Source: a virus. From it: a stretch of DNA of 43,842 nt. The position numbers and the translations under genes are program-made. Shown here piece by piece: positions 1 through 43,842 of the stretch (its first letter is position 1; each line of letters opens with the position of its first letter). The notes under the pieces were generated by a model. That model searched no databases and was not told the DNA's origin. It worked only from the letters and a program-made list of their open reading frames with translations. The stretch spans positions 1 to 43,842 of IMG/VR virus record IMGVR_UViG_3300032174_000015. One strand, given 5' to 3'.

Positions 1-127
1 TGCCTCTACTCCATGCAGGACTTGGAGCTGGTTTACAACCCAGCCATAAGCGGCTACGACATGACTGACGCCAACACCGGCATCCCGGTCACGCCGTCAC
101 AGGTCATCGCGATCCAAGAGATTCGCT
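1..127. repeat. Left copy of the terminal direct repeat
   Basis: Bases 2-127 are identical to 43717-43842; only base 1 differs. A coding sequence crosses the repeat in the same frame in both copies, so this is most simply the overlap left when a circular or permuted molecule was assembled as a linear one, not a functional long terminal repeat. Confidence 0.95.
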
Positions 128-567
128 ACAAGATCCCAGGACCGTCCAAGCATCTGCCTGCGATTCGCAGCTTCCAGACCACGCGCACAGTACCGACCAC
201 CGACTACCCCTCGGGCATGGCTCTGCTGTTGGAGGGCTCAGCCTTCCCCGGCCTGCCCATCCATGTCCGGTTTCGTTCGCGCTTTCAGCACCTCCTCAAC
301 CTCACTGACGACTGCCAAACGGTGGGCTTGCTGCCGCCCGAAGCCAACGGGCTCCCCGCCCTGGGCGCTGCCATCCAACTGATGGCGGGCCGCGAGGTGA
401 AGCGCAACTTCACTGAGGCCACCAGTGATCCGTTGCAGCTGGAGCTGGTGACTGGTGGACAGGTGCTCAACTCATACAAGGGTCTGATGCTTCAGCGGCA
501 AGCGCGCATCCAGGCTGTGGCTCAGGGTTTGATCCGCGCCTACGGTACGCCCCTGCGGGTGCTGTAA
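1..567 (+). CDS. Virion/tail structural protein, 3' part of a gene cut by the window ends
   Basis: The reading frame is open from base 1 and ends with TAA at 565-567. It continues the gene that begins at 43323, because the two ends share 126 bp. The joined product is about 319 aa; this segment holds roughly its last 188 residues. The N-terminal part has an adsorption-module motif (see the 43323 entry). This C-terminal part is a globular sequence I do not recognise. The next gene starts inside the stop codon (TAATG), so the two are translationally coupled and probably act in the same tail or baseplate assembly. Base 1 (t) differs from the matching base 43716 (g) and would change Gly to Cys, which is probably an end artefact. 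Function is inferred only from position. Confidence 0.8.
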   Translation, partial: CLYSMQDLELVYNPAISGYDMTDANTGIPVTPSQVIAIQEIRYKIPGPSKHLPAIRSFQTTRTVPTTDYPSGMALLLEGSAFPGLPIHVRFRSRFQHLLNLTDDCQTVGLLPPEANGLPALGAAIQLMAGREVKRNFTEATSDPLQLELVTGGQVLNSYKGLMLQRQARIQAVAQGLIRAYGTPLRVL

Positions 568-2468
568 TGGCTTCGCCGGTTGCATTCCCGACCGGAGTTA
601 TCGGTGGCGTTTTGGACCAGGTGTGGTCTGACGTTCAGACCGGGCTTTCCGTCCTTGTCCCCGATCCGTTCGTTGTCTCCATAGCAGGGCATAACTACCT
701 CCACGACTTAGAGTTCAAGCCGTGGAAGCGCCAGGCTATGCGTGCCACAACAACGGCAACAACGAGGACGCAGGCCGATACGTCCAACGAACCTGGCGAA
801 CAGTCCATCTCCACCGAGTCTTTGTGGCGTAGGACGCAGGACTCCTGGCACCTCGGAGCAGGGCAGGTGTATCTGGACCGTAAGGGATCATCGGAGTTTG
901 CGTTTCGTGCGTCCAAGGGCATCAACCCGTGGACGCAATGGCAGCTGACGCTGCTGAACGACACCTCCTCGGTGCTCCAGTCTCTACATACCAACCTGGA
1001 CATGGTGATATGCGGCACGCATATTTACGTGATTGACGGCCAGACGCTGAAGTATTCCAGCGGAAGCATGTCGTCCTGGACCACCGTGACCGGCACGCCA
1101 GCCGTCACGGCTAGCTCCATTTGCACCGATGGCTTCAATGTGTGGGTGGCCTACGGAGCCAGTGGTGTTTATACGACGACGGAAGCGGCTGCTGCTGCCA
1201 CGCAGTACATCACTTCATCCATTTCTTCTACAGCTGTTGTGCGCTTCGTGATGGGCAGGCTGATGTTGGGAACTGGCGACACGATCTATAACCTCACGGC
1301 AAGCGGCGCACTACCGGGATCCCCACTCTTGACATCTCTGTACGGCAACATGGTCTGGGTGGATTTCACTGTGGGTAATGGTGTGATCTTTGCGGCAGGC
1401 AACTCGGGGAACGTTGGTGTTGTCTACTCCATCCAGCTCACCACGGATGGCACGGCTCTATCGCCGCCCATCCTGGCGGGCCAGCTTCCATACGGCGAAA
1501 ACATCAACTGCATCTGTGGATATGGCGGTGCCGGGGTGGCACTTGGTACCAGCTTGGGCTGGCGCTTCTCCGAGCAGGTGCTTGCTAACTCATTCACCGG
1601 GACGGTTGGCTTGAATATCGGTCCCTTGACCACAACCCCGTACGCCGCACCAGTGACGGCGATGTGTGCATACAACCGCTTCATCTGGGGAACATGGGCT
1701 AACTATGACAGCACTAGCACCGGGCTGTTCCGCATGGACCTGAGCCAGTTCACCGCCGACCTGGCACCCGCCTGGGCTACCGATCTGATGGCAACCACAC
1801 AGGGCCAGGTCAACTCCATAGCAATCTTTGGCAACGGAACGGTGGTGTTCTCGGTGAGTGGCGTAGGAGTGTTCGCGCAGACTTCCACATTCGTACCGCA
1901 TGGCACCATAGATAGCGGACTCATCACCTACGGCATAGCCGACAGCAAGATGCCGGTGTTCGTTGACATTGCTTGTCAGCCGCTGCTGGGTACGATACAA
2001 ACCATGACCGCCCTGGACGGTGAGGCCTTCACTAGCTGTGGTGTAGCGAGTGCAATGAATGTGCCGTTCTTTGAGTTCAATACACCCCAGACCCTGGCTA
2101 AAACCATAGAGCTTCGTGAAGTGCTGGGCTCTGCCGCCAGCAACACCGAGACTCCTACGCTGACGCGCCACACTCTCCGCAGCATCCCTGCACCCCCAGC
2201 CCCCACCGACTGGAATGTGGTCATCCAGCTCCGGACTGGTATCCGCATCAAGGATGTGGAGGTACCGCTGGTGCCCAGCGTGGAGTATGGATTCCTTGAT
2301 TCTCTGCGTATCAACAAGGTCATCTGCACCGTACAGATTGGCAATATGCCTGCGTTCTCTGCCACGATTGAGTCCATTGACTGGATCCCTGAGCAATGGG
2401 ATTCTGTGTCTGGAGAGCTGAATGGGGTGGCTGTCGTGACGTGTCGTACCCTGTCCGCAAGCACCTAG
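567..2468 (+). CDS. Virion structural protein, tail/neck region (633 aa)
   Basis: The ATG overlaps the previous stop (TAATG). The product is rich in Thr, Ser, Gly and Val with many short beta-type segments and few charged residues, as in large beta-sheet tail or neck proteins. Repeated Gly-Asn/Gly-Thr turns over residues ~130-450 could be a beta-propeller-like fold, but I see no clear repeat register. It lies between two adsorption-module genes and upstream of the endolysin, so a tail-tube, tail-needle or host-contact role is likely. No catalytic motif was recognised. The long antisense ORFs across it are shadows. Confidence 0.75.
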   Translation: MASPVAFPTGVIGGVLDQVWSDVQTGLSVLVPDPFVVSIAGHNYLHDLEFKPWKRQAMRATTTATTRTQADTSNEPGEQSISTESLWRRTQDSWHLGAGQVYLDRKGSSEFAFRASKGINPWTQWQLTLLNDTSSVLQSLHTNLDMVICGTHIYVIDGQTLKYSSGSMSSWTTVTGTPAVTASSICTDGFNVWVAYGASGVYTTTEAAAAATQYITSSISSTAVVRFVMGRLMLGTGDTIYNLTASGALPGSPLLTSLYGNMVWVDFTVGNGVIFAAGNSGNVGVVYSIQLTTDGTALSPPILAGQLPYGENINCICGYGGAGVALGTSLGWRFSEQVLANSFTGTVGLNIGPLTTTPYAAPVTAMCAYNRFIWGTWANYDSTSTGLFRMDLSQFTADLAPAWATDLMATTQGQVNSIAIFGNGTVVFSVSGVGVFAQTSTFVPHGTIDSGLITYGIADSKMPVFVDIACQPLLGTIQTMTALDGEAFTSCGVASAMNVPFFEFNTPQTLAKTIELREVLGSAASNTETPTLTRHTLRSIPAPPAPTDWNVVIQLRTGIRIKDVEVPLVPSVEYGFLDSLRINKVICTVQIGNMPAFSATIESIDWIPEQWDSVSGELNGVAVVTCRTLSAST

Positions 2469-2480
2469 TATTGGAGCCGC

Positions 2481-3662
2481 ATGTCCGTTACCTCCTGGAT
2501 CAGACGCCAGTTCAATAACGCAGTCAGTGTCACCGACTATATCCCAGGTGGCATGTCGAACGTGGCTACGAGTTTCGTGGCGCACGATGGCACAACGTTT
2601 CCAGATGGATCGGTTGGTGACTTCATTGTCACGGTGGATCAGGGTCTTGCTACGGAGGAGCGCATCTTGTGTTCCTCGCGTTCAGGTCCAACCTTTAACG
2701 TCGCAACCAACGGTCGTGGGTACAACGGCTACACAGCTCAGAACCACGGTTCTAACGCCACGTTGCTACACACGATGGACAAGCAAGACCTGGATGAGGC
2801 AAACCAGGTGGCGGTGCAAACGCTCGGCGCGGTCCAGGCAGCTGGTGACTTGCTGGTTGGTTCTGCTGCCAATACGCTTACGCGCCTTGCGAAAGGCTCT
2901 ACTACTCAGTTCCTTCAAGCAGGTAATAGCACGTTGCAGTGGGTCAGTTTCGGCGTCGGTCAGTCCAAGACGATTGCTGTCTCTAACACTGATGGTACCA
3001 ACGCCACCCCGGCGCGGTCTGACCACACGCACATGGGTGTTGCCAGCGTCAACGGATCAACTGGTGCCGTCACCGTGGTGGGCTCGTTGAATGGGCGCAA
3101 CGGAGCGGTCACGCTAGCGAGCGCTGATGTAACCAATCTATTTACCGCTGCTGGCAACCTGTACGTGGGGACTGGTAGCAATACTGGTGAACAGCTTGCC
3201 GTTGGTGCGGCTGGAACGGTGCTATCGGTTGGCGGTTCTGATCCTTCAGGGTTGGAATGGATTTACCCAGCCCTTACCAACGCATCCGGCCACCTCGGTG
3301 GCGACTACTCCCCCACGGGATCCCTTGCAACGTTCTTAACCACAGCCTCGCTCGCTGCGGGCACCTGGCTGGTCACGTTCGGCACCTCGGTGACTCCCGG
3401 CACAAGTGCCGGGGTTGAAATCCAGGTGGCCGCAGGTACGGCGACCTCAACTTTTGAGGGCAAGTTGAGCATGGAGTTGTCCGCCACATCGACTAGCACC
3501 CAGTTCCTTGAAGGAACGATGTCGGTAATCGCTACTGTGACTGCGCCGGGGACGCTTGTGTTCCAAGCCAAGCGCACCGGAGTCGCCAGCCTTATCAAGG
3601 CCACAACGCCTAGCTCTGGCCTCGCCAACGCGACCGGCTACACCGCAGTGAGGATTGCATGA
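2481..3662 (+). CDS. Tail fibre / receptor-binding protein (393 aa)
   Basis: Residues ~30-110 contain a Gly-Arg-Gly turn followed by a Gly-Tyr-Thr-Ala...His pattern and an acidic Asp-Leu-Asp segment, resembling the N-terminal domain of the 319-aa protein encoded across the window junction. Residues ~115-155 and ~215-260 hold two copies of a tail-fibre repeat of the type Gly-Asp/Asn-Leu-hydrophobic-Val-Gly...Leu..Gly-Thr...Trp. The C-terminal ~120 residues are a Ser/Thr/Ala-rich beta domain that could be the receptor-binding tip. GGAGCC lies upstream of the ATG. The stop overlaps the endolysin start (ATGA). The family is common in actinophages; the receptor is unknown. Confidence 0.8.
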   Translation: MSVTSWIRRQFNNAVSVTDYIPGGMSNVATSFVAHDGTTFPDGSVGDFIVTVDQGLATEERILCSSRSGPTFNVATNGRGYNGYTAQNHGSNATLLHTMDKQDLDEANQVAVQTLGAVQAAGDLLVGSAANTLTRLAKGSTTQFLQAGNSTLQWVSFGVGQSKTIAVSNTDGTNATPARSDHTHMGVASVNGSTGAVTVVGSLNGRNGAVTLASADVTNLFTAAGNLYVGTGSNTGEQLAVGAAGTVLSVGGSDPSGLEWIYPALTNASGHLGGDYSPTGSLATFLTTASLAAGTWLVTFGTSVTPGTSAGVEIQVAAGTATSTFEGKLSMELSATSTSTQFLEGTMSVIATVTAPGTLVFQAKRTGVASLIKATTPSSGLANATGYTAVRIA

Positions 3663-4318
3663 TCTGTCCATTCGCCACCTACAAGCCCATAACCGTTAAC
3701 CACGGAGGTACGCGGTCGGCTCGCATCGGCCTAGTGATCCACGTCCAAGAGGGCAACGGCTCGCTGTACGGTTGGTTTAGCAACCCGGCAGCGGAGGTAT
3801 CCGCTCATTTTTGGTGCGCCAAGGACGGTTCGCTGGAGCAGTACCTAGACACCAACGTGGTGGCGTGGGCAGAGGATAACGGTAACGACAGCTATGCGTC
3901 GTGCGAGTTTGAGGGCTTCGACACCGAGCCCATGACTGCTGCGCAGCTAGCGACCGGCAGTCGCCTCGCGTCATGGTTGGCGCAGGGTGAGGGTTGGCCC
4001 ATCGTCGGCCCAGTTGCACACGGCACGCCTGGCGTGACATCGCATAGCAATCCTGATGGTACACCTGACCCTGCATGGGGCGACCATCCGTGCCCTGGTA
4101 CGATTCGCCTAGCGCAGATACCAACCATTGTTCATGGGGCAGCCCCGCCCGCACCACCTAGTAAGCAGGAGAATGAGTCAATGACAAGTCAGATTTCAGG
4201 AGGACAACTCCATGTGTGGGGCGTTGTGAACAACGTGTCCTACCACTGGTGGCAGTCCGTTGGCGGCAACCCGGTGGGCCAGCCGTCATGGTATGTGGAG
4301 AGGCTGCCCCAGCCGTGA
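3659..4318 (+). CDS. Endolysin: N-acetylmuramoyl-L-alanine amidase (219 aa)
   Basis: Amidase_2/PGRP-type enzyme that would cleave the lactyl-amide bond between MurNAc and the stem peptide. Candidate zinc ligands are His28 (in VIHVQEG), His129 (in VTSH) and Cys145 (in HPCPG), matching the H...H...C arrangement of the family. The catalytic domain covers ~1-155. A Pro/Ala linker follows, then a C-terminal ~45-residue segment rich in Trp, Gly and Ser that may bind cell wall. The start overlaps the previous gene (ATGA), and four small lysis-type genes follow at once. There is no signal peptide, so release probably depends on a holin. Confidence 0.9.
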   Translation: MICPFATYKPITVNHGGTRSARIGLVIHVQEGNGSLYGWFSNPAAEVSAHFWCAKDGSLEQYLDTNVVAWAEDNGNDSYASCEFEGFDTEPMTAAQLATGSRLASWLAQGEGWPIVGPVAHGTPGVTSHSNPDGTPDPAWGDHPCPGTIRLAQIPTIVHGAAPPAPPSKQENESMTSQISGGQLHVWGVVNNVSYHWWQSVGGNPVGQPSWYVERLPQP

Positions 4319-4530
4319 GCAAGCCCTTCAGCGTTACGTTCGTCCCGCGCAATGTGGCCAAGTTCCTGGTGGCCCTCGCAGGATTGGCAGGAGAGGCCCT
4401 TTCCCTTGGGCTGGTGCCTTCCGCCGATGTCAAGTGGGTGACTGGGGCTGTCGGCCTCGTTACCGCTGTCTCCGTGTACCTGGTGCCCAACAGCGCACCG
4501 TCTACACCTCCGACTCCACCGACCCCGTGA
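4315..4530 (+). CDS. Holin-like small membrane protein (71 aa)
   Basis: GTG start inside the endolysin stop (GTGA). Two hydrophobic segments (~residues 14-34 and 44-62) are separated by a short charged turn, with a Pro/Thr-rich tail. This is the size and layout of actinophage holins that follow the amidase gene. It would open the cytoplasmic membrane at lysis time and let the endolysin out. Sequence identity to a named holin family was not established; the call rests on topology and position. Confidence 0.75.
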   Translation: MSKPFSVTFVPRNVAKFLVALAGLAGEALSLGLVPSADVKWVTGAVGLVTAVSVYLVPNSAPSTPPTPPTP

Positions 4531-4531
4531 T

Positions 4532-4978
4532 GTGGGCAAGCTATTTGCAATGGCGGGGGCTGGGATCCTCTATGGATTTGCCCTCCTCGCGGCAGATTGG
4601 CCTAGCCTGGTTGGGCTTATTGTCGCAGGCATCAGCGCCGTCGCAAGCCTGCTCACGGCAATCGCTACCCTGAGCGATAAGAGGAATCGACGCCGTGTGG
4701 ACCAAGCTGAACATCTGGATCAGGAAGCACGTCGCCGCTCTCGTGCTGCTGGACGTGCTGTTCGGCGGCGCGGTATTCGCGGGACAGGGAGTGCAGATCA
4801 ACACCCTCACCCATCAGCAGGCGCAACTGAGCAGCCAGCAAACGCAACTCAGCAAGGCACAGGCGGGCGCGAAATGCTGGGACAAGGTGCTGGACCAGGC
4901 GGTGAAACGTCCTCCCAACGATCAGACCAGCAAGGCGCATCTGATGGCAGAGGCGAGGGCCTGCGCGAAGATCACTGA
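4532..4978 (+). CDS. Second holin-like membrane protein; C-terminal half overlaps the next gene out of frame
   Basis: GTG start two bases after the previous gene. The first ~55 residues form two hydrophobic segments (about 8-20 and 25-45) followed by a strongly basic KRNRRR cluster, like a small holin or antiholin. The frame stays open to 4978, but from 4695 a convincing gene runs in another frame. The distal part of this frame is Arg/Gln/Gly/Ser-rich and low in hydrophobics, so it may be a permissive shadow translated only as a disordered tail. ATG at 4550 is an alternative start. The N-terminal part is likely real; the full length is uncertain. Confidence 0.55.
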   Translation: MGKLFAMAGAGILYGFALLAADWPSLVGLIVAGISAVASLLTAIATLSDKRNRRRVDQAEHLDQEARRRSRAAGRAVRRRGIRGTGSADQHPHPSAGATEQPANATQQGTGGREMLGQGAGPGGETSSQRSDQQGASDGRGEGLREDH

Positions 4979-4982
4979 TTAG
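4695..4982 (+). CDS. Membrane-anchored coiled-coil lysis-cassette protein (95 aa)
   Basis: GTG start with a GAGGAA ribosome site 8 bases upstream. Residues ~12-32 are a single hydrophobic segment after a Lys/Arg-bearing N-terminus, then a Gln-rich heptad-like stretch (~38-58, repeated QQAQL/QQTQL) and a charged C-terminus. This resembles a one-span membrane protein with an extracytoplasmic coiled coil, the architecture of spanin- or holin-associated proteins. It lies wholly inside or against the 4532 frame for 284 bases. Its amino-acid composition is the more protein-like of the two. Function is inferred from context only. Confidence 0.7.
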   Translation: MWTKLNIWIRKHVAALVLLDVLFGGAVFAGQGVQINTLTHQQAQLSSQQTQLSKAQAGAKCWDKVLDQAVKRPPNDQTSKAHLMAEARACAKITD

Positions 4983-5317
4983 TGATGCATGAAGTATCTT
5001 ACCTGTGGTTCAATCACTTCTGGCCCAGCATCCTGAGCAACGGCCCAGAGGCGCTAGTGCAGACGGTGGTGTACGGGATCATCGCCGTGGTGTTCGTGCC
5101 GCCAGTGCGCCGCTGGTTCCTCGGTCACTTCAGAAGCGTGAAGGCTCACGCCGCCGCAGAGAGTCAGGCGCTACACGCCAAGCTGGACCACATCATCAAG
5201 CATCATCCGGCCATCCCGCCGTTCCCGGCTCAGGCCCCACCCGCTTCGGCTGCCGCTGATTCCACGCCCGCTGAATCACCCGCCACGCCTGACCCGACTC
5301 CACCTGCCGCGTCGTAA
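4982..5317 (+). CDS. Single-span membrane protein, end of lysis cassette (111 aa)
   Basis: Starts at GTG 4982 (or ATG 4985), overlapping the previous stop. An N-terminal segment is followed by one strong membrane helix (~residues 24-42, ending in Pro-Pro-Val-Arg-Arg), then a helical charged region (~45-75) and a Pro/Ala-rich disordered tail. It is the last plus-strand gene of the late region. Its final 122 bases overlap the convergent minus-strand nuclease gene. No terminator separates the two, so transcripts from both strands probably run into each other here. Possibly an antiholin or lysis regulator; not recognised. Confidence 0.7.
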   Translation: MMHEVSYLWFNHFWPSILSNGPEALVQTVVYGIIAVVFVPPVRRWFLGHFRSVKAHAAAESQALHAKLDHIIKHHPAIPPFPAQAPPASAAADSTPAESPATPDPTPPAAS

Positions 5318-5597
5318 ACCGCAGCACCCGCCATCCATGCAGGGTGGCCTCGTTGAACTTCTCGCAGTCCGTATCGGCGGCTGCGCCGCGCTTGTGTCCC
5401 CCGGTGAACTGACCCCCCTCCACCTCTATCGCCAGCTTCAGCGTGTCGATGGTCTTGCCGTTGCCGTGAGGCGCGGGCGGGTGTCCAAGGGCGAAGTCGA
5501 AACGCCACCTACGGATGGGATGGAAACGCCACTGGCGGGTGTACGGATACCCCGCCTCATCCAACCATGCGGCCATTTGGTCCTCGCCCTTGGACAT
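5196..5597 (-). CDS. VRR-NUC/DUF559-like nuclease (133 aa)
   Basis: Small PD-(D/E)XK-type nuclease. Visible motif elements are Arg-Phe-Asp-Phe (~31-34), Ile-Glu-Val-Glu-Gly-Gly (~57-62) and a downstream Gly-Gly-His-Lys-Arg...Asp..Lys-Asn pattern, ending in a Trp-Arg-Val-Leu-Arg-Phe strand. Such proteins act as structure-specific endonucleases or junction resolvases, suiting a phage that relies on recombination. It is the last gene of the minus-strand cluster. Its C-terminal ~40 residues (Gln/Arg/Pro/Gly-rich) overlap the convergent 111-aa gene, so the tail may be dispensable. The exact substrate is not deducible. Confidence 0.75.
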   Translation of the reverse strand: MSKGEDQMAAWLDEAGYPYTRQWRFHPIRRWRFDFALGHPPAPHGNGKTIDTLKLAIEVEGGQFTGGHKRGAAADTDCEKFNEATLHGWRVLRFTTRQVESGQAWRVIQRAWNQRQPKRVGPEPGTAGWPDDA

Positions 5598-5606
5598 GCG
5601 CTCAGA

Positions 5607-5759
5607 TTAGTCCGTTTCCGGACGCCAGTCCTCCGGAGGAACCGCGGTGAAGTGACAGTGCTGGCTTCCGCCGTAGATGTGCTGCCAACGGTGCAGCAGG
5701 TCGCCAGGGATCTTCTCTATCTGCCACCCACAGTGCCTACATTCGATTATCTTGTCCAC
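5607..5759 (-). CDS. Small zinc-finger-like protein (50 aa)
   Basis: GTG start at 5759 overlaps the end of the upstream RHH gene by 13 bases. The product has Cys-x2-Cys near the N-terminus and a Cys-x-His pair ~30 residues later, so one zinc could be bound. It ends with an acidic tail, nine bases before the nuclease gene. No family recognised. Tight packing and the conserved-looking Cys/His spacing argue that it is real. Confidence 0.65.
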   Translation of the reverse strand: MDKIIECRHCGWQIEKIPGDLLHRWQHIYGGSQHCHFTAVPPEDWRPETD

Positions 5760-5944
5760 TTAATCTCCTCGGGCGGCAACAGGCTATCCAGGAACTCGCG
5801 CACGGCCTTGTTGACTAACCAGTTGACAGCCACGCTGTGATCCTCGGACGCCTTGCGTAGGCGATCTGACAGCTCTTGCGGAAACCGGATTTGATGCACG
5901 TTGCCCGCAGTGTGCCGGTCCTGTTCTTTAGCCACTACTTCCAC
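5747..5944 (-). CDS. Ribbon-helix-helix DNA-binding protein (65 aa)
   Basis: Residues ~17-60 fit the Arc/MetJ-type RHH pattern: a short strand (HQIRF), a helix starting Pro-Gln-Glu-Leu, a turn, then a second helix with Val-Asn-Trp-Leu-Val-Asn-Lys-Ala. RHH dimers bind DNA with the N-terminal strand. It is a candidate regulator of the phage's own control region, for example the palindromes at 11541-11570, but no direct evidence links them. It overlaps the upstream gene by 10 bases. Confidence 0.8.
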   Translation of the reverse strand: MEVVAKEQDRHTAGNVHQIRFPQELSDRLRKASEDHSVAVNWLVNKAVREFLDSLLPPEEIKWTR

Positions 5945-6210
5945 CTCCGTCTTGTGCTGTGCTTGGCGCTGACCTTTTTGTCCAGCGTAGCGGTTTTGAT
6001 TTCCTCCCGCTTAGGCAGCAGCGCGCTTACGTGAGCCCGGTATTGATCCATCGCCCACTTGCCGTTGTTCTGGGACTTCCATCCACAGCAGCGGCCTGCG
6101 CATTTTTCGCCTCCACCGATGTCATGTTTCACTGCGCATTCACAGTGGACCGTCATCTGGCCGGTTAGGGGTGCCTCTTTGTGGGGTGTGTGCTTACTCC
6201 AGTCAATCAT
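5935..6210 (-). CDS. Cys-rich small protein (91 aa), unknown
   Basis: The start is placed at ATG 6210 because it overlaps the upstream stop (ATGATTGA); an ATG 30 bases further upstream would lengthen the overlap. Residues ~22-45 contain six Cys/His-type ligands (Cys-Glu-Cys...His...Cys...Cys-Cys), suggesting a small metal-binding knuckle. The C-terminal third is very basic (Lys/Arg clusters), consistent with nucleic-acid binding. Not recognised. Confidence 0.6.
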   Translation of the reverse strand: MIDWSKHTPHKEAPLTGQMTVHCECAVKHDIGGGEKCAGRCCGWKSQNNGKWAMDQYRAHVSALLPKREEIKTATLDKKVSAKHSTRRRWK

Positions 6211-6427
6211 CCCAGTGCCGAGCGATCCAGAGGGTGGCACACGCCTTCGAGCACACCTCGCCGCCAGGCACGGTCATTTTGTTGCTACTCATGCCGATGT
6301 ATTGCCATCCTTCCGGCAGCGACAGATAGGTACCAAAGGCATCGCGAGGTGGCGACACTTGTGGGTTGTTCATTCCGACTGGGGGTGCCAGCTTCTCGCA
6401 GACATCACACATTTTCGGGGTGCTCAT
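6203..6427 (-). CDS. Small Cys-bearing protein (74 aa), unknown
   Basis: The N-terminus carries Cys-x2-Cys (CDVC) and the C-terminus a second Cys pair (Cys-x3-Cys in SKACATLW), the usual layout of a zinc-ribbon-like domain. The middle has a short hydrophobic core (YLSLPEGWQYIG). It overlaps the Rad52-type gene upstream by 5 bases (ATGA-type) and the next gene by 8. Many actinophages carry similar tiny ribbons; the role is unknown. Confidence 0.65.
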   Translation of the reverse strand: MSTPKMCDVCEKLAPPVGMNNPQVSPPRDAFGTYLSLPEGWQYIGMSSNKMTVPGGEVCSKACATLWIARHWDD

Positions 6428-6978
6428 TGTTCAATCTCCTCTTTGTCGGCCTCGCTAGGAGTCTCCTGCGAGCGGGGGTGGGCGAGGCTCATGTTAACCA
6501 CGCCCGCTACGTTACCTTTGTCGTACAGCGACAGCCCGAACTGGTTGCCCAGGTCTTTGGCCGCACGCTTCAGCGCATCAGACACGGCGGTCTTTAGCGC
6601 CTGGTCGTGTGCATCGCCACGATTTGGCTGGTGCTGCGCTTGTCCGGTAGCGACATCCTCGGACACCTTGGGTATCCACATGAGTCCACCCGGCCTAACG
6701 GTAAGCCGCACGGTGGCGCGGTAGGCCACGTCCCATCCCGACTTAATATCGCCACTGGGGGTTGTCCATTCGACTGGCTCATCGTAGATGAGTTGCGAGT
6801 CGCGCACTTCCTTATCCCAGTTAAGTGGGCCGAAGATGCGGGTTAGGTGGGCGATAACGTCCCACGCCTCCAGGTAGCTGCCCGCACCGCTGCGCGTCTT
6901 AACGCGACTCGGGTTCAGCGGCTTGAACAGCTGTTCTAGCTGTGCTGCGATGATGTTCTGATATGGCTCAAAGGTCAT
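6424..6978 (-). CDS. Rad52-family single-strand annealing protein (184 aa)
   Basis: The signature region ~140-170, Ala-Leu-Lys-Thr-Ala..Asp-Ala-Leu-Lys-Arg-Ala...Gly-Asn-Gln-Phe-Gly-Leu-x-Leu-Tyr-Asp-Lys, is the hallmark of the Rad52/Rad22 fold, preceded by a beta-rich half (~55-110). Such phage proteins anneal complementary single strands and promote recombination-dependent replication and concatemer formation. Length is normal for the core domain without an eukaryotic-type tail. It sits ~2.2 kb downstream of SSB in the same operon, a natural partner. The start ATG overlaps the upstream gene's stop. Confidence 0.88.
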   Translation of the reverse strand: MTFEPYQNIIAAQLEQLFKPLNPSRVKTRSGAGSYLEAWDVIAHLTRIFGPLNWDKEVRDSQLIYDEPVEWTTPSGDIKSGWDVAYRATVRLTVRPGGLMWIPKVSEDVATGQAQHQPNRGDAHDQALKTAVSDALKRAAKDLGNQFGLSLYDKGNVAGVVNMSLAHPRSQETPSEADKEEIEQ

Positions 6979-7268
6979 GCTGGTTCGTCCTTTTGTGGGT
7001 GTAGGGGAATGATGACGGCGCCTTGGTCGAGCTGGGTTTGCGTATCATCCACAAAGTCTCCAAACGCCTGGCGTGATAGCCACTCCTCAAAGTGACCATT
7101 TGTGTCGTGGTCGGTTAGCGCCCAGTTAAGCAAGTCACGCAGAAACACTGCTTGTTCGGTATCGATGGGCACATAGGGCGCGTCCTTCTCGCCGCGCCTA
7201 CCTACCGCTACGGTAATGACATCTTCGCCGTTGTTTTTCACATCCACGTTAAGTGGGCCACGGCTCAT
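6975..7268 (-). CDS. Unknown small acidic protein (97 aa)
   Basis: Soluble, acidic protein with a beta-type N-terminus (DVITVAVGRRG) and a helical middle resembling a short alpha/beta fold. No motifs. Overlaps neighbours by 4 bases on both sides, so it is cotranslated with the Rad52-type protein and may work with it, which is inference from position only. Confidence 0.65.
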   Translation of the reverse strand: MSRGPLNVDVKNNGEDVITVAVGRRGEKDAPYVPIDTEQAVFLRDLLNWALTDHDTNGHFEEWLSRQAFGDFVDDTQTQLDQGAVIIPLHPQKDEPA

Positions 7269-7627
7269 AGAAAATCCTTTTCCTCGTTGATCGGTTTATT
7301 CCTTGGCTTGTTGCGGCTATCGCATGTTTCAAAGTGCGAGCGATAGAGCGGCCTGGTGTTGCCCTCCAGCTCCTCGTCCCGCACGTAGTGAACGACGCGG
7401 CGACCGCTGGCATCCCGAAAGTCGTTGCGAACGCAGAAGCGCCCACCATCATCGGCCCACGGGTCCAGCGGCATCACCTTGCCCCTCTCGGTACGCACCC
7501 AAACTATGTAGCTTCCACAGGAAGAACAGAGTCCCTCCTGGCGGTCGTTCAGGTGCGTGCCCTGTCTGCGCGAGTCATGGTGTTTCAACCAGTCCCGCAC
7601 AATCAGTGCGATTGCGTCAGTCCCCAT
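7265..7627 (-). CDS. Zinc-ribbon actinophage protein (120 aa)
   Basis: The start is chosen at ATG 7627, which overlaps the upstream stop by 11 bases; the frame could begin at 7666 or 7702. Contains Cys-x2-Cys followed by Ile-Val-Trp-Val-Arg-Thr-Glu..Lys-Val-Met-Pro-Leu-Asp-Pro, then ~55 residues later Ser-His-Phe-x-Thr-Cys. I recognise this as a widespread actinobacterial/actinophage family with a C-C-H-C zinc site and the WVRTE/MPLDP core. Function is unknown; it resembles RNA polymerase- or nucleic-acid-binding ribbons. The Lys/Asn-rich C-terminus is probably disordered. Confidence 0.75.
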   Translation of the reverse strand: MGTDAIALIVRDWLKHHDSRRQGTHLNDRQEGLCSSCGSYIVWVRTERGKVMPLDPWADDGGRFCVRNDFRDASGRRVVHYVRDEELEGNTRPLYRSHFETCDSRNKPRNKPINEEKDFL

Positions 7628-7820
7628 CCGTACGAACGACGGTAGCTTCAAGTCCACGCTTGCCATCGGCAACGTTCTGGAGTCCCTCGCGTAGTGCGCC
7701 ATAGAACTCCTGAGCGTCAGGTCCGAGCTGAAGCGCGACCTTCTCTAGGTCGTTTGCCAGCCGCTCGGCTTCATCGTGCCGAATCGCCAGCATGAACACG
7801 CCTTTGCTTTTGTCTGTCAT
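7617..7820 (-). CDS. Small helical protein (67 aa), unknown
   Basis: Alpha-helical, with alternating charged and hydrophobic residues (EAERLANDLEKVALQL) predicting an amphipathic helix pair. Overlaps the upstream coiled-coil gene by 4 bases (ATGA). Not recognised. Confidence 0.6.
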   Translation of the reverse strand: MTDKSKGVFMLAIRHDEAERLANDLEKVALQLGPDAQEFYGALREGLQNVADGKRGLEATVVRTDGD

Positions 7821-8014
7821 AGGTCTACCCTCTCTTGTGCTCTTTGGTCAAGCCGAGCCTTCAATGCTGCAATCTCGGCTTGCTGGTTTGCAATGCGGAT
7901 ACGGAGTGTCCGTATCTCTTGTTGATGCTTCTGCTGCATGCTGGTGACGAACTCCTCCACCTGCGTGCGATCCTCTGCGGTAAACGGGGTGTTAGCCCGC
8001 TGTTGGTCAGTCAT
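7817..8014 (-). CDS. Coiled-coil small protein (65 aa)
   Basis: From residue ~25 the sequence is a continuous heptad-like helix (Ile/Leu/Ala at a/d positions, Gln/Arg/Glu elsewhere), so it probably dimerises. Overlaps the upstream gene by 8 bases. No family recognised. Confidence 0.6.
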   Translation of the reverse strand: MTDQQRANTPFTAEDRTQVEEFVTSMQQKHQQEIRTLRIRIANQQAEIAALKARLDQRAQERVDL

Positions 8015-8150
8015 CTGCCTCCTCTACTGGAACCGTGATGGTTACCTGATAGGACTTGACGATGACCTTGCTGGGATGCACCACCATCACTTGGCGGGCT
8101 GACCAGCCACGCGGCAGATGCCGCAGCATGTCAATCTCTCTCCGGTTCAT
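8007..8150 (-). CDS. Small protein (47 aa), unknown
   Basis: ATG at 8150 has AAGGA six bases upstream and overlaps the end of the preceding gene by 20 bases; an internal ATG at 8129 is the alternative start. The C-terminal half is a run of beta-prone residues ending in an acidic tail. Not recognised; called from packing and ribosome-site evidence. Confidence 0.5.
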   Translation of the reverse strand: MNRREIDMLRHLPRGWSARQVMVVHPSKVIVKSYQVTITVPVEEADD

Positions 8151-8418
8151 ACGGTTCCTTCCAGCGTTCGGGCCGCTCCGTGTAGGGCGACTGCCGTGTC
8201 TTGCCGAGCCTCCGCATGTTGCTGTCAGCGGCCTTCTCGCGGTGCTCGGGGTGCCTGTGCATGAAGTCCAGGTGATAGTTGGTGTTGGCCCTGGTGCATG
8301 CGCCGTCACAAATCTCACCCCGGCAGCCCAGATTGCTGTAGCCGTTGGGCGTGCCGTGGCGAGGGTCGGTGGGGTCGGACAGGAACTTCTCACGGTTCCT
8401 GTCCCTAACCTCACCCAT
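8131..8418 (-). CDS. HGTxxGY/GCR motif small protein (95 aa)
   Basis: Residues ~20-45 contain His-Gly-Thr-x2-Gly-Tyr-x3-Gly-Cys-Arg and two further Cys (Cys-Asp...Ala-Cys), a pattern seen in many small actinophage proteins likely to bind a metal and DNA. The C-terminal half is basic and helical. The start overlaps the upstream gene by one base. Role unknown. Confidence 0.65.
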   Translation of the reverse strand: MGEVRDRNREKFLSDPTDPRHGTPNGYSNLGCRGEICDGACTRANTNYHLDFMHRHPEHREKAADSNMRRLGKTRQSPYTERPERWKEPYEPERD

Positions 8419-8663
8419 CAGCTGAGGAGTGCTTCCAGCCGCTCACGAATCCTGTCGTGGCGCTGTGCACTCTCGTCTGCAACATCAGCGAGGTTGCGAT
8501 GCTTTGCAGCCTCAACATCGTGTGCATTTGCCATGTGCAGATGCTCCTCAACCGCACCACGCATCAGCTCAGCAGCGCGCTGAAGTTGTTGTGATGCAGT
8601 GGCGAAGCCTGCAACTGCCGCTGTTTCCAGGCGGGCCGCAGCTTCGGCCTTACCCCGCCTCAT
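8418..8663 (-). CDS. Ala-rich helical protein (81 aa)
   Basis: Almost entirely alpha-helical, Ala/Glu/Arg/His-rich with heptad-like spacing, so probably an oligomeric coiled coil. The start ATG overlaps the stop of the tiny membrane peptide upstream (ATGA). No family recognised. Confidence 0.6.
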   Translation of the reverse strand: MRRGKAEAAARLETAAVAGFATASQQLQRAAELMRGAVEEHLHMANAHDVEAAKHRNLADVADESAQRHDRIRERLEALLS

Positions 8664-8743
8664 GCGAACACCAGCGTCAGCAGAAGTGCTACGCCGATGC
8701 CGATGCCCAGCCAGAACACTGGCCTCTCAATCAACCAACTCAT
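8660..8743 (-). CDS. Tiny single-span membrane peptide (27 aa)
   Basis: ATG at 8743 follows GAGAGGAGAG by five bases, a strong ribosome site. After seven polar/charged residues the rest is one hydrophobic helix (VFWLGIGIGVALLLTLVFA) ending at the stop. It overlaps its downstream neighbour by ATGA. Too short for most gene finders. Early membrane peptides like this can alter host physiology or exclude other phages, but nothing specific can be claimed. Confidence 0.6.
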   Translation of the reverse strand: MSWLIERPVFWLGIGIGVALLLTLVFA

Positions 8744-8757
8744 GTTGCTCTCCTCTC

Positions 8758-9144
8758 TCATGCGACACCGAATCTCAGGTCGCCATCTGGATCACCGAAC
8801 CGCTGCATGCCATCCTGACGATGCGGGTGGAACGGTGCGTACATCATCGGCGCAAGGCGGAACGCCTCTCTCGCCTCATGTTGCTCAACTTGCATGATGC
8901 AGTGGAACACCCACTCCACAATGCTGTCGTCTGTGCAGTCCGGCGTGCAGAGGCGCATGAATGAGGCGTTAGCCATCGTGCGCTCCAGGTAGTCGGGAGC
9001 ATTCTCCCGACTGAAGTTGGGGGCGGCGTAGCTGATCTGCAACGTCACTGCCTCCTCAAACCGATCCGACACCAGGGCCTCAAACTTCCAGCCTGGCTTG
9101 TAGACGACATCTTCGATTATTTGCGTAGCCCGTGAAGCCTGCAT
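8758..9144 (-). CDS. Conserved phage protein of unknown function (128 aa)
   Basis: The N-terminal pattern Ile-Glu-Asp-Val-Val-Tyr-Lys-Pro-Gly-Trp-Lys-Phe, a central beta-strand pair and a C-terminal Trp-x2-His...Gln-Val-Glu-x-His-Glu-Ala-Arg-Glu followed by Pro-Phe-His-Pro-His match a small protein family I recognise across actinophages and other phages. No biochemical role is known to me. GAGAGGATTAACATAA precedes the ATG; the 39-base gap to SSB is one of the few gaps in this operon. Confidence 0.7.
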   Translation of the reverse strand: MQASRATQIIEDVVYKPGWKFEALVSDRFEEAVTLQISYAAPNFSRENAPDYLERTMANASFMRLCTPDCTDDSIVEWVFHCIMQVEQHEAREAFRLAPMMYAPFHPHRQDGMQRFGDPDGDLRFGVA

Positions 9145-9183
9145 TTATGTTAATCCTCTCTGTTTTAGTGTGGGCTTTTACCC

Positions 9184-9636
9184 TTAAAAGGGCTCCTCAT
9201 TCCGCTCATAGACGGTTGCGCCAGGGAACTGCTTGTCCAGGATTTGCTTGACATCCTGTACGTTTCCTGCGCGGGGCTCGTTGGACCGTGGTGTTTCCAC
9301 GCTCGCAACCTTAACGACGTGGGCGGTTGCGAACCGCAGGTCTGGGCCGATTGCCTCGGCTGTCACCTGCACCTTGCTCCGTTTGCCGCCGTCCTGTGTC
9401 TCCCAGGACGATTGGTAGAGGGTGCCGAACACCACCGCACGCATCCCCTTGGAGAGGGTGTTCGATGCGTTGATGGCAAGGTCGCCCCATGCCGTCACGT
9501 CGTAGTAGCTGGTGTGCTCGGCGCTGTCGTTGACCGCCATGCTGAAGTTCACAACGGCCTTGCCTTGCGCCGTGTGCTTCAGCTCGGGGTCACGGGTCAG
9601 ATTGCCGACCAGCGATGCCTGCGTGTTGGCGCTCAT
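9184..9636 (-). CDS. ssb: Single-stranded DNA-binding protein (150 aa)
   Basis: OB-fold SSB: N-terminal Gly-Asn-Leu-Thr-Arg-Asp-Pro-Glu-Leu, then Val-Asn-Phe-Ser-Met-Ala-Val-Asn, Tyr-Tyr-Asp-Val-Thr-Ala-Trp-Gly and Gly-Thr-Leu-Tyr-Gln motifs in the usual order over residues 5-110. The C-terminus ends Glu-Glu-Pro-Phe, close to the acidic partner-binding tip (DDIPF) of cellular SSB. It would coat ssDNA during replication and feed the Rad52-type annealing protein in the same operon. The start overlaps the upstream gene stop. Confidence 0.92.
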   Translation of the reverse strand: MSANTQASLVGNLTRDPELKHTAQGKAVVNFSMAVNDSAEHTSYYDVTAWGDLAINASNTLSKGMRAVVFGTLYQSSWETQDGGKRSKVQVTAEAIGPDLRFATAHVVKVASVETPRSNEPRAGNVQDVKQILDKQFPGATVYERNEEPF

Positions 9637-9836
9637 AGCGAGTCCTGCCTGGTAACCATGCGAACACCAGCGTCGTTAAGTGCATTCTGTATTCTTAGAG
9701 GCAACGAGGCGTATAGGCGCTCTCCTACATGGGAATACATAATGCGGTATAGCCGCTGGGCATCTTCGGCGGTCAGCTCGATTCTGACCATATCCGGTGG
9801 AGTCATAGATGCTTCGCGCACTCTGACTGTTTTCAT
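9633..9836 (-). CDS. Small protein (67 aa), unknown
   Basis: Predicted alpha/beta, with a short strand (MVRIELTAEDAQRL) leading into two helices. Overlaps SSB by 4 bases and the next upstream gene by 4. No family recognised. Confidence 0.6.
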   Translation of the reverse strand: MKTVRVREASMTPPDMVRIELTAEDAQRLYRIMYSHVGERLYASLPLRIQNALNDAGVRMVTRQDSL

Positions 9837-9982
9837 TGCTTCCTCTCTTGCTTTAGTGCTGCCTGCACGGCAGCGATACGTGTGTCGAACTTGGCAACGT
9901 TCTTAGGTTGTCCAAGTCGCTTGGCGGTGCGCCGCATTTCACGGAGCCGCTCCAGCTTCAACTTCAGTGCGGACTCCATCAT
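9833..9982 (-). CDS. Basic helical protein (49 aa)
   Basis: The start is taken at ATG 9982, overlapping the stop of the Cys-rich gene upstream (ATGATGG); the frame is open further upstream, but that region is occupied by the other gene. Lys/Arg-rich helix throughout, pI clearly basic, suggesting nucleic-acid binding. Not recognised. Confidence 0.55.
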   Translation of the reverse strand: MMESALKLKLERLREMRRTAKRLGQPKNVAKFDTRIAAVQAALKQERKQ

Positions 9983-10131
9983 GGGTGACGCCGCCTTCTC
10001 TGTGGGCGGTCTTGCCACTGCTCGCAGTTGCAGAACACGTCCCCGGTGGGACGGTGCATGCGAAGATTGCACGGACCGTAGTGTCTGTCATGCTTGCAGT
10101 GATAGCAAGCGCGCTTAATCACGGGCTTCAT
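9979..10131 (-). CDS. Cys-rich zinc-knuckle protein (50 aa)
   Basis: Cys-x2-Cys near residue 9, a Cys near 22 and Cys-x-Cys near 35, with several His and Arg residues, make a good candidate zinc knuckle that binds nucleic acid. It overlaps the upstream 221-aa gene by 4 bases (ATGA) and the downstream gene by 4. Not recognised at family level. Confidence 0.6.
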   Translation of the reverse strand: MKPVIKRACYHCKHDRHYGPCNLRMHRPTGDVFCNCEQWQDRPQRRRRHP

Positions 10132-10793
10132 GCTTTGCCTCCCATGTACCGTGCCCACACTTTGTAGGTGGGCTCACCCGCCTTCACCTGACGGCTGATG
10201 AACTCAAAGCCCAGCTTACCATACTGGCGCTTGTGGTATGCAGCAGTCTGCGAGTTGCCTGTCTCTGTGAACACCAGCCACTCGCCGGGATGGCTCATCA
10301 TGGCATCACGCCACTTGTCCATCGGCCCCTTACGTCCACCACCATGTCTCTTGGCGGGCGGGGCCTCCCATTGTGGGGCATCGGCCCTGCGCGCCACCTT
10401 GCCTGTGGGCTTCAGCGGTTGCTCTGGTAGGTATTGGGGCTGCGGCCTGCCCGTGACGACGAGGCGAGGTGTGGTGAGGAACTCGGGTTCAGTATTGATA
10501 GCCTGCTCCAGCTTTGCAATGGGATTGAAGATTGACTCATTACTAAGTGTGGGCTGTGGCTTCTGTGGCTTCGGAGGCAGCGGCTTGTCCATATCCAACC
10601 CCGCACGGGCGAAATCCCGCTTGGCGTTGGCGACAGCTCTGTTGTCGCTGGACGTTGTGTGCATCGTGACGATGCTCTGTCCATCAGGCGAGTAGACCTG
10701 CCAGCCATCGCTGGTGTCCTTCACTCGCCAGCCAGCAGACTGCGCCTTAGTCAGCATGATGCGCTGCTCTGGGTTTGTTGCTCGCTTTGCCAT
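10128..10793 (-). CDS. Two-domain protein with HicA-like N-terminus (221 aa)
   Basis: Residues ~14-65 (Gly-Trp-x-Val...Gly-Trp-Gln-Val-x-Ser-Pro-Asp-Gly...Ser-Asp-Asn-Arg-Ala...Asn-Ala-Lys-Arg-Asp-x-Ala-Arg-Ala-Gly-Leu) resemble the dsRBD-like HicA fold, though the usual catalytic His is not obvious. A Pro/Gln-rich linker (~70-150) leads to a C-terminal domain ~155-218 with Trp-Leu-Val-Phe and Phe-Glu-Phe-Ile-Ser-Arg, similar to small actinophage domains predicted to bind nucleic acid. No HicB-like partner is adjacent. The role is unknown. Confidence 0.6.
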   Translation of the reverse strand: MAKRATNPEQRIMLTKAQSAGWRVKDTSDGWQVYSPDGQSIVTMHTTSSDNRAVANAKRDFARAGLDMDKPLPPKPQKPQPTLSNESIFNPIAKLEQAINTEPEFLTTPRLVVTGRPQPQYLPEQPLKPTGKVARRADAPQWEAPPAKRHGGGRKGPMDKWRDAMMSHPGEWLVFTETGNSQTAAYHKRQYGKLGFEFISRQVKAGEPTYKVWARYMGGKA

Positions 10794-10948
10794 TACGCCT
10801 CCTCATCCATCGGGACCAGCTCACGCTCACCCCACGGCTCAGAGCCATCGGGTACGGAGAGACCCGTGTAAATCACCAGCTCCTCCCTGTCGCCCACCAG
10901 CTCAATAGCTGCAAACGGCAGCATGTCTTGTAGATCGTCGTAGGTCAT
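10793..10948 (-). CDS. Small acidic protein (51 aa)
   Basis: ATG 10948 overlaps the upstream stop, and its own TAA overlaps the next start (TAATG). Strongly acidic (about a quarter Asp/Glu) with a short hydrophobic core. Small acidic early proteins can mimic DNA or bind host enzymes, but nothing specific is visible. Confidence 0.6.
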   Translation of the reverse strand: MTYDDLQDMLPFAAIELVGDREELVIYTGLSVPDGSEPWGERELVPMDEEA

Positions 10949-11166
10949 GTGCCCTCCTCGTCGTACATCGCATCGAACTGCTGTGCAGCCAAACGCTCGG
11001 CAGACCGAGCAGCAATCGGCGGCACAAACTTGGTGGGATTGCGATCAGCAACCCAGTTCATGTGGTCCAAGCAGGTCGGCACCCACCCCAGCGTGGGGTG
11101 AGCAACGTGGCCTGCTACGGGCTTGTGGCAGCGCAGGAACCACTCACACTCGTCATGCGTGGTCAT
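10945..11166 (-). CDS. C-C-C-H zinc-type small protein (73 aa)
   Basis: The pattern Cys-x5-Cys-x...Gly-x-Val-Pro-x-Cys-x2-His in residues 7-35 resembles a short zinc-binding motif common in actinophage early proteins (often written C..C...LG.VP.C..H). The C-terminal half is a helix. Overlaps neighbours at both ends. Function unknown. Confidence 0.65.
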   Translation of the reverse strand: MTTHDECEWFLRCHKPVAGHVAHPTLGWVPTCLDHMNWVADRNPTKFVPPIAARSAERLAAQQFDAMYDEEGT

Positions 11167-11347
11167 GGTTCACCTCCTGAACCAGGCCAGCGGCCTTGTA
11201 GAAACGCTCCTCATCGAAGCGTGAGTTGTCGTTGCCGAAGATGTCAGCGAGCCCGTAGGTCACTAGCTCCAGCGTGTAGGCATCACAGCCCAATAGTCGA
11301 AGCTGAGCCAGCTTGTCGGCCACTGCCTCGTAGTCCTTCCGTGTCAT
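11153..11347 (-). CDS. Conserved actinophage small protein (64 aa)
   Basis: Begins Met-Thr-Arg-Lys-Asp-Tyr and has Leu-Ala-Asp-x-Phe-x2-Asp-Asn-x-Arg-Phe-Asp-x3-Phe, a motif I recognise in a large family of actinophage and phage early proteins of unknown function. GGAGAA lies upstream of the ATG. It overlaps the next gene (14 bases) and the putative first gene of the operon. Confidence 0.7.
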   Translation of the reverse strand: MTRKDYEAVADKLAQLRLLGCDAYTLELVTYGLADIFGNDNSRFDEERFYKAAGLVQEVNHDHA

Positions 11348-11528
11348 GGTTCTCCATTCTGACCTGAGCTTCAGCGATAATCACTTCGCCAGGTCGCTTG
11401 CGTATATAGCTATGGTACTCGGTAGTAGTGTCATAAGCAAGCGCAATCTGTTGCAAGTTTCTTCGTCTACAGACACGTTTCGGCCTGATTGGGGTCGTTT
11501 GTCCCGCCTGCTCGCAGGTTTTCCCCAT
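11283..11528 (-). CDS. Putative first gene of the leftward operon (81 aa)
   Basis: ATG at 11528 is preceded by a textbook AGGAG (11537-11541) with an 8-base spacer. The product is basic at the N-terminus, then has a plausible helix-strand sequence (LQQIALAYDTTTEYHSYI). The spacer itself is TTATCCAC, so a perfect DnaA-box match covers the start codon. The last 65 bases overlap the next gene in another frame, which lowers confidence; translation may instead serve to couple the downstream gene. Confidence 0.45.
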   Translation of the reverse strand: MGKTCEQAGQTTPIRPKRVCRRRNLQQIALAYDTTTEYHSYIRKRPGEVIIAEAQVRMENHDTEGLRGSGRQAGSASTIGL

Positions 11529-11536
11529 GTGGATAA
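11528..11536 (-). promoter_or_regulatory. Perfect DnaA-box match (TTATCCACA on the minus strand)
   Basis: The minus strand reads TTATCCACA, the classical DnaA consensus; actinobacterial hosts favour TTGTCCACA. It lies between the ribosome site and start codon of the leftward operon's first gene. I found no second perfect box nearby. It may be an initiator-binding site, a DnaA-controlled regulatory site or chance. Confidence 0.45.
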
Positions 11537-11540
11537 CTCC

Positions 11541-11570
11541 TGTACCGTTCGGTACAAACCGACAGTCGGT
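11541..11570. promoter_or_regulatory. Two adjacent palindromes, candidate operators
   Basis: TGTACCG-TT-CGGTACA (11541-11556) and ACCGAC-A-GTCGGT (11558-11570) are separated by one base. They lie immediately upstream of the AGGAG ribosome site of the leftward operon. The size and symmetry suit dimeric regulators such as the RHH protein encoded at 5747-5944. Confidence 0.6.
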
Positions 11571-11595
11571 CTGGATCCTCCCCAACGGACGTTTG

Positions 11596-11639
11596 ATCGT
11601 TCACCTAACGTTCACTCAAAGATTACCTAGGGTTCACCT
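11596..11639. repeat. Four 11-bp direct repeats in helical phase
   Basis: Read on the minus strand, the units are AGGTGAACCCT, AGGTAATCTTT, GAGTGAACGTT and AGGTGAACGAT, contiguous with exactly 11-bp periodicity. Three carry GTGAAC. Binding sites repeated once per helical turn place proteins on one DNA face, as in iterons or activator arrays. Confidence 0.6.
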
Positions 11640-11901
11640 TCCGGACACCCTGTTGTAACCTGGACAGCTCATACTGCCAGGGCTGAGACATCGCCTCCGA
11701 AGCCTCACGAATCGGGCGATGGGCCAAAAGGGCAGGGACTTCGCCTTGCTACTTCGCCAGGATCGTAATCCCCCCGTGGAGTCGGGCGCTCTCCTTCCGT
11801 ATGTTGCGGTGACGTTCTCACCGCCACCCCGCCGCTAGGCGGTCTATTGACCTGCCAGGGACGATGGGGTGCCAACCCAAACCAAACGAAAGGGGACAGA
11901 A

Positions 11902-12270
11902 ATGTCCGATGCAACGCAAACTACGTTGACGGTTCCCCCAGGGGATTCCGTGGACGCAACCATTCGGGACGATGTGAACCATGTCGTTGCCGAAGTCATG
12001 GTGTCCCAGGTGCCGAAGGTGGCAGCTGCCATTGCCCAGAATGAGATTCAGCGGGCCGATGCTCGCCGTCAAGCGATTGAGGACAAGCGGGCAAACCGCC
12101 GCAACCGAAACCGCTCTTACACCCTGGTCGTGGCGCTGATCTTCACTTTCATGGTGCCGTACCTGGTGGCGAACGTCCTTCACGACGCACCGCTACTGAA
12201 ATACGCAATCGGGATCGCAATCATTCCCGATGCGTTCATCACGCTGTATGCATGGATCCGCCACTACTAA
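11902..12270 (+). CDS. Membrane protein, first gene of rightward operon (122 aa)
   Basis: The start is ATG 11902, which has AAAGGGGA at proper spacing; an in-frame upstream ATG lacks one. The N-terminal ~65 residues are soluble and helical, ending in a very basic RRNRNR stretch, then two hydrophobic helices (~72-92 and 98-115). The positive-inside rule puts the N-terminal domain in the cytoplasm. As the first gene after the control region it is probably expressed early; superinfection exclusion is a possible but unproven role. Confidence 0.75.
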   Translation: MSDATQTTLTVPPGDSVDATIRDDVNHVVAEVMVSQVPKVAAAIAQNEIQRADARRQAIEDKRANRRNRNRSYTLVVALIFTFMVPYLVANVLHDAPLLKYAIGIAIIPDAFITLYAWIRHY

Positions 12271-12274
12271 ACCA

Positions 12275-12448
12275 GTGGGCAGACACCGCAGCAGAGACTT
12301 GGACTACGACACTGGACACCAGGTGCGCCAGGCGCCAGTACCACCTATCTTTTTTGGTACGGGCGACCTGGTGTTCCGGGCTGAGTTCCCTGAACTAGTC
12401 CTCGAACCATTTGACGACGATCTATCTAAGGAGGATGGTCATCGATGA
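12275..12448 (+). CDS. Small protein (57 aa), unknown
   Basis: GTG start five bases after the previous stop; no strong ribosome site, so probably coupled. Basic N-terminus (RHRSRD) and acidic C-terminus (FDDDLSKED). Its stop overlaps the next start (ATGA). Not recognised. An upstream ATG in frame lies inside the previous gene. Confidence 0.55.
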   Translation: MGRHRSRDLDYDTGHQVRQAPVPPIFFGTGDLVFRAEFPELVLEPFDDDLSKEDGHR

Positions 12449-12876
12449 AACACGAGACAGATACCCCATACTGCAACGCTGTCCACGTGCTGGGCAGTGG
12501 TCAGTGTGACCTATTCAAGCACCACGGGTCACAACCCCATATCGCATACGGGCCGGATTACATGCCTGTGGCAATGTGGCGGCGACGGATCCCCACTCGG
12601 ATGGTGTGTTGCGTTGGCCGGGGATGCTGGGCAGTGGTCATGGCGTTCGGTCGTGGCACCGCCACGTATTACCAGGCCGAACTCATCGCCAATGCGATGG
12701 ACCGCAACGCCTACAGCGGAAACGTGGACCATCCTGGGCCGTACGTGCGGGCAACCGCATATCAGGACTGGCACAATGACCCCAGGCACAACCGTCCCGA
12801 CTCGGATGAGGCTATGGACCGGGCCATTGCTCTGGTCCTTCTGGACGAACTGACAGGGGGATCCGATGCTCAGTGA
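12445..12876 (+). CDS. Cys/His-rich protein (143 aa), unknown
   Basis: TAAGGAGG upstream of the ATG is a strong ribosome site. The N-terminal part has Cys10, Cys21, His residues and Cys-Cys...Cys near 55-61 that could form one or two metal sites. The rest is alpha/beta with a Tyr/His-rich middle and an acidic helix at the C-terminus. No family recognised. Confidence 0.65.
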   Translation: MKHETDTPYCNAVHVLGSGQCDLFKHHGSQPHIAYGPDYMPVAMWRRRIPTRMVCCVGRGCWAVVMAFGRGTATYYQAELIANAMDRNAYSGNVDHPGPYVRATAYQDWHNDPRHNRPDSDEAMDRAIALVLLDELTGGSDAQ

Positions 12877-12991
12877 GCAGAGAATGCTGTACCGCATCCT
12901 GATGACTGCGTGCCGAAAGTGGGGCTATGCGGTTGTCGAATCCATCCTCCGACATGCTCTGTCGGACTCTCACAAGGAGGTTGCAACATGA
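12866..12991 (+). CDS. Small basic helical protein (41 aa)
   Basis: ATG 12866 follows CAGGGGG and overlaps the previous gene by 11 bases; its TGA overlaps the next start (ATGA). Helical, with a basic stretch (RKWGYAVVESILRHAL). Not recognised; called from packing and ribosome-site evidence. Confidence 0.6.
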   Translation: MLSEQRMLYRILMTACRKWGYAVVESILRHALSDSHKEVAT

Positions 12992-13719
12992 TCACACCAG
13001 AGCAGGCACTAGCCCAGATTGAGGAGTCATTGCGTGCCCACGGGTACAGTGGCAATGCCTACTCTTTCCGGGACTGGTTGCAGGGTGTCCAGGGCTACAC
13101 GGATGGCGAGGACATGACCTACGGATTCAACCCCGATCTACCGCCCGATAAGGCGGTTCAGGTCATGGCGCACGAACTCGGCCACGTTGTCCTGGGTCAC
13201 TCCCAACCTGGCAAGGTTCAGCACGGGGACGCCGTGCAGCAGGAGCACGATGCCGACGCATGGGCCATTGCCATGCTGTCCAAGTACAACCTGCCCACTG
13301 ACTTTGTGCGAGAGCACGACGCCAACGAGGTGGACCCGGACAAAAACCCGTTCTACGCAATGCAGAACTTTCGCCAGGGCCTGCCTGCCCAGTGGCGCAG
13401 CGGACCAACGGGCCAGAGTCAAGTGGCGCCCGATGTTTGGGACGCCGCGCGTCGGCGCATGTGGTTTGAGGTGTTCACGCTCCTCAGTCGCAACGCCTGG
13501 CAAGGCGACCACTCCACACTGAGTGACGCACTGCAACGCAACGCCAACCGACAGCCGATCCGCAGGGTGACGCTGAACGACGGATCGCTTCTGGTCCTGC
13601 TCTCTGATGGGGATTGTTTGCGGTTCGTGCCTGGTGTGGATGAGCAAGGTTTGCCCTTCCACCGCCTTACCCGATGCGAGCCCGGTCCGGGCGACCCATC
13701 AATCTACGGCACAACCTAG
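12988..13719 (+). CDS. ImmA/IrrE-like zinc metalloprotease (243 aa)
   Basis: AAGGAGG six bases before ATG 12988 sets the start. Contains His62-Glu63-Leu-Gly-His66 (HExxH) and a third ligand candidate Glu86 in QEHDADAWA, the spacing of M78 family proteases. Residues ~60-105 form the catalytic core. The C-terminal ~110 residues are an extra domain ending in beta strands that may recognise substrate. ImmA proteases cleave ICE/prophage repressors. No repressor gene is visible here, so the target may be a host or resident-prophage regulator. It ends the first rightward operon before a structured terminator. Confidence 0.75.
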   Translation: MITPEQALAQIEESLRAHGYSGNAYSFRDWLQGVQGYTDGEDMTYGFNPDLPPDKAVQVMAHELGHVVLGHSQPGKVQHGDAVQQEHDADAWAIAMLSKYNLPTDFVREHDANEVDPDKNPFYAMQNFRQGLPAQWRSGPTGQSQVAPDVWDAARRRMWFEVFTLLSRNAWQGDHSTLSDALQRNANRQPIRRVTLNDGSLLVLLSDGDCLRFVPGVDEQGLPFHRLTRCEPGPGDPSIYGTT

Positions 13720-13736
13720 GTCAAGTGTGCCGTCAA

Positions 13737-13817
13737 GTACCTGTGCCGTGCGCCTACCATGTCTGCGTACCGATTGCAAGCCGAATCGGACTACCAGGTG
13801 GTAGGTGGCACGGGTAC
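13737..13817 (+). ncRNA. Long nested hairpin downstream of the ImmA-like gene
   Basis: Three co-axial stems close one hairpin: 13737-13747 with 13807-13817 (11 bp, one wobble), 13753-13759 with 13799-13805 (7 bp) and 13770-13775 with 13784-13789 (6 bp, 8-nt loop). The chance of such nested pairing is low. It may be an mRNA 3' stabiliser, a recombination or origin hairpin, or part of a cis-acting RNA with the element that follows. Confidence 0.65.
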
Positions 13818-13818
13818 T

Positions 13819-13864
13819 TGCATCCTTGCCTGGTGTGTGGTAGGGGATGCATGGCGCACCTTTT
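13819..13864 (+). terminator. Terminator with an alternative competing stem
   Basis: GGTGTG (13832-13837) pairs with CGCACC (13855-13860) followed by TTTT, giving an intrinsic terminator for the 11902-13719 operon. TGCATCC (13819-13825) can instead pair with GGATGCA (13845-13851), which is mutually exclusive with it. This gives a two-state layout typical of attenuators. Confidence 0.6.
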
Positions 13865-14417
13865 GACAGCCGCCATGACACAACCGCCCGCACGTTTGAC
13901 CCCCGATGTGCCCTTGACTTTCCGTGAAAAACCGGCTTAGTCCTGCGACTTTCTAGTTTCATTTGTCGAAAAAGCGCAGAGAGGGGCGTATTCAACGCCG
14001 TATTCATTCTCAGGTCGCTTTTTACAGGGCTTTGACTACCCATCCTCTGCGTAGCTCTCTATCTGGAGCTGGGACTTTGTTTGCGTAGCTGGATCAACAG
14101 TTTTGGACCCGTTTCATTTGTATTCACGCGCAGGAGGGATTAGAAGGGGTTGGAGGCCCCTGTAGTAACTTTGCTGATCGCCGTTTGTCCTCTCGCTCCA
14201 GAGCCGGTAACCCCTCGGGCACGATCCTCTCGGCAGCCCTAATAGAACCCGGTAGGTGCATCCTGTGTCGCTGAGCGGGTGCAGTGACGGTTGTTTGTGT
14301 CCACCCACCGTATCCGCCCCCAAACCAGCCGCGCACCGATGTCGGCGCTCACCTACAACCGCATTCTGCCGACGAACGCCGACGCCCAAGCGTGGTCAGA
14401 GCCCGGTTCGCGGTCGT
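13865..14417. other. Repeat-bearing non-coding region, candidate origin or regulatory block
   Basis: No credible gene in ~550 bases. It holds TTGAC elements at 13863, 13896 and 13914, GTTTCATTTGT twice (13956 and 14111), TGCGTAGCT twice (14048 and 14082) and CGTATTCA twice (13987 and 13999). AT-richer patches such as 13951-13975 contrast with the GC-rich surroundings. Short ORFs here have poor composition and no ribosome sites. Confidence 0.55.
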
Positions 14418-14558
14418 TATACTGATTGAGCGTACCCGTGTCCCGACCCGCGCAAAAGCCGCACTAACCGCGGCGACTAGCGCAACGGCCCTCGTCGCTG
14501 GAGAACTAACCCCCCTCCGGGCGAGGGCCTCGTCGGTTCTGCACGCTAGAATGCCTAG
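14418..14558 (+). promoter_or_regulatory. -10 box and structured leader of a small-gene operon
   Basis: TATACT at 14418-14423 is a good -10; no convincing -35 is seen (GTCAGA at 17-bp spacing). The 130-base leader has an outer stem CTAGCG/CGCTAG (14477-14482 with 14544-14549) enclosing GGCCCTCG/CGAGGGCC (14487-14494 with 14522-14529). It then runs into the GTG start at 14559, whose initiation region lies just outside the stem. Confidence 0.5.
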
Positions 14559-14723
14559 GTGAACCCCTTCTCCCATAAATGGGACGCAATGGAAGATGTC
14601 TACACCGAGCAAGAGCAGTTCTTTGACTGGGTGGACCGCCAGATTGAGATACAGGAGTACGAGGAAGTCCCCGAGGAGGACTGGGTGTACACCGAGGACG
14701 GACCGGGATGGAGGCAAGGATGA
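14559..14723 (+). CDS. Very acidic small protein (54 aa)
   Basis: GTG start 14559 (an internal ATG at 14589 is the alternative). More than a third of residues are Asp or Glu, interspersed with Tyr, Trp and Phe, and the net charge is strongly negative. Such composition is typical of DNA-mimic inhibitors that block DNA-binding host proteins, but this is inference from composition. It overlaps the next gene by ATGA. Confidence 0.65.
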   Translation: MNPFSHKWDAMEDVYTEQEQFFDWVDRQIEIQEYEEVPEEDWVYTEDGPGWRQG

Positions 14724-14869
14724 TTTGCATGAGGGCGCAAGGCTGGTCACAGCTGTCCCAGGAGCACAGAGCGAACTATCGCGAGGTGGCGGCTCACCAA
14801 TATCCGCACCAGCCGGGTCGTTGGTTCGTTGAGCTGGAGCTGATACCAAGACCGGATCCACGCACGTGA
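14720..14869 (+). CDS. Small protein (49 aa), unknown
   Basis: ATG overlaps the previous stop, with GGAGG six bases upstream. Helical N-terminus and a Pro-rich C-terminus (PHQPGRWFVELELIPRPDP). Overlaps the next gene by GTGA. Not recognised. Confidence 0.6.
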   Translation: MICMRAQGWSQLSQEHRANYREVAAHQYPHQPGRWFVELELIPRPDPRT

Positions 14870-15018
14870 TTAGCGTCGTCAAGGTGGCGAATGCAGCAAA
14901 GAAATATCTGGATGCCGAGGAGGCATGGCAGAAAAGCGGATCAGAAGAGGATGCCGAAAGGCTGCATGCGGCGTTCTATGGTCTGAAGGAAAGCATCAAG
15001 GGGTGCTCGACCGGGTAA
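14866..15018 (+). CDS. Small helical protein (50 aa), unknown
   Basis: GTG start in the previous stop (GTGA). Amphipathic helix-turn-helix pair (ANAAKKYLDAEEAWQK, then EDAERLHAAFYGLKES), typical of tiny early phage proteins. It ends just before the -10 box of the candidate ncRNA. Confidence 0.6.
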   Translation: MISVVKVANAAKKYLDAEEAWQKSGSEEDAERLHAAFYGLKESIKGCSTG

Positions 15019-15028
15019 CGGTGGCCTC

Positions 15029-15320
15029 TATACTGTGACCGAGGCTCACTTAGCGGTGGGCCAAGGACATGGCTGAAAAACGGCTGCCGAAGTATGGGCC
15101 GTAAAGCACACCGAGGCTGGAGAAATCCCAACCCACCCCAAGGGCAAATCTGCTGGAGGGAAGGAGCGGGCACCGGGCGCAACCCGGTAAGACCGGCAAT
15201 GCACGACTCCGTGGTAGAGGGGCGTTCCCACTGATCGGGACACTTCCCCCCTCTTGTCGGTCCCCGAATCCGACTGTCACGGGGAGGCTCCTGGCTAACG
15301 CTGGGGGCCTCCCCTATTTT
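15029..15320 (+). ncRNA. Candidate structured ncRNA of about 285 nt with own -10 and terminator
   Basis: TATACT (15029-15034) starts a 285-base stretch without a sensible ORF. Visible stems are ACGGC/GCCGT around 15080-15103, ACCGGG/CCCGGT (loop CGCAA) near 15170-15188, GAGGGG/CCCCTC enclosing TCCC/GGGA near 15216-15255, and GTCGG/CCGAC near 15256-15275. It ends with GGGGAGGC/GCCTCCCC and a U-rich tail (15281-15320). An 11-codon ORF at 15069 is the only possible peptide. I do not recognise RNase P, tmRNA, 6S or a riboswitch class. Confidence 0.55.
15281..15320 (+). terminator. Intrinsic terminator
   Basis: GGGGAGGC (15281-15288) pairs with GCCTCCCC (15307-15314), and the stem is followed by TATTTTC. 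It ends the candidate ncRNA, 16 bases before the next start codon, so it could also attenuate transcription into 15336 onward. Confidence 0.8.
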
Positions 15321-15335
15321 CGTTAGGAGACAAAC

Positions 15336-15494
15336 ATGGGATTAATCGACCATCAGGCCGACGCACGGATCTACTACCGCAAAGCGCGCGACATCATTAA
15401 TGACGAGGAGGAGTTCCGCAACCTAGGAGCAGCGGTGGTAAACACCTACCTCCACGCAGCAGATATAGCATTGAAGCTGGCAAGGCAGCCGTGA
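15336..15494 (+). CDS. Small helical protein (52 aa), unknown
   Basis: TTAGGAGA lies upstream of the ATG. Helical with an acidic turn (DEEEF). Begins just after the terminator of the candidate ncRNA, so its expression may depend on readthrough. Its stop overlaps the next start (GTGA). Not recognised. Confidence 0.6.
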   Translation: MGLIDHQADARIYYRKARDIINDEEEFRNLGAAVVNTYLHAADIALKLARQP

Positions 15495-15799
15495 GAACCA
15501 AGTCACGGGCTAGAGTCGTCGCTGATCGCGAGAGAGGCAAGCGGCCTCGCAAGAACCAACAGAAGGCCACGCTTGTCGGCGTGCAGCCAATCTGGGAATG
15601 GAGTGATCCGCGCTACCGCACGTATCTAACGCCAACCAATGTCCAGGCCGCTACCTTCAGGCCACCACCGGGGCCGGTGGTCATCGGTGACTACATGCGC
15701 CACAAGTTCGCGCTCCGCTCGGCCCGTGACGGCGAGCTGTCTCGGGCCTACACTGAGGCACAGGTCAACGAGATAATGAACAGGTACGGGCCGCTATAG
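15491..15799 (+). CDS. Basic protein (102 aa), unknown
   Basis: GTG start overlapping the previous stop. The first ~25 residues are extremely basic (RTKSRARVVADRERGKRPRK), suggesting nucleic-acid or ribosome binding. A Pro-rich middle and a helical C-terminus ending in NEIMNRYGPL follow. Not recognised. Confidence 0.65.
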   Translation: MRTKSRARVVADRERGKRPRKNQQKATLVGVQPIWEWSDPRYRTYLTPTNVQAATFRPPPGPVVIGDYMRHKFALRSARDGELSRAYTEAQVNEIMNRYGPL

Positions 15800-15929
15800 A
15801 CTGATAGCAGTGGCTACTCCGGTCGGCTGTCCGGACGCAGCAATCGTATGTGCAGAAGGGGAAAGGGCCTTGGGTAGCGCCGACAAATGGATACGCGTGT
15901 CCAGTCGGAGTGCGGTCAAGTAGCCTCTC

Positions 15930-16028
15930 ATCAGCAGGAGGATTAGTTAACCCCGTGCTTGCAACACGGGCCTCTTGCTTGGACGCATAAAACCACCCCG
16001 AGCCAGGTTCGACTCCTGGGGGCCACTA
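15930..16028 (+). tRNA. Degenerate tRNA-like element, anticodon TGC (Ala) if real
   Basis: A perfect T-arm (CCAGG-TTCGACT-CCTGG) is followed by GGGCCAC-T, which pairs 6 of 7 with GTAGCCT at 15934. CCGTG-CTTGCAA-CACGG forms an anticodon-type arm with TGC correctly placed (U33, A37). However, 33 bases separate the anticodon and T arms, far beyond a normal variable loop, and no proper D-arm is visible. It may be a tRNA remnant, a tRNA-like structure or a fragment captured from the host. Confidence 0.35.
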
Positions 16029-16087
16029 GAACAAAAGCCGGGAAGGTGCGGACATGCATGCAGGCTTGTTAACCGGGCCGCACCGCA

Positions 16088-16181
16088 ACTGGGTTGGTTG
16101 CCCAGACCTGTGTGACTGCATTGTCACACAGGTACGTTGTAACTGATTGTGACAATACCGTCACTGGGTTGGTTGCCAGAC
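16088..16181. repeat. Paired direct repeats flanking a perfect hairpin
   Basis: ACTGGGTTGGTTGCCcAGAC at 16088 and ACTGGGTTGGTTGCCAGAC at 16163 are near-identical and lie 75 bases apart. Between them CCTGTGTGAC-TGCATT-GTCACACAGG (16107-16132) is a perfect 10-bp stem without a U-tail, and ATTGT-G-ACAAT (16147-16157) is a smaller palindrome sharing GTGACAAT-type sequence. Candidate operators or a recombination site. Confidence 0.6.
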
Positions 16182-16295
16182 TTGACAGACGAGTAGGGAG
16201 TATCGGACATGTCGCCCCGACAGCGACTCCACCCTGGCCGGTACTCCCTGCTGGTCTGTTATGATGAGGAATGGGTAAAGGCAAGGGAGGTACGT

Positions 16296-16550
16296 GTGGA
16301 AGCAGACCCTGAGTTCCTCGCTGAAACGGGAAAGAAAAAGTCGCCGTGTAGCATCGGCATTCTCATTTCCCAGCTTGACGAGAACGACCGTAAGCGTGTC
16401 AAGGACGCGCTGGAGGATGACCGGGTGAGTGCCCGTGCCATCGCAATCGTGTTAGGCAGGTGGTACGGCAACGCGAGCGGCAAAGGTATAGACGTTCAGC
16501 CGCAGCGCGTCTATCGCCACCGGACTGGAGTGTGTAGCTGTGGCCGCTGA
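16296..16550 (+). CDS. Small helical DNA-binding-type protein (84 aa)
   Basis: The start is taken at GTG 16296 because AAGGGAGG lies five bases upstream and TATGAT (16260-16265) gives a short leader. The frame is open from ATG 16209, which also has a weaker GGGAG site. Residues ~20-60 (LISQLDENDRKRVKDALEDD...SARAIAIVLGRW) look like a helix-turn-helix that recurs in small actinophage proteins. It ends in Cys-Ser-Cys-Gly. A regulatory or terminase-associated role is possible. Overlaps the phosphoesterase by 11 bases. Confidence 0.65.
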   Translation: MEADPEFLAETGKKKSPCSIGILISQLDENDRKRVKDALEDDRVSARAIAIVLGRWYGNASGKGIDVQPQRVYRHRTGVCSCGR

Positions 16551-17595
16551 CGAGGAGTTTTTACATCAGACCTATCAGGACACCATCGTTGGCCTGAAGG
16601 GCAGCATCAAGGACTTGCGCCGCCAGCGCGATGCAGTGATAGCAGCCCACAAAAAGCTGATGGTGCAATGTGACCTTCTGACATCTTTAGATGCGGTCAA
16701 ATCAGATGCTCCGAAGTGGCTGGTAAAGCCCAGCACCAAGGCACAGCATCAAGGCATAGCCAACCTGATGCTGTCGGACCTGCACCTGGATGAGGTGGTG
16801 TTCCCGGCGCAAATGGCAAACGCCAACGCCTACAACCGCAAGATCGCAGAGCGGCGGCTGCATGCCACCATCGACAACACCATCGACATCGCCCAGAACT
16901 ACATAACGGGCTACAAGTACGAGGGCATCACCGTCTGGCTGGGCGGCGACGTGTTCTCCGGAAACATCCACGAGGAGTTGAAGCAGACCAATGAAGCGCC
17001 AATCATGGCCTCGTTCGATTTTTGGATTGACCCTATGGTGGCTGCGCTACGGCTTCTGGCAGACGAGTTTGGGAAGGTCCATGTACCGGGCTGCGTCGGC
17101 AACCACGGACGCAACACCTACAAGCCAATCGCTAAGAACCGCGTCGAAGATAACTTCGACTGGCTTTTCTACCGTGTGCTCGCACGGGAGCTACGTGGTG
17201 ATCCCCGCTTCACATGGCAACTCCCGGTTAGTGCGGACGTGTCGGTGCGGCATTACGACCACCGTTACCTTCTCACCCACGGCGACCAGTTCAGAGGAGG
17301 CTCTGGCATTAGCGGAATACAAACACCGCTTGCGCTTGGAGCGTTCAGAAAATCAAAGCGCCAGCAGGGAGTCGGGGAGCCCTTCGACACCATGCTCCTC
17401 GGACACTTCCACCAATACAGCACCCTTCCCGGCATCCTCGTTAATGGAAGCCTGAAGGGCTACGACGAGTACGCGAGCATCAGCAACTTCGGTTTTGAGG
17501 TGCCGCAGCAGGCATTCTGGATCAGCACGCCAGAGCGCGGCCCCGTGTTCCACGTTGCGGTGCAACCAATGAACAGGGAGCGTGAGGGATGGTAG
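16540..17595 (+). CDS. Calcineurin-like metallophosphoesterase, SbcD/Mre11-type (351 aa)
   Basis: All five metallophosphoesterase motifs are present in order: Asp80-x-His82 (SDLHLDE), Gly-Gly-Asp137, Gly-Asn188-His189, His247 (THGD) and Gly-His289-x-His291. The two-metal centre should hydrolyse phosphodiesters. An N-terminal coiled region (1-45) precedes the domain. This resembles phage-encoded Mre11/SbcD-like nucleases, but no SbcC/Rad50 ATPase gene is visible, so it would act alone or with the host partner. GTG start overlapping the previous gene. A role in end-processing alongside the Rad52-type protein is inferred. Confidence 0.82.
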   Translation: MAADEEFLHQTYQDTIVGLKGSIKDLRRQRDAVIAAHKKLMVQCDLLTSLDAVKSDAPKWLVKPSTKAQHQGIANLMLSDLHLDEVVFPAQMANANAYNRKIAERRLHATIDNTIDIAQNYITGYKYEGITVWLGGDVFSGNIHEELKQTNEAPIMASFDFWIDPMVAALRLLADEFGKVHVPGCVGNHGRNTYKPIAKNRVEDNFDWLFYRVLARELRGDPRFTWQLPVSADVSVRHYDHRYLLTHGDQFRGGSGISGIQTPLALGAFRKSKRQQGVGEPFDTMLLGHFHQYSTLPGILVNGSLKGYDEYASISNFGFEVPQQAFWISTPERGPVFHVAVQPMNREREGW

Positions 17596-17705
17596 AGATT
17601 GAGTGCGCCCGCTGCGGACTTCCGCTGAAGGCGTGGGACATTTGGGAGCGTGACGCCGCTCGCAACTGGGTACACAAGCACTGCCCCACCTGGAGAACCA
17701 AATGA
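17589..17705 (+). CDS. Tiny zinc-knuckle protein (38 aa)
   Basis: ATG 17589 lies inside the phosphoesterase end and its TGA overlaps the WhiB start (ATGA). Cys-x2-Cys (CARC) and a C-terminal His-x-His-Cys make a C-C-H-C zinc knuckle. Not recognised at family level; likely nucleic-acid binding. Confidence 0.65.
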   Translation: MVEIECARCGLPLKAWDIWERDAARNWVHKHCPTWRTK

Positions 17706-17995
17706 GGAACGACGAGTGGATGCAGGATGCGGCGTGTCGGGGGATGGATGTCAACATCTTCTACCCCGGTGACGGTGAGGTTGAGGATGAGGCCGTATAC
17801 GAGGAGGCCCGGTCTATCTGCGCTGGCTGCCCCGTACAGGCTCAGTGTCGTGACTACGCCATAGCAACACGCGATTGGAATGGCATGTGGGGCGGAATGA
17901 CCGAACTAGAGAGACACAGGCTAGATCGTAAGCAACGCCGTGTCCGGTGGAACGCGAAAAAGAAAATGCAGGAGCAGGCCGATGCCAACTCATAA
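17702..17995 (+). CDS. whiB: WhiB-family Fe-S transcription regulator (97 aa)
   Basis: Four invariant Cys are present at 12, 40, 43 and 49 (C...C-x2-C-x5-C), followed by Gly-Met-Trp-Gly-Gly (61-65) and a basic C-terminal tail (RKQRRVRWNAKKK) that binds DNA. WhiB proteins ligate a 4Fe-4S cluster and bind the principal sigma factor in actinobacteria; phage copies can repress host whiB genes. Its presence is the clearest sign that the host is an actinobacterium. It may tune the switch from early to late transcription. Confidence 0.93.
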   Translation: MRNDEWMQDAACRGMDVNIFYPGDGEVEDEAVYEEARSICAGCPVQAQCRDYAIATRDWNGMWGGMTELERHRLDRKQRRVRWNAKKKMQEQADANS

Positions 17996-18371
17996 GGCCA
18001 AGTCACACCAGGTGCGCGCAGAGGAGGCCATCCGGATTGCTGCCTACAGGATGGGCGTGAGTCACTGGCTCAACATCGTGGTGTCGTTTGATCCACGCGC
18101 TGGGGATGATCGCGTTGCGTGCGAAACGCTGTGCGACTGGGAGTATCGCCAGGTGTCATTCATGTGGAACTTGCCTATCCTCGCCTCCATGACCGACCGC
18201 GACGTGTGGGACACGGCAGTGCATGAGGTGTGTCACGCGCTTATCGCACCTCTGTGGGATTGCATCCCAGAAAAAAAACAGGAAAAGGACCACATCCACA
18301 AGCTACATGAACTGGCGACCGAGAATGTGGCGCGCGCGTTCAGGCAGTTGATGGAGGAGGAGGAGACATGA
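17982..18371 (+). CDS. Zincin-like protein with HExxH (129 aa)
   Basis: The start is ATG 17982 after GCAGGAG, overlapping WhiB; the longer frame upstream is not needed. His81-Glu82-Val-Cys-His85 is an HExxH motif after a Trp-Asp-Thr-Ala strand, and a downstream Glu in ELATENVAR (~residue 113) could be the third ligand. The layout resembles SprT-like or small phage metallopeptidases. It would be the second zincin in this genome after the ImmA-like one. The substrate is unknown. Overlaps the next gene by 4 bases. Confidence 0.68.
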   Translation: MPTHKAKSHQVRAEEAIRIAAYRMGVSHWLNIVVSFDPRAGDDRVACETLCDWEYRQVSFMWNLPILASMTDRDVWDTAVHEVCHALIAPLWDCIPEKKQEKDHIHKLHELATENVARAFRQLMEEEET

Positions 18372-18784
18372 GCGCCCGGTTTCGCCTTCGCCGCCCTGAC
18401 GGCAAGATTTTCCTAGAGCGGTGGGGATGGGAGTGCCGGTGGTTCGGCGTTTTCGTTCACCACATGCAGGCCCCCGATCCTGGACGCGACCTGCACGACC
18501 ATCCGTGGTGGTTCGCATCTATGATCCTGAAGGGTGGATACGCGGAGTACAGGGCTCTTGCGCGTGATTCACAACGGCGCAGGATCTTGCATCGTCGTCC
18601 TTGGTCGTGGAAGGCACTTCGCCGTGAGGAGTGTCATACCATTTTCTACTTGCAAGATGACACCTGGACGCTGGTGTTACACGGTCCACGCCGGGGAACA
18701 TGGGGATTCTACAAAGATGATGGCTGGGTGGAGTGGCACGATTACGACGGAGCAGGAAACACGGACATAGGAGTGGTTGACTGA
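18368..18784 (+). CDS. Cupin-like phage protein (138 aa)
   Basis: His-rich beta protein: Phe-Val-His-His (~28-33), Asp-Leu-His-Asp-His-Pro (~41-46) and a later His-x-Ile/Thr-Phe with Trp-Thr-Leu-Val-Leu-His-Gly-Pro fit the two-motif cupin barrel, giving candidate metal ligands. I recognise the DLHDHPW..AS.IL.GGY pattern in other phage proteins of unknown function. Possibly an enzyme acting on a nucleotide or small molecule. Overlapping starts and stops tie it to its neighbours. Confidence 0.7.
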   Translation: MSARFRLRRPDGKIFLERWGWECRWFGVFVHHMQAPDPGRDLHDHPWWFASMILKGGYAEYRALARDSQRRRILHRRPWSWKALRREECHTIFYLQDDTWTLVLHGPRRGTWGFYKDDGWVEWHDYDGAGNTDIGVVD

Positions 18785-19131
18785 TGAGAGAGTTTGACAG
18801 CGGGGCTACGCGTGATGATGACACCGGCAAGCTGGACTACGAGGGCTATCTGAGTCCCGATGTGCTGTTTCAGTTCGCCCTCTACATGGAGGAGCATGGT
18901 CACACGCCTAACGGTCCGCGTGCCTCAGACAACTGGAAAAAGGGCATCCCCAAGGATGAGCTGCTGAAGTCGCTGCTTCGCCACGTTATGGATATTTGGA
19001 TGCTGCATCGGGACGTGAACTTTGTGCGCCCTGAATCCGGTGATAAGCCCACCGAATGGGAAGCGTTCGCTGGTGCGTTGTTCAATCTCCAGGCATTGTG
19101 GCACTCCTACATTCAGGATGAGAAGAAATAA
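18784..19131 (+). CDS. Possible dATP/dGTP diphosphohydrolase-family protein (115 aa)
   Basis: Begins with an Arg-Glu-Phe-Asp-Ser-Gly-Ala-Thr-Arg-Asp motif, then Gly-Lys-Leu-Asp-Tyr-Glu-Gly and Asp-Asn-Trp-x2-Gly...Leu-x-Ser-Leu-x-Arg-His-x2-Asp. This matches a widespread phage family (formerly DUF5664) named for dATP/dGTP diphosphohydrolase activity. It would adjust dNTP pools by removing dATP/dGTP or modified forms. The assignment is from memory of the family pattern. No adjacent base-modification genes are seen. The start overlaps the previous TGA. Confidence 0.6.
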   Translation: MREFDSGATRDDDTGKLDYEGYLSPDVLFQFALYMEEHGHTPNGPRASDNWKKGIPKDELLKSLLRHVMDIWMLHRDVNFVRPESGDKPTEWEAFAGALFNLQALWHSYIQDEKK

Positions 19132-19397
19132 TGGGCTACGTCACCCCCCGCAAGCCGCCTAATCCGCGTGGAGTTGAGTGCAAAAGGGGCCATGACGATT
19201 GGGCTATGCGCCCCGATGGATCGTTCCGCTGCAAAGAATGTGAGCGTCAGCGCAATCGTGACTATGCGCCGAACCGTAGGGTGAAGAATCGGGCCATTGT
19301 TTGGGCAGATAGCAGCAACCGCAATCTCGGAGCGGGCAAGATCCCCTACGACACCTTCACCCGTGAGGAGCTGATGAAGATGAGGGAGTCAGCCTGA
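19131..19397 (+). CDS. Zn-knuckle protein, first of a tandem paralogue pair (88 aa)
   Basis: Cys-x2-Gly-His...Trp...Asp-Gly-x-Phe-Arg-Cys-x2-Cys-x-Arg (residues ~17-40) is a C-H-C-C zinc site. A basic middle follows, then Gly-Lys-x-Pro-Tyr-Asp-Thr-Phe-Thr-Arg-Glu-Glu-Leu-Met near the C-terminus. The next gene repeats the whole plan. The start overlaps the previous stop (TAATGG). The C-H...C-C layout resembles HNH-endonuclease-associated zinc knuckles, but no HNH catalytic residues are present. Confidence 0.72.
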   Translation: MGYVTPRKPPNPRGVECKRGHDDWAMRPDGSFRCKECERQRNRDYAPNRRVKNRAIVWADSSNRNLGAGKIPYDTFTREELMKMRESA

Positions 19398-19654
19398 TGC
19401 CTGCGAAGCGTTTGACTGGCATAGCCAGAGGCCGGAAGTGTCACAAGGGCCATGACGAATGGCGCCCTCGTCAGGATGGTAAGTGGCGTTGCCTGCTTTG
19501 TGCTCGCACTCACGACAGGGATCGCAAGCGGTCTGAGAGGGGACGCAATGTGTCCTGGGGCAACACGAAAAATGGGTCCTATGGCAGCGGCAAGCTGCTG
19601 TGGGACACCTTCACGCGCGAGGAACTGATGCGCCTGCGGAGCGAAGCGGCCTGA
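19397..19654 (+). CDS. Zn-knuckle protein, second of the pair (85 aa)
   Basis: Same order as its neighbour: Cys-His-Lys-Gly-His-Asp-Glu-Trp, Asp-Gly-Lys-Trp-Arg-Cys-x2-Cys-x-Arg, a very basic middle (HDRDRKRSERGR), then Gly-Lys-x2-Trp-Asp-Thr-Phe-Thr-Arg-Glu-Glu-Leu-Met-Arg-Leu-Arg. Head-to-tail duplication followed by divergence. ATG overlaps the preceding stop by one base. Confidence 0.72.
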   Translation: MPAKRLTGIARGRKCHKGHDEWRPRQDGKWRCLLCARTHDRDRKRSERGRNVSWGNTKNGSYGSGKLLWDTFTREELMRLRSEAA

Positions 19655-19667
19655 CATACTAGGGGGC

Positions 19668-19871
19668 ATGGCCCCCAAACTCCCGAAACTGAAGCGCCAG
19701 CCCGCTGGCAAAGCGAAGCCCAAGGCGATTGGCAAGGCGAATCCCACCACCCCCGCTGATCGCAACTATGCTTGGGGCGGCAAGCAAACCAAGGGAGCCC
19801 CCACCGCCCGCAAGGGCAGTCCAGCCAGTGGCTCCTCCAGCGGAAGGGGTAGCCGGTCCAATGGCTACTAA
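19668..19871 (+). CDS. Basic Ala/Pro/Lys-rich protein (67 aa)
   Basis: ATG after AGGGGG. Low-complexity Lys/Pro/Ala/Gly/Ser composition with a short Asn-Tyr-Ala-Trp-Gly-Gly-Lys core. Likely disordered and nucleic-acid binding. Overlaps the next gene by 11 bases. Position just before the terminase could mean a packaging accessory. Confidence 0.55.
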   Translation: MAPKLPKLKRQPAGKAKPKAIGKANPTTPADRNYAWGGKQTKGAPTARKGSPASGSSSGRGSRSNGY

Positions 19872-20043
19872 AAAGCCCATCAAGATCAAGGAATCAAAGC
19901 GCGGGACGTTCACCGCAGCTGCGAAAAAGTCGGGACAGTCTGTTCAGCAGAAGGCGCGGTCTGTGCTCAGCGATCCCAACGCCTCCCCGGCTATGAAAAA
20001 GAAGGCCAACTTCGCCCGCAACGCCGCGAAGTGGAAGCACTGA
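19861..20043 (+). CDS. Basic packaging-region protein (60 aa)
   Basis: Very basic N-terminus, then Gly-Gln-Ser-Val-Gln-Gln-x-Ala-x2-Val-Leu-x-Asp-Pro-x-Ala-Ser-x3-Lys-x-Lys-Ala-x-Phe-Ala-x-Asn-Ala. I recognise this pattern in short phage proteins encoded next to terminase and head genes. Function unknown; DNA contact is likely. Confidence 0.65.
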   Translation: MATKKPIKIKESKRGTFTAAAKKSGQSVQQKARSVLSDPNASPAMKKKANFARNAAKWKH

Positions 20044-20054
20044 GCTAGTCTCCG

Positions 20055-22007
20055 GTGGCTATCAGCGCCGCCGTCTGGGAGAAGTACGACAAACTCCGCT
20101 CCAACGGCTATTCACAAGCAGAGGCCGCGCGCCGCGCGCAGGTCAGCAAGGCATCGGCCTGGCGTCGGGAGCAGGACATCCGTGATGCCAATGATGGCGT
20201 CTACGCACCGGGCGACCTAAGCCATAGCCCGCAGAAGCGAGGCACCAACACCGCGAACCCGGCGAAGCGCACCAACGTCCCAGGTCGCCAGGTCGCCACC
20301 TCTCTGGGCGCCATCCCGCGCGACGAGCTGAAACCCGAGGCACTGCGCGCCCTGGATGACTTCGGCTATTTCCGGCGTCGGTACTTCGGGCGTAAGTCAA
20401 CCCCTTGGCAGGAGCAGGCAGGCCACCAGGTGGCCGACTTCCTCGCCACGCAGCAGAAGGAATATCTCGTTGATAACTGCCCGCCAGGCTCCGGTAAGAG
20501 CACGCTGTTTACGTTGGACATCCCGGCATGGCTTACATGTCGCCAGCGGGGAATACGTGGCCTTATGGGGTCCGCATCTCAATCTCTTGCAGAACGGTAT
20601 TTGCTCCGCTTGCGGTCAGCACTGGAAAGCCCATACATAGTCCGCGCTGAATCCGAGGAGATGGAGATGGACCTGGCCTACGATGCCGAGTCCACCCTGA
20701 TTGCTGACTATGGCCTGTTCAAACCCGAGGGCTCCGTGCTGTGGACGGCGCAGGCGTTCATAGTGTCGCAGCTTGATGATCGGCCTATCACCGAGAAGGA
20801 ACCAACGTGGTCGGCATACGGCCTAGACACGGCCTTTATCGGTGGCCGTTTCGACTTTTGCATTTGGGACGACGTGACTGAGGATAAGTTCCTTACCACG
20901 GCTGACCGCATTGACAAACAGCGGGACCGCTGGGACAAGGTTGCCGAGAAGCGCCTGGAGCCAGGGGGTCTGCTTGTGATCCAGGGGCAGCGGCTCGGTC
21001 CCGAGGACTTGTACCGGCACTGTCTGGACAAGAAGGTCGGTTCCTCCACCGTGATGGAGCATGACGGTTGCTGTGACGCCGAGCCAGGAAAGAAGTACCA
21101 CCACATCGTGTTCCGCGCGCACTACGAGGACAGGTGCGTGGGGGAACATGAGACTCACGAATACTACCCGAAGTCGTGTTTGCTTGACCCGTTCCGGTTG
21201 CCGTGGCGCGAGCTGGAAGCGGAGATGGAGAACGGCTCGGCCAACTTCCAGACGGTGTATCAGCAGGAGGATATGGATCCTGAGCGGTCCCTTGTCGATC
21301 CGTTCTGGATCAAGGGTGGCATTCACCCCAAGACCAATGAAATCTTTCCCGGCTGCTGGGACAATGACCGCCCCATGTGGCGCATCCCCGAACTGACGCA
21401 GCCGTTCGTAAGCTACCTATGTGTAGACCCATCGCCTACCAAAATGTGGGGTATCACGCTCTGGGTGTATCACCCGCAGACAGACCTGCGGTTTCTGGTT
21501 GCGCTGCAACGCTCCAAGCTGATGGTGGGCCAGTTCCTTGACTGGGATGTCGCGCAAGGTAAGTTCACCGGGATCCTGAGTCAGTGGCATGAGAAGTGCC
21601 TGGTTAACGGGTTTCCATTGAGCACGCTCATCTTTGAGCAGAACGGCGCGCAGCGGTTTTTCCTGGCTACGGAGACTTTCCGTCGTTGGCAGCAAAAGAC
21701 CGGCGTGCGCGTTATCGGTCACGAAACGTTCGCCGCCAACAAGCTGGATCCTGAGCTGGGGCCGCAGATTCTCGCCCCGCTGTACCGGCGCGGACTCATT
21801 CGGTTGCCTGGTGGCGACGAGATTAGCAAGCTGACCACACTAAAGCTGGTGGAGGAGGTGACGCGCTATCCGTTGTTCAGGACAGACGACCTGGTGATGA
21901 GCCAATGGTTTGGCGAGGCGAACCTCCAGCACGTCTACAGTAGGGAGCCAAAACCCCGCATCAGACCTGTACCCGGTTGGCTAAGAGAGAAAATACCGTT
22001 CGGATGA
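20055..22007 (+). CDS. terL: Terminase large subunit with N-terminal helix-turn-helix (650 aa)
   Basis: GTG start. Residues ~5-40 form a helix-turn-helix of the type expected in a small terminase. The ATPase domain has Walker A Pro-Gly-Ser-Gly-Lys148-Ser149 (143-149) and Walker B FDFCIWDD (266-273). The nuclease domain begins near Asp458 (CVDPS), with a Glu in IFEQNGAQ and a late Asp (DDLVMSQ) completing an RNase H-like metal site. It translocates DNA into the prohead and cuts concatemers. No separate small terminase is obvious, so recognition may reside in the N-terminal HTH. The stop overlaps a 48-aa gene. Confidence 0.93.
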   Translation: MAISAAVWEKYDKLRSNGYSQAEAARRAQVSKASAWRREQDIRDANDGVYAPGDLSHSPQKRGTNTANPAKRTNVPGRQVATSLGAIPRDELKPEALRALDDFGYFRRRYFGRKSTPWQEQAGHQVADFLATQQKEYLVDNCPPGSGKSTLFTLDIPAWLTCRQRGIRGLMGSASQSLAERYLLRLRSALESPYIVRAESEEMEMDLAYDAESTLIADYGLFKPEGSVLWTAQAFIVSQLDDRPITEKEPTWSAYGLDTAFIGGRFDFCIWDDVTEDKFLTTADRIDKQRDRWDKVAEKRLEPGGLLVIQGQRLGPEDLYRHCLDKKVGSSTVMEHDGCCDAEPGKKYHHIVFRAHYEDRCVGEHETHEYYPKSCLLDPFRLPWRELEAEMENGSANFQTVYQQEDMDPERSLVDPFWIKGGIHPKTNEIFPGCWDNDRPMWRIPELTQPFVSYLCVDPSPTKMWGITLWVYHPQTDLRFLVALQRSKLMVGQFLDWDVAQGKFTGILSQWHEKCLVNGFPLSTLIFEQNGAQRFFLATETFRRWQQKTGVRVIGHETFAANKLDPELGPQILAPLYRRGLIRLPGGDEISKLTTLKLVEEVTRYPLFRTDDLVMSQWFGEANLQHVYSREPKPRIRPVPGWLREKIPFG

Positions 22008-22150
22008 TTAGACGTAGGCGGCAGCCCTCCTATCAGGAGCTAGAGTTCAACTGCGAGCTGGAGCACGAATCCAAGATGGATGAGGCGTACAAAGCAGACC
22101 TGATAGCGATGTGGAGTGAAGTGCTGTTCGACATTCTGGAGGAAGCGTGA
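22004..22150 (+). CDS. Small acidic protein between terminase and portal (48 aa)
   Basis: ATGA overlap with the terminase stop and GTGA overlap with the portal start. Basic first seven residues (MIRRRRQ), then an acidic helix (MDEAYKADLIAMWSEVLFDILEEA). Tight packing supports a real gene; perhaps an assembly factor. Not recognised. Confidence 0.6.
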   Translation: MIRRRRQPSYQELEFNCELEHESKMDEAYKADLIAMWSEVLFDILEEA

Positions 22151-23982
22151 AATCAGGCGAGGAGATTCTCCACCTCTGGCATGAACGGCGCGAGGCCGCT
22201 GGCCCCATGTTCAACAAGATGGAGGAGATTCGTAAGCTGTATAACGGCGAGCTGATTCTCCCGCTGCCGCAGATTGACAAGGTGGAGAAGGCGGCGGTGG
22301 CGAACCTAGTGCAGCAGGGCGTTGACCAGTTGGGAGCACGCATCGCCTCCGTCCGCCCCGACGTGACGTGCCCCAGCCTGAGCCCCGGCCAACCGCTGGC
22401 CGACCGCAAGGCTAGCGACCGGCGTAAGGCCATCCTCGGCTGGTGGGACAAGTCGATCATGGACGTGCTGGACGGACGGCGCGCGCGCCACCTCCTGGCC
22501 TACGGCGCATCCCCGGTGCTGATCCGCCCCGGCCACTCCTACGAGCACGGCGTCCCGACGTGGCACGTTCGGTCCCCGCTGTCCACCTTCCCCGGCCCGC
22601 GTCCCAACCCTGACGACATGACGCCCAACGACTGCATTTTTGCCTACTCGGTGAGCTACGGCTTCATCCAGCACCGCTACCCAGATGCCATCCGTGGTCT
22701 GGAGGTGGGGAAGAACCCGCGTCCCGACGAGCTGTTTGACATCCTGGAGTACGTGGATGCCGACGAGCTGGTGATGATCGTTGTGGGTAAGGCGCCAGCT
22801 CCCCAGACCGGCTACGACAATCGCGACTACGTGGCTGGCGCCCCGTATGCCGAGGTGATGCGGACTCCCAACCGCGCTCAGATGTGTACCGCCATCGTGC
22901 CGAAGCGCACCAGCCTTGACATGCCCATCGGCAAGTTCGACGGCATGACCGGCATGTATCAGATGCAGGCGCGCCTGATGGCCCTTACCCTCATCGCCGT
23001 GCAGCGCAGCGTGTTCACCAAGGAATGGTTGGTGGCCCGCCCCGGCGAAGTACCCGAGGTGTTGACCGAGGCCGATCCAGAGAACGGTCGCACTGGTGTG
23101 GTGGTCGGCGGCGTGCTGGAGCCGCAACAGGCGACACCTCCCGCTATCGCCATGCAGATGACAGAGATGTTGGAGGCGAACCAGCGCGCGCAGGGTGGGC
23201 TTCCCCAGGAGATGTCGGGCACGTCGCCCACCAACGTCCGCACCGGCAAGCGTGGCTCGGACATTATGAGCGCGCAAGTTGACTTCCCGATTCAGGAAGC
23301 CCAGACCCTTCTCGCGCGGTCGAAGGAGTACGAGAACTGCGCAGCCATCGCCGTGAGCAAGGCGTACTACGGCAACAAGACCGTCAGCTTCTACGTGCGC
23401 AAGATGAAGGGTGGCAAGGGCAAAGTCACCTATACCCCCAACAACATCTTCGACACCGACGTGAACTTCGTGGACTACCCGAATGCCGGGTCGGATGCGA
23501 ACCAGCTCACTGTGTTGCTCGGTCAGCTCCTGTCCCTGAAGGCCCTGTCGCTTGACAGCGGACGGCGCATGCACCCGCTGATTGACGACCCTGAGCATGA
23601 AAAGGAAATGGTCATCAGTGAGTCGCTCCAAGACGCCCTACTCGCGGCCATATCACAACAGGTGCAAGGCGGGCAGCTCTCTGCTGTGGACGTTGCGAAC
23701 ATCACCCTCGCGCTGGAGGAGGACAAGTATGACTCTCTGGCGGCGGCTGTCAACGCGGTCCACCAGCAAGAGCAACAGCGCCAGGCTGCACCAGCGCCAC
23801 CCACTCCAGGTGGTCCGGAGGGTGCTCCAGGTCTTACCCCTGGTCCCGCTGGTGGTCCTGGCGGGGCTGCTGTACCTCCTGGTGGTCCACCTTCTGTAGG
23901 TCCACCGAGCCCCAGCATGAACAATCTCACCGCGCTGCTTGGCGCATTGCACGGTGGCGCAACGTCGCCACAACCGGCATGA
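22147..23982 (+). CDS. Portal protein (611 aa)
   Basis: Directly follows terminase and has the size and order of a tailed-phage portal. The N-terminal region carries Leu-Tyr-Asn-Gly-Glu-Leu, a beta-rich wing domain (~130-250), a helical stem/crown with repeated Ala/Gln helices (~320-530) and a disordered Pro/Gly C-terminus (~555-600). It would form the dodecameric vertex that docks terminase and the ejection machinery. GTG start. No protease or muF-like fusion is seen. Confidence 0.85.
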   Translation: MKSGEEILHLWHERREAAGPMFNKMEEIRKLYNGELILPLPQIDKVEKAAVANLVQQGVDQLGARIASVRPDVTCPSLSPGQPLADRKASDRRKAILGWWDKSIMDVLDGRRARHLLAYGASPVLIRPGHSYEHGVPTWHVRSPLSTFPGPRPNPDDMTPNDCIFAYSVSYGFIQHRYPDAIRGLEVGKNPRPDELFDILEYVDADELVMIVVGKAPAPQTGYDNRDYVAGAPYAEVMRTPNRAQMCTAIVPKRTSLDMPIGKFDGMTGMYQMQARLMALTLIAVQRSVFTKEWLVARPGEVPEVLTEADPENGRTGVVVGGVLEPQQATPPAIAMQMTEMLEANQRAQGGLPQEMSGTSPTNVRTGKRGSDIMSAQVDFPIQEAQTLLARSKEYENCAAIAVSKAYYGNKTVSFYVRKMKGGKGKVTYTPNNIFDTDVNFVDYPNAGSDANQLTVLLGQLLSLKALSLDSGRRMHPLIDDPEHEKEMVISESLQDALLAAISQQVQGGQLSAVDVANITLALEEDKYDSLAAAVNAVHQQEQQRQAAPAPPTPGGPEGAPGLTPGPAGGPGGAAVPPGGPPSVGPPSPSMNNLTALLGALHGGATSPQPA

Positions 23983-24173
23983 GCGGGCGTTACACGCCGA
24001 AGCGGTCGATAGAGGCCGTGCGGCAGAGCTGGCTTACAAAGAACCCCGATGATCCACGCCTCAGTCAGATCGGGCGCGTGCTGGCCCTAGCTGCACGCTC
24101 TGGCCCGGAGCACTTCCGTCAGGTGGTGCGCGAGTTAAGACCGGAGACTCCGCGCAATGGCACGCGGGGGTAG
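23979..24173 (+). CDS. Small basic protein (64 aa)
   Basis: ATGA overlap with the portal stop. Basic and helical, with an Arg/Leu-rich middle. Lies between portal and the virion-protein block; role unknown. Overlaps the next gene by 17 bases. Confidence 0.6.
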   Translation: MSGRYTPKRSIEAVRQSWLTKNPDDPRLSQIGRVLALAARSGPEHFRQVVRELRPETPRNGTRG

Positions 24174-24615
24174 GCGCGCCGGGAAGTCCGGCACCAAGTA
24201 TCCGAATCGCACAGACCTTCAGGGAGCCCAGCTTCCTGCCAACGCTCCGCGGGGCCTACCCTACGGCGACCGCGCCAAGCTGATTGCAGCGCAGCGCGCC
24301 GTCCCGATGGGTACCGCCCCAGCACCCACTCCCGCCGTTCCGCAGGGGGGATCGCCTCCTCCCTCTCCTGCGCCCGAACCGGGAAGTCTGCCGTTCCTCG
24401 GGCAGACCCAGCGTCCCTCGGAGCCGGTGACTGCGGGCCTGCCTATCGGCCCCGGCCCCGGCCCCGAGGCGCTGTCGGCTAATCAGGTCAATCCGCAAGA
24501 TCCGATTTATCAGGCGGTGGCTGCGCTGGATTCACTGGGCGACAAGGCCGACACAGCAACAGCACATCTACGGGACGCAGTTCATGCAGCACTCGCTAAC
24601 AGAAACGTCCCGTAA
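24157..24615 (+). CDS. Pro/Gly-rich virion-region protein (152 aa)
   Basis: Basic N-terminus, long disordered Pro/Gly/Ala centre (~50-105) and a helical C-terminus with heptad-like spacing (AALDSLGDKADTATAHLRDAVHAAL). Such a layout suits a linker between portal and an internal protein. The TAATGG junction couples it to the giant virion gene. Confidence 0.6.
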   Translation: MARGGRRAGKSGTKYPNRTDLQGAQLPANAPRGLPYGDRAKLIAAQRAVPMGTAPAPTPAVPQGGSPPPSPAPEPGSLPFLGQTQRPSEPVTAGLPIGPGPGPEALSANQVNPQDPIYQAVAALDSLGDKADTATAHLRDAVHAALANRNVP

Positions 24616-27600
24616 TGGCTGTAGGGCCTACGAACGATAATGGCCTTGGCCCCCCTAGCGGGGTCTTTGCGACCAATCCTCACCCAGCTTTTGGCGGAAC
24701 GCCGACCGAGCCTCTGCTTCCGGCCAACCACCCTAACGCGCCCAAGCCCATTCCACATAACTATGTGGATCGGCTCATGGGTTTGTCTACAGCACATCCG
24801 TGGATGCCACATCAGACTGTCGCAACGCTCGCTGCTCTACCTGCGTCCGATCAAGCTGTGAGTCAGATGGCGGTGACGCTACGCAATCTGTACGGCTCTG
24901 TGGACAACGCCGTTAAGTACGTTACCGATGATCCGCTGCTGCAAAAGACTCCCTCGCTTGGGCTGTATATCCGGTCCTATCTCACAAACACAGTGGGGCC
25001 TTGGCCGCTGGCCGATCAGGACTTGCAGCATATTCAGAAGAACCTGCAACAGATGGGCTGGGGTAAAGGATTGCCGACCAACGGCGTATGGAGCACTAAC
25101 TGGAATACTTCATACACCCAGTACGTGGACAACCTGAGAACGCAGCAACTTGGTGGTGCTAGCCCCGGCGCGCTGCCGTTCGGCACCGTTCTTAACGCAC
25201 TCAACTCCCTGTTACCGCGCCAGGCGGCTACCGCCGTGGGTGCATATATCACGAACCTTCCTCACTCAGTGCGCCAGGACATCAGCACTCTGGCTGGCTC
25301 AGCGGGTGGTACCTATTCCAACATCTTTGAACATCCCGGCAGCTTCACGCACCCATTTTCCGAGCAGCATGGTGCTGCCGCCCAGTCTGAGAACGAGGCG
25401 GCTGCTGCTGCACAAAACCTCATCCCTGGCACCCGCGTCACTCCGCAGCAGGCATACACGGCGCAGAGCGCCCGTACCCAGTTGATGGATACGTTGCAGG
25501 TAGCTGGCGATCTGTTTGCCGCGCACGGCCTATTGCGTGCTGGAGGAGCGGTGGCGACAGCTGCGCGTGAGACTAACTGGACGAGCCTGGATGCCGCAGC
25601 TGCACAGCGTGGTCCTGGCACCATCGCTTCCAAGCTGTTCGGACCAGTGGTGGGCGACACCAGGGCTCCTCTGCTGTCGCGCGGCGCAGCCACGAACGTG
25701 CCCATTCTTCGCATGACTGGCCCGGTGGCCGACAAGATCGCTGGCGGTGACGGCTACTACTACCGCGCCCGCACCATCCTGGCAGCGCCCTACGCGGTTC
25801 CAGGTGTCAAGGTGCTAGGCACTGCGGTCGGGCAGGTGGGTCTGGCTGGTGCCAAGATTCGCGCTGCTGGTAGCGCGGAGTCGTTGGTTGGTGGGCAGAC
25901 CTCGCCCCTATCTGACGCTATCGACAAGTACCAAAACATCAACCAGTTTGACCAGGCGGTGCAGAACAAACTCCAGTTCACTGCGTTCGGTCATACCTTC
26001 CGCCCAGGCATCAACACGCTGGCATGGGTGGCCTACCCGCAGCTGGACAGCATGGGCACCGTGTCGGCGTCAATCGGGCGTGACGTGACGCAGCTTAATG
26101 ACGCCGTGCAGCATGCGTTTGGCCCGACGACCGGATTGGGATTGAGCATTGAGCGCGGTGTCAACTGGACCAAAACAGGCGACCAGCGCTTGTCCTATGA
26201 CGACCTGGTGCAGATGGCTGGTGGTCCGTCACACTTCGCACAGTTCTGGACTAGCAAAATCTTTGAGCACGCAGCCGCGCGCCTTGCGGAGGATGAGTGG
26301 AGCAAGATGCCCGCTCAGGAGCAGGCGGCGATGCTGGGCTCTGGCGTGGACTTTCAGGATCGCGCTGCGGTGATGTCGGACCTCGCGAACCAAAAACTGC
26401 ACAACGCAATGGGTGGTGACATCACCGACTTGCTGCGCTCGGCCAACGAGATGGTGACGGACGGCACCTTCACTCGCGGCCAGTGGGGCGGGCATAGTGG
26501 ATTCTCTAAGGCAATCGCCGCCGAGATAGAGCGCAGCGGCATGACACCGAGGGAGTGGCTTCAGAAATACATGGTGAACTACGGCGAGGCTTCGCGCATC
26601 CAGCGTGAGGTTGTCATACCGCGTCGTAACGAGCTGGTGTCAGACGCCACATCTCCCGCCGACATCGGCCTGGCACCCATCGACTACCTATTCACCGACA
26701 AGGCCACCAACGAGGCCAATCAGTTGGAGGCCAACTACCGCGCCGCCGTTGCTGCGCTGAAGGCCCGCGCGAGCGGCAAGCCCGAGGAGGCTGCGGCTCC
26801 AGACGAGTCTGCTGGCGGCGTGGACCCGGCCATCCAGCAACGCTACGACGCGGCCAAGGCCGCATTCGACGCCGACCTTACAGACGACAAAGCGCGCCAG
26901 GAGTTTGCTTCTGCCGAGGAGGCGCTGCGGTTCGCGCGCAGAACGGGTGGTGTGGCTAAGAAGGCCGCGCCAGCAGCCGAGTCCGGGGCTGATGCTTGGA
27001 AGAACTTTGAGGAGTCTGCGTCTGCCATACGCCAATACCTGGTGGACAACTTCGGCATCGACGGCCCCGCCATGCCGCAGAACGATGAGGATATGCTGAA
27101 GCTGTTGCATCAGAAGGCTGACGCTCAGCAGTCGCGCCTGTTTCCTCGCCAGCGCGCGCTTCACATCGCGCCAGATGATGCCAAGCCCGCCCTGCATCCC
27201 ACGCTTCCCGCTGGATCCTCCACGTTGGACAGGTTCTCGGCTACGCCAGTATTCACGCGCGTCAAGCCGACACAAGCAATGGAGATTGTGCATGAGTCAC
27301 GGTCGCCCAATCTGCACCAGTGGACTAACAACCCGCAAGAACTAGAGGGTGGTGGATTGGTCACGATTGAGCACGATCCGAAGGGCCTGTATGGAGAGCT
27401 GGATCGCAGTCGCGGTGAGAGTGGCTACGACATGGCGCGTGGAGTCGCGCGCTTTGATGCTGCGCGCAACAAGACCAGTGGCTTAGACGACATCCGTTCT
27501 GTGGAGCTGCGGAGTAAGTCCGGACTCAGCGGCAAGCAGCGCACTGCGTGGACGCTGCTGAGCGATCAGCTTGACCGCGCCGGATACATCAAGATTGATG

Positions 27601-29870
27601 GTGAGAACGGTGGCGAACGGTGGTTCCGTCCCGACCTCATGGGCGGCACCATTGCGTCATCCCCCGAGATGCAGAAGGCGCTGGCTGACCTGGAGAAGCT
27701 GGGCTACGCCCCTACGCTTGGCAAAGGCATCGGCTTCGGCTTCTACAACTACCACACGTTCGACTTCGCTGACGCACACCTCACTCGCTCGCGCCGCTTC
27801 TTTGAGAACCTCGGCCTGTCGCCCGAGAACCAGCCTGCACAAGACATCGGGTTCACCTGGAACATGAACTTCCACCGCCGCCTGTTGGATGCCGTAGAGA
27901 ACGGCGACCTGAAGCTGTACCCGACGCACCTGCCCGAGACAATCATCGCCATGATGAAGGACGGCGATGCACTACCGCCGAGTCCTAGTGTGGCTGGCGT
28001 CATCCAGCACACTATCGGCAAGCACGCCTACGACTTCAACCACCGCATGCTTACTGACGATCTGATGGCGAAGGGCAAGAGCGAGAAGGACGCCGCCGTG
28101 CAGGCGGCACACCAGTTGGACCAGGCTATCCAGAACCCGCAGGGATTCGTCCACATGACAAAGGATGATCTGCGCAAGGTGCTAGGTCGCAGGCCCGATG
28201 AGAACACGCCCAGTGAGGTACAGACGGTGCGGGAGGCTGAGCTGCGCGGCATCAAGACCGGGTTCGGTGGGCAGCCGATGTACGACGATCACGCCATCGA
28301 CACCATCTACAAGTTGATCCAGCAGACTAACGCGAGCATGCCCGCGCGGCTGGTGGGCTGGCAGAAGTTGGAGAACCTCACAGCCCTCGGCCTCTCCTAC
28401 ATGGGCAAGCCCATCCCTGGTGCAGTAGGACGCGGGCTGGAGTATCTGCCCACGCGCCTCGTCACCCTCCGCAACCGCGCGCGGTTCACGCTGTCGCCCG
28501 AGTTCGCCGCCCGCCGCGTTATCAAGGTGAACGGCAAGATCATGCTGGACGGTGTGCCGCCCACGTTCCACCCCATGAGGTTCCTGATGCGGAACGGGCT
28601 GACTGCGTACAAGGAAACGATGGCCGATCTGGATAGGATCATGCCCGAGCTGAAGAACCCCAACTACGATGATGGCACGCAGGCCCTCTACGCCGACGAC
28701 CCGTGGGGCATCTACAACCATCGCAACTATGAGGCGTATGCCATGTATCACTGGCAGCAGATGGGCAAGACCGACACCGAGATTCGCCAGCTTCTTACTA
28801 AGGATTTCGGCTATGGGTCGAAGGCATACGGCGAGGGTCGCAGCGCCCTAGAGCGGTCTGCCAACTTCGTGTTCTTCCCGTTCTCATTTGACAAGACGCT
28901 GTACCGCAACACGGCGGCCTATCTCCTGGACCACACGGCGCAGCGGCTCATACTCCAGGCAGGACTGGAGGCATACCAGCGGTACAATCAAAGCGATCCA
29001 GGTGGCACAAAGTTGATGTCATCTAACTGGTGGCTGAACCACGCTCCAGTTATTCAGGAGGGACTGCGCTTGAACGCATTCGCGCACGGTCTTGGGCTCG
29101 GTCAGTTCGGCGGCATCAACGCCCCGCTGTTGAACCTGTTCATCCCACAGTCTTACGCCAGCAGCTCGCAGGGCGTCAGTACCCTCAAAGGGATTCTTCC
29201 TGTAATGAAAGAGTTCCAAGACCTCTACAAAGAATCAACTCAGACCTTCAAGGTAGGTCGCCAGCTGGTGTCTGACCAGTTCATCAACATCCCCACCCTG
29301 AAGGGCTTTAAATCCAAGGCCGATGAGACTGAGGCGCAGACGGCGCAAGGAATCTTCTATGCCAAGCCTGTGGCCGAGACAGACTCCGCTCAGCTCAACG
29401 ACGCCTACCAGTACCGGCGCAAGCTGGAGGCCCTGTTCAAGAGCTATGTGGACTACAACGCCCACCACACCAGCAAATATAAGCTGCCGACTAACGCCAA
29501 GGACATCTACGGTCAGTGGGGCGGGCACACCATCGACGCCACCCTCATCAACTACCTGACCAATCAGAAGTACCCGGCGTTCCCACCCGACAATCCCTCC
29601 ATCTACTACGCCCAGGAAGCGATGGCGATTGACACCTATGCCCTCCAGATGCAGAACCAGGGGCATGATGAGGTGGTCCGCTGGATCGCAGACTCTCAGA
29701 AGATCGGCACGTATATCTATAACGGGAAGCTGGACACCGCCCAGGCCCAGGTAGATACGAAAATCTTCCGCGCGTATGCGATACAGTTTGCTGAAACGAT
29801 TCCTGGCTTCCTGACGTTCTACAACAAGAACTTCAAGTGGCAATATGGTCCCTTGGAGAAGGTGAGATAA
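24615..29870 (+). CDS. Giant internal/ejection-type virion protein (1751 aa)
   Basis: The largest gene, 12% of the genome. The product is soluble; Ala/Glu-rich coiled regions occur at ~695-790, long helices over ~1-700 and an alpha/beta stretch at ~880-1010 that may be an embedded enzymatic domain I cannot identify. It lies between portal and a transglycosylase-bearing virion protein, where podoviruses of this type encode proteins ejected into the host. It is not a typical tape measure: there is no long repeated coiled-coil or terminal membrane helix. Its stop overlaps the next ATG (TAATGG). It could carry host-takeover activity. Confidence 0.75.
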   Translation: MAVGPTNDNGLGPPSGVFATNPHPAFGGTPTEPLLPANHPNAPKPIPHNYVDRLMGLSTAHPWMPHQTVATLAALPASDQAVSQMAVTLRNLYGSVDNAVKYVTDDPLLQKTPSLGLYIRSYLTNTVGPWPLADQDLQHIQKNLQQMGWGKGLPTNGVWSTNWNTSYTQYVDNLRTQQLGGASPGALPFGTVLNALNSLLPRQAATAVGAYITNLPHSVRQDISTLAGSAGGTYSNIFEHPGSFTHPFSEQHGAAAQSENEAAAAAQNLIPGTRVTPQQAYTAQSARTQLMDTLQVAGDLFAAHGLLRAGGAVATAARETNWTSLDAAAAQRGPGTIASKLFGPVVGDTRAPLLSRGAATNVPILRMTGPVADKIAGGDGYYYRARTILAAPYAVPGVKVLGTAVGQVGLAGAKIRAAGSAESLVGGQTSPLSDAIDKYQNINQFDQAVQNKLQFTAFGHTFRPGINTLAWVAYPQLDSMGTVSASIGRDVTQLNDAVQHAFGPTTGLGLSIERGVNWTKTGDQRLSYDDLVQMAGGPSHFAQFWTSKIFEHAAARLAEDEWSKMPAQEQAAMLGSGVDFQDRAAVMSDLANQKLHNAMGGDITDLLRSANEMVTDGTFTRGQWGGHSGFSKAIAAEIERSGMTPREWLQKYMVNYGEASRIQREVVIPRRNELVSDATSPADIGLAPIDYLFTDKATNEANQLEANYRAAVAALKARASGKPEEAAAPDESAGGVDPAIQQRYDAAKAAFDADLTDDKARQEFASAEEALRFARRTGGVAKKAAPAAESGADAWKNFEESASAIRQYLVDNFGIDGPAMPQNDEDMLKLLHQKADAQQSRLFPRQRALHIAPDDAKPALHPTLPAGSSTLDRFSATPVFTRVKPTQAMEIVHESRSPNLHQWTNNPQELEGGGLVTIEHDPKGLYGELDRSRGESGYDMARGVARFDAARNKTSGLDDIRSVELRSKSGLSGKQRTAWTLLSDQLDRAGYIKIDGENGGERWFRPDLMGGTIASSPEMQKALADLEKLGYAPTLGKGIGFGFYNYHTFDFADAHLTRSRRFFENLGLSPENQPAQDIGFTWNMNFHRRLLDAVENGDLKLYPTHLPETIIAMMKDGDALPPSPSVAGVIQHTIGKHAYDFNHRMLTDDLMAKGKSEKDAAVQAAHQLDQAIQNPQGFVHMTKDDLRKVLGRRPDENTPSEVQTVREAELRGIKTGFGGQPMYDDHAIDTIYKLIQQTNASMPARLVGWQKLENLTALGLSYMGKPIPGAVGRGLEYLPTRLVTLRNRARFTLSPEFAARRVIKVNGKIMLDGVPPTFHPMRFLMRNGLTAYKETMADLDRIMPELKNPNYDDGTQALYADDPWGIYNHRNYEAYAMYHWQQMGKTDTEIRQLLTKDFGYGSKAYGEGRSALERSANFVFFPFSFDKTLYRNTAAYLLDHTAQRLILQAGLEAYQRYNQSDPGGTKLMSSNWWLNHAPVIQEGLRLNAFAHGLGLGQFGGINAPLLNLFIPQSYASSSQGVSTLKGILPVMKEFQDLYKESTQTFKVGRQLVSDQFINIPTLKGFKSKADETEAQTAQGIFYAKPVAETDSAQLNDAYQYRRKLEALFKSYVDYNAHHTSKYKLPTNAKDIYGQWGGHTIDATLINYLTNQKYPAFPPDNPSIYYAQEAMAIDTYALQMQNQGHDEVVRWIADSQKIGTYIYNGKLDTAQAQVDTKIFRAYAIQFAETIPGFLTFYNKNFKWQYGPLEKVR

Positions 29871-31669
29871 TGGCATCAGGCAACCTCCCTGGCATTCAAG
29901 CCCCCAGCACTTCCAGCAACAACAACCCTGACAGCACCACTAACGAGCTGCAAGTCAAAGTCAGTGGCGTTGGTTCGTTGTTCGGCCTGAACTGGGGGCC
30001 GGTCACGGTGGCGGTAGCCATCGGTGGGTTGCACACTCTGGCGAAGCAGGCTCAGACTGACGTAAACGCCAAGGCTCGCCTCATCCAGATTCAGGAGGAG
30101 ATGTACGCGGCTGGTTTGTACGGGTCGAAGAAGCCGAAGCTGGGCGTGCTGACCACTGGTGAGGATGACATCGCGTTTCGCAAGGCGATGGTGGCTGCCG
30201 GTCAGTCGGGAGCCAGCGCCAGCGATTACCTCGCCAACACAGCGGGCATCGCACAGCAAACAGGCACCGCTGGTAGCGGAACCCACATTATTCCTGCTGC
30301 CCGCATCCAGGAGAAGGTGTGGTCGCCCAACGATATCCTTGCCGCCATCAATGCAGCGACCACTGCGTCTGGTGAGGATTTGGCCCAGAAGCTGGTTGGA
30401 CGCGAGTTCACCGCTGCTGAGCTACAAGGCGCAGCCGACACTCTCAACTCGGCGCAACAGCAACAGACGGCAGCCGACGTGGCTGGTGCGCTCCAGCAGC
30501 AGCAGTCAGACATCGCCACCAGCAACGCCATCTACGGCAATGCCCCCGCCATCACGCAGGTGCTTGGGGCCAACGGCGCATACACGCCGCAGCAGGTAGC
30601 TCAGGCCGTGATGGCGGCGGGCGGCACCCCGGTGCAGGCGCAAGTGGCCGGTGCGCTGGTGACTGGCATCGAGTCCAATGGACAGCTCAACGATAAGAAC
30701 CCTAAGTCCACGGCCAGCGGCTTGTTCCAGTTTCTTACCACAACGTGGCAGGGCTACGGAGGCACGGCATTTGCTCCTACCGCTGGCGCGGCCACCTTGC
30801 AGCAGCAGGCGCAGGTGTTCGTTGCTGCCAGCAAGCACGGATTCTCTGATTGGGCGCCAGACCTTGGGGCCAACTGGGGAGACAACCCGATGGCACCCGC
30901 GCAGGGCTCGCGTGTAGCAACTGCGATTCAGGCCAACGGCCTTACTCAGGTCACGGGTTCAGCAACCGGATCCAGTGGTGGACAGCCCAGCGCGGTCGGT
31001 GGTCATAACCACCCAGCTCCCACCCTGAAGCAGGGTCGTACTGACCAGGGTGTGGACTTCAGCGGCAAAGGAAACCTGTATCCAACAGGAGCTGGAACCA
31101 TTATCACCGTGAGCACGAACGATGCGGGGTGGCCTGGGGGCACTATCCTCGCCCTGAAGCTGGATCACCCAGTTGATCCACTGCACAGCGTTGTCTATTA
31201 CGCAGAGGATCTGGTGCCCAACGTCAAGGTGGGCCAACACGTCATGCCGGGACAAGTCATTGCTCACGCCACTGGAGGTAGCTCGGGTATCGAGATTGGC
31301 TTTGCTAACCCGCAGCAGCCCACCGTGCCGCTAGCACAAAGCACGGGTGGTCACGGTGGCGGGGATCAGACGCAGGCTGGACAGGACTTCGCCTCCTGGA
31401 TCAAAACCGGCACCATCTCGGGTGTGGCCGCTGGCGGCGCGCAGGGCACTACCACCGACGTGTATCAGCAGCCCATCGTGGACCAGGTGCCCGCCACGTT
31501 GGATCCGACTGCCGCTGCGACGACATACGCTGAGACAGCACTCGCCCCCGAGTATCAGACCAACAACCTCCTCAAAGTGTTCCAGCAGATTGAGTCATCC
31601 CTGAAGGCCCCTCCCACGCCTAACGCCCACGTCCGCACGACGCCGATCAACATGAAGCCGATGGCATGA
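29870..31669 (+). CDS. Virion protein with transglycosylase and degenerate M23-like domains (599 aa)
   Basis: ATG 29870 overlaps the previous stop. Residues ~262-340 carry a lysozyme-like fold, Gly-Ile-Glu268-Ser-Asn-Gly...Ala-Ser-Gly-Leu-Phe-Gln-Phe...Thr-Thr-Trp, with Glu268 as the likely catalytic acid. Residues ~390-490 follow an M23-type order: GVDF (Asp396), a YYAEDL strand and VxxGQxVxPGQVIAxxxGG. But the final His-x-His is replaced by Ile474-Glu-Ile, so this domain is probably non-catalytic and may only bind peptidoglycan. It likely digests cell wall locally during DNA entry. The N-terminal ~200 residues are helical with a hydrophobic patch at ~25-50. Confidence 0.82.
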   Translation: MASGNLPGIQAPSTSSNNNPDSTTNELQVKVSGVGSLFGLNWGPVTVAVAIGGLHTLAKQAQTDVNAKARLIQIQEEMYAAGLYGSKKPKLGVLTTGEDDIAFRKAMVAAGQSGASASDYLANTAGIAQQTGTAGSGTHIIPAARIQEKVWSPNDILAAINAATTASGEDLAQKLVGREFTAAELQGAADTLNSAQQQQTAADVAGALQQQQSDIATSNAIYGNAPAITQVLGANGAYTPQQVAQAVMAAGGTPVQAQVAGALVTGIESNGQLNDKNPKSTASGLFQFLTTTWQGYGGTAFAPTAGAATLQQQAQVFVAASKHGFSDWAPDLGANWGDNPMAPAQGSRVATAIQANGLTQVTGSATGSSGGQPSAVGGHNHPAPTLKQGRTDQGVDFSGKGNLYPTGAGTIITVSTNDAGWPGGTILALKLDHPVDPLHSVVYYAEDLVPNVKVGQHVMPGQVIAHATGGSSGIEIGFANPQQPTVPLAQSTGGHGGGDQTQAGQDFASWIKTGTISGVAAGGAQGTTTDVYQQPIVDQVPATLDPTAAATTYAETALAPEYQTNNLLKVFQQIESSLKAPPTPNAHVRTTPINMKPMA

Positions 31670-32862
31670 CCGATAGCATCGACTGGACAGGGCTGGCCGC
31701 TGCTGCGGAGGCTGGAGGTAGCGATTACCTGGAGCTGGTGAACGCTGTCCAGCAGGGTGGCGGCGCATACCTGGCTGCTCTTGCCGCGCAGAAGGCGCAG
31801 GCGTTGTCAGGGTTGCCGGGTAGCCCAGGTCTGGGCACTGCAACGCTGGGCGCGAACGCGACCTCGGGACAGTTCTCGGTCGGACAAGATGCCATCAACT
31901 CAGTGGAGGCCGACTATCCCAACCTGGCCTGGTTGCTCGCCATCCCCGAGGTGGCTCCTCTGATTGTCCAGGCCGCGCAATCGGGCATGAGCCCCGAGGC
32001 ATTCCAGGCCGAGTTTGAGTCCACCGGGTGGTACAAGACAAATTCACAGGCTGTCCGCAACTGGATCGCAGAAGTTGAGACTGATCCAGCGCAGGCCCAG
32101 TCCGATATGCAGGCGCAGGAGTCCTCGCTGAAGGCAACGCTGACGGCGATGGGTGTCACCTACACACAGACGCAGCTCCAAACGTTGGCGCAGCAGTCGT
32201 TGGCGATGGGCTGGACAGACCAGCAGGTGAAGGACACCATCACCGGAGCCCTGCACGCGAACGCCGATGGCACCTACACGTTCGATTATGGCTCGCAATC
32301 ATCTACCACCAGTGCCTCTCAGCCAGGAACCTTGCAGGGCACAATGGATCAGATCACCGCGGAAGCCGCCAAGTACCTGGTGCCAATCTCGCAGTCCACG
32401 GTGCAGTCGTTCGCGATGTCAATGGCGAACGGCTCAATGGACGCCACGGGCCTGGATGCCTACATGCAGGCTCAGGCCACGTCTCTCTATCCCTCCATCG
32501 CAGGGGCCATCAAGGCTGGCATTACCCCCTCCGACTATGTGACGCCGTACAAAGAGGTGGCTGCTCAGCTGCTCGGAGTCAACCCCAATAGCATCGACAT
32601 GACGCAGCAGAAGTGGAACCGCGCGTTGTCGGCCCCCGGCCAGGGCGGCGTGCCACAGGCCATGTCCCTCTACGATTGGCAGCAGCTCCTCATGCGTGAC
32701 CCGCAATACAACTACATGAACTCCATTAACGCCAAGGACCGCGCCTCGTCAATCGCTCAGGGCCTTGGGGAGATGTTTGGCAAGGCACCGTCTGGTCCTT
32801 CTGGCAGCACCGCCTTCTCTAGCGCGGGTGCTCCGCGCATCGCAGGAGTGCCGATTTCATAA
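31666..32862 (+). CDS. Internal virion-type protein A (398 aa)
   Basis: ATGA overlap with the preceding gene. Helical, Gln/Ala/Ser-rich. Contains a Trp-Tyr-Lys-Thr motif (~residue 122) after an aromatic/acidic helix and a second helical repeat block from ~225. The next gene has a matching Phe-Tyr-Lys-Thr block, so the two are probably related. Location between the transglycosylase virion protein and scaffold fits a tail-needle or ejectosome component. The catalytic role, if any, is unknown. Confidence 0.7.
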   Translation: MTDSIDWTGLAAAAEAGGSDYLELVNAVQQGGGAYLAALAAQKAQALSGLPGSPGLGTATLGANATSGQFSVGQDAINSVEADYPNLAWLLAIPEVAPLIVQAAQSGMSPEAFQAEFESTGWYKTNSQAVRNWIAEVETDPAQAQSDMQAQESSLKATLTAMGVTYTQTQLQTLAQQSLAMGWTDQQVKDTITGALHANADGTYTFDYGSQSSTTSASQPGTLQGTMDQITAEAAKYLVPISQSTVQSFAMSMANGSMDATGLDAYMQAQATSLYPSIAGAIKAGITPSDYVTPYKEVAAQLLGVNPNSIDMTQQKWNRALSAPGQGGVPQAMSLYDWQQLLMRDPQYNYMNSINAKDRASSIAQGLGEMFGKAPSGPSGSTAFSSAGAPRIAGVPIS

Positions 32863-33926
32863 TGGCTTTCGATACCAAACTCCCAACACGCGTTAAGCAG
32901 GAGGCGCCTGGCGGCATCGCCGCCTCTAACCCCGGTAATCCCTCTGGTATAACTGGCCCTGGTGCCCCCATGACGGCTGCTGATTGGGCAGCCCTCAATG
33001 CCGCAGACTTGGCGGGCGGTGGTCCGTACTTATCGGCGCTTGCCGGACAGCAGACCACCCCTCCCGTTGGACAGAGCCAGAGCCAACTGGACGCCACCGC
33101 CATCATCAATCAAGAGCTGGCATCGTGGGGCTTCGGACAGGATGCAGAAGTCTGGGCTCAGACCATGATCCAGTCGAACGACTCCATCGACCAGGTTTTG
33201 TGGTCCCTACGTCAACAGCCGTTCTACAAGACATCCATCTTCGGCCAGGTGGCTGACGCGCGGTCCAAGGCTGGACTCCCGGCTATGACTGAAGCGCAGA
33301 TCCTCTCGTACCAGGACTACGCCACTGGTGTGGCCCAACAGGCTGGGTTGCCGCCTGGCTTCATCAACACGCCCGAACTGGTGACGCTGATGGGAAATGA
33401 TGTGTCAACCACCGAACTAGATGCCCGCATCACGCAGGGTTACACGGCCTTCCTGAAGTCCGACCCCGCCACGCAAGCCGAGTTCCAGCAGTACGCCGGT
33501 CTAGGGGTTGGCCCCGGCGCCGCAGCGGCCTACTTCCTGGATCCCAAGCGGGCACTGCCGCTGATTCAACAGCAGTTCGCTGCCGCCCAGATGGGGGGTG
33601 CAGCCATCAACACTGGCTATGGCACCATTACTCAGCAACAGGCGCAGCTCATGGCGCAGCTGGGCACTACTCAAACACAGGCAGAAACGGGGTTCACCGA
33701 CCTGGCGAAGAAGGCTCAGCTGATGAACGCCCTGCCTGGTATTGATGAGCAGAACATCACCGAGGCTCAGCAGCTCGGTGCCGAGTTCCAGGGCAACGCG
33801 CAGGATCAGCAGCTCATCTCGCAGCGCACCTCGCAGCGTGAAGCTGTGTTTGAAGGGAACTACCACTTCGCTGAGACACAGAACCGCGGCATAACCGGCC
33901 TTGGCTCTGTGCAGCGCAATGGCTAG
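32862..33926 (+). CDS. Internal virion-type protein B (354 aa)
   Basis: One-base overlap with the previous stop (TAATGG). Same layout as its neighbour: flexible Gly/Pro N-terminus, Trp-Ala-Gln-Thr...Gln-Gln-Pro-Phe-Tyr-Lys-Thr (~125), long Ala/Gln helices, a C-terminal coiled region with AQQLGAEFQGNAQDQQL-like Gln repeats and a short basic end. Likely packs with the 398-aa protein around the giant virion protein. Function inferred only from order and composition. Confidence 0.7.
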   Translation: MAFDTKLPTRVKQEAPGGIAASNPGNPSGITGPGAPMTAADWAALNAADLAGGGPYLSALAGQQTTPPVGQSQSQLDATAIINQELASWGFGQDAEVWAQTMIQSNDSIDQVLWSLRQQPFYKTSIFGQVADARSKAGLPAMTEAQILSYQDYATGVAQQAGLPPGFINTPELVTLMGNDVSTTELDARITQGYTAFLKSDPATQAEFQQYAGLGVGPGAAAAYFLDPKRALPLIQQQFAAAQMGGAAINTGYGTITQQQAQLMAQLGTTQTQAETGFTDLAKKAQLMNALPGIDEQNITEAQQLGAEFQGNAQDQQLISQRTSQREAVFEGNYHFAETQNRGITGLGSVQRNG

Positions 33927-34059
33927 TAACCCACGTCCGCGTGTGTGCCCAGTTGTGAAGTGGTGTGACAAGGGGAACTTCCCTTGCTACTGCGAGGATG
34001 CACCTGCGCCGATCACCCCCGAGCCCGCCACGCCGGTTCCACCCACTCCACACCCGTAG
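33919..34059 (+). CDS. Small Cys/Pro-rich protein (46 aa)
   Basis: ATG overlaps the end of protein B by 8 bases. Two Cys pairs (CPVVKWC and CYCE) could bind zinc, and a Pro/Thr-rich tail follows. Similar tiny Cys/Pro proteins occur in the head region downstream. Role unknown. Confidence 0.6.
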   Translation: MASNPRPRVCPVVKWCDKGNFPCYCEDAPAPITPEPATPVPPTPHP

Positions 34060-34334
34060 TTGGTCAAACACCCCTCGCGGGGGTGTATAGAGTGTCAGTT
34101 GTGGTCGCGCTCCGCAGAGCGTAGTAGCGCCTCCATCGGTCCCCCAGGACCGCCAGACATCCTGGGGCGATAAGCCGAGCGTCTGTTGACAGGCCCACCG
34201 TGGCCGTCCACCACCCTGTGCCTTGCTGTACCTAAATCCTCCCCACCGTGCCGTCATGGAACTGGTGGGGCAAACCTTGGACCTCCCGCCATGCGACCTC
34301 CGCACACGGCGTGTTAGAGCTAGGAGCGAAACAA
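34060..34334 (+). promoter_or_regulatory. Non-coding region before scaffold/capsid genes, three hairpins
   Basis: No gene. Hairpins: ACACCCC-TCGCG-GGGGTGT (34068-34086), GCGCTC/GAGCG just after 34110, and CCCCAGGA/TCCTGGGG (34142-34149 with 34160-34167). TTGACA at 34186-34191 has no clear -10; TACCTAAAT near 34229 is a weak candidate. The region may separate ejection-protein from high-level capsid expression by termination plus re-initiation or RNA processing. Confidence 0.55.
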
Positions 34335-34832
34335 ATGTCAGAAGCCCAATACTTCGACGCCCAAGGCAACCCCGTTGACCCCGAGCTGGCCGAAGGACGG
34401 ATGGCCCAACTTCCAAGGAAGGTGGTTCGTCGTCTGGAACGCGAAGCAGAGGAAGGCAGGCAGCTGAAGGCAGAGAACGAGCAACTCAAACGGGAGCGTG
34501 CGTTCGTCCAGGCGGGAATCCCTCTGGAGGACAAGCGTGCCGCATACTTCATCGCTGGTTACCAGGGGGAGCAGACCCCCGAAGCAATCAAGCAGGAGTG
34601 GCAAGAGTCGTTCGGTGGAGGGTCAGCACCATCCGGTGCCTTTGATGCGGAACTGGCTGCCCAACAGGCGGCTGCGGACCTCACCAGCGGCGTCGGCACA
34701 CCAGCACCCGACGTGTTGGCCCAACGTAATGCCGAGCTGGCCGCGCTCTCAACGACCGACCCGCTCTACACCCAGAAGTTCGACGCGATCTTCGCGAAGT
34801 ATGGCGGGCGTAGCGGCAGCATGGTTGGCTAA
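34335..34832 (+). CDS. Capsid scaffolding protein (165 aa)
   Basis: ATG 34335 has TAGGAG nine bases upstream. N-terminal helical coil (LEREAEEGRQLKAENEQLKRE, ~35-55), then Ala-Gly-Ile-Pro-Leu...Tyr-Phe...Gly-Tyr-Gln-Gly...Pro-Glu-Ala-Ile, a pattern shared by actinophage scaffolds encoded just before the capsid. The C-terminal half is Ala-rich. It guides prohead assembly and is then lost. Assignment is by position and motif. Confidence 0.78.
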   Translation: MSEAQYFDAQGNPVDPELAEGRMAQLPRKVVRRLEREAEEGRQLKAENEQLKRERAFVQAGIPLEDKRAAYFIAGYQGEQTPEAIKQEWQESFGGGSAPSGAFDAELAAQQAAADLTSGVGTPAPDVLAQRNAELAALSTTDPLYTQKFDAIFAKYGGRSGSMVG

Positions 34833-34855
34833 CACCTAACCCGAAAGAGACAGCA

Positions 34856-35842
34856 GTGCCTTCAGGAATCACCATCAGCTCTGCGGTTGACTGGGATCAG
34901 ACTGCTTGGGAACTCAGGGCTTATTACGCTCTGCGGCCTGAGCTGTATTACGACGCAGTTGCGGACGTGCAGCCGACTAACCAGTCGATGGTTGGTAACG
35001 CTGTCAAGTTCGTGATCCAGTCGGACCTGGCGACTCAGAGCACATCCATCAACGAGTCCACCGACATCACTCCGCTGGTGCTGGCCGACACGACCGTCAC
35101 CCTGACCCTTGCTGAGTATGGCGCTGCCGTTCTCACCTCGGCCCTCTTGCGTGGCACCTCGTTCGTGCCGTTCGACCCAGTGGTTGCGAACGTTGTGGGC
35201 TTCAACGCCGGTAAGTCCCTGGACACCATCGCCCTGGCTCAGCTCCAGGCTGGTACCACCGTGGCCTATTCCACCGGCACTGGCGCGGCCCCTCTGGGCC
35301 GTTCCTCGGTCACTCCGCTGAACACGTTCGGCGCGGCAGACGCGCGGCTTGCCCGTGCGACCCTGGTCCGCAACAACGTCCCCAGCGTTGGTGGCCTCTA
35401 CGTTGGGTTCATCCACCCAGACGTAGCACTTGACTTCCGCAGCCAGACCGGCGCGGCGTCATGGCGTGACCCGCACACCTACTCGCAGCCCGGAGAAATC
35501 TGGAGCGGTGAGGTTGGTGCCTTTGAAGGAACGAGGTTCGTGGAGACTCCGCGCACCCCGATCTTCGCGGACGCCGGTTCGTCCACGACGGACACCGACG
35601 TGTACGGCACGCTCATCATGGGACGGCAAGCCCTCGCCAAGGCGTTTTCAAGCGCCGATGGCAACGGCCCCCTCCCCCGCGTGGCTCCCGGCCCGATCAC
35701 GGACTACCTGCGTAGGTGGGTTCCGATGGGCTGGTACTGGCTTGGTGCCTACGGCATCTTCCGGCAAGCAGCCCTCTACCGTGTGGAGTCTGCATCCAGC
35801 GTCGGTGCCAACGCCGTCGCAGGGTCCAACACCACCCTGTAG
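34856..35842 (+). CDS. Major capsid protein, HK97-fold (328 aa)
   Basis: GTG start after AAAGAGA. Size, Thr/Ser/Val-rich beta content and place after the scaffold identify it. A loop-like N-terminus leads to an E-loop/A-domain pattern (SLDTIALAQLQAG, then beta-rich) and a long P-domain-type middle. The family resembles the N4-gp56-type capsid proteins (Glu...Asp-Ile-Thr-Pro-Leu...Leu-Ala-Glu-Tyr-Gly). The leader ends in a perfect hairpin with GCAA loop, downstream at 35858-35881. It forms the shell; no fused protease is visible. Confidence 0.85.
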   Translation: MPSGITISSAVDWDQTAWELRAYYALRPELYYDAVADVQPTNQSMVGNAVKFVIQSDLATQSTSINESTDITPLVLADTTVTLTLAEYGAAVLTSALLRGTSFVPFDPVVANVVGFNAGKSLDTIALAQLQAGTTVAYSTGTGAAPLGRSSVTPLNTFGAADARLARATLVRNNVPSVGGLYVGFIHPDVALDFRSQTGAASWRDPHTYSQPGEIWSGEVGAFEGTRFVETPRTPIFADAGSSTTDTDVYGTLIMGRQALAKAFSSADGNGPLPRVAPGPITDYLRRWVPMGWYWLGAYGIFRQAALYRVESASSVGANAVAGSNTTL

Positions 35843-35857
35843 TCCCAACTGAGCTAG

Positions 35858-35881
35858 GCTGGGGGGAGCAATCCCCCCAGC
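35858..35881 (+). terminator. Perfect GNRA-capped hairpin after the capsid gene
   Basis: GCTGGGGGGA (35858-35867) pairs fully with TCCCCCCAGC (35872-35881) around a GCAA tetraloop. There is no U-tail, so it probably works as an mRNA 3'-end stabiliser or partial terminator raising capsid yield over downstream genes. Confidence 0.7.
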
Positions 35882-35903
35882 TATGGCCCGATCAGGAGAC
35901 AAC

Positions 35904-36176
35904 ATGACTTTCGTTCACGACGACCAACTGAGTCCAGCCCCAGATCGGCATGGGGATTCTCCGTATCCCATCGACAGCACCAACCTGGTATCGCCCTATG
36001 GCGACGACCACACCGATGGACGCGGCAACCCATATCCGATCAATAGCTCGGGTGACGTTCACCCCGCAGCCGACGACCACTGCAACGATCAGTTCCAGTT
36101 GCACCGTGGTGAGCCGAAGCCTGGCTCATTCAAGGAGCAGCAAACGCCGCGGCCCAAGCAGCCCAAGGTTCTCTAA
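35904..36176 (+). CDS. Small acidic head-region protein (90 aa)
   Basis: ATG 35904 follows CAGGAGA. Asp/His/Pro/Tyr-rich and low in hydrophobics, with a C-terminal basic end. Could be a decoration or head-neck protein. TAATGG overlaps the next gene. Not recognised. Confidence 0.6.
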   Translation: MTFVHDDQLSPAPDRHGDSPYPIDSTNLVSPYGDDHTDGRGNPYPINSSGDVHPAADDHCNDQFQLHRGEPKPGSFKEQQTPRPKQPKVL

Positions 36177-36394
36177 TGGCGTCGATTTGCTCACACTGCA
36201 AATCGGCTGATGTAGGGATGGCCTTTGATAGCTACCAGTGCTTCAGCTGCGGCGGCTACACCAACATGGACGGCACACCCACCGTCCCGACGAGTGCCCT
36301 GGAAGTTGAGGGCGCAACCTACGATGGACCAGGGGCCGAGCTGATTGCCGACCCCGACAACCCGCCACATCAGGCGAAGAATCCGGTGAGATAG
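36176..36394 (+). CDS. Zinc-ribbon protein (72 aa)
   Basis: Two Cys-x2-Cys pairs at the N-terminus (CSHC, then CFSC ~16 residues later) form a treble-clef/ribbon zinc site. The rest is Pro/Asp-rich. Such ribbons occur in actinophage head modules, perhaps in virion assembly. Stop and next start are adjacent. Confidence 0.68.
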   Translation: MASICSHCKSADVGMAFDSYQCFSCGGYTNMDGTPTVPTSALEVEGATYDGPGAELIADPDNPPHQAKNPVR

Positions 36395-36634
36395 ATGGCA
36401 GACAATGGCCGCTACGGCGGTGGAGCAGGTGGAAAAGAGGATCGCTATAGCCACCCGGCTGTAGACGATGCGCGTTTCGATGAGGCCCATGTGGGCAGCT
36501 TCGACACGTCCCCAATCCACACCGGAGGCACCAGCATGGTGCCTGAGTCCAAGGCCAACACCGTGGATGGCCCCGCCCGCGGCACCTGCCTGGGCGCGTG
36601 CTACTCCTGCGACACGTGGAGGGCAGGCTTCTAA
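36395..36634 (+). CDS. Small Gly/Asp-rich protein (79 aa)
   Basis: ATG directly after the previous stop. Disordered Gly/Asp/Ser middle, then Thr-Cys-Leu-Gly-Ala-Cys-Tyr-Ser-Cys near the C-terminus (three Cys). The stop overlaps the next ATG (TAATGG). Possibly a head-tail joining or decoration protein; not recognised. Confidence 0.58.
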   Translation: MADNGRYGGGAGGKEDRYSHPAVDDARFDEAHVGSFDTSPIHTGGTSMVPESKANTVDGPARGTCLGACYSCDTWRAGF

Positions 36635-36924
36635 TGGCCCGTGATCCCAATCCCCTCTCGGGCGTTCCGTACAACGAACGTTACGACGGCGCAGAGCAAG
36701 GTCGTTATCACGACGAGGTGGACTTCCACCGCGGTGACGGCGGCACCTTCAATCACGTTGCTGTGACGCTGGAGGATGAGGTGAAGATGGGTGGGTGGCT
36801 GCCTAACAACCGGCCCACCGGCCCCGAGCCCCGCGACCTCTGGACCACTGGCATGCGTGGGGAGCCTCAGATGGATGACGACCCCGCCATGACGCCTGAC
36901 GGACAGGTCAGCCACAGCGACTAG
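36634..36924 (+). CDS. Small charged protein (96 aa)
   Basis: ATG overlaps the previous TAA. Asp/Gly/Pro-rich with a short beta segment (FNHVAVTLEDEV). Likely a minor virion or assembly protein. Ends eight bases before the next gene. Confidence 0.58.
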   Translation: MARDPNPLSGVPYNERYDGAEQGRYHDEVDFHRGDGGTFNHVAVTLEDEVKMGGWLPNNRPTGPEPRDLWTTGMRGEPQMDDDPAMTPDGQVSHSD

Positions 36925-36932
36925 GAGGCAGC

Positions 36933-37313
36933 GTGTTCACATTCACGCCGCCAACTGACGACTTGGTGCCGCCCATCTACATCGCTGGGCCTGACTACAC
37001 CTATCCGGTAGACCCGTGCATGCAGCGGCTCATGCGGCACTACCGCAATCAGACCCGTGGCCGTAACATCTTCGCGATGAGCGACGGCACATTCGTGGAC
37101 AGTCAGATCGACGGCACCCCGCCCAACATGATCCAGCCGCCCACCGACCCCTACGTCCGCACCGTCTTTGAGCAGGGCGGCGTGGCGATAGAGGTGGACA
37201 CGTTTCAAGTCCCCTACGTGGTCCGCACCTATTATGGCGGGGTTGCCAATGTGGTGAATGCGACAGAGAAGGCTGCCCTGGAGGCTGCTGGCTACACCGT
37301 CGTCACTTCGTGA
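36933..37313 (+). CDS. Small head-neck protein candidate (126 aa)
   Basis: GTG start after GGAGGCAG. Beta-rich, with a Pro-Pro-x-Tyr-Ile segment, a central helix and C-terminal Val-Val-Arg-Thr-Tyr-Tyr-Gly strands. The size fits a head-completion or connector protein, but no family pattern is certain. Confidence 0.6.
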   Translation: MFTFTPPTDDLVPPIYIAGPDYTYPVDPCMQRLMRHYRNQTRGRNIFAMSDGTFVDSQIDGTPPNMIQPPTDPYVRTVFEQGGVAIEVDTFQVPYVVRTYYGGVANVVNATEKAALEAAGYTVVTS

Positions 37314-37322
37314 GGAGGCTGT

Positions 37323-37682
37323 ATGGATTGCGGAAGGTGCTTCAAGTGTCGGGAGGGGACTGGCTGCATCCGTGCGGTTAGCTTCGCTCCCTCGGCCATG
37401 CCCAACCGGCACCCCGGTGCCGTGGCTGGGGTCGCCAAGGACAAGACGTGGGAGGCCGACATGCCCGCGTACCAACGGCTGCGCCGCAACGGCGTGCAGC
37501 CCAAGCGCATAGACGACAGCGCCGCGCTGGAGACTCGCGCCAACGACCAGTTTGAGGTGGAGATGGCGCAGATCATCCCGAAGCACCTGAAGTCTCAGGT
37601 GAAGGACGCACTTGCTATCACCAAAGAGATGGAGATTGCGCCGTCTAGCTTGCAGAAGAAGCCGGGGGTGAAGAATGCCTAA
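37323..37682 (+). CDS. Small Cys-bearing virion-region protein (119 aa)
   Basis: ATG after GAGGAGG. The N-terminus has Cys-Gly-Arg-Cys-Phe-Lys-Cys and a further Cys near 15, a compact metal-binding cluster. The C-terminal half is helical and acidic/basic mixed, ending with several Lys residues. Overlaps the glycosyltransferase start by 8 bases. Not recognised. Confidence 0.6.
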   Translation: MDCGRCFKCREGTGCIRAVSFAPSAMPNRHPGAVAGVAKDKTWEADMPAYQRLRRNGVQPKRIDDSAALETRANDQFEVEMAQIIPKHLKSQVKDALAITKEMEIAPSSLQKKPGVKNA

Positions 37683-39117
37683 GCCTGAGATGACTATGTT
37701 CCACGTCCGCTCCGCGCAGATCGGCTACGGACGCCTGGGCGTGTACCTCGCAAAAGAGATTGAGAAGCAGGGCATCACCGTCTACGACGAGATTGCCAAG
37801 GCCCCCCACTCCTACGTGTTGGACAACCCGCGGGCCTATGAGTCGTTCGGCCCCAAGCCCGAGGGTGGGCTGTCCAACATCGTTACGTGGGTGTCAACAC
37901 CGTCGCACGCGCGCGGCTGGTGGGAGGGACAGACACCCATCCTATTCACCATGTTTGAGACAACGCACCTGCCGACCAGCTTCAGGGAGAACCTCCATGA
38001 GTTCGACACCATCGTCGTGCCCTCCAAGCAGAACTACGACCTGTTCAGTCGTTACCACGACAACGTGCGTTACGTGCCTCTTGGAGTGGACACTGAGCGG
38101 TGGCAGTTTGTCGAGCGGACTATGCCCACTACACGGTTCAACTTCATGGTCGCAGGTCGCGGACAGCGTAAAGGCACAGACCTCGCCTACGCCGCCTTCC
38201 GCAAGTGCTTCCCCGAAGGATCGTGGGGGGACGGACCAGTCCCGTACCTGACGATGAAGGCTCCTCGTCCAGAGGACGGCTTCTACGGCGAGCGCGTCGA
38301 AGCAGTGACCGGCTACCTCTCCGCAGAGGATGAGCGCGCGCTGTACGCCAATACTCACTGCTACCTCGGGCCGTCGCGCGGCGAGGGGTTCGGACTTCAG
38401 CCACTCCAGGCCATCGTGCAGGGCTGCCCGACCATCCTGACCAACGCGCACGGGCATGAGGCGTTCGCGCACCTGGGCATGGGTCTGGACTACAAGCTGG
38501 AGAAGGCGGGTTACTTCGTGTACGGCGATTCGGGTGACTGGTGGGAACCCAACTTTGATGAGCTGTGCGACACCATGCTGTGGACGTACCACAACTACCA
38601 GGAGGCCGTGGACCGCGCGCGCATCAACGCGAAGCTGGCTGCGGAGGAGTTCACCTGGAAGCGCACCACGGATATGTTCCTGGATGCAGTGGGCCGCGAG
38701 CGCCTGACCGCCCTCCCGAAGATGCCCATCAAGTGGCATGAGCCCGTGGGTCGTCTCTACAAGGTGGTCCTCATCAAGCACCACACCGCCGACATCGGCG
38801 GCACCATCATGGCATTTGAGCCAGGCGTGGAGTATCGGCTGCCCGCCGACGTGAAGCGCATTCTGTTCGACGCTGGCCTGGTGGACGTGGCGCGGTCGGG
38901 CACCCCCATCTTCGGGGACGCCACCACCTACGGCCACCCCGTGTGGGACGCCGGGGACGAGGGCCTGCTGCCCCACCAGGTGGAGAAGATGCCCGAGCTG
39001 ATGAAGCGCCAGGCGTACTGCCCCACCTGCCACCAGAAGTACGGCACTGGGGAGTCCCTTACCGACGCCATCCTGGAGGAACTGGACACAGAAGTGTGTG
39101 AAACTGTGGCCCCATGA
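37675..39117 (+). CDS. GT-B glycosyltransferase with C-terminal zinc-type domain (480 aa)
   Basis: Residues ~1-340 are a GT4-like fold: an N-terminal nucleotide-fold half, then Gly-Arg-Gly-Gln-Arg-Lys-Gly (~165) and Ser-Arg-Gly-Glu237-Gly-Phe-Gly-Leu-Gln-Pro-Leu-Gln245-Ala. The second Glu of the usual E-x7-E is Gln245. A ~100-residue C-terminal extension has a beta/helix fold plus Cys-Pro-Thr-Cys (~460). Encoded between head-neck genes and the tailspike, it may sugar-coat virion proteins, as reported for some mycobacteriophages; the target is inferred. The stop overlaps the tailspike ATG. Confidence 0.8.
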   Translation: MPKPEMTMFHVRSAQIGYGRLGVYLAKEIEKQGITVYDEIAKAPHSYVLDNPRAYESFGPKPEGGLSNIVTWVSTPSHARGWWEGQTPILFTMFETTHLPTSFRENLHEFDTIVVPSKQNYDLFSRYHDNVRYVPLGVDTERWQFVERTMPTTRFNFMVAGRGQRKGTDLAYAAFRKCFPEGSWGDGPVPYLTMKAPRPEDGFYGERVEAVTGYLSAEDERALYANTHCYLGPSRGEGFGLQPLQAIVQGCPTILTNAHGHEAFAHLGMGLDYKLEKAGYFVYGDSGDWWEPNFDELCDTMLWTYHNYQEAVDRARINAKLAAEEFTWKRTTDMFLDAVGRERLTALPKMPIKWHEPVGRLYKVVLIKHHTADIGGTIMAFEPGVEYRLPADVKRILFDAGLVDVARSGTPIFGDATTYGHPVWDAGDEGLLPHQVEKMPELMKRQAYCPTCHQKYGTGESLTDAILEELDTEVCETVAP

Positions 39118-42100
39118 GTTTCGTCTACGCCGGTCAGTGGGGTCCAGACTCCATCACCACGCCGGGGGGCACCCCTCTGCGTGGCCTCTCCGTCACGATC
39201 AACGTGCACGGAGGGGGACTGGCTACGCTCTACACCGACCGGACCAAGGCGGTTCATGCACCCAACCCCCTCACCGTAGACAATGAGGGTAACCTCACGT
39301 TCTTCGCTGACCCTGGTGACTACGACATTGTGGGCAACGGGGCCACGCTAACCGTTAGCCTGAGTGCCGATCCGAGTGAGCCGGTCACGGCGACCAACGC
39401 AGTTACCCAGCCCCCACTAACCGATAACACGCTTATTGCCACAACGGCATACACCGACGCGGCGGTGGGCGTGGAGACAACCCGTGCGGAGACAGCGGAG
39501 GCCACTAATGCCACCGCGATCACCGCAGAAACCACGCGCGCCACTACAGCAGAGGCCGGGAAACAGGCTGGTCCATTGACCGGCGACGTGACCACCTCTG
39601 GCGCTGCCGCCACCCTGGCTGCGGTGGGCTCGGCTGGCACGACCGGCGATGCCACGCATGTTTCGCAAATCACGACAGACACTAAGGGGCGCGTCACCGG
39701 GGCTACCAACGTCGCCATCACCGGCCTGGCTGAATCGGCCATCACCAACCTTGTAAGCGACCTGGCTGGCAAGCAAGCCGGTCCTCTTACGGGGGATGTC
39801 ACGACTTCCGGCGCAGCAGCCACGCTGAAGAACACCGGCCCCGGAGCCACTGGTCCCATCGGTGATGCCACTCACGTCGCTACCGTGACCATCGACGCAC
39901 AGGGACGCGTAACCGCGCTGACTTCTACCGCGATCACTGCTGGTGGATCAGGCACCGTTACATCAGCCTCAGTCGTGACCGCGAACGGGTTTGCTGGATC
40001 AGTTGCTACGGCGACCACAACGCCCGCCATCACCATCTCCACCACGGTCACGGGCATACTCAAAGGCAACGGCACGGCTGTATCGGCAGCTGCCGCAGCT
40101 GACATCCCAACAGTAGGAGCGGGAAGCACCGGACCCCTGTCTGCAACGGACGCTTCGGTTACCAACTCGCGCGCGCCGAACGGTTCTGCTAGTGGTGATT
40201 TGGCTGGCAGCTATCCGAGCCCGACCCTCGCGGCTGCTGGACCTGGTGCTACCGGACCTATTGGTTCCGCCACCGTGACGCCTGTCATCACCATTGATGC
40301 CAAGGGGCGCGTCACCGGGCTGACATCGGCCAACATTCAAAACCCGTTTGACATTCTCGTTGCTGCTTCCAACAGCACGGCTGCCGCCAAGGCGTCTGCT
40401 GATTACACCTGCACTGGCACCGCGGATCAAACCACCATCAACACAGCGCTCACAGCGGCAGCTACGGGTCGGGTAGTGCTGGCCGAGGGCACCTACAACC
40501 TCACTGCCAGTATCATCATGCCAGCCAATACGTCCCTGTTTGGTCAGGGGTCTGGCACGATCATCAACGTTGGGTACTCGCTGCAAACCGTGACCACCCA
40601 GACGGCCACCTGGACAGGCACATCTAACCCGGTGACGCTGAGTGGATCCAACGCCAACATCCAGGCGGGCCAACTTGTCACCGGCACGAATATCCCCATC
40701 AACACGATTGTCACGACTTGCGCCGGTACTGCGCTGACCCTTTCCAATAACCCAAGTGGTGCCGGGACAGGTGTCACCCTGACGTTCCAGGCGTATGGGG
40801 TCTACCCCGCTATCGACATCTACGATCAATCATCCAACGGAGCAGTAGCGACTAGCGGCTGCCTGGTGGCAGACTTGAAGGTGCAATACACGGGCACCAC
40901 AGGCGTCATGGGTGTGCCGCTCACGGGATTGCCCGGTGGAGCGCGCGGGCAGGCTGGGCGGTCGTTGGCGTGTGCCGTTTACATCAATGGCGACCACAAC
41001 TATGTGGAGAACGTGCAGCCTAATGGGCTGATGATCGGCGTCTTGGTTGACACCTGGAACCGCTTCTTTACCAACCACGTTACGGCTGGTACGGACGCTG
41101 TGGTGCAAAACGGTGCGGTCATTATCAACTCGCCCACGTTATATGCAGTGGCAACCGTTGGAGATAGCGTGCGGGTTACTGGCTCAGGTCAGTACACAAC
41201 TAACAACTACCAGGTGGCTTATATCTCAGCGCTGTTAGCACAGCGTGTAGCGGCTGCTGCTGATGTCACAATCGCCAACGGCAGCCCGACCTTTACGTCA
41301 GCCGCTACCTTGCAGTTCACTCAGCAAGATGTTGGGCGCGTCATTAGTGGCACCAACATTCCGTCGAACACCACCATCTTGTCGGTACAGAGTGCCACTC
41401 AGGCAACGATGTCAGCCAATGCATCTGGCACCTCCTCGGGCAACTATACAATCGCCAACTCGTTGCTAGTAGACATTGCTGCCACGGCTGGGGTGGCGGC
41501 AGCGAACTGCTGGCTAGTGCCCTCGACCCCAGGACTGGGCCGCGCTTATGCCAACTGGATTAAGAATCTTGATTGCGTCAATATGTGGTGTGGGGTGGTT
41601 GGTGGGTGGACAGAGGCGCTACACGTCGATGGAGTGCGCGGCAACTTCAATGAATCAGTCATGGCTAATGACGCGGTTGGCCAGACGACTGGGTCAGCGC
41701 CAGCTCACGCCGTGTATCTCGATGGAGCATTTGGCAATGACCACATAGACCTCTACCTGTCTGACATCCACATGAGTGCCGGATCCACTATTGGAACTAC
41801 GGCCAAGTTGGCAAACATTCTCGGGTCACGCATCAGTGGAATGACTGCCCGTGATACCAGTGGTGTGTTGTCTAATGACGGTGCTATTAAGGCGATGCAG
41901 GCAGAGAACCTTCAGTCACACCGCAGCCTCGGTAACGGCATCAGCTTCTCGGCACAGACCGGCTACCAACGCGAGTGTTCGTTCAGCAATGTGTGGATCG
42001 ACTTGGCCTCTACCAACACCACCGTCATCCCTAACATGAGCGGCGTGCACGACCGCTATCAGAACATCCTCGTCACTACTTCATGGACGGCAGCACAGAC

Positions 42101-43313
42101 AAAGGCGCCGCTTCAGTTCGGTGGTAGCTACTGCGCCGTAGAGGGCGTGCTGGTTTACCACCGTAATCAGCCTGGTTACGGTGTGGACTTCCTGGCCTCT
42201 GGTGGACACGCAGTATCCAACGTGGTTGGTTACAACGTCACGCGGCTGCTCAATGCCAACTCGGCAGTCACCATAGACAACCACGTTTCTTATGACCCGC
42301 AAGCCACCGTGATGAGCGGCGGCTGGACAGGCGGCTCGACCGGCAACGCGATGGTCAACTACAACGGTTCGGCCACAGGGTTGCTGCGGATTGACAAAAA
42401 GACATCCACCCTCCTCGTCACCCAGAGCGGTGGCGGCACGATCAACCCCGACATCGGCGCGGCGACCACCATCATCATCAGCGTGACTGATGCCACCAAC
42501 TTCACCCTCGGCGTGCCTGGTCCTGGTGGCTTGGGGTCGGGCACTCCAGTCAACACCTTGCCGGGTACGCGTCAGCGGTTTATTATCCGTAACGACTCTG
42601 GCGGCGCGATGGGTACCGTGTCGTTCTCCTCTAACTGGGTACTGTCCACTCCGTTCGTGTCCCCACCGAGCGGGGGATATGTGGTCGTGGAGTTTGAGTG
42701 TGATGGAACGGCCACGGTTGCTGGTAAGTGGAAGCAGTTGGACCGCGCTATTGGCGGGTACGTTTCCACCAGCACGGCCTCGCTCCCAGCGACCACGCTT
42801 TACACCACTATCGTGCAGAACCTCACGGGATCCACGGCAAATGGAACGCTCACAATAGGCACGACCAGCTTTGTTACCGGCCAGCTTCAGTATGTCTACA
42901 ACAACTCATCAGTGTCGGTGACGTTGGCCGCGGCAAGTGGCAGCATTGACACGACCCAGCTCCCTGCGGCTGCTGGTATTGTGCTGCGCTTTGATGGCAC
43001 TAACTGGAATACTGTGGCAGGCACAGGTCTGCGCTCTAACAGCAGCGGGGTCTTTGCTCTCAGCACCCCTGCCCCAACTACTGGATCTGCCTTCACCCCC
43101 CTGAGCACCTCCGACTGTCTGCTGTCCATCAAGTGCACGACAGCTGCCACCTACACGCTGACCACTGGCCCAAGCACAGGAGCAGAGAACTCCCTGATGA
43201 CACCAGGAACGGGGGTGATCGGTGTCCAGGTGCAGTACCGCATTCCCAAAAACTGGAAGGTGATTTTCACTGGCACCGTTGCCGACTTCGCCTTCCAGGC
43301 TCAGGCGGTCTAG
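39114..43313 (+). CDS. Tailspike / tail fibre with pectate-lyase-like beta-helix (1399 aa)
   Basis: The N-terminal domain (~1-90) resembles baseplate-attachment modules. Residues ~150-370 contain four fibre repeats (Gly-Asp-Val-Thr-Thr-Ser-Gly-Ala-Ala..Thr-Leu...Gly-Arg-Val-Thr). From ~415 a pectate-lyase-like start (Cys-Thr-Gly-Thr-Ala-Asp-Gln-Thr-Thr-Ile-Asn..Ala-Leu) opens a right-handed beta-helix reaching ~1080. Two insertions at ~497-560 and ~718-782 share a Gly-Thr-Asn-Ile-Pro motif. The C-terminal ~300 residues hold more beta modules. It would bind and perhaps cleave a surface glycan of the host. ATGA overlap with the glycosyltransferase. Confidence 0.85.
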   Translation: MSFVYAGQWGPDSITTPGGTPLRGLSVTINVHGGGLATLYTDRTKAVHAPNPLTVDNEGNLTFFADPGDYDIVGNGATLTVSLSADPSEPVTATNAVTQPPLTDNTLIATTAYTDAAVGVETTRAETAEATNATAITAETTRATTAEAGKQAGPLTGDVTTSGAAATLAAVGSAGTTGDATHVSQITTDTKGRVTGATNVAITGLAESAITNLVSDLAGKQAGPLTGDVTTSGAAATLKNTGPGATGPIGDATHVATVTIDAQGRVTALTSTAITAGGSGTVTSASVVTANGFAGSVATATTTPAITISTTVTGILKGNGTAVSAAAAADIPTVGAGSTGPLSATDASVTNSRAPNGSASGDLAGSYPSPTLAAAGPGATGPIGSATVTPVITIDAKGRVTGLTSANIQNPFDILVAASNSTAAAKASADYTCTGTADQTTINTALTAAATGRVVLAEGTYNLTASIIMPANTSLFGQGSGTIINVGYSLQTVTTQTATWTGTSNPVTLSGSNANIQAGQLVTGTNIPINTIVTTCAGTALTLSNNPSGAGTGVTLTFQAYGVYPAIDIYDQSSNGAVATSGCLVADLKVQYTGTTGVMGVPLTGLPGGARGQAGRSLACAVYINGDHNYVENVQPNGLMIGVLVDTWNRFFTNHVTAGTDAVVQNGAVIINSPTLYAVATVGDSVRVTGSGQYTTNNYQVAYISALLAQRVAAAADVTIANGSPTFTSAATLQFTQQDVGRVISGTNIPSNTTILSVQSATQATMSANASGTSSGNYTIANSLLVDIAATAGVAAANCWLVPSTPGLGRAYANWIKNLDCVNMWCGVVGGWTEALHVDGVRGNFNESVMANDAVGQTTGSAPAHAVYLDGAFGNDHIDLYLSDIHMSAGSTIGTTAKLANILGSRISGMTARDTSGVLSNDGAIKAMQAENLQSHRSLGNGISFSAQTGYQRECSFSNVWIDLASTNTTVIPNMSGVHDRYQNILVTTSWTAAQTKAPLQFGGSYCAVEGVLVYHRNQPGYGVDFLASGGHAVSNVVGYNVTRLLNANSAVTIDNHVSYDPQATVMSGGWTGGSTGNAMVNYNGSATGLLRIDKKTSTLLVTQSGGGTINPDIGAATTIIISVTDATNFTLGVPGPGGLGSGTPVNTLPGTRQRFIIRNDSGGAMGTVSFSSNWVLSTPFVSPPSGGYVVVEFECDGTATVAGKWKQLDRAIGGYVSTSTASLPATTLYTTIVQNLTGSTANGTLTIGTTSFVTGQLQYVYNNSSVSVTLAAASGSIDTTQLPAAAGIVLRFDGTNWNTVAGTGLRSNSSGVFALSTPAPTTGSAFTPLSTSDCLLSIKCTTAATYTLTTGPSTGAENSLMTPGTGVIGVQVQYRIPKNWKVIFTGTVADFAFQAQAV

Positions 43314-43322
43314 GATAACGCC

Positions 43323-43842
43323 ATGCCTGTTCTCGGCCCACCGAACCCACCCAGCCTCGGTCCCTCCCCGACCCTCTCCGACCTCATTAACGAGGTGCGG
43401 ACGCACCTGTACCAGAACCAGGTGCCCCAGTTGAATCGGCTCCAAGGCGCTATCGACAACTTGACAACCACTATCCCCATGCATTATCAGCTCGGCGCTG
43501 CAACCAACCGTGGTGCCATCGTGGCTATTGAGCTGGAGCACGTTCGCGTGTGGGAGACACAGGGCAACACCATCACGGTGTGTGACAGGGGCATTGACGG
43601 CACCATTGCTGCTCCCCATGCGGACGGCATGGTGGCGGAAGCGATGCCTAAGTTCTCTCCCTTTATGATCCAGCGCGCGATCAACGAGGACATGGACGAC
43701 CTCGGTGGTGTCGGTGGCCTCTACTCCATGCAGGACTTGGAGCTGGTTTACAACCCAGCCATAAGCGGCTACGACATGACTGACGCCAACACCGGCATCC
43801 CGGTCACGCCGTCACAGGTCATCGCGATCCAAGAGATTCGCT
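43323..43842 (+). CDS. Virion/tail structural protein, 5' part of the gene cut by the window ends
   Basis: ATG 43323 with AGGATAACGCC upstream. Encodes the first ~173 residues of a ~319-aa product whose remainder begins at base 1. Residues ~60-115 contain Arg-Gly-Ala-Ile-Val...Cys-Asp-Arg-Gly-Ile-Asp-Gly-Thr-x-Ala-Ala-Pro-His-Ala-Asp-Gly, a fold seen in many phage adsorption proteins and echoed in the 393-aa tail fibre at 2481. Likely links tailspike to the tail. Confidence 0.85.
   Translation, partial: MPVLGPPNPPSLGPSPTLSDLINEVRTHLYQNQVPQLNRLQGAIDNLTTTIPMHYQLGAATNRGAIVAIELEHVRVWETQGNTITVCDRGIDGTIAAPHADGMVAEAMPKFSPFMIQRAINEDMDDLGGVGGLYSMQDLELVYNPAISGYDMTDANTGIPVTPSQVIAIQEIR
43717..43842. repeat. 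Right copy of the terminal direct repeat
   Basis: 126 bases identical to 2-127, ending mid-gene. This shows that the window is one full turn of a circular or permuted genome plus a short overlap. Confidence 0.95.

Follow-up and report, generated by a model that had tools for sequence, protein, structure and literature searches.

The window considered here is the full 43,842 nt of the IMG/VR virus record IMGVR_UViG_3300032174_000015, whose GC content is 58–64% along its length and whose terminase shows a distant relationship to Streptomyces phage terminases (about 31% over 28% of its length). Within a run of small same-strand ORFs, two of them (14866–15018 and 15336–15494, both +) flank a structured stretch at 15019–15335, in which a GC-rich block follows the hexamer TATACT and comprises ~240 nt of structured RNA and then an intrinsic terminator (Table 1). 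A sequence-only reading had placed a structured non-coding RNA gene here, between a promoter and a terminator, and this remains the best reading of the locus. The TATACT that it named is present at 15029–15034, and the stretch indeed has no sensible ORF on the + strand; two minus-strand ORFs of 65–76 codons cross it. The −35 hexamer, TCGACC from 15007, is weak, and the −10 box ends 30 nt before helix P1. This is the single promoter match in the 2.5 kb between 14000 and 16500, where 0.8 would be expected by chance, and taken alone it means little, as it is not above chance. The terminator had been described as an 8-bp hairpin with a U-rich tail: the tail holds, but the stem has 15 bp (−31.1 kcal/mol), and on neither strand of the 43.8-kb window does any other hairpin of −18 kcal/mol or below precede a T-run.

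Table 1. Features of the structured locus, with positions in the window.
Feature	Position	Strand	Evidence
Promoter-like site, TCGACC – 16 nt – TATACT	15007–15034	+	9/12 against the sigma-70 consensus
Predicted RNA: manA-like domain (15043–15283) plus terminator	15041–15320	+	RF01745 match; fold z −2.4
5′ hairpin H1, GGCUCAC/GUGGGCC	15043–49/15056–62	+	7/7 pairs; position of the manA 5′ hairpin
Closing helix P1, 5′ strand GGACA (manA GGGAG)	15065–15069	+	4/5 pairs with 15275–15279 standard
Core UGGCUGAAAAA, including H2 and UAAAG (15102–15106)	15070–15107	+	R2 match 15072–15107, model 8–43
P2a	15072–73/15106–07	+	Pairing check
H2, ACGGC/GCCGT	15080–84/15098–102	+	Placed as in P-TIM40 and P-RSM1 manA
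Branched domain P3, CACCGAG/CUCCGUG	15109–15/15207–13	+	6/7 pairs, one C-C mismatch; interior ~90 nt
Hairpin ACCGGG/CCCGGU within P3	15172–77/15183–88	+	Minimum-energy fold; not equated with any manA helix
H4, AGAGGGG/CCCCUCU, with inner UCCC/GGGA	15216–22/15248–54, inner 15226–29/15237–40	+	11/11 pairs; covered by both model matches
T-arm-like hairpin, GUCGG-UCCCCGAAU-CCGAC	15256–60/15270–74	+	5/5 pairs; UUGU-GGU...AAUCC as in manA
P1 3′ strand UGUCA, adjoining the T-arm-like stem	15275–15279	+	Pairing check
Intrinsic terminator, 15-bp stem (15281–15314), tail UAUUUUCGUU	15281–15324	+	−31.1 kcal/mol
Downstream ORF, 52 aa, 15 nt past the RNA end	15336–15494	+	Translation; without PHROG match

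When 601 nt were searched alone against the 4227 families of Rfam, the element matched manA (RF01745) at 15043–15283 over model positions 1–192 of 192, with 34.6 bits and E = 2.8e-7 (about 2e-5 when scaled by length to the whole window). The sequence-only reading had recognised no known class, a view that this full-length match overturns. It had itself proposed the Rfam search, which did return a known class, but with a score short of the curated gathering cutoff of the family (55.2 bits), and the element is therefore termed a "manA-like" variant and not a formal member. In an Rfam scan of the whole window the match is absent, because Infernal filters tighten with length. As control stretches of the same window, 13720–14600 gave nothing to E = 10 and 15800–16200 only E = 3.5.

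Cyanophage manA RNAs were gathered from IMG/VR and phage records, and in their alignment 28 of the 49 pairs change on both sides, a signal that is gone when the alignment is slid by one column. A model built from cyanophage sequences only, with the window excluded (R1), finds its best match in the 43.8 kb at the element when the filters are disabled (13.8 bits; E roughly 0.013), and with default filters it has no window match. For a second model (R2), weighted toward a divergent cyanophage subtype, the two best window matches are the halves of the element, 15213–15274 (model 106–168) and 15072–15107 (model 8–43), on the same strand and in the right order. We also used a descriptor that requires the core UGRCUGAANAA, UAARG, a T-like arm of 5 bp with correct loop ends and no fewer than four P1 pairs. 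It matches 130 fetched loci and has one match in the window, at the element, with none in the unrelated pattern-hit loci examined or in 10 Mb of Markov sequence of window composition; having been defined after the window was seen, it speaks for specificity but does not amount to an unbiased test. The conserved manA core UGACUGAAUAA...UAAgG and UUGU-GGU...AAUCC appears in the window as UGGCUGAAAAA...UAAAG and UUGUCGGU...AAUCC, and the GUGGUG loop in P3 and GUAG-AAUGCCC in H4, (nearly) invariant in the cyanophage alignment, are absent from the window. Judged by these comparisons, the element is most likely related to manA RNA, though strongly diverged from it; that class had been found almost exclusively in viruses of ocean cyanobacteria.

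The 280 nt of the predicted RNA fold at −123.0 kcal/mol, against −111.4 (sd 4.9) for shuffled sequences (z = −2.4; 2/200 shuffles equally stable), and the manA-type fold, at −117.4 kcal/mol, lies 5.6 above this unconstrained minimum. All consensus manA helices are present in order (P1, P2a, H2, P3, H4 and the T-like arm), with 7/7 pairs in H1 and 32 of the 34 pairs outside it standard, P3 being counted as the six pairs that Rfam aligns. Relative to the cyanophage consensus, both sides have changed in three pairs of P1 (GC to AU, AU to CG, GC to AU), one of P2a (AU to GC) and three of P3. The four stems drawn in the sequence-only reading, namely ACGGC/GCCGT, ACCGGG/CCCGGT, GAGGGG/CCCCTC (15217–22/15248–53) around TCCC/GGGA, and GTCGG/CCGAC, are all present, three as manA helices and the fourth inside an insertion; a one-to-one matching of the small P3 hairpins to manA counterparts was not possible. 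Two other candidates were rejected: a T-loop motif, for want of the UNNAN pattern, and a mini-ORF at the core (ATGGCTGAAAAACGG...TAA; GTGACTGAATAA in cyanophages), whose stop varies (CAA in some members) and whose SD spacing is poor.

With manA RF01745 the window RNA shares the order and kind of its helices (5′ hairpin, P1, P2a/H2, P3, H4, T-like arm), the motifs UGRCUGAAWAA, UAARG, GG and CC in H4 and UUGU-GGU..AAUCC, and a promoter directly upstream. It differs in coming from a GC-rich 44-kb virus record rather than a marine T4-like cyanophage, in a P3 interior about twice the cyanophage length, in a P1 one pair shorter with a terminator that begins 2 nt after it, and in a T-like loop of 9 nt, where cyanophages usually have 11. 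The placement of H2, three nucleotides past CUGAA and just ahead of UAAAG, agrees with that in the divergent subtype (P-TIM40, S-SSM7, P-RSM1), where UAAAG or UAAUG comes next, but those manA RNAs keep GUGGUG and UUCGCUUUAGCGA and are about 170 nt long. The 6S/Ms1-like role suggested in the sequence-only reading finds nothing in its favour: the window RNA would likewise be a small standalone RNA of comparable size, yet 6S RNA and Ms1 are absent from the Rfam matches of the element up to E = 10. Their architecture is one long bulged hairpin, whereas that of the window is a closed multi-branched cloverleaf. Nor does the element match wcaG RNA (RF01761), a cyanophage RNA class reported alongside manA (PMC2864571).

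Among 50,697 phage records, the manA consensus and two manA RNAs match marine cyanophages and marine single-cell viruses, at one place per record, the lone exception being a 35-base match at chance level in an Edwardsiella phage coding sequence. The same records hold no nucleotide relative of the window element, pattern scans of IMG/VR for close relatives return just chance coding matches or ordinary cyanophage manA, and neither yielded sequences intermediate between the two. A pattern search of bacterial genome contigs found a few with ordinary manA, the remainder being chance, and in a sample of the Prochlorococcus phylum manA occurs in 1 of 292 genomes, namely the centre genome of the sample. 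The contigs filed as bacterial that carry cyanophage-type manA come from Nonlabens (L300), a Flavobacteriales MAG (L301), a Gammaproteobacteria MAG (L310) and a Prochlorococcus single-cell genome (L302), and are possibly phage DNA in these assemblies. In the nearest IMG/VR relatives of the virus itself (terminase identity 79% and 69%), no manA-like element was found by R1, R2, the descriptor or Rfam; one whole-genome search of these relatives is weak, the same method having missed the window element, and the best R2 matches over their two records are scattered fragments. The RNA would therefore be accessory in this lineage.

The cyanophage loci themselves bear on how the RNA may work, with the proviso that they are mutually related and their counts are not independent events. 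A sigma-70 promoter scoring at least 10/12 precedes 105 of 116 cyanophage elements, against 35 of 689 control stretches, and among sites scoring 9 or more the −10 box ends 15–32 nt before P1 in 105 of 106. With the −10 box this close to P1 at nearly all loci, manA RNA therefore starts at the transcript start. Downstream, an intrinsic terminator of −8 kcal/mol or better lies within 180 nt in 33/121 (22/701 in controls), a tRNA gene within 250 nt of manA in 8/121, and the late-promoter motif [AC]TAAATA, on the manA strand, in 36/122 (22/842 in controls; 0 on the other strand). This cyanophage motif has been reported as NATAAATA (PMC2984593). A second sigma-70 promoter was searched for past the manA terminators and none was found, the late-promoter motif standing there instead. 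The neighbouring genes vary (gp23-gp3, regA-purL, pstS, nrdB-talC, gp32, ferredoxin, tRNA-Gly), and each of seven cyanophage genomes searched whole has exactly one copy. Taken together, these loci are better explained by a free-standing RNA gene than by a switch for one particular gene. An anatomy of own early promoter, single copy, changing neighbours, and terminator, tRNA or late promoter downstream thus favours a trans-acting RNA over a riboswitch. As a separate observation, in many of the loci (for example L204, L210, L166 and L183) manA is followed by another conserved hairpin, AGACCTAAGATGCAACTC...GGGCAGATGGTCT, and a U-tract; being conserved internally, this hairpin is perhaps more than a terminator.

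Our preferred reading, held with modest confidence, is that 15041–15320 is a phage RNA gene of a highly diverged manA-like kind, standalone and probably encoding a trans-acting, single-copy accessory RNA. Host RNA polymerase would initiate from the TATACT promoter, some 7 nt ahead of the 5′ hairpin, and the transcript, of roughly 280 nt, would end at the strong terminator. The RNA is predicted to fold as a closed cloverleaf, in which P1 joins the ends and stacks on the T-arm-like hairpin and H2, P3 and H4 branch from the core, and it would most likely act in trans by binding a host protein or RNP. Because the cloverleaf is closed, with P1 and T-arm stacked, our first guess at the target, which is conjecture, is the tRNA-handling or translation machinery. 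A role in trans had also been proposed in the sequence-only reading, and would agree with the genomic anatomy of the family. Sequence evidence supports the kinship with manA, the fold and the terminator, as it does the family's free-standing anatomy; that the TATACT promoter is active and the RNA a separate transcript, we infer. For manA as a whole we propose, tentatively and with somewhat less than even confidence, a free-standing trans-acting viral RNA family rather than a cyanophage riboswitch. Its members would share a closed cloverleaf and occur well outside cyanophages, in forms that have diverged past the reach of the present Rfam model, and the window would carry an example from a GC-rich virus that has a promoter of its own and a constitutive terminator.

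A rather unlikely alternative is a cis-acting manA-type leader, that is a riboswitch or attenuator which sets read-through of the terminator and, through it, the expression of the small ORFs beginning at 15336. Weinberg et al. 2010 listed manA as a riboswitch candidate (PMC2864571), and Rfam, as does the literature, types it as cis-regulatory. The terminator stands 21 nt before the ATG at 15336, no promoter of its own is seen for that ORF, the one promoter match of the region precedes the RNA, and cyanophages are known to have both an early and a late promoter in front of a single gene (PMC2984593). By position the RNA may be a cis-regulatory 5′ UTR: it lies 15 nt before the ORF, with a strong terminator separating the two. 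Against the leader, no competing or antiterminator pairing for the terminator arm is predicted in the window, so that 15281–15314 shows no sign of the mutually exclusive terminator and antiterminator of a riboswitch expression platform, and forbidding the stem costs 32.5 kcal/mol and leaves the remaining fold unaltered. In cyanophages, what follows manA is an unrelated gene, a tRNA gene or a terminator, and a late promoter often intervenes before the next gene.

That the RNA belongs to a novel class unrelated to manA, its likeness due to chance or convergence, we consider improbable. The sub-cutoff score, the missing GUGGUG, the long insertion in P3 and the lack of any intermediate sequence all speak for it; against these stand the E-value reached over the 4227 families, the best window matches of both R1 and R2 at this place and in correct order, and the same succession of promoter, 5′ hairpin, P1, H2, P3, H4, T-like arm and terminator. 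An RNA derived from tRNA or resembling tmRNA is suggested by the cloverleaf layout, by the T-arm-like hairpin adjoining the closing stem and by a weak tRNA–manA link of 13 bits in CMCompare (PMC3692125), but is very improbable: default ARAGORN makes no call in the window and its tmRNA mode none in this region, the element has no Rfam tRNA or tmRNA match, and in place of a 7-bp acceptor and a 7-nt T loop it has a closing stem and T-stem that add up to 9–10 bp rather than 12, a 9-nt loop and no CCA. A mere terminator behind non-functional GC-rich sequence, for which the modest fold z of −2.4 might be cited, is scarcely credible given the manA match and the descriptor.

Known since 2010, manA is complex and well conserved, has no assigned function and is classed as a riboswitch candidate. 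A relative as distant as this one, from outside the marine cyanophages, tells the essential core (P1, UGRCUGAAWAA, UAARG, H4, T-like arm) apart from features peculiar to one lineage, and the cyanophage locus counts argue for treating the family as a candidate trans-acting phage RNA.

Several other features lie near the RNA. About 600 nt 3′ of it, at 15918–16030 (+), is a tRNA-like cloverleaf with a T-arm (CCAGG-TTCGACT-CCTGG), an anticodon-like arm (CCCGTG-CTTGCAA-CACGGG), a mismatched acceptor and no CCA, which neither default ARAGORN nor the Rfam tRNA model calls. Upstream, about 870 nt at 13720–14590 hold few convincing ORFs, and here the box TTTGACCCCCGATGTGCC (13895–13913) is common to the relatives L002 (5583) and L003 (7481), the surrounding DNA not being common; it is a possible replication or packaging site. 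At 16082–16177 there is a pair of 21-nt direct repeats, the second with CACTGGGTTGGTTGCC as its core, together with an inverted repeat of 17 nt, GTGACTGCATTGTCACA/TGTGACAATACCGTCAC; they look operator- or origin-like. The exonuclease gene at 16540–17595 is 77% identical to that of the nearest relative (L002, 8252–9235), where it is inverted relative to the terminase.
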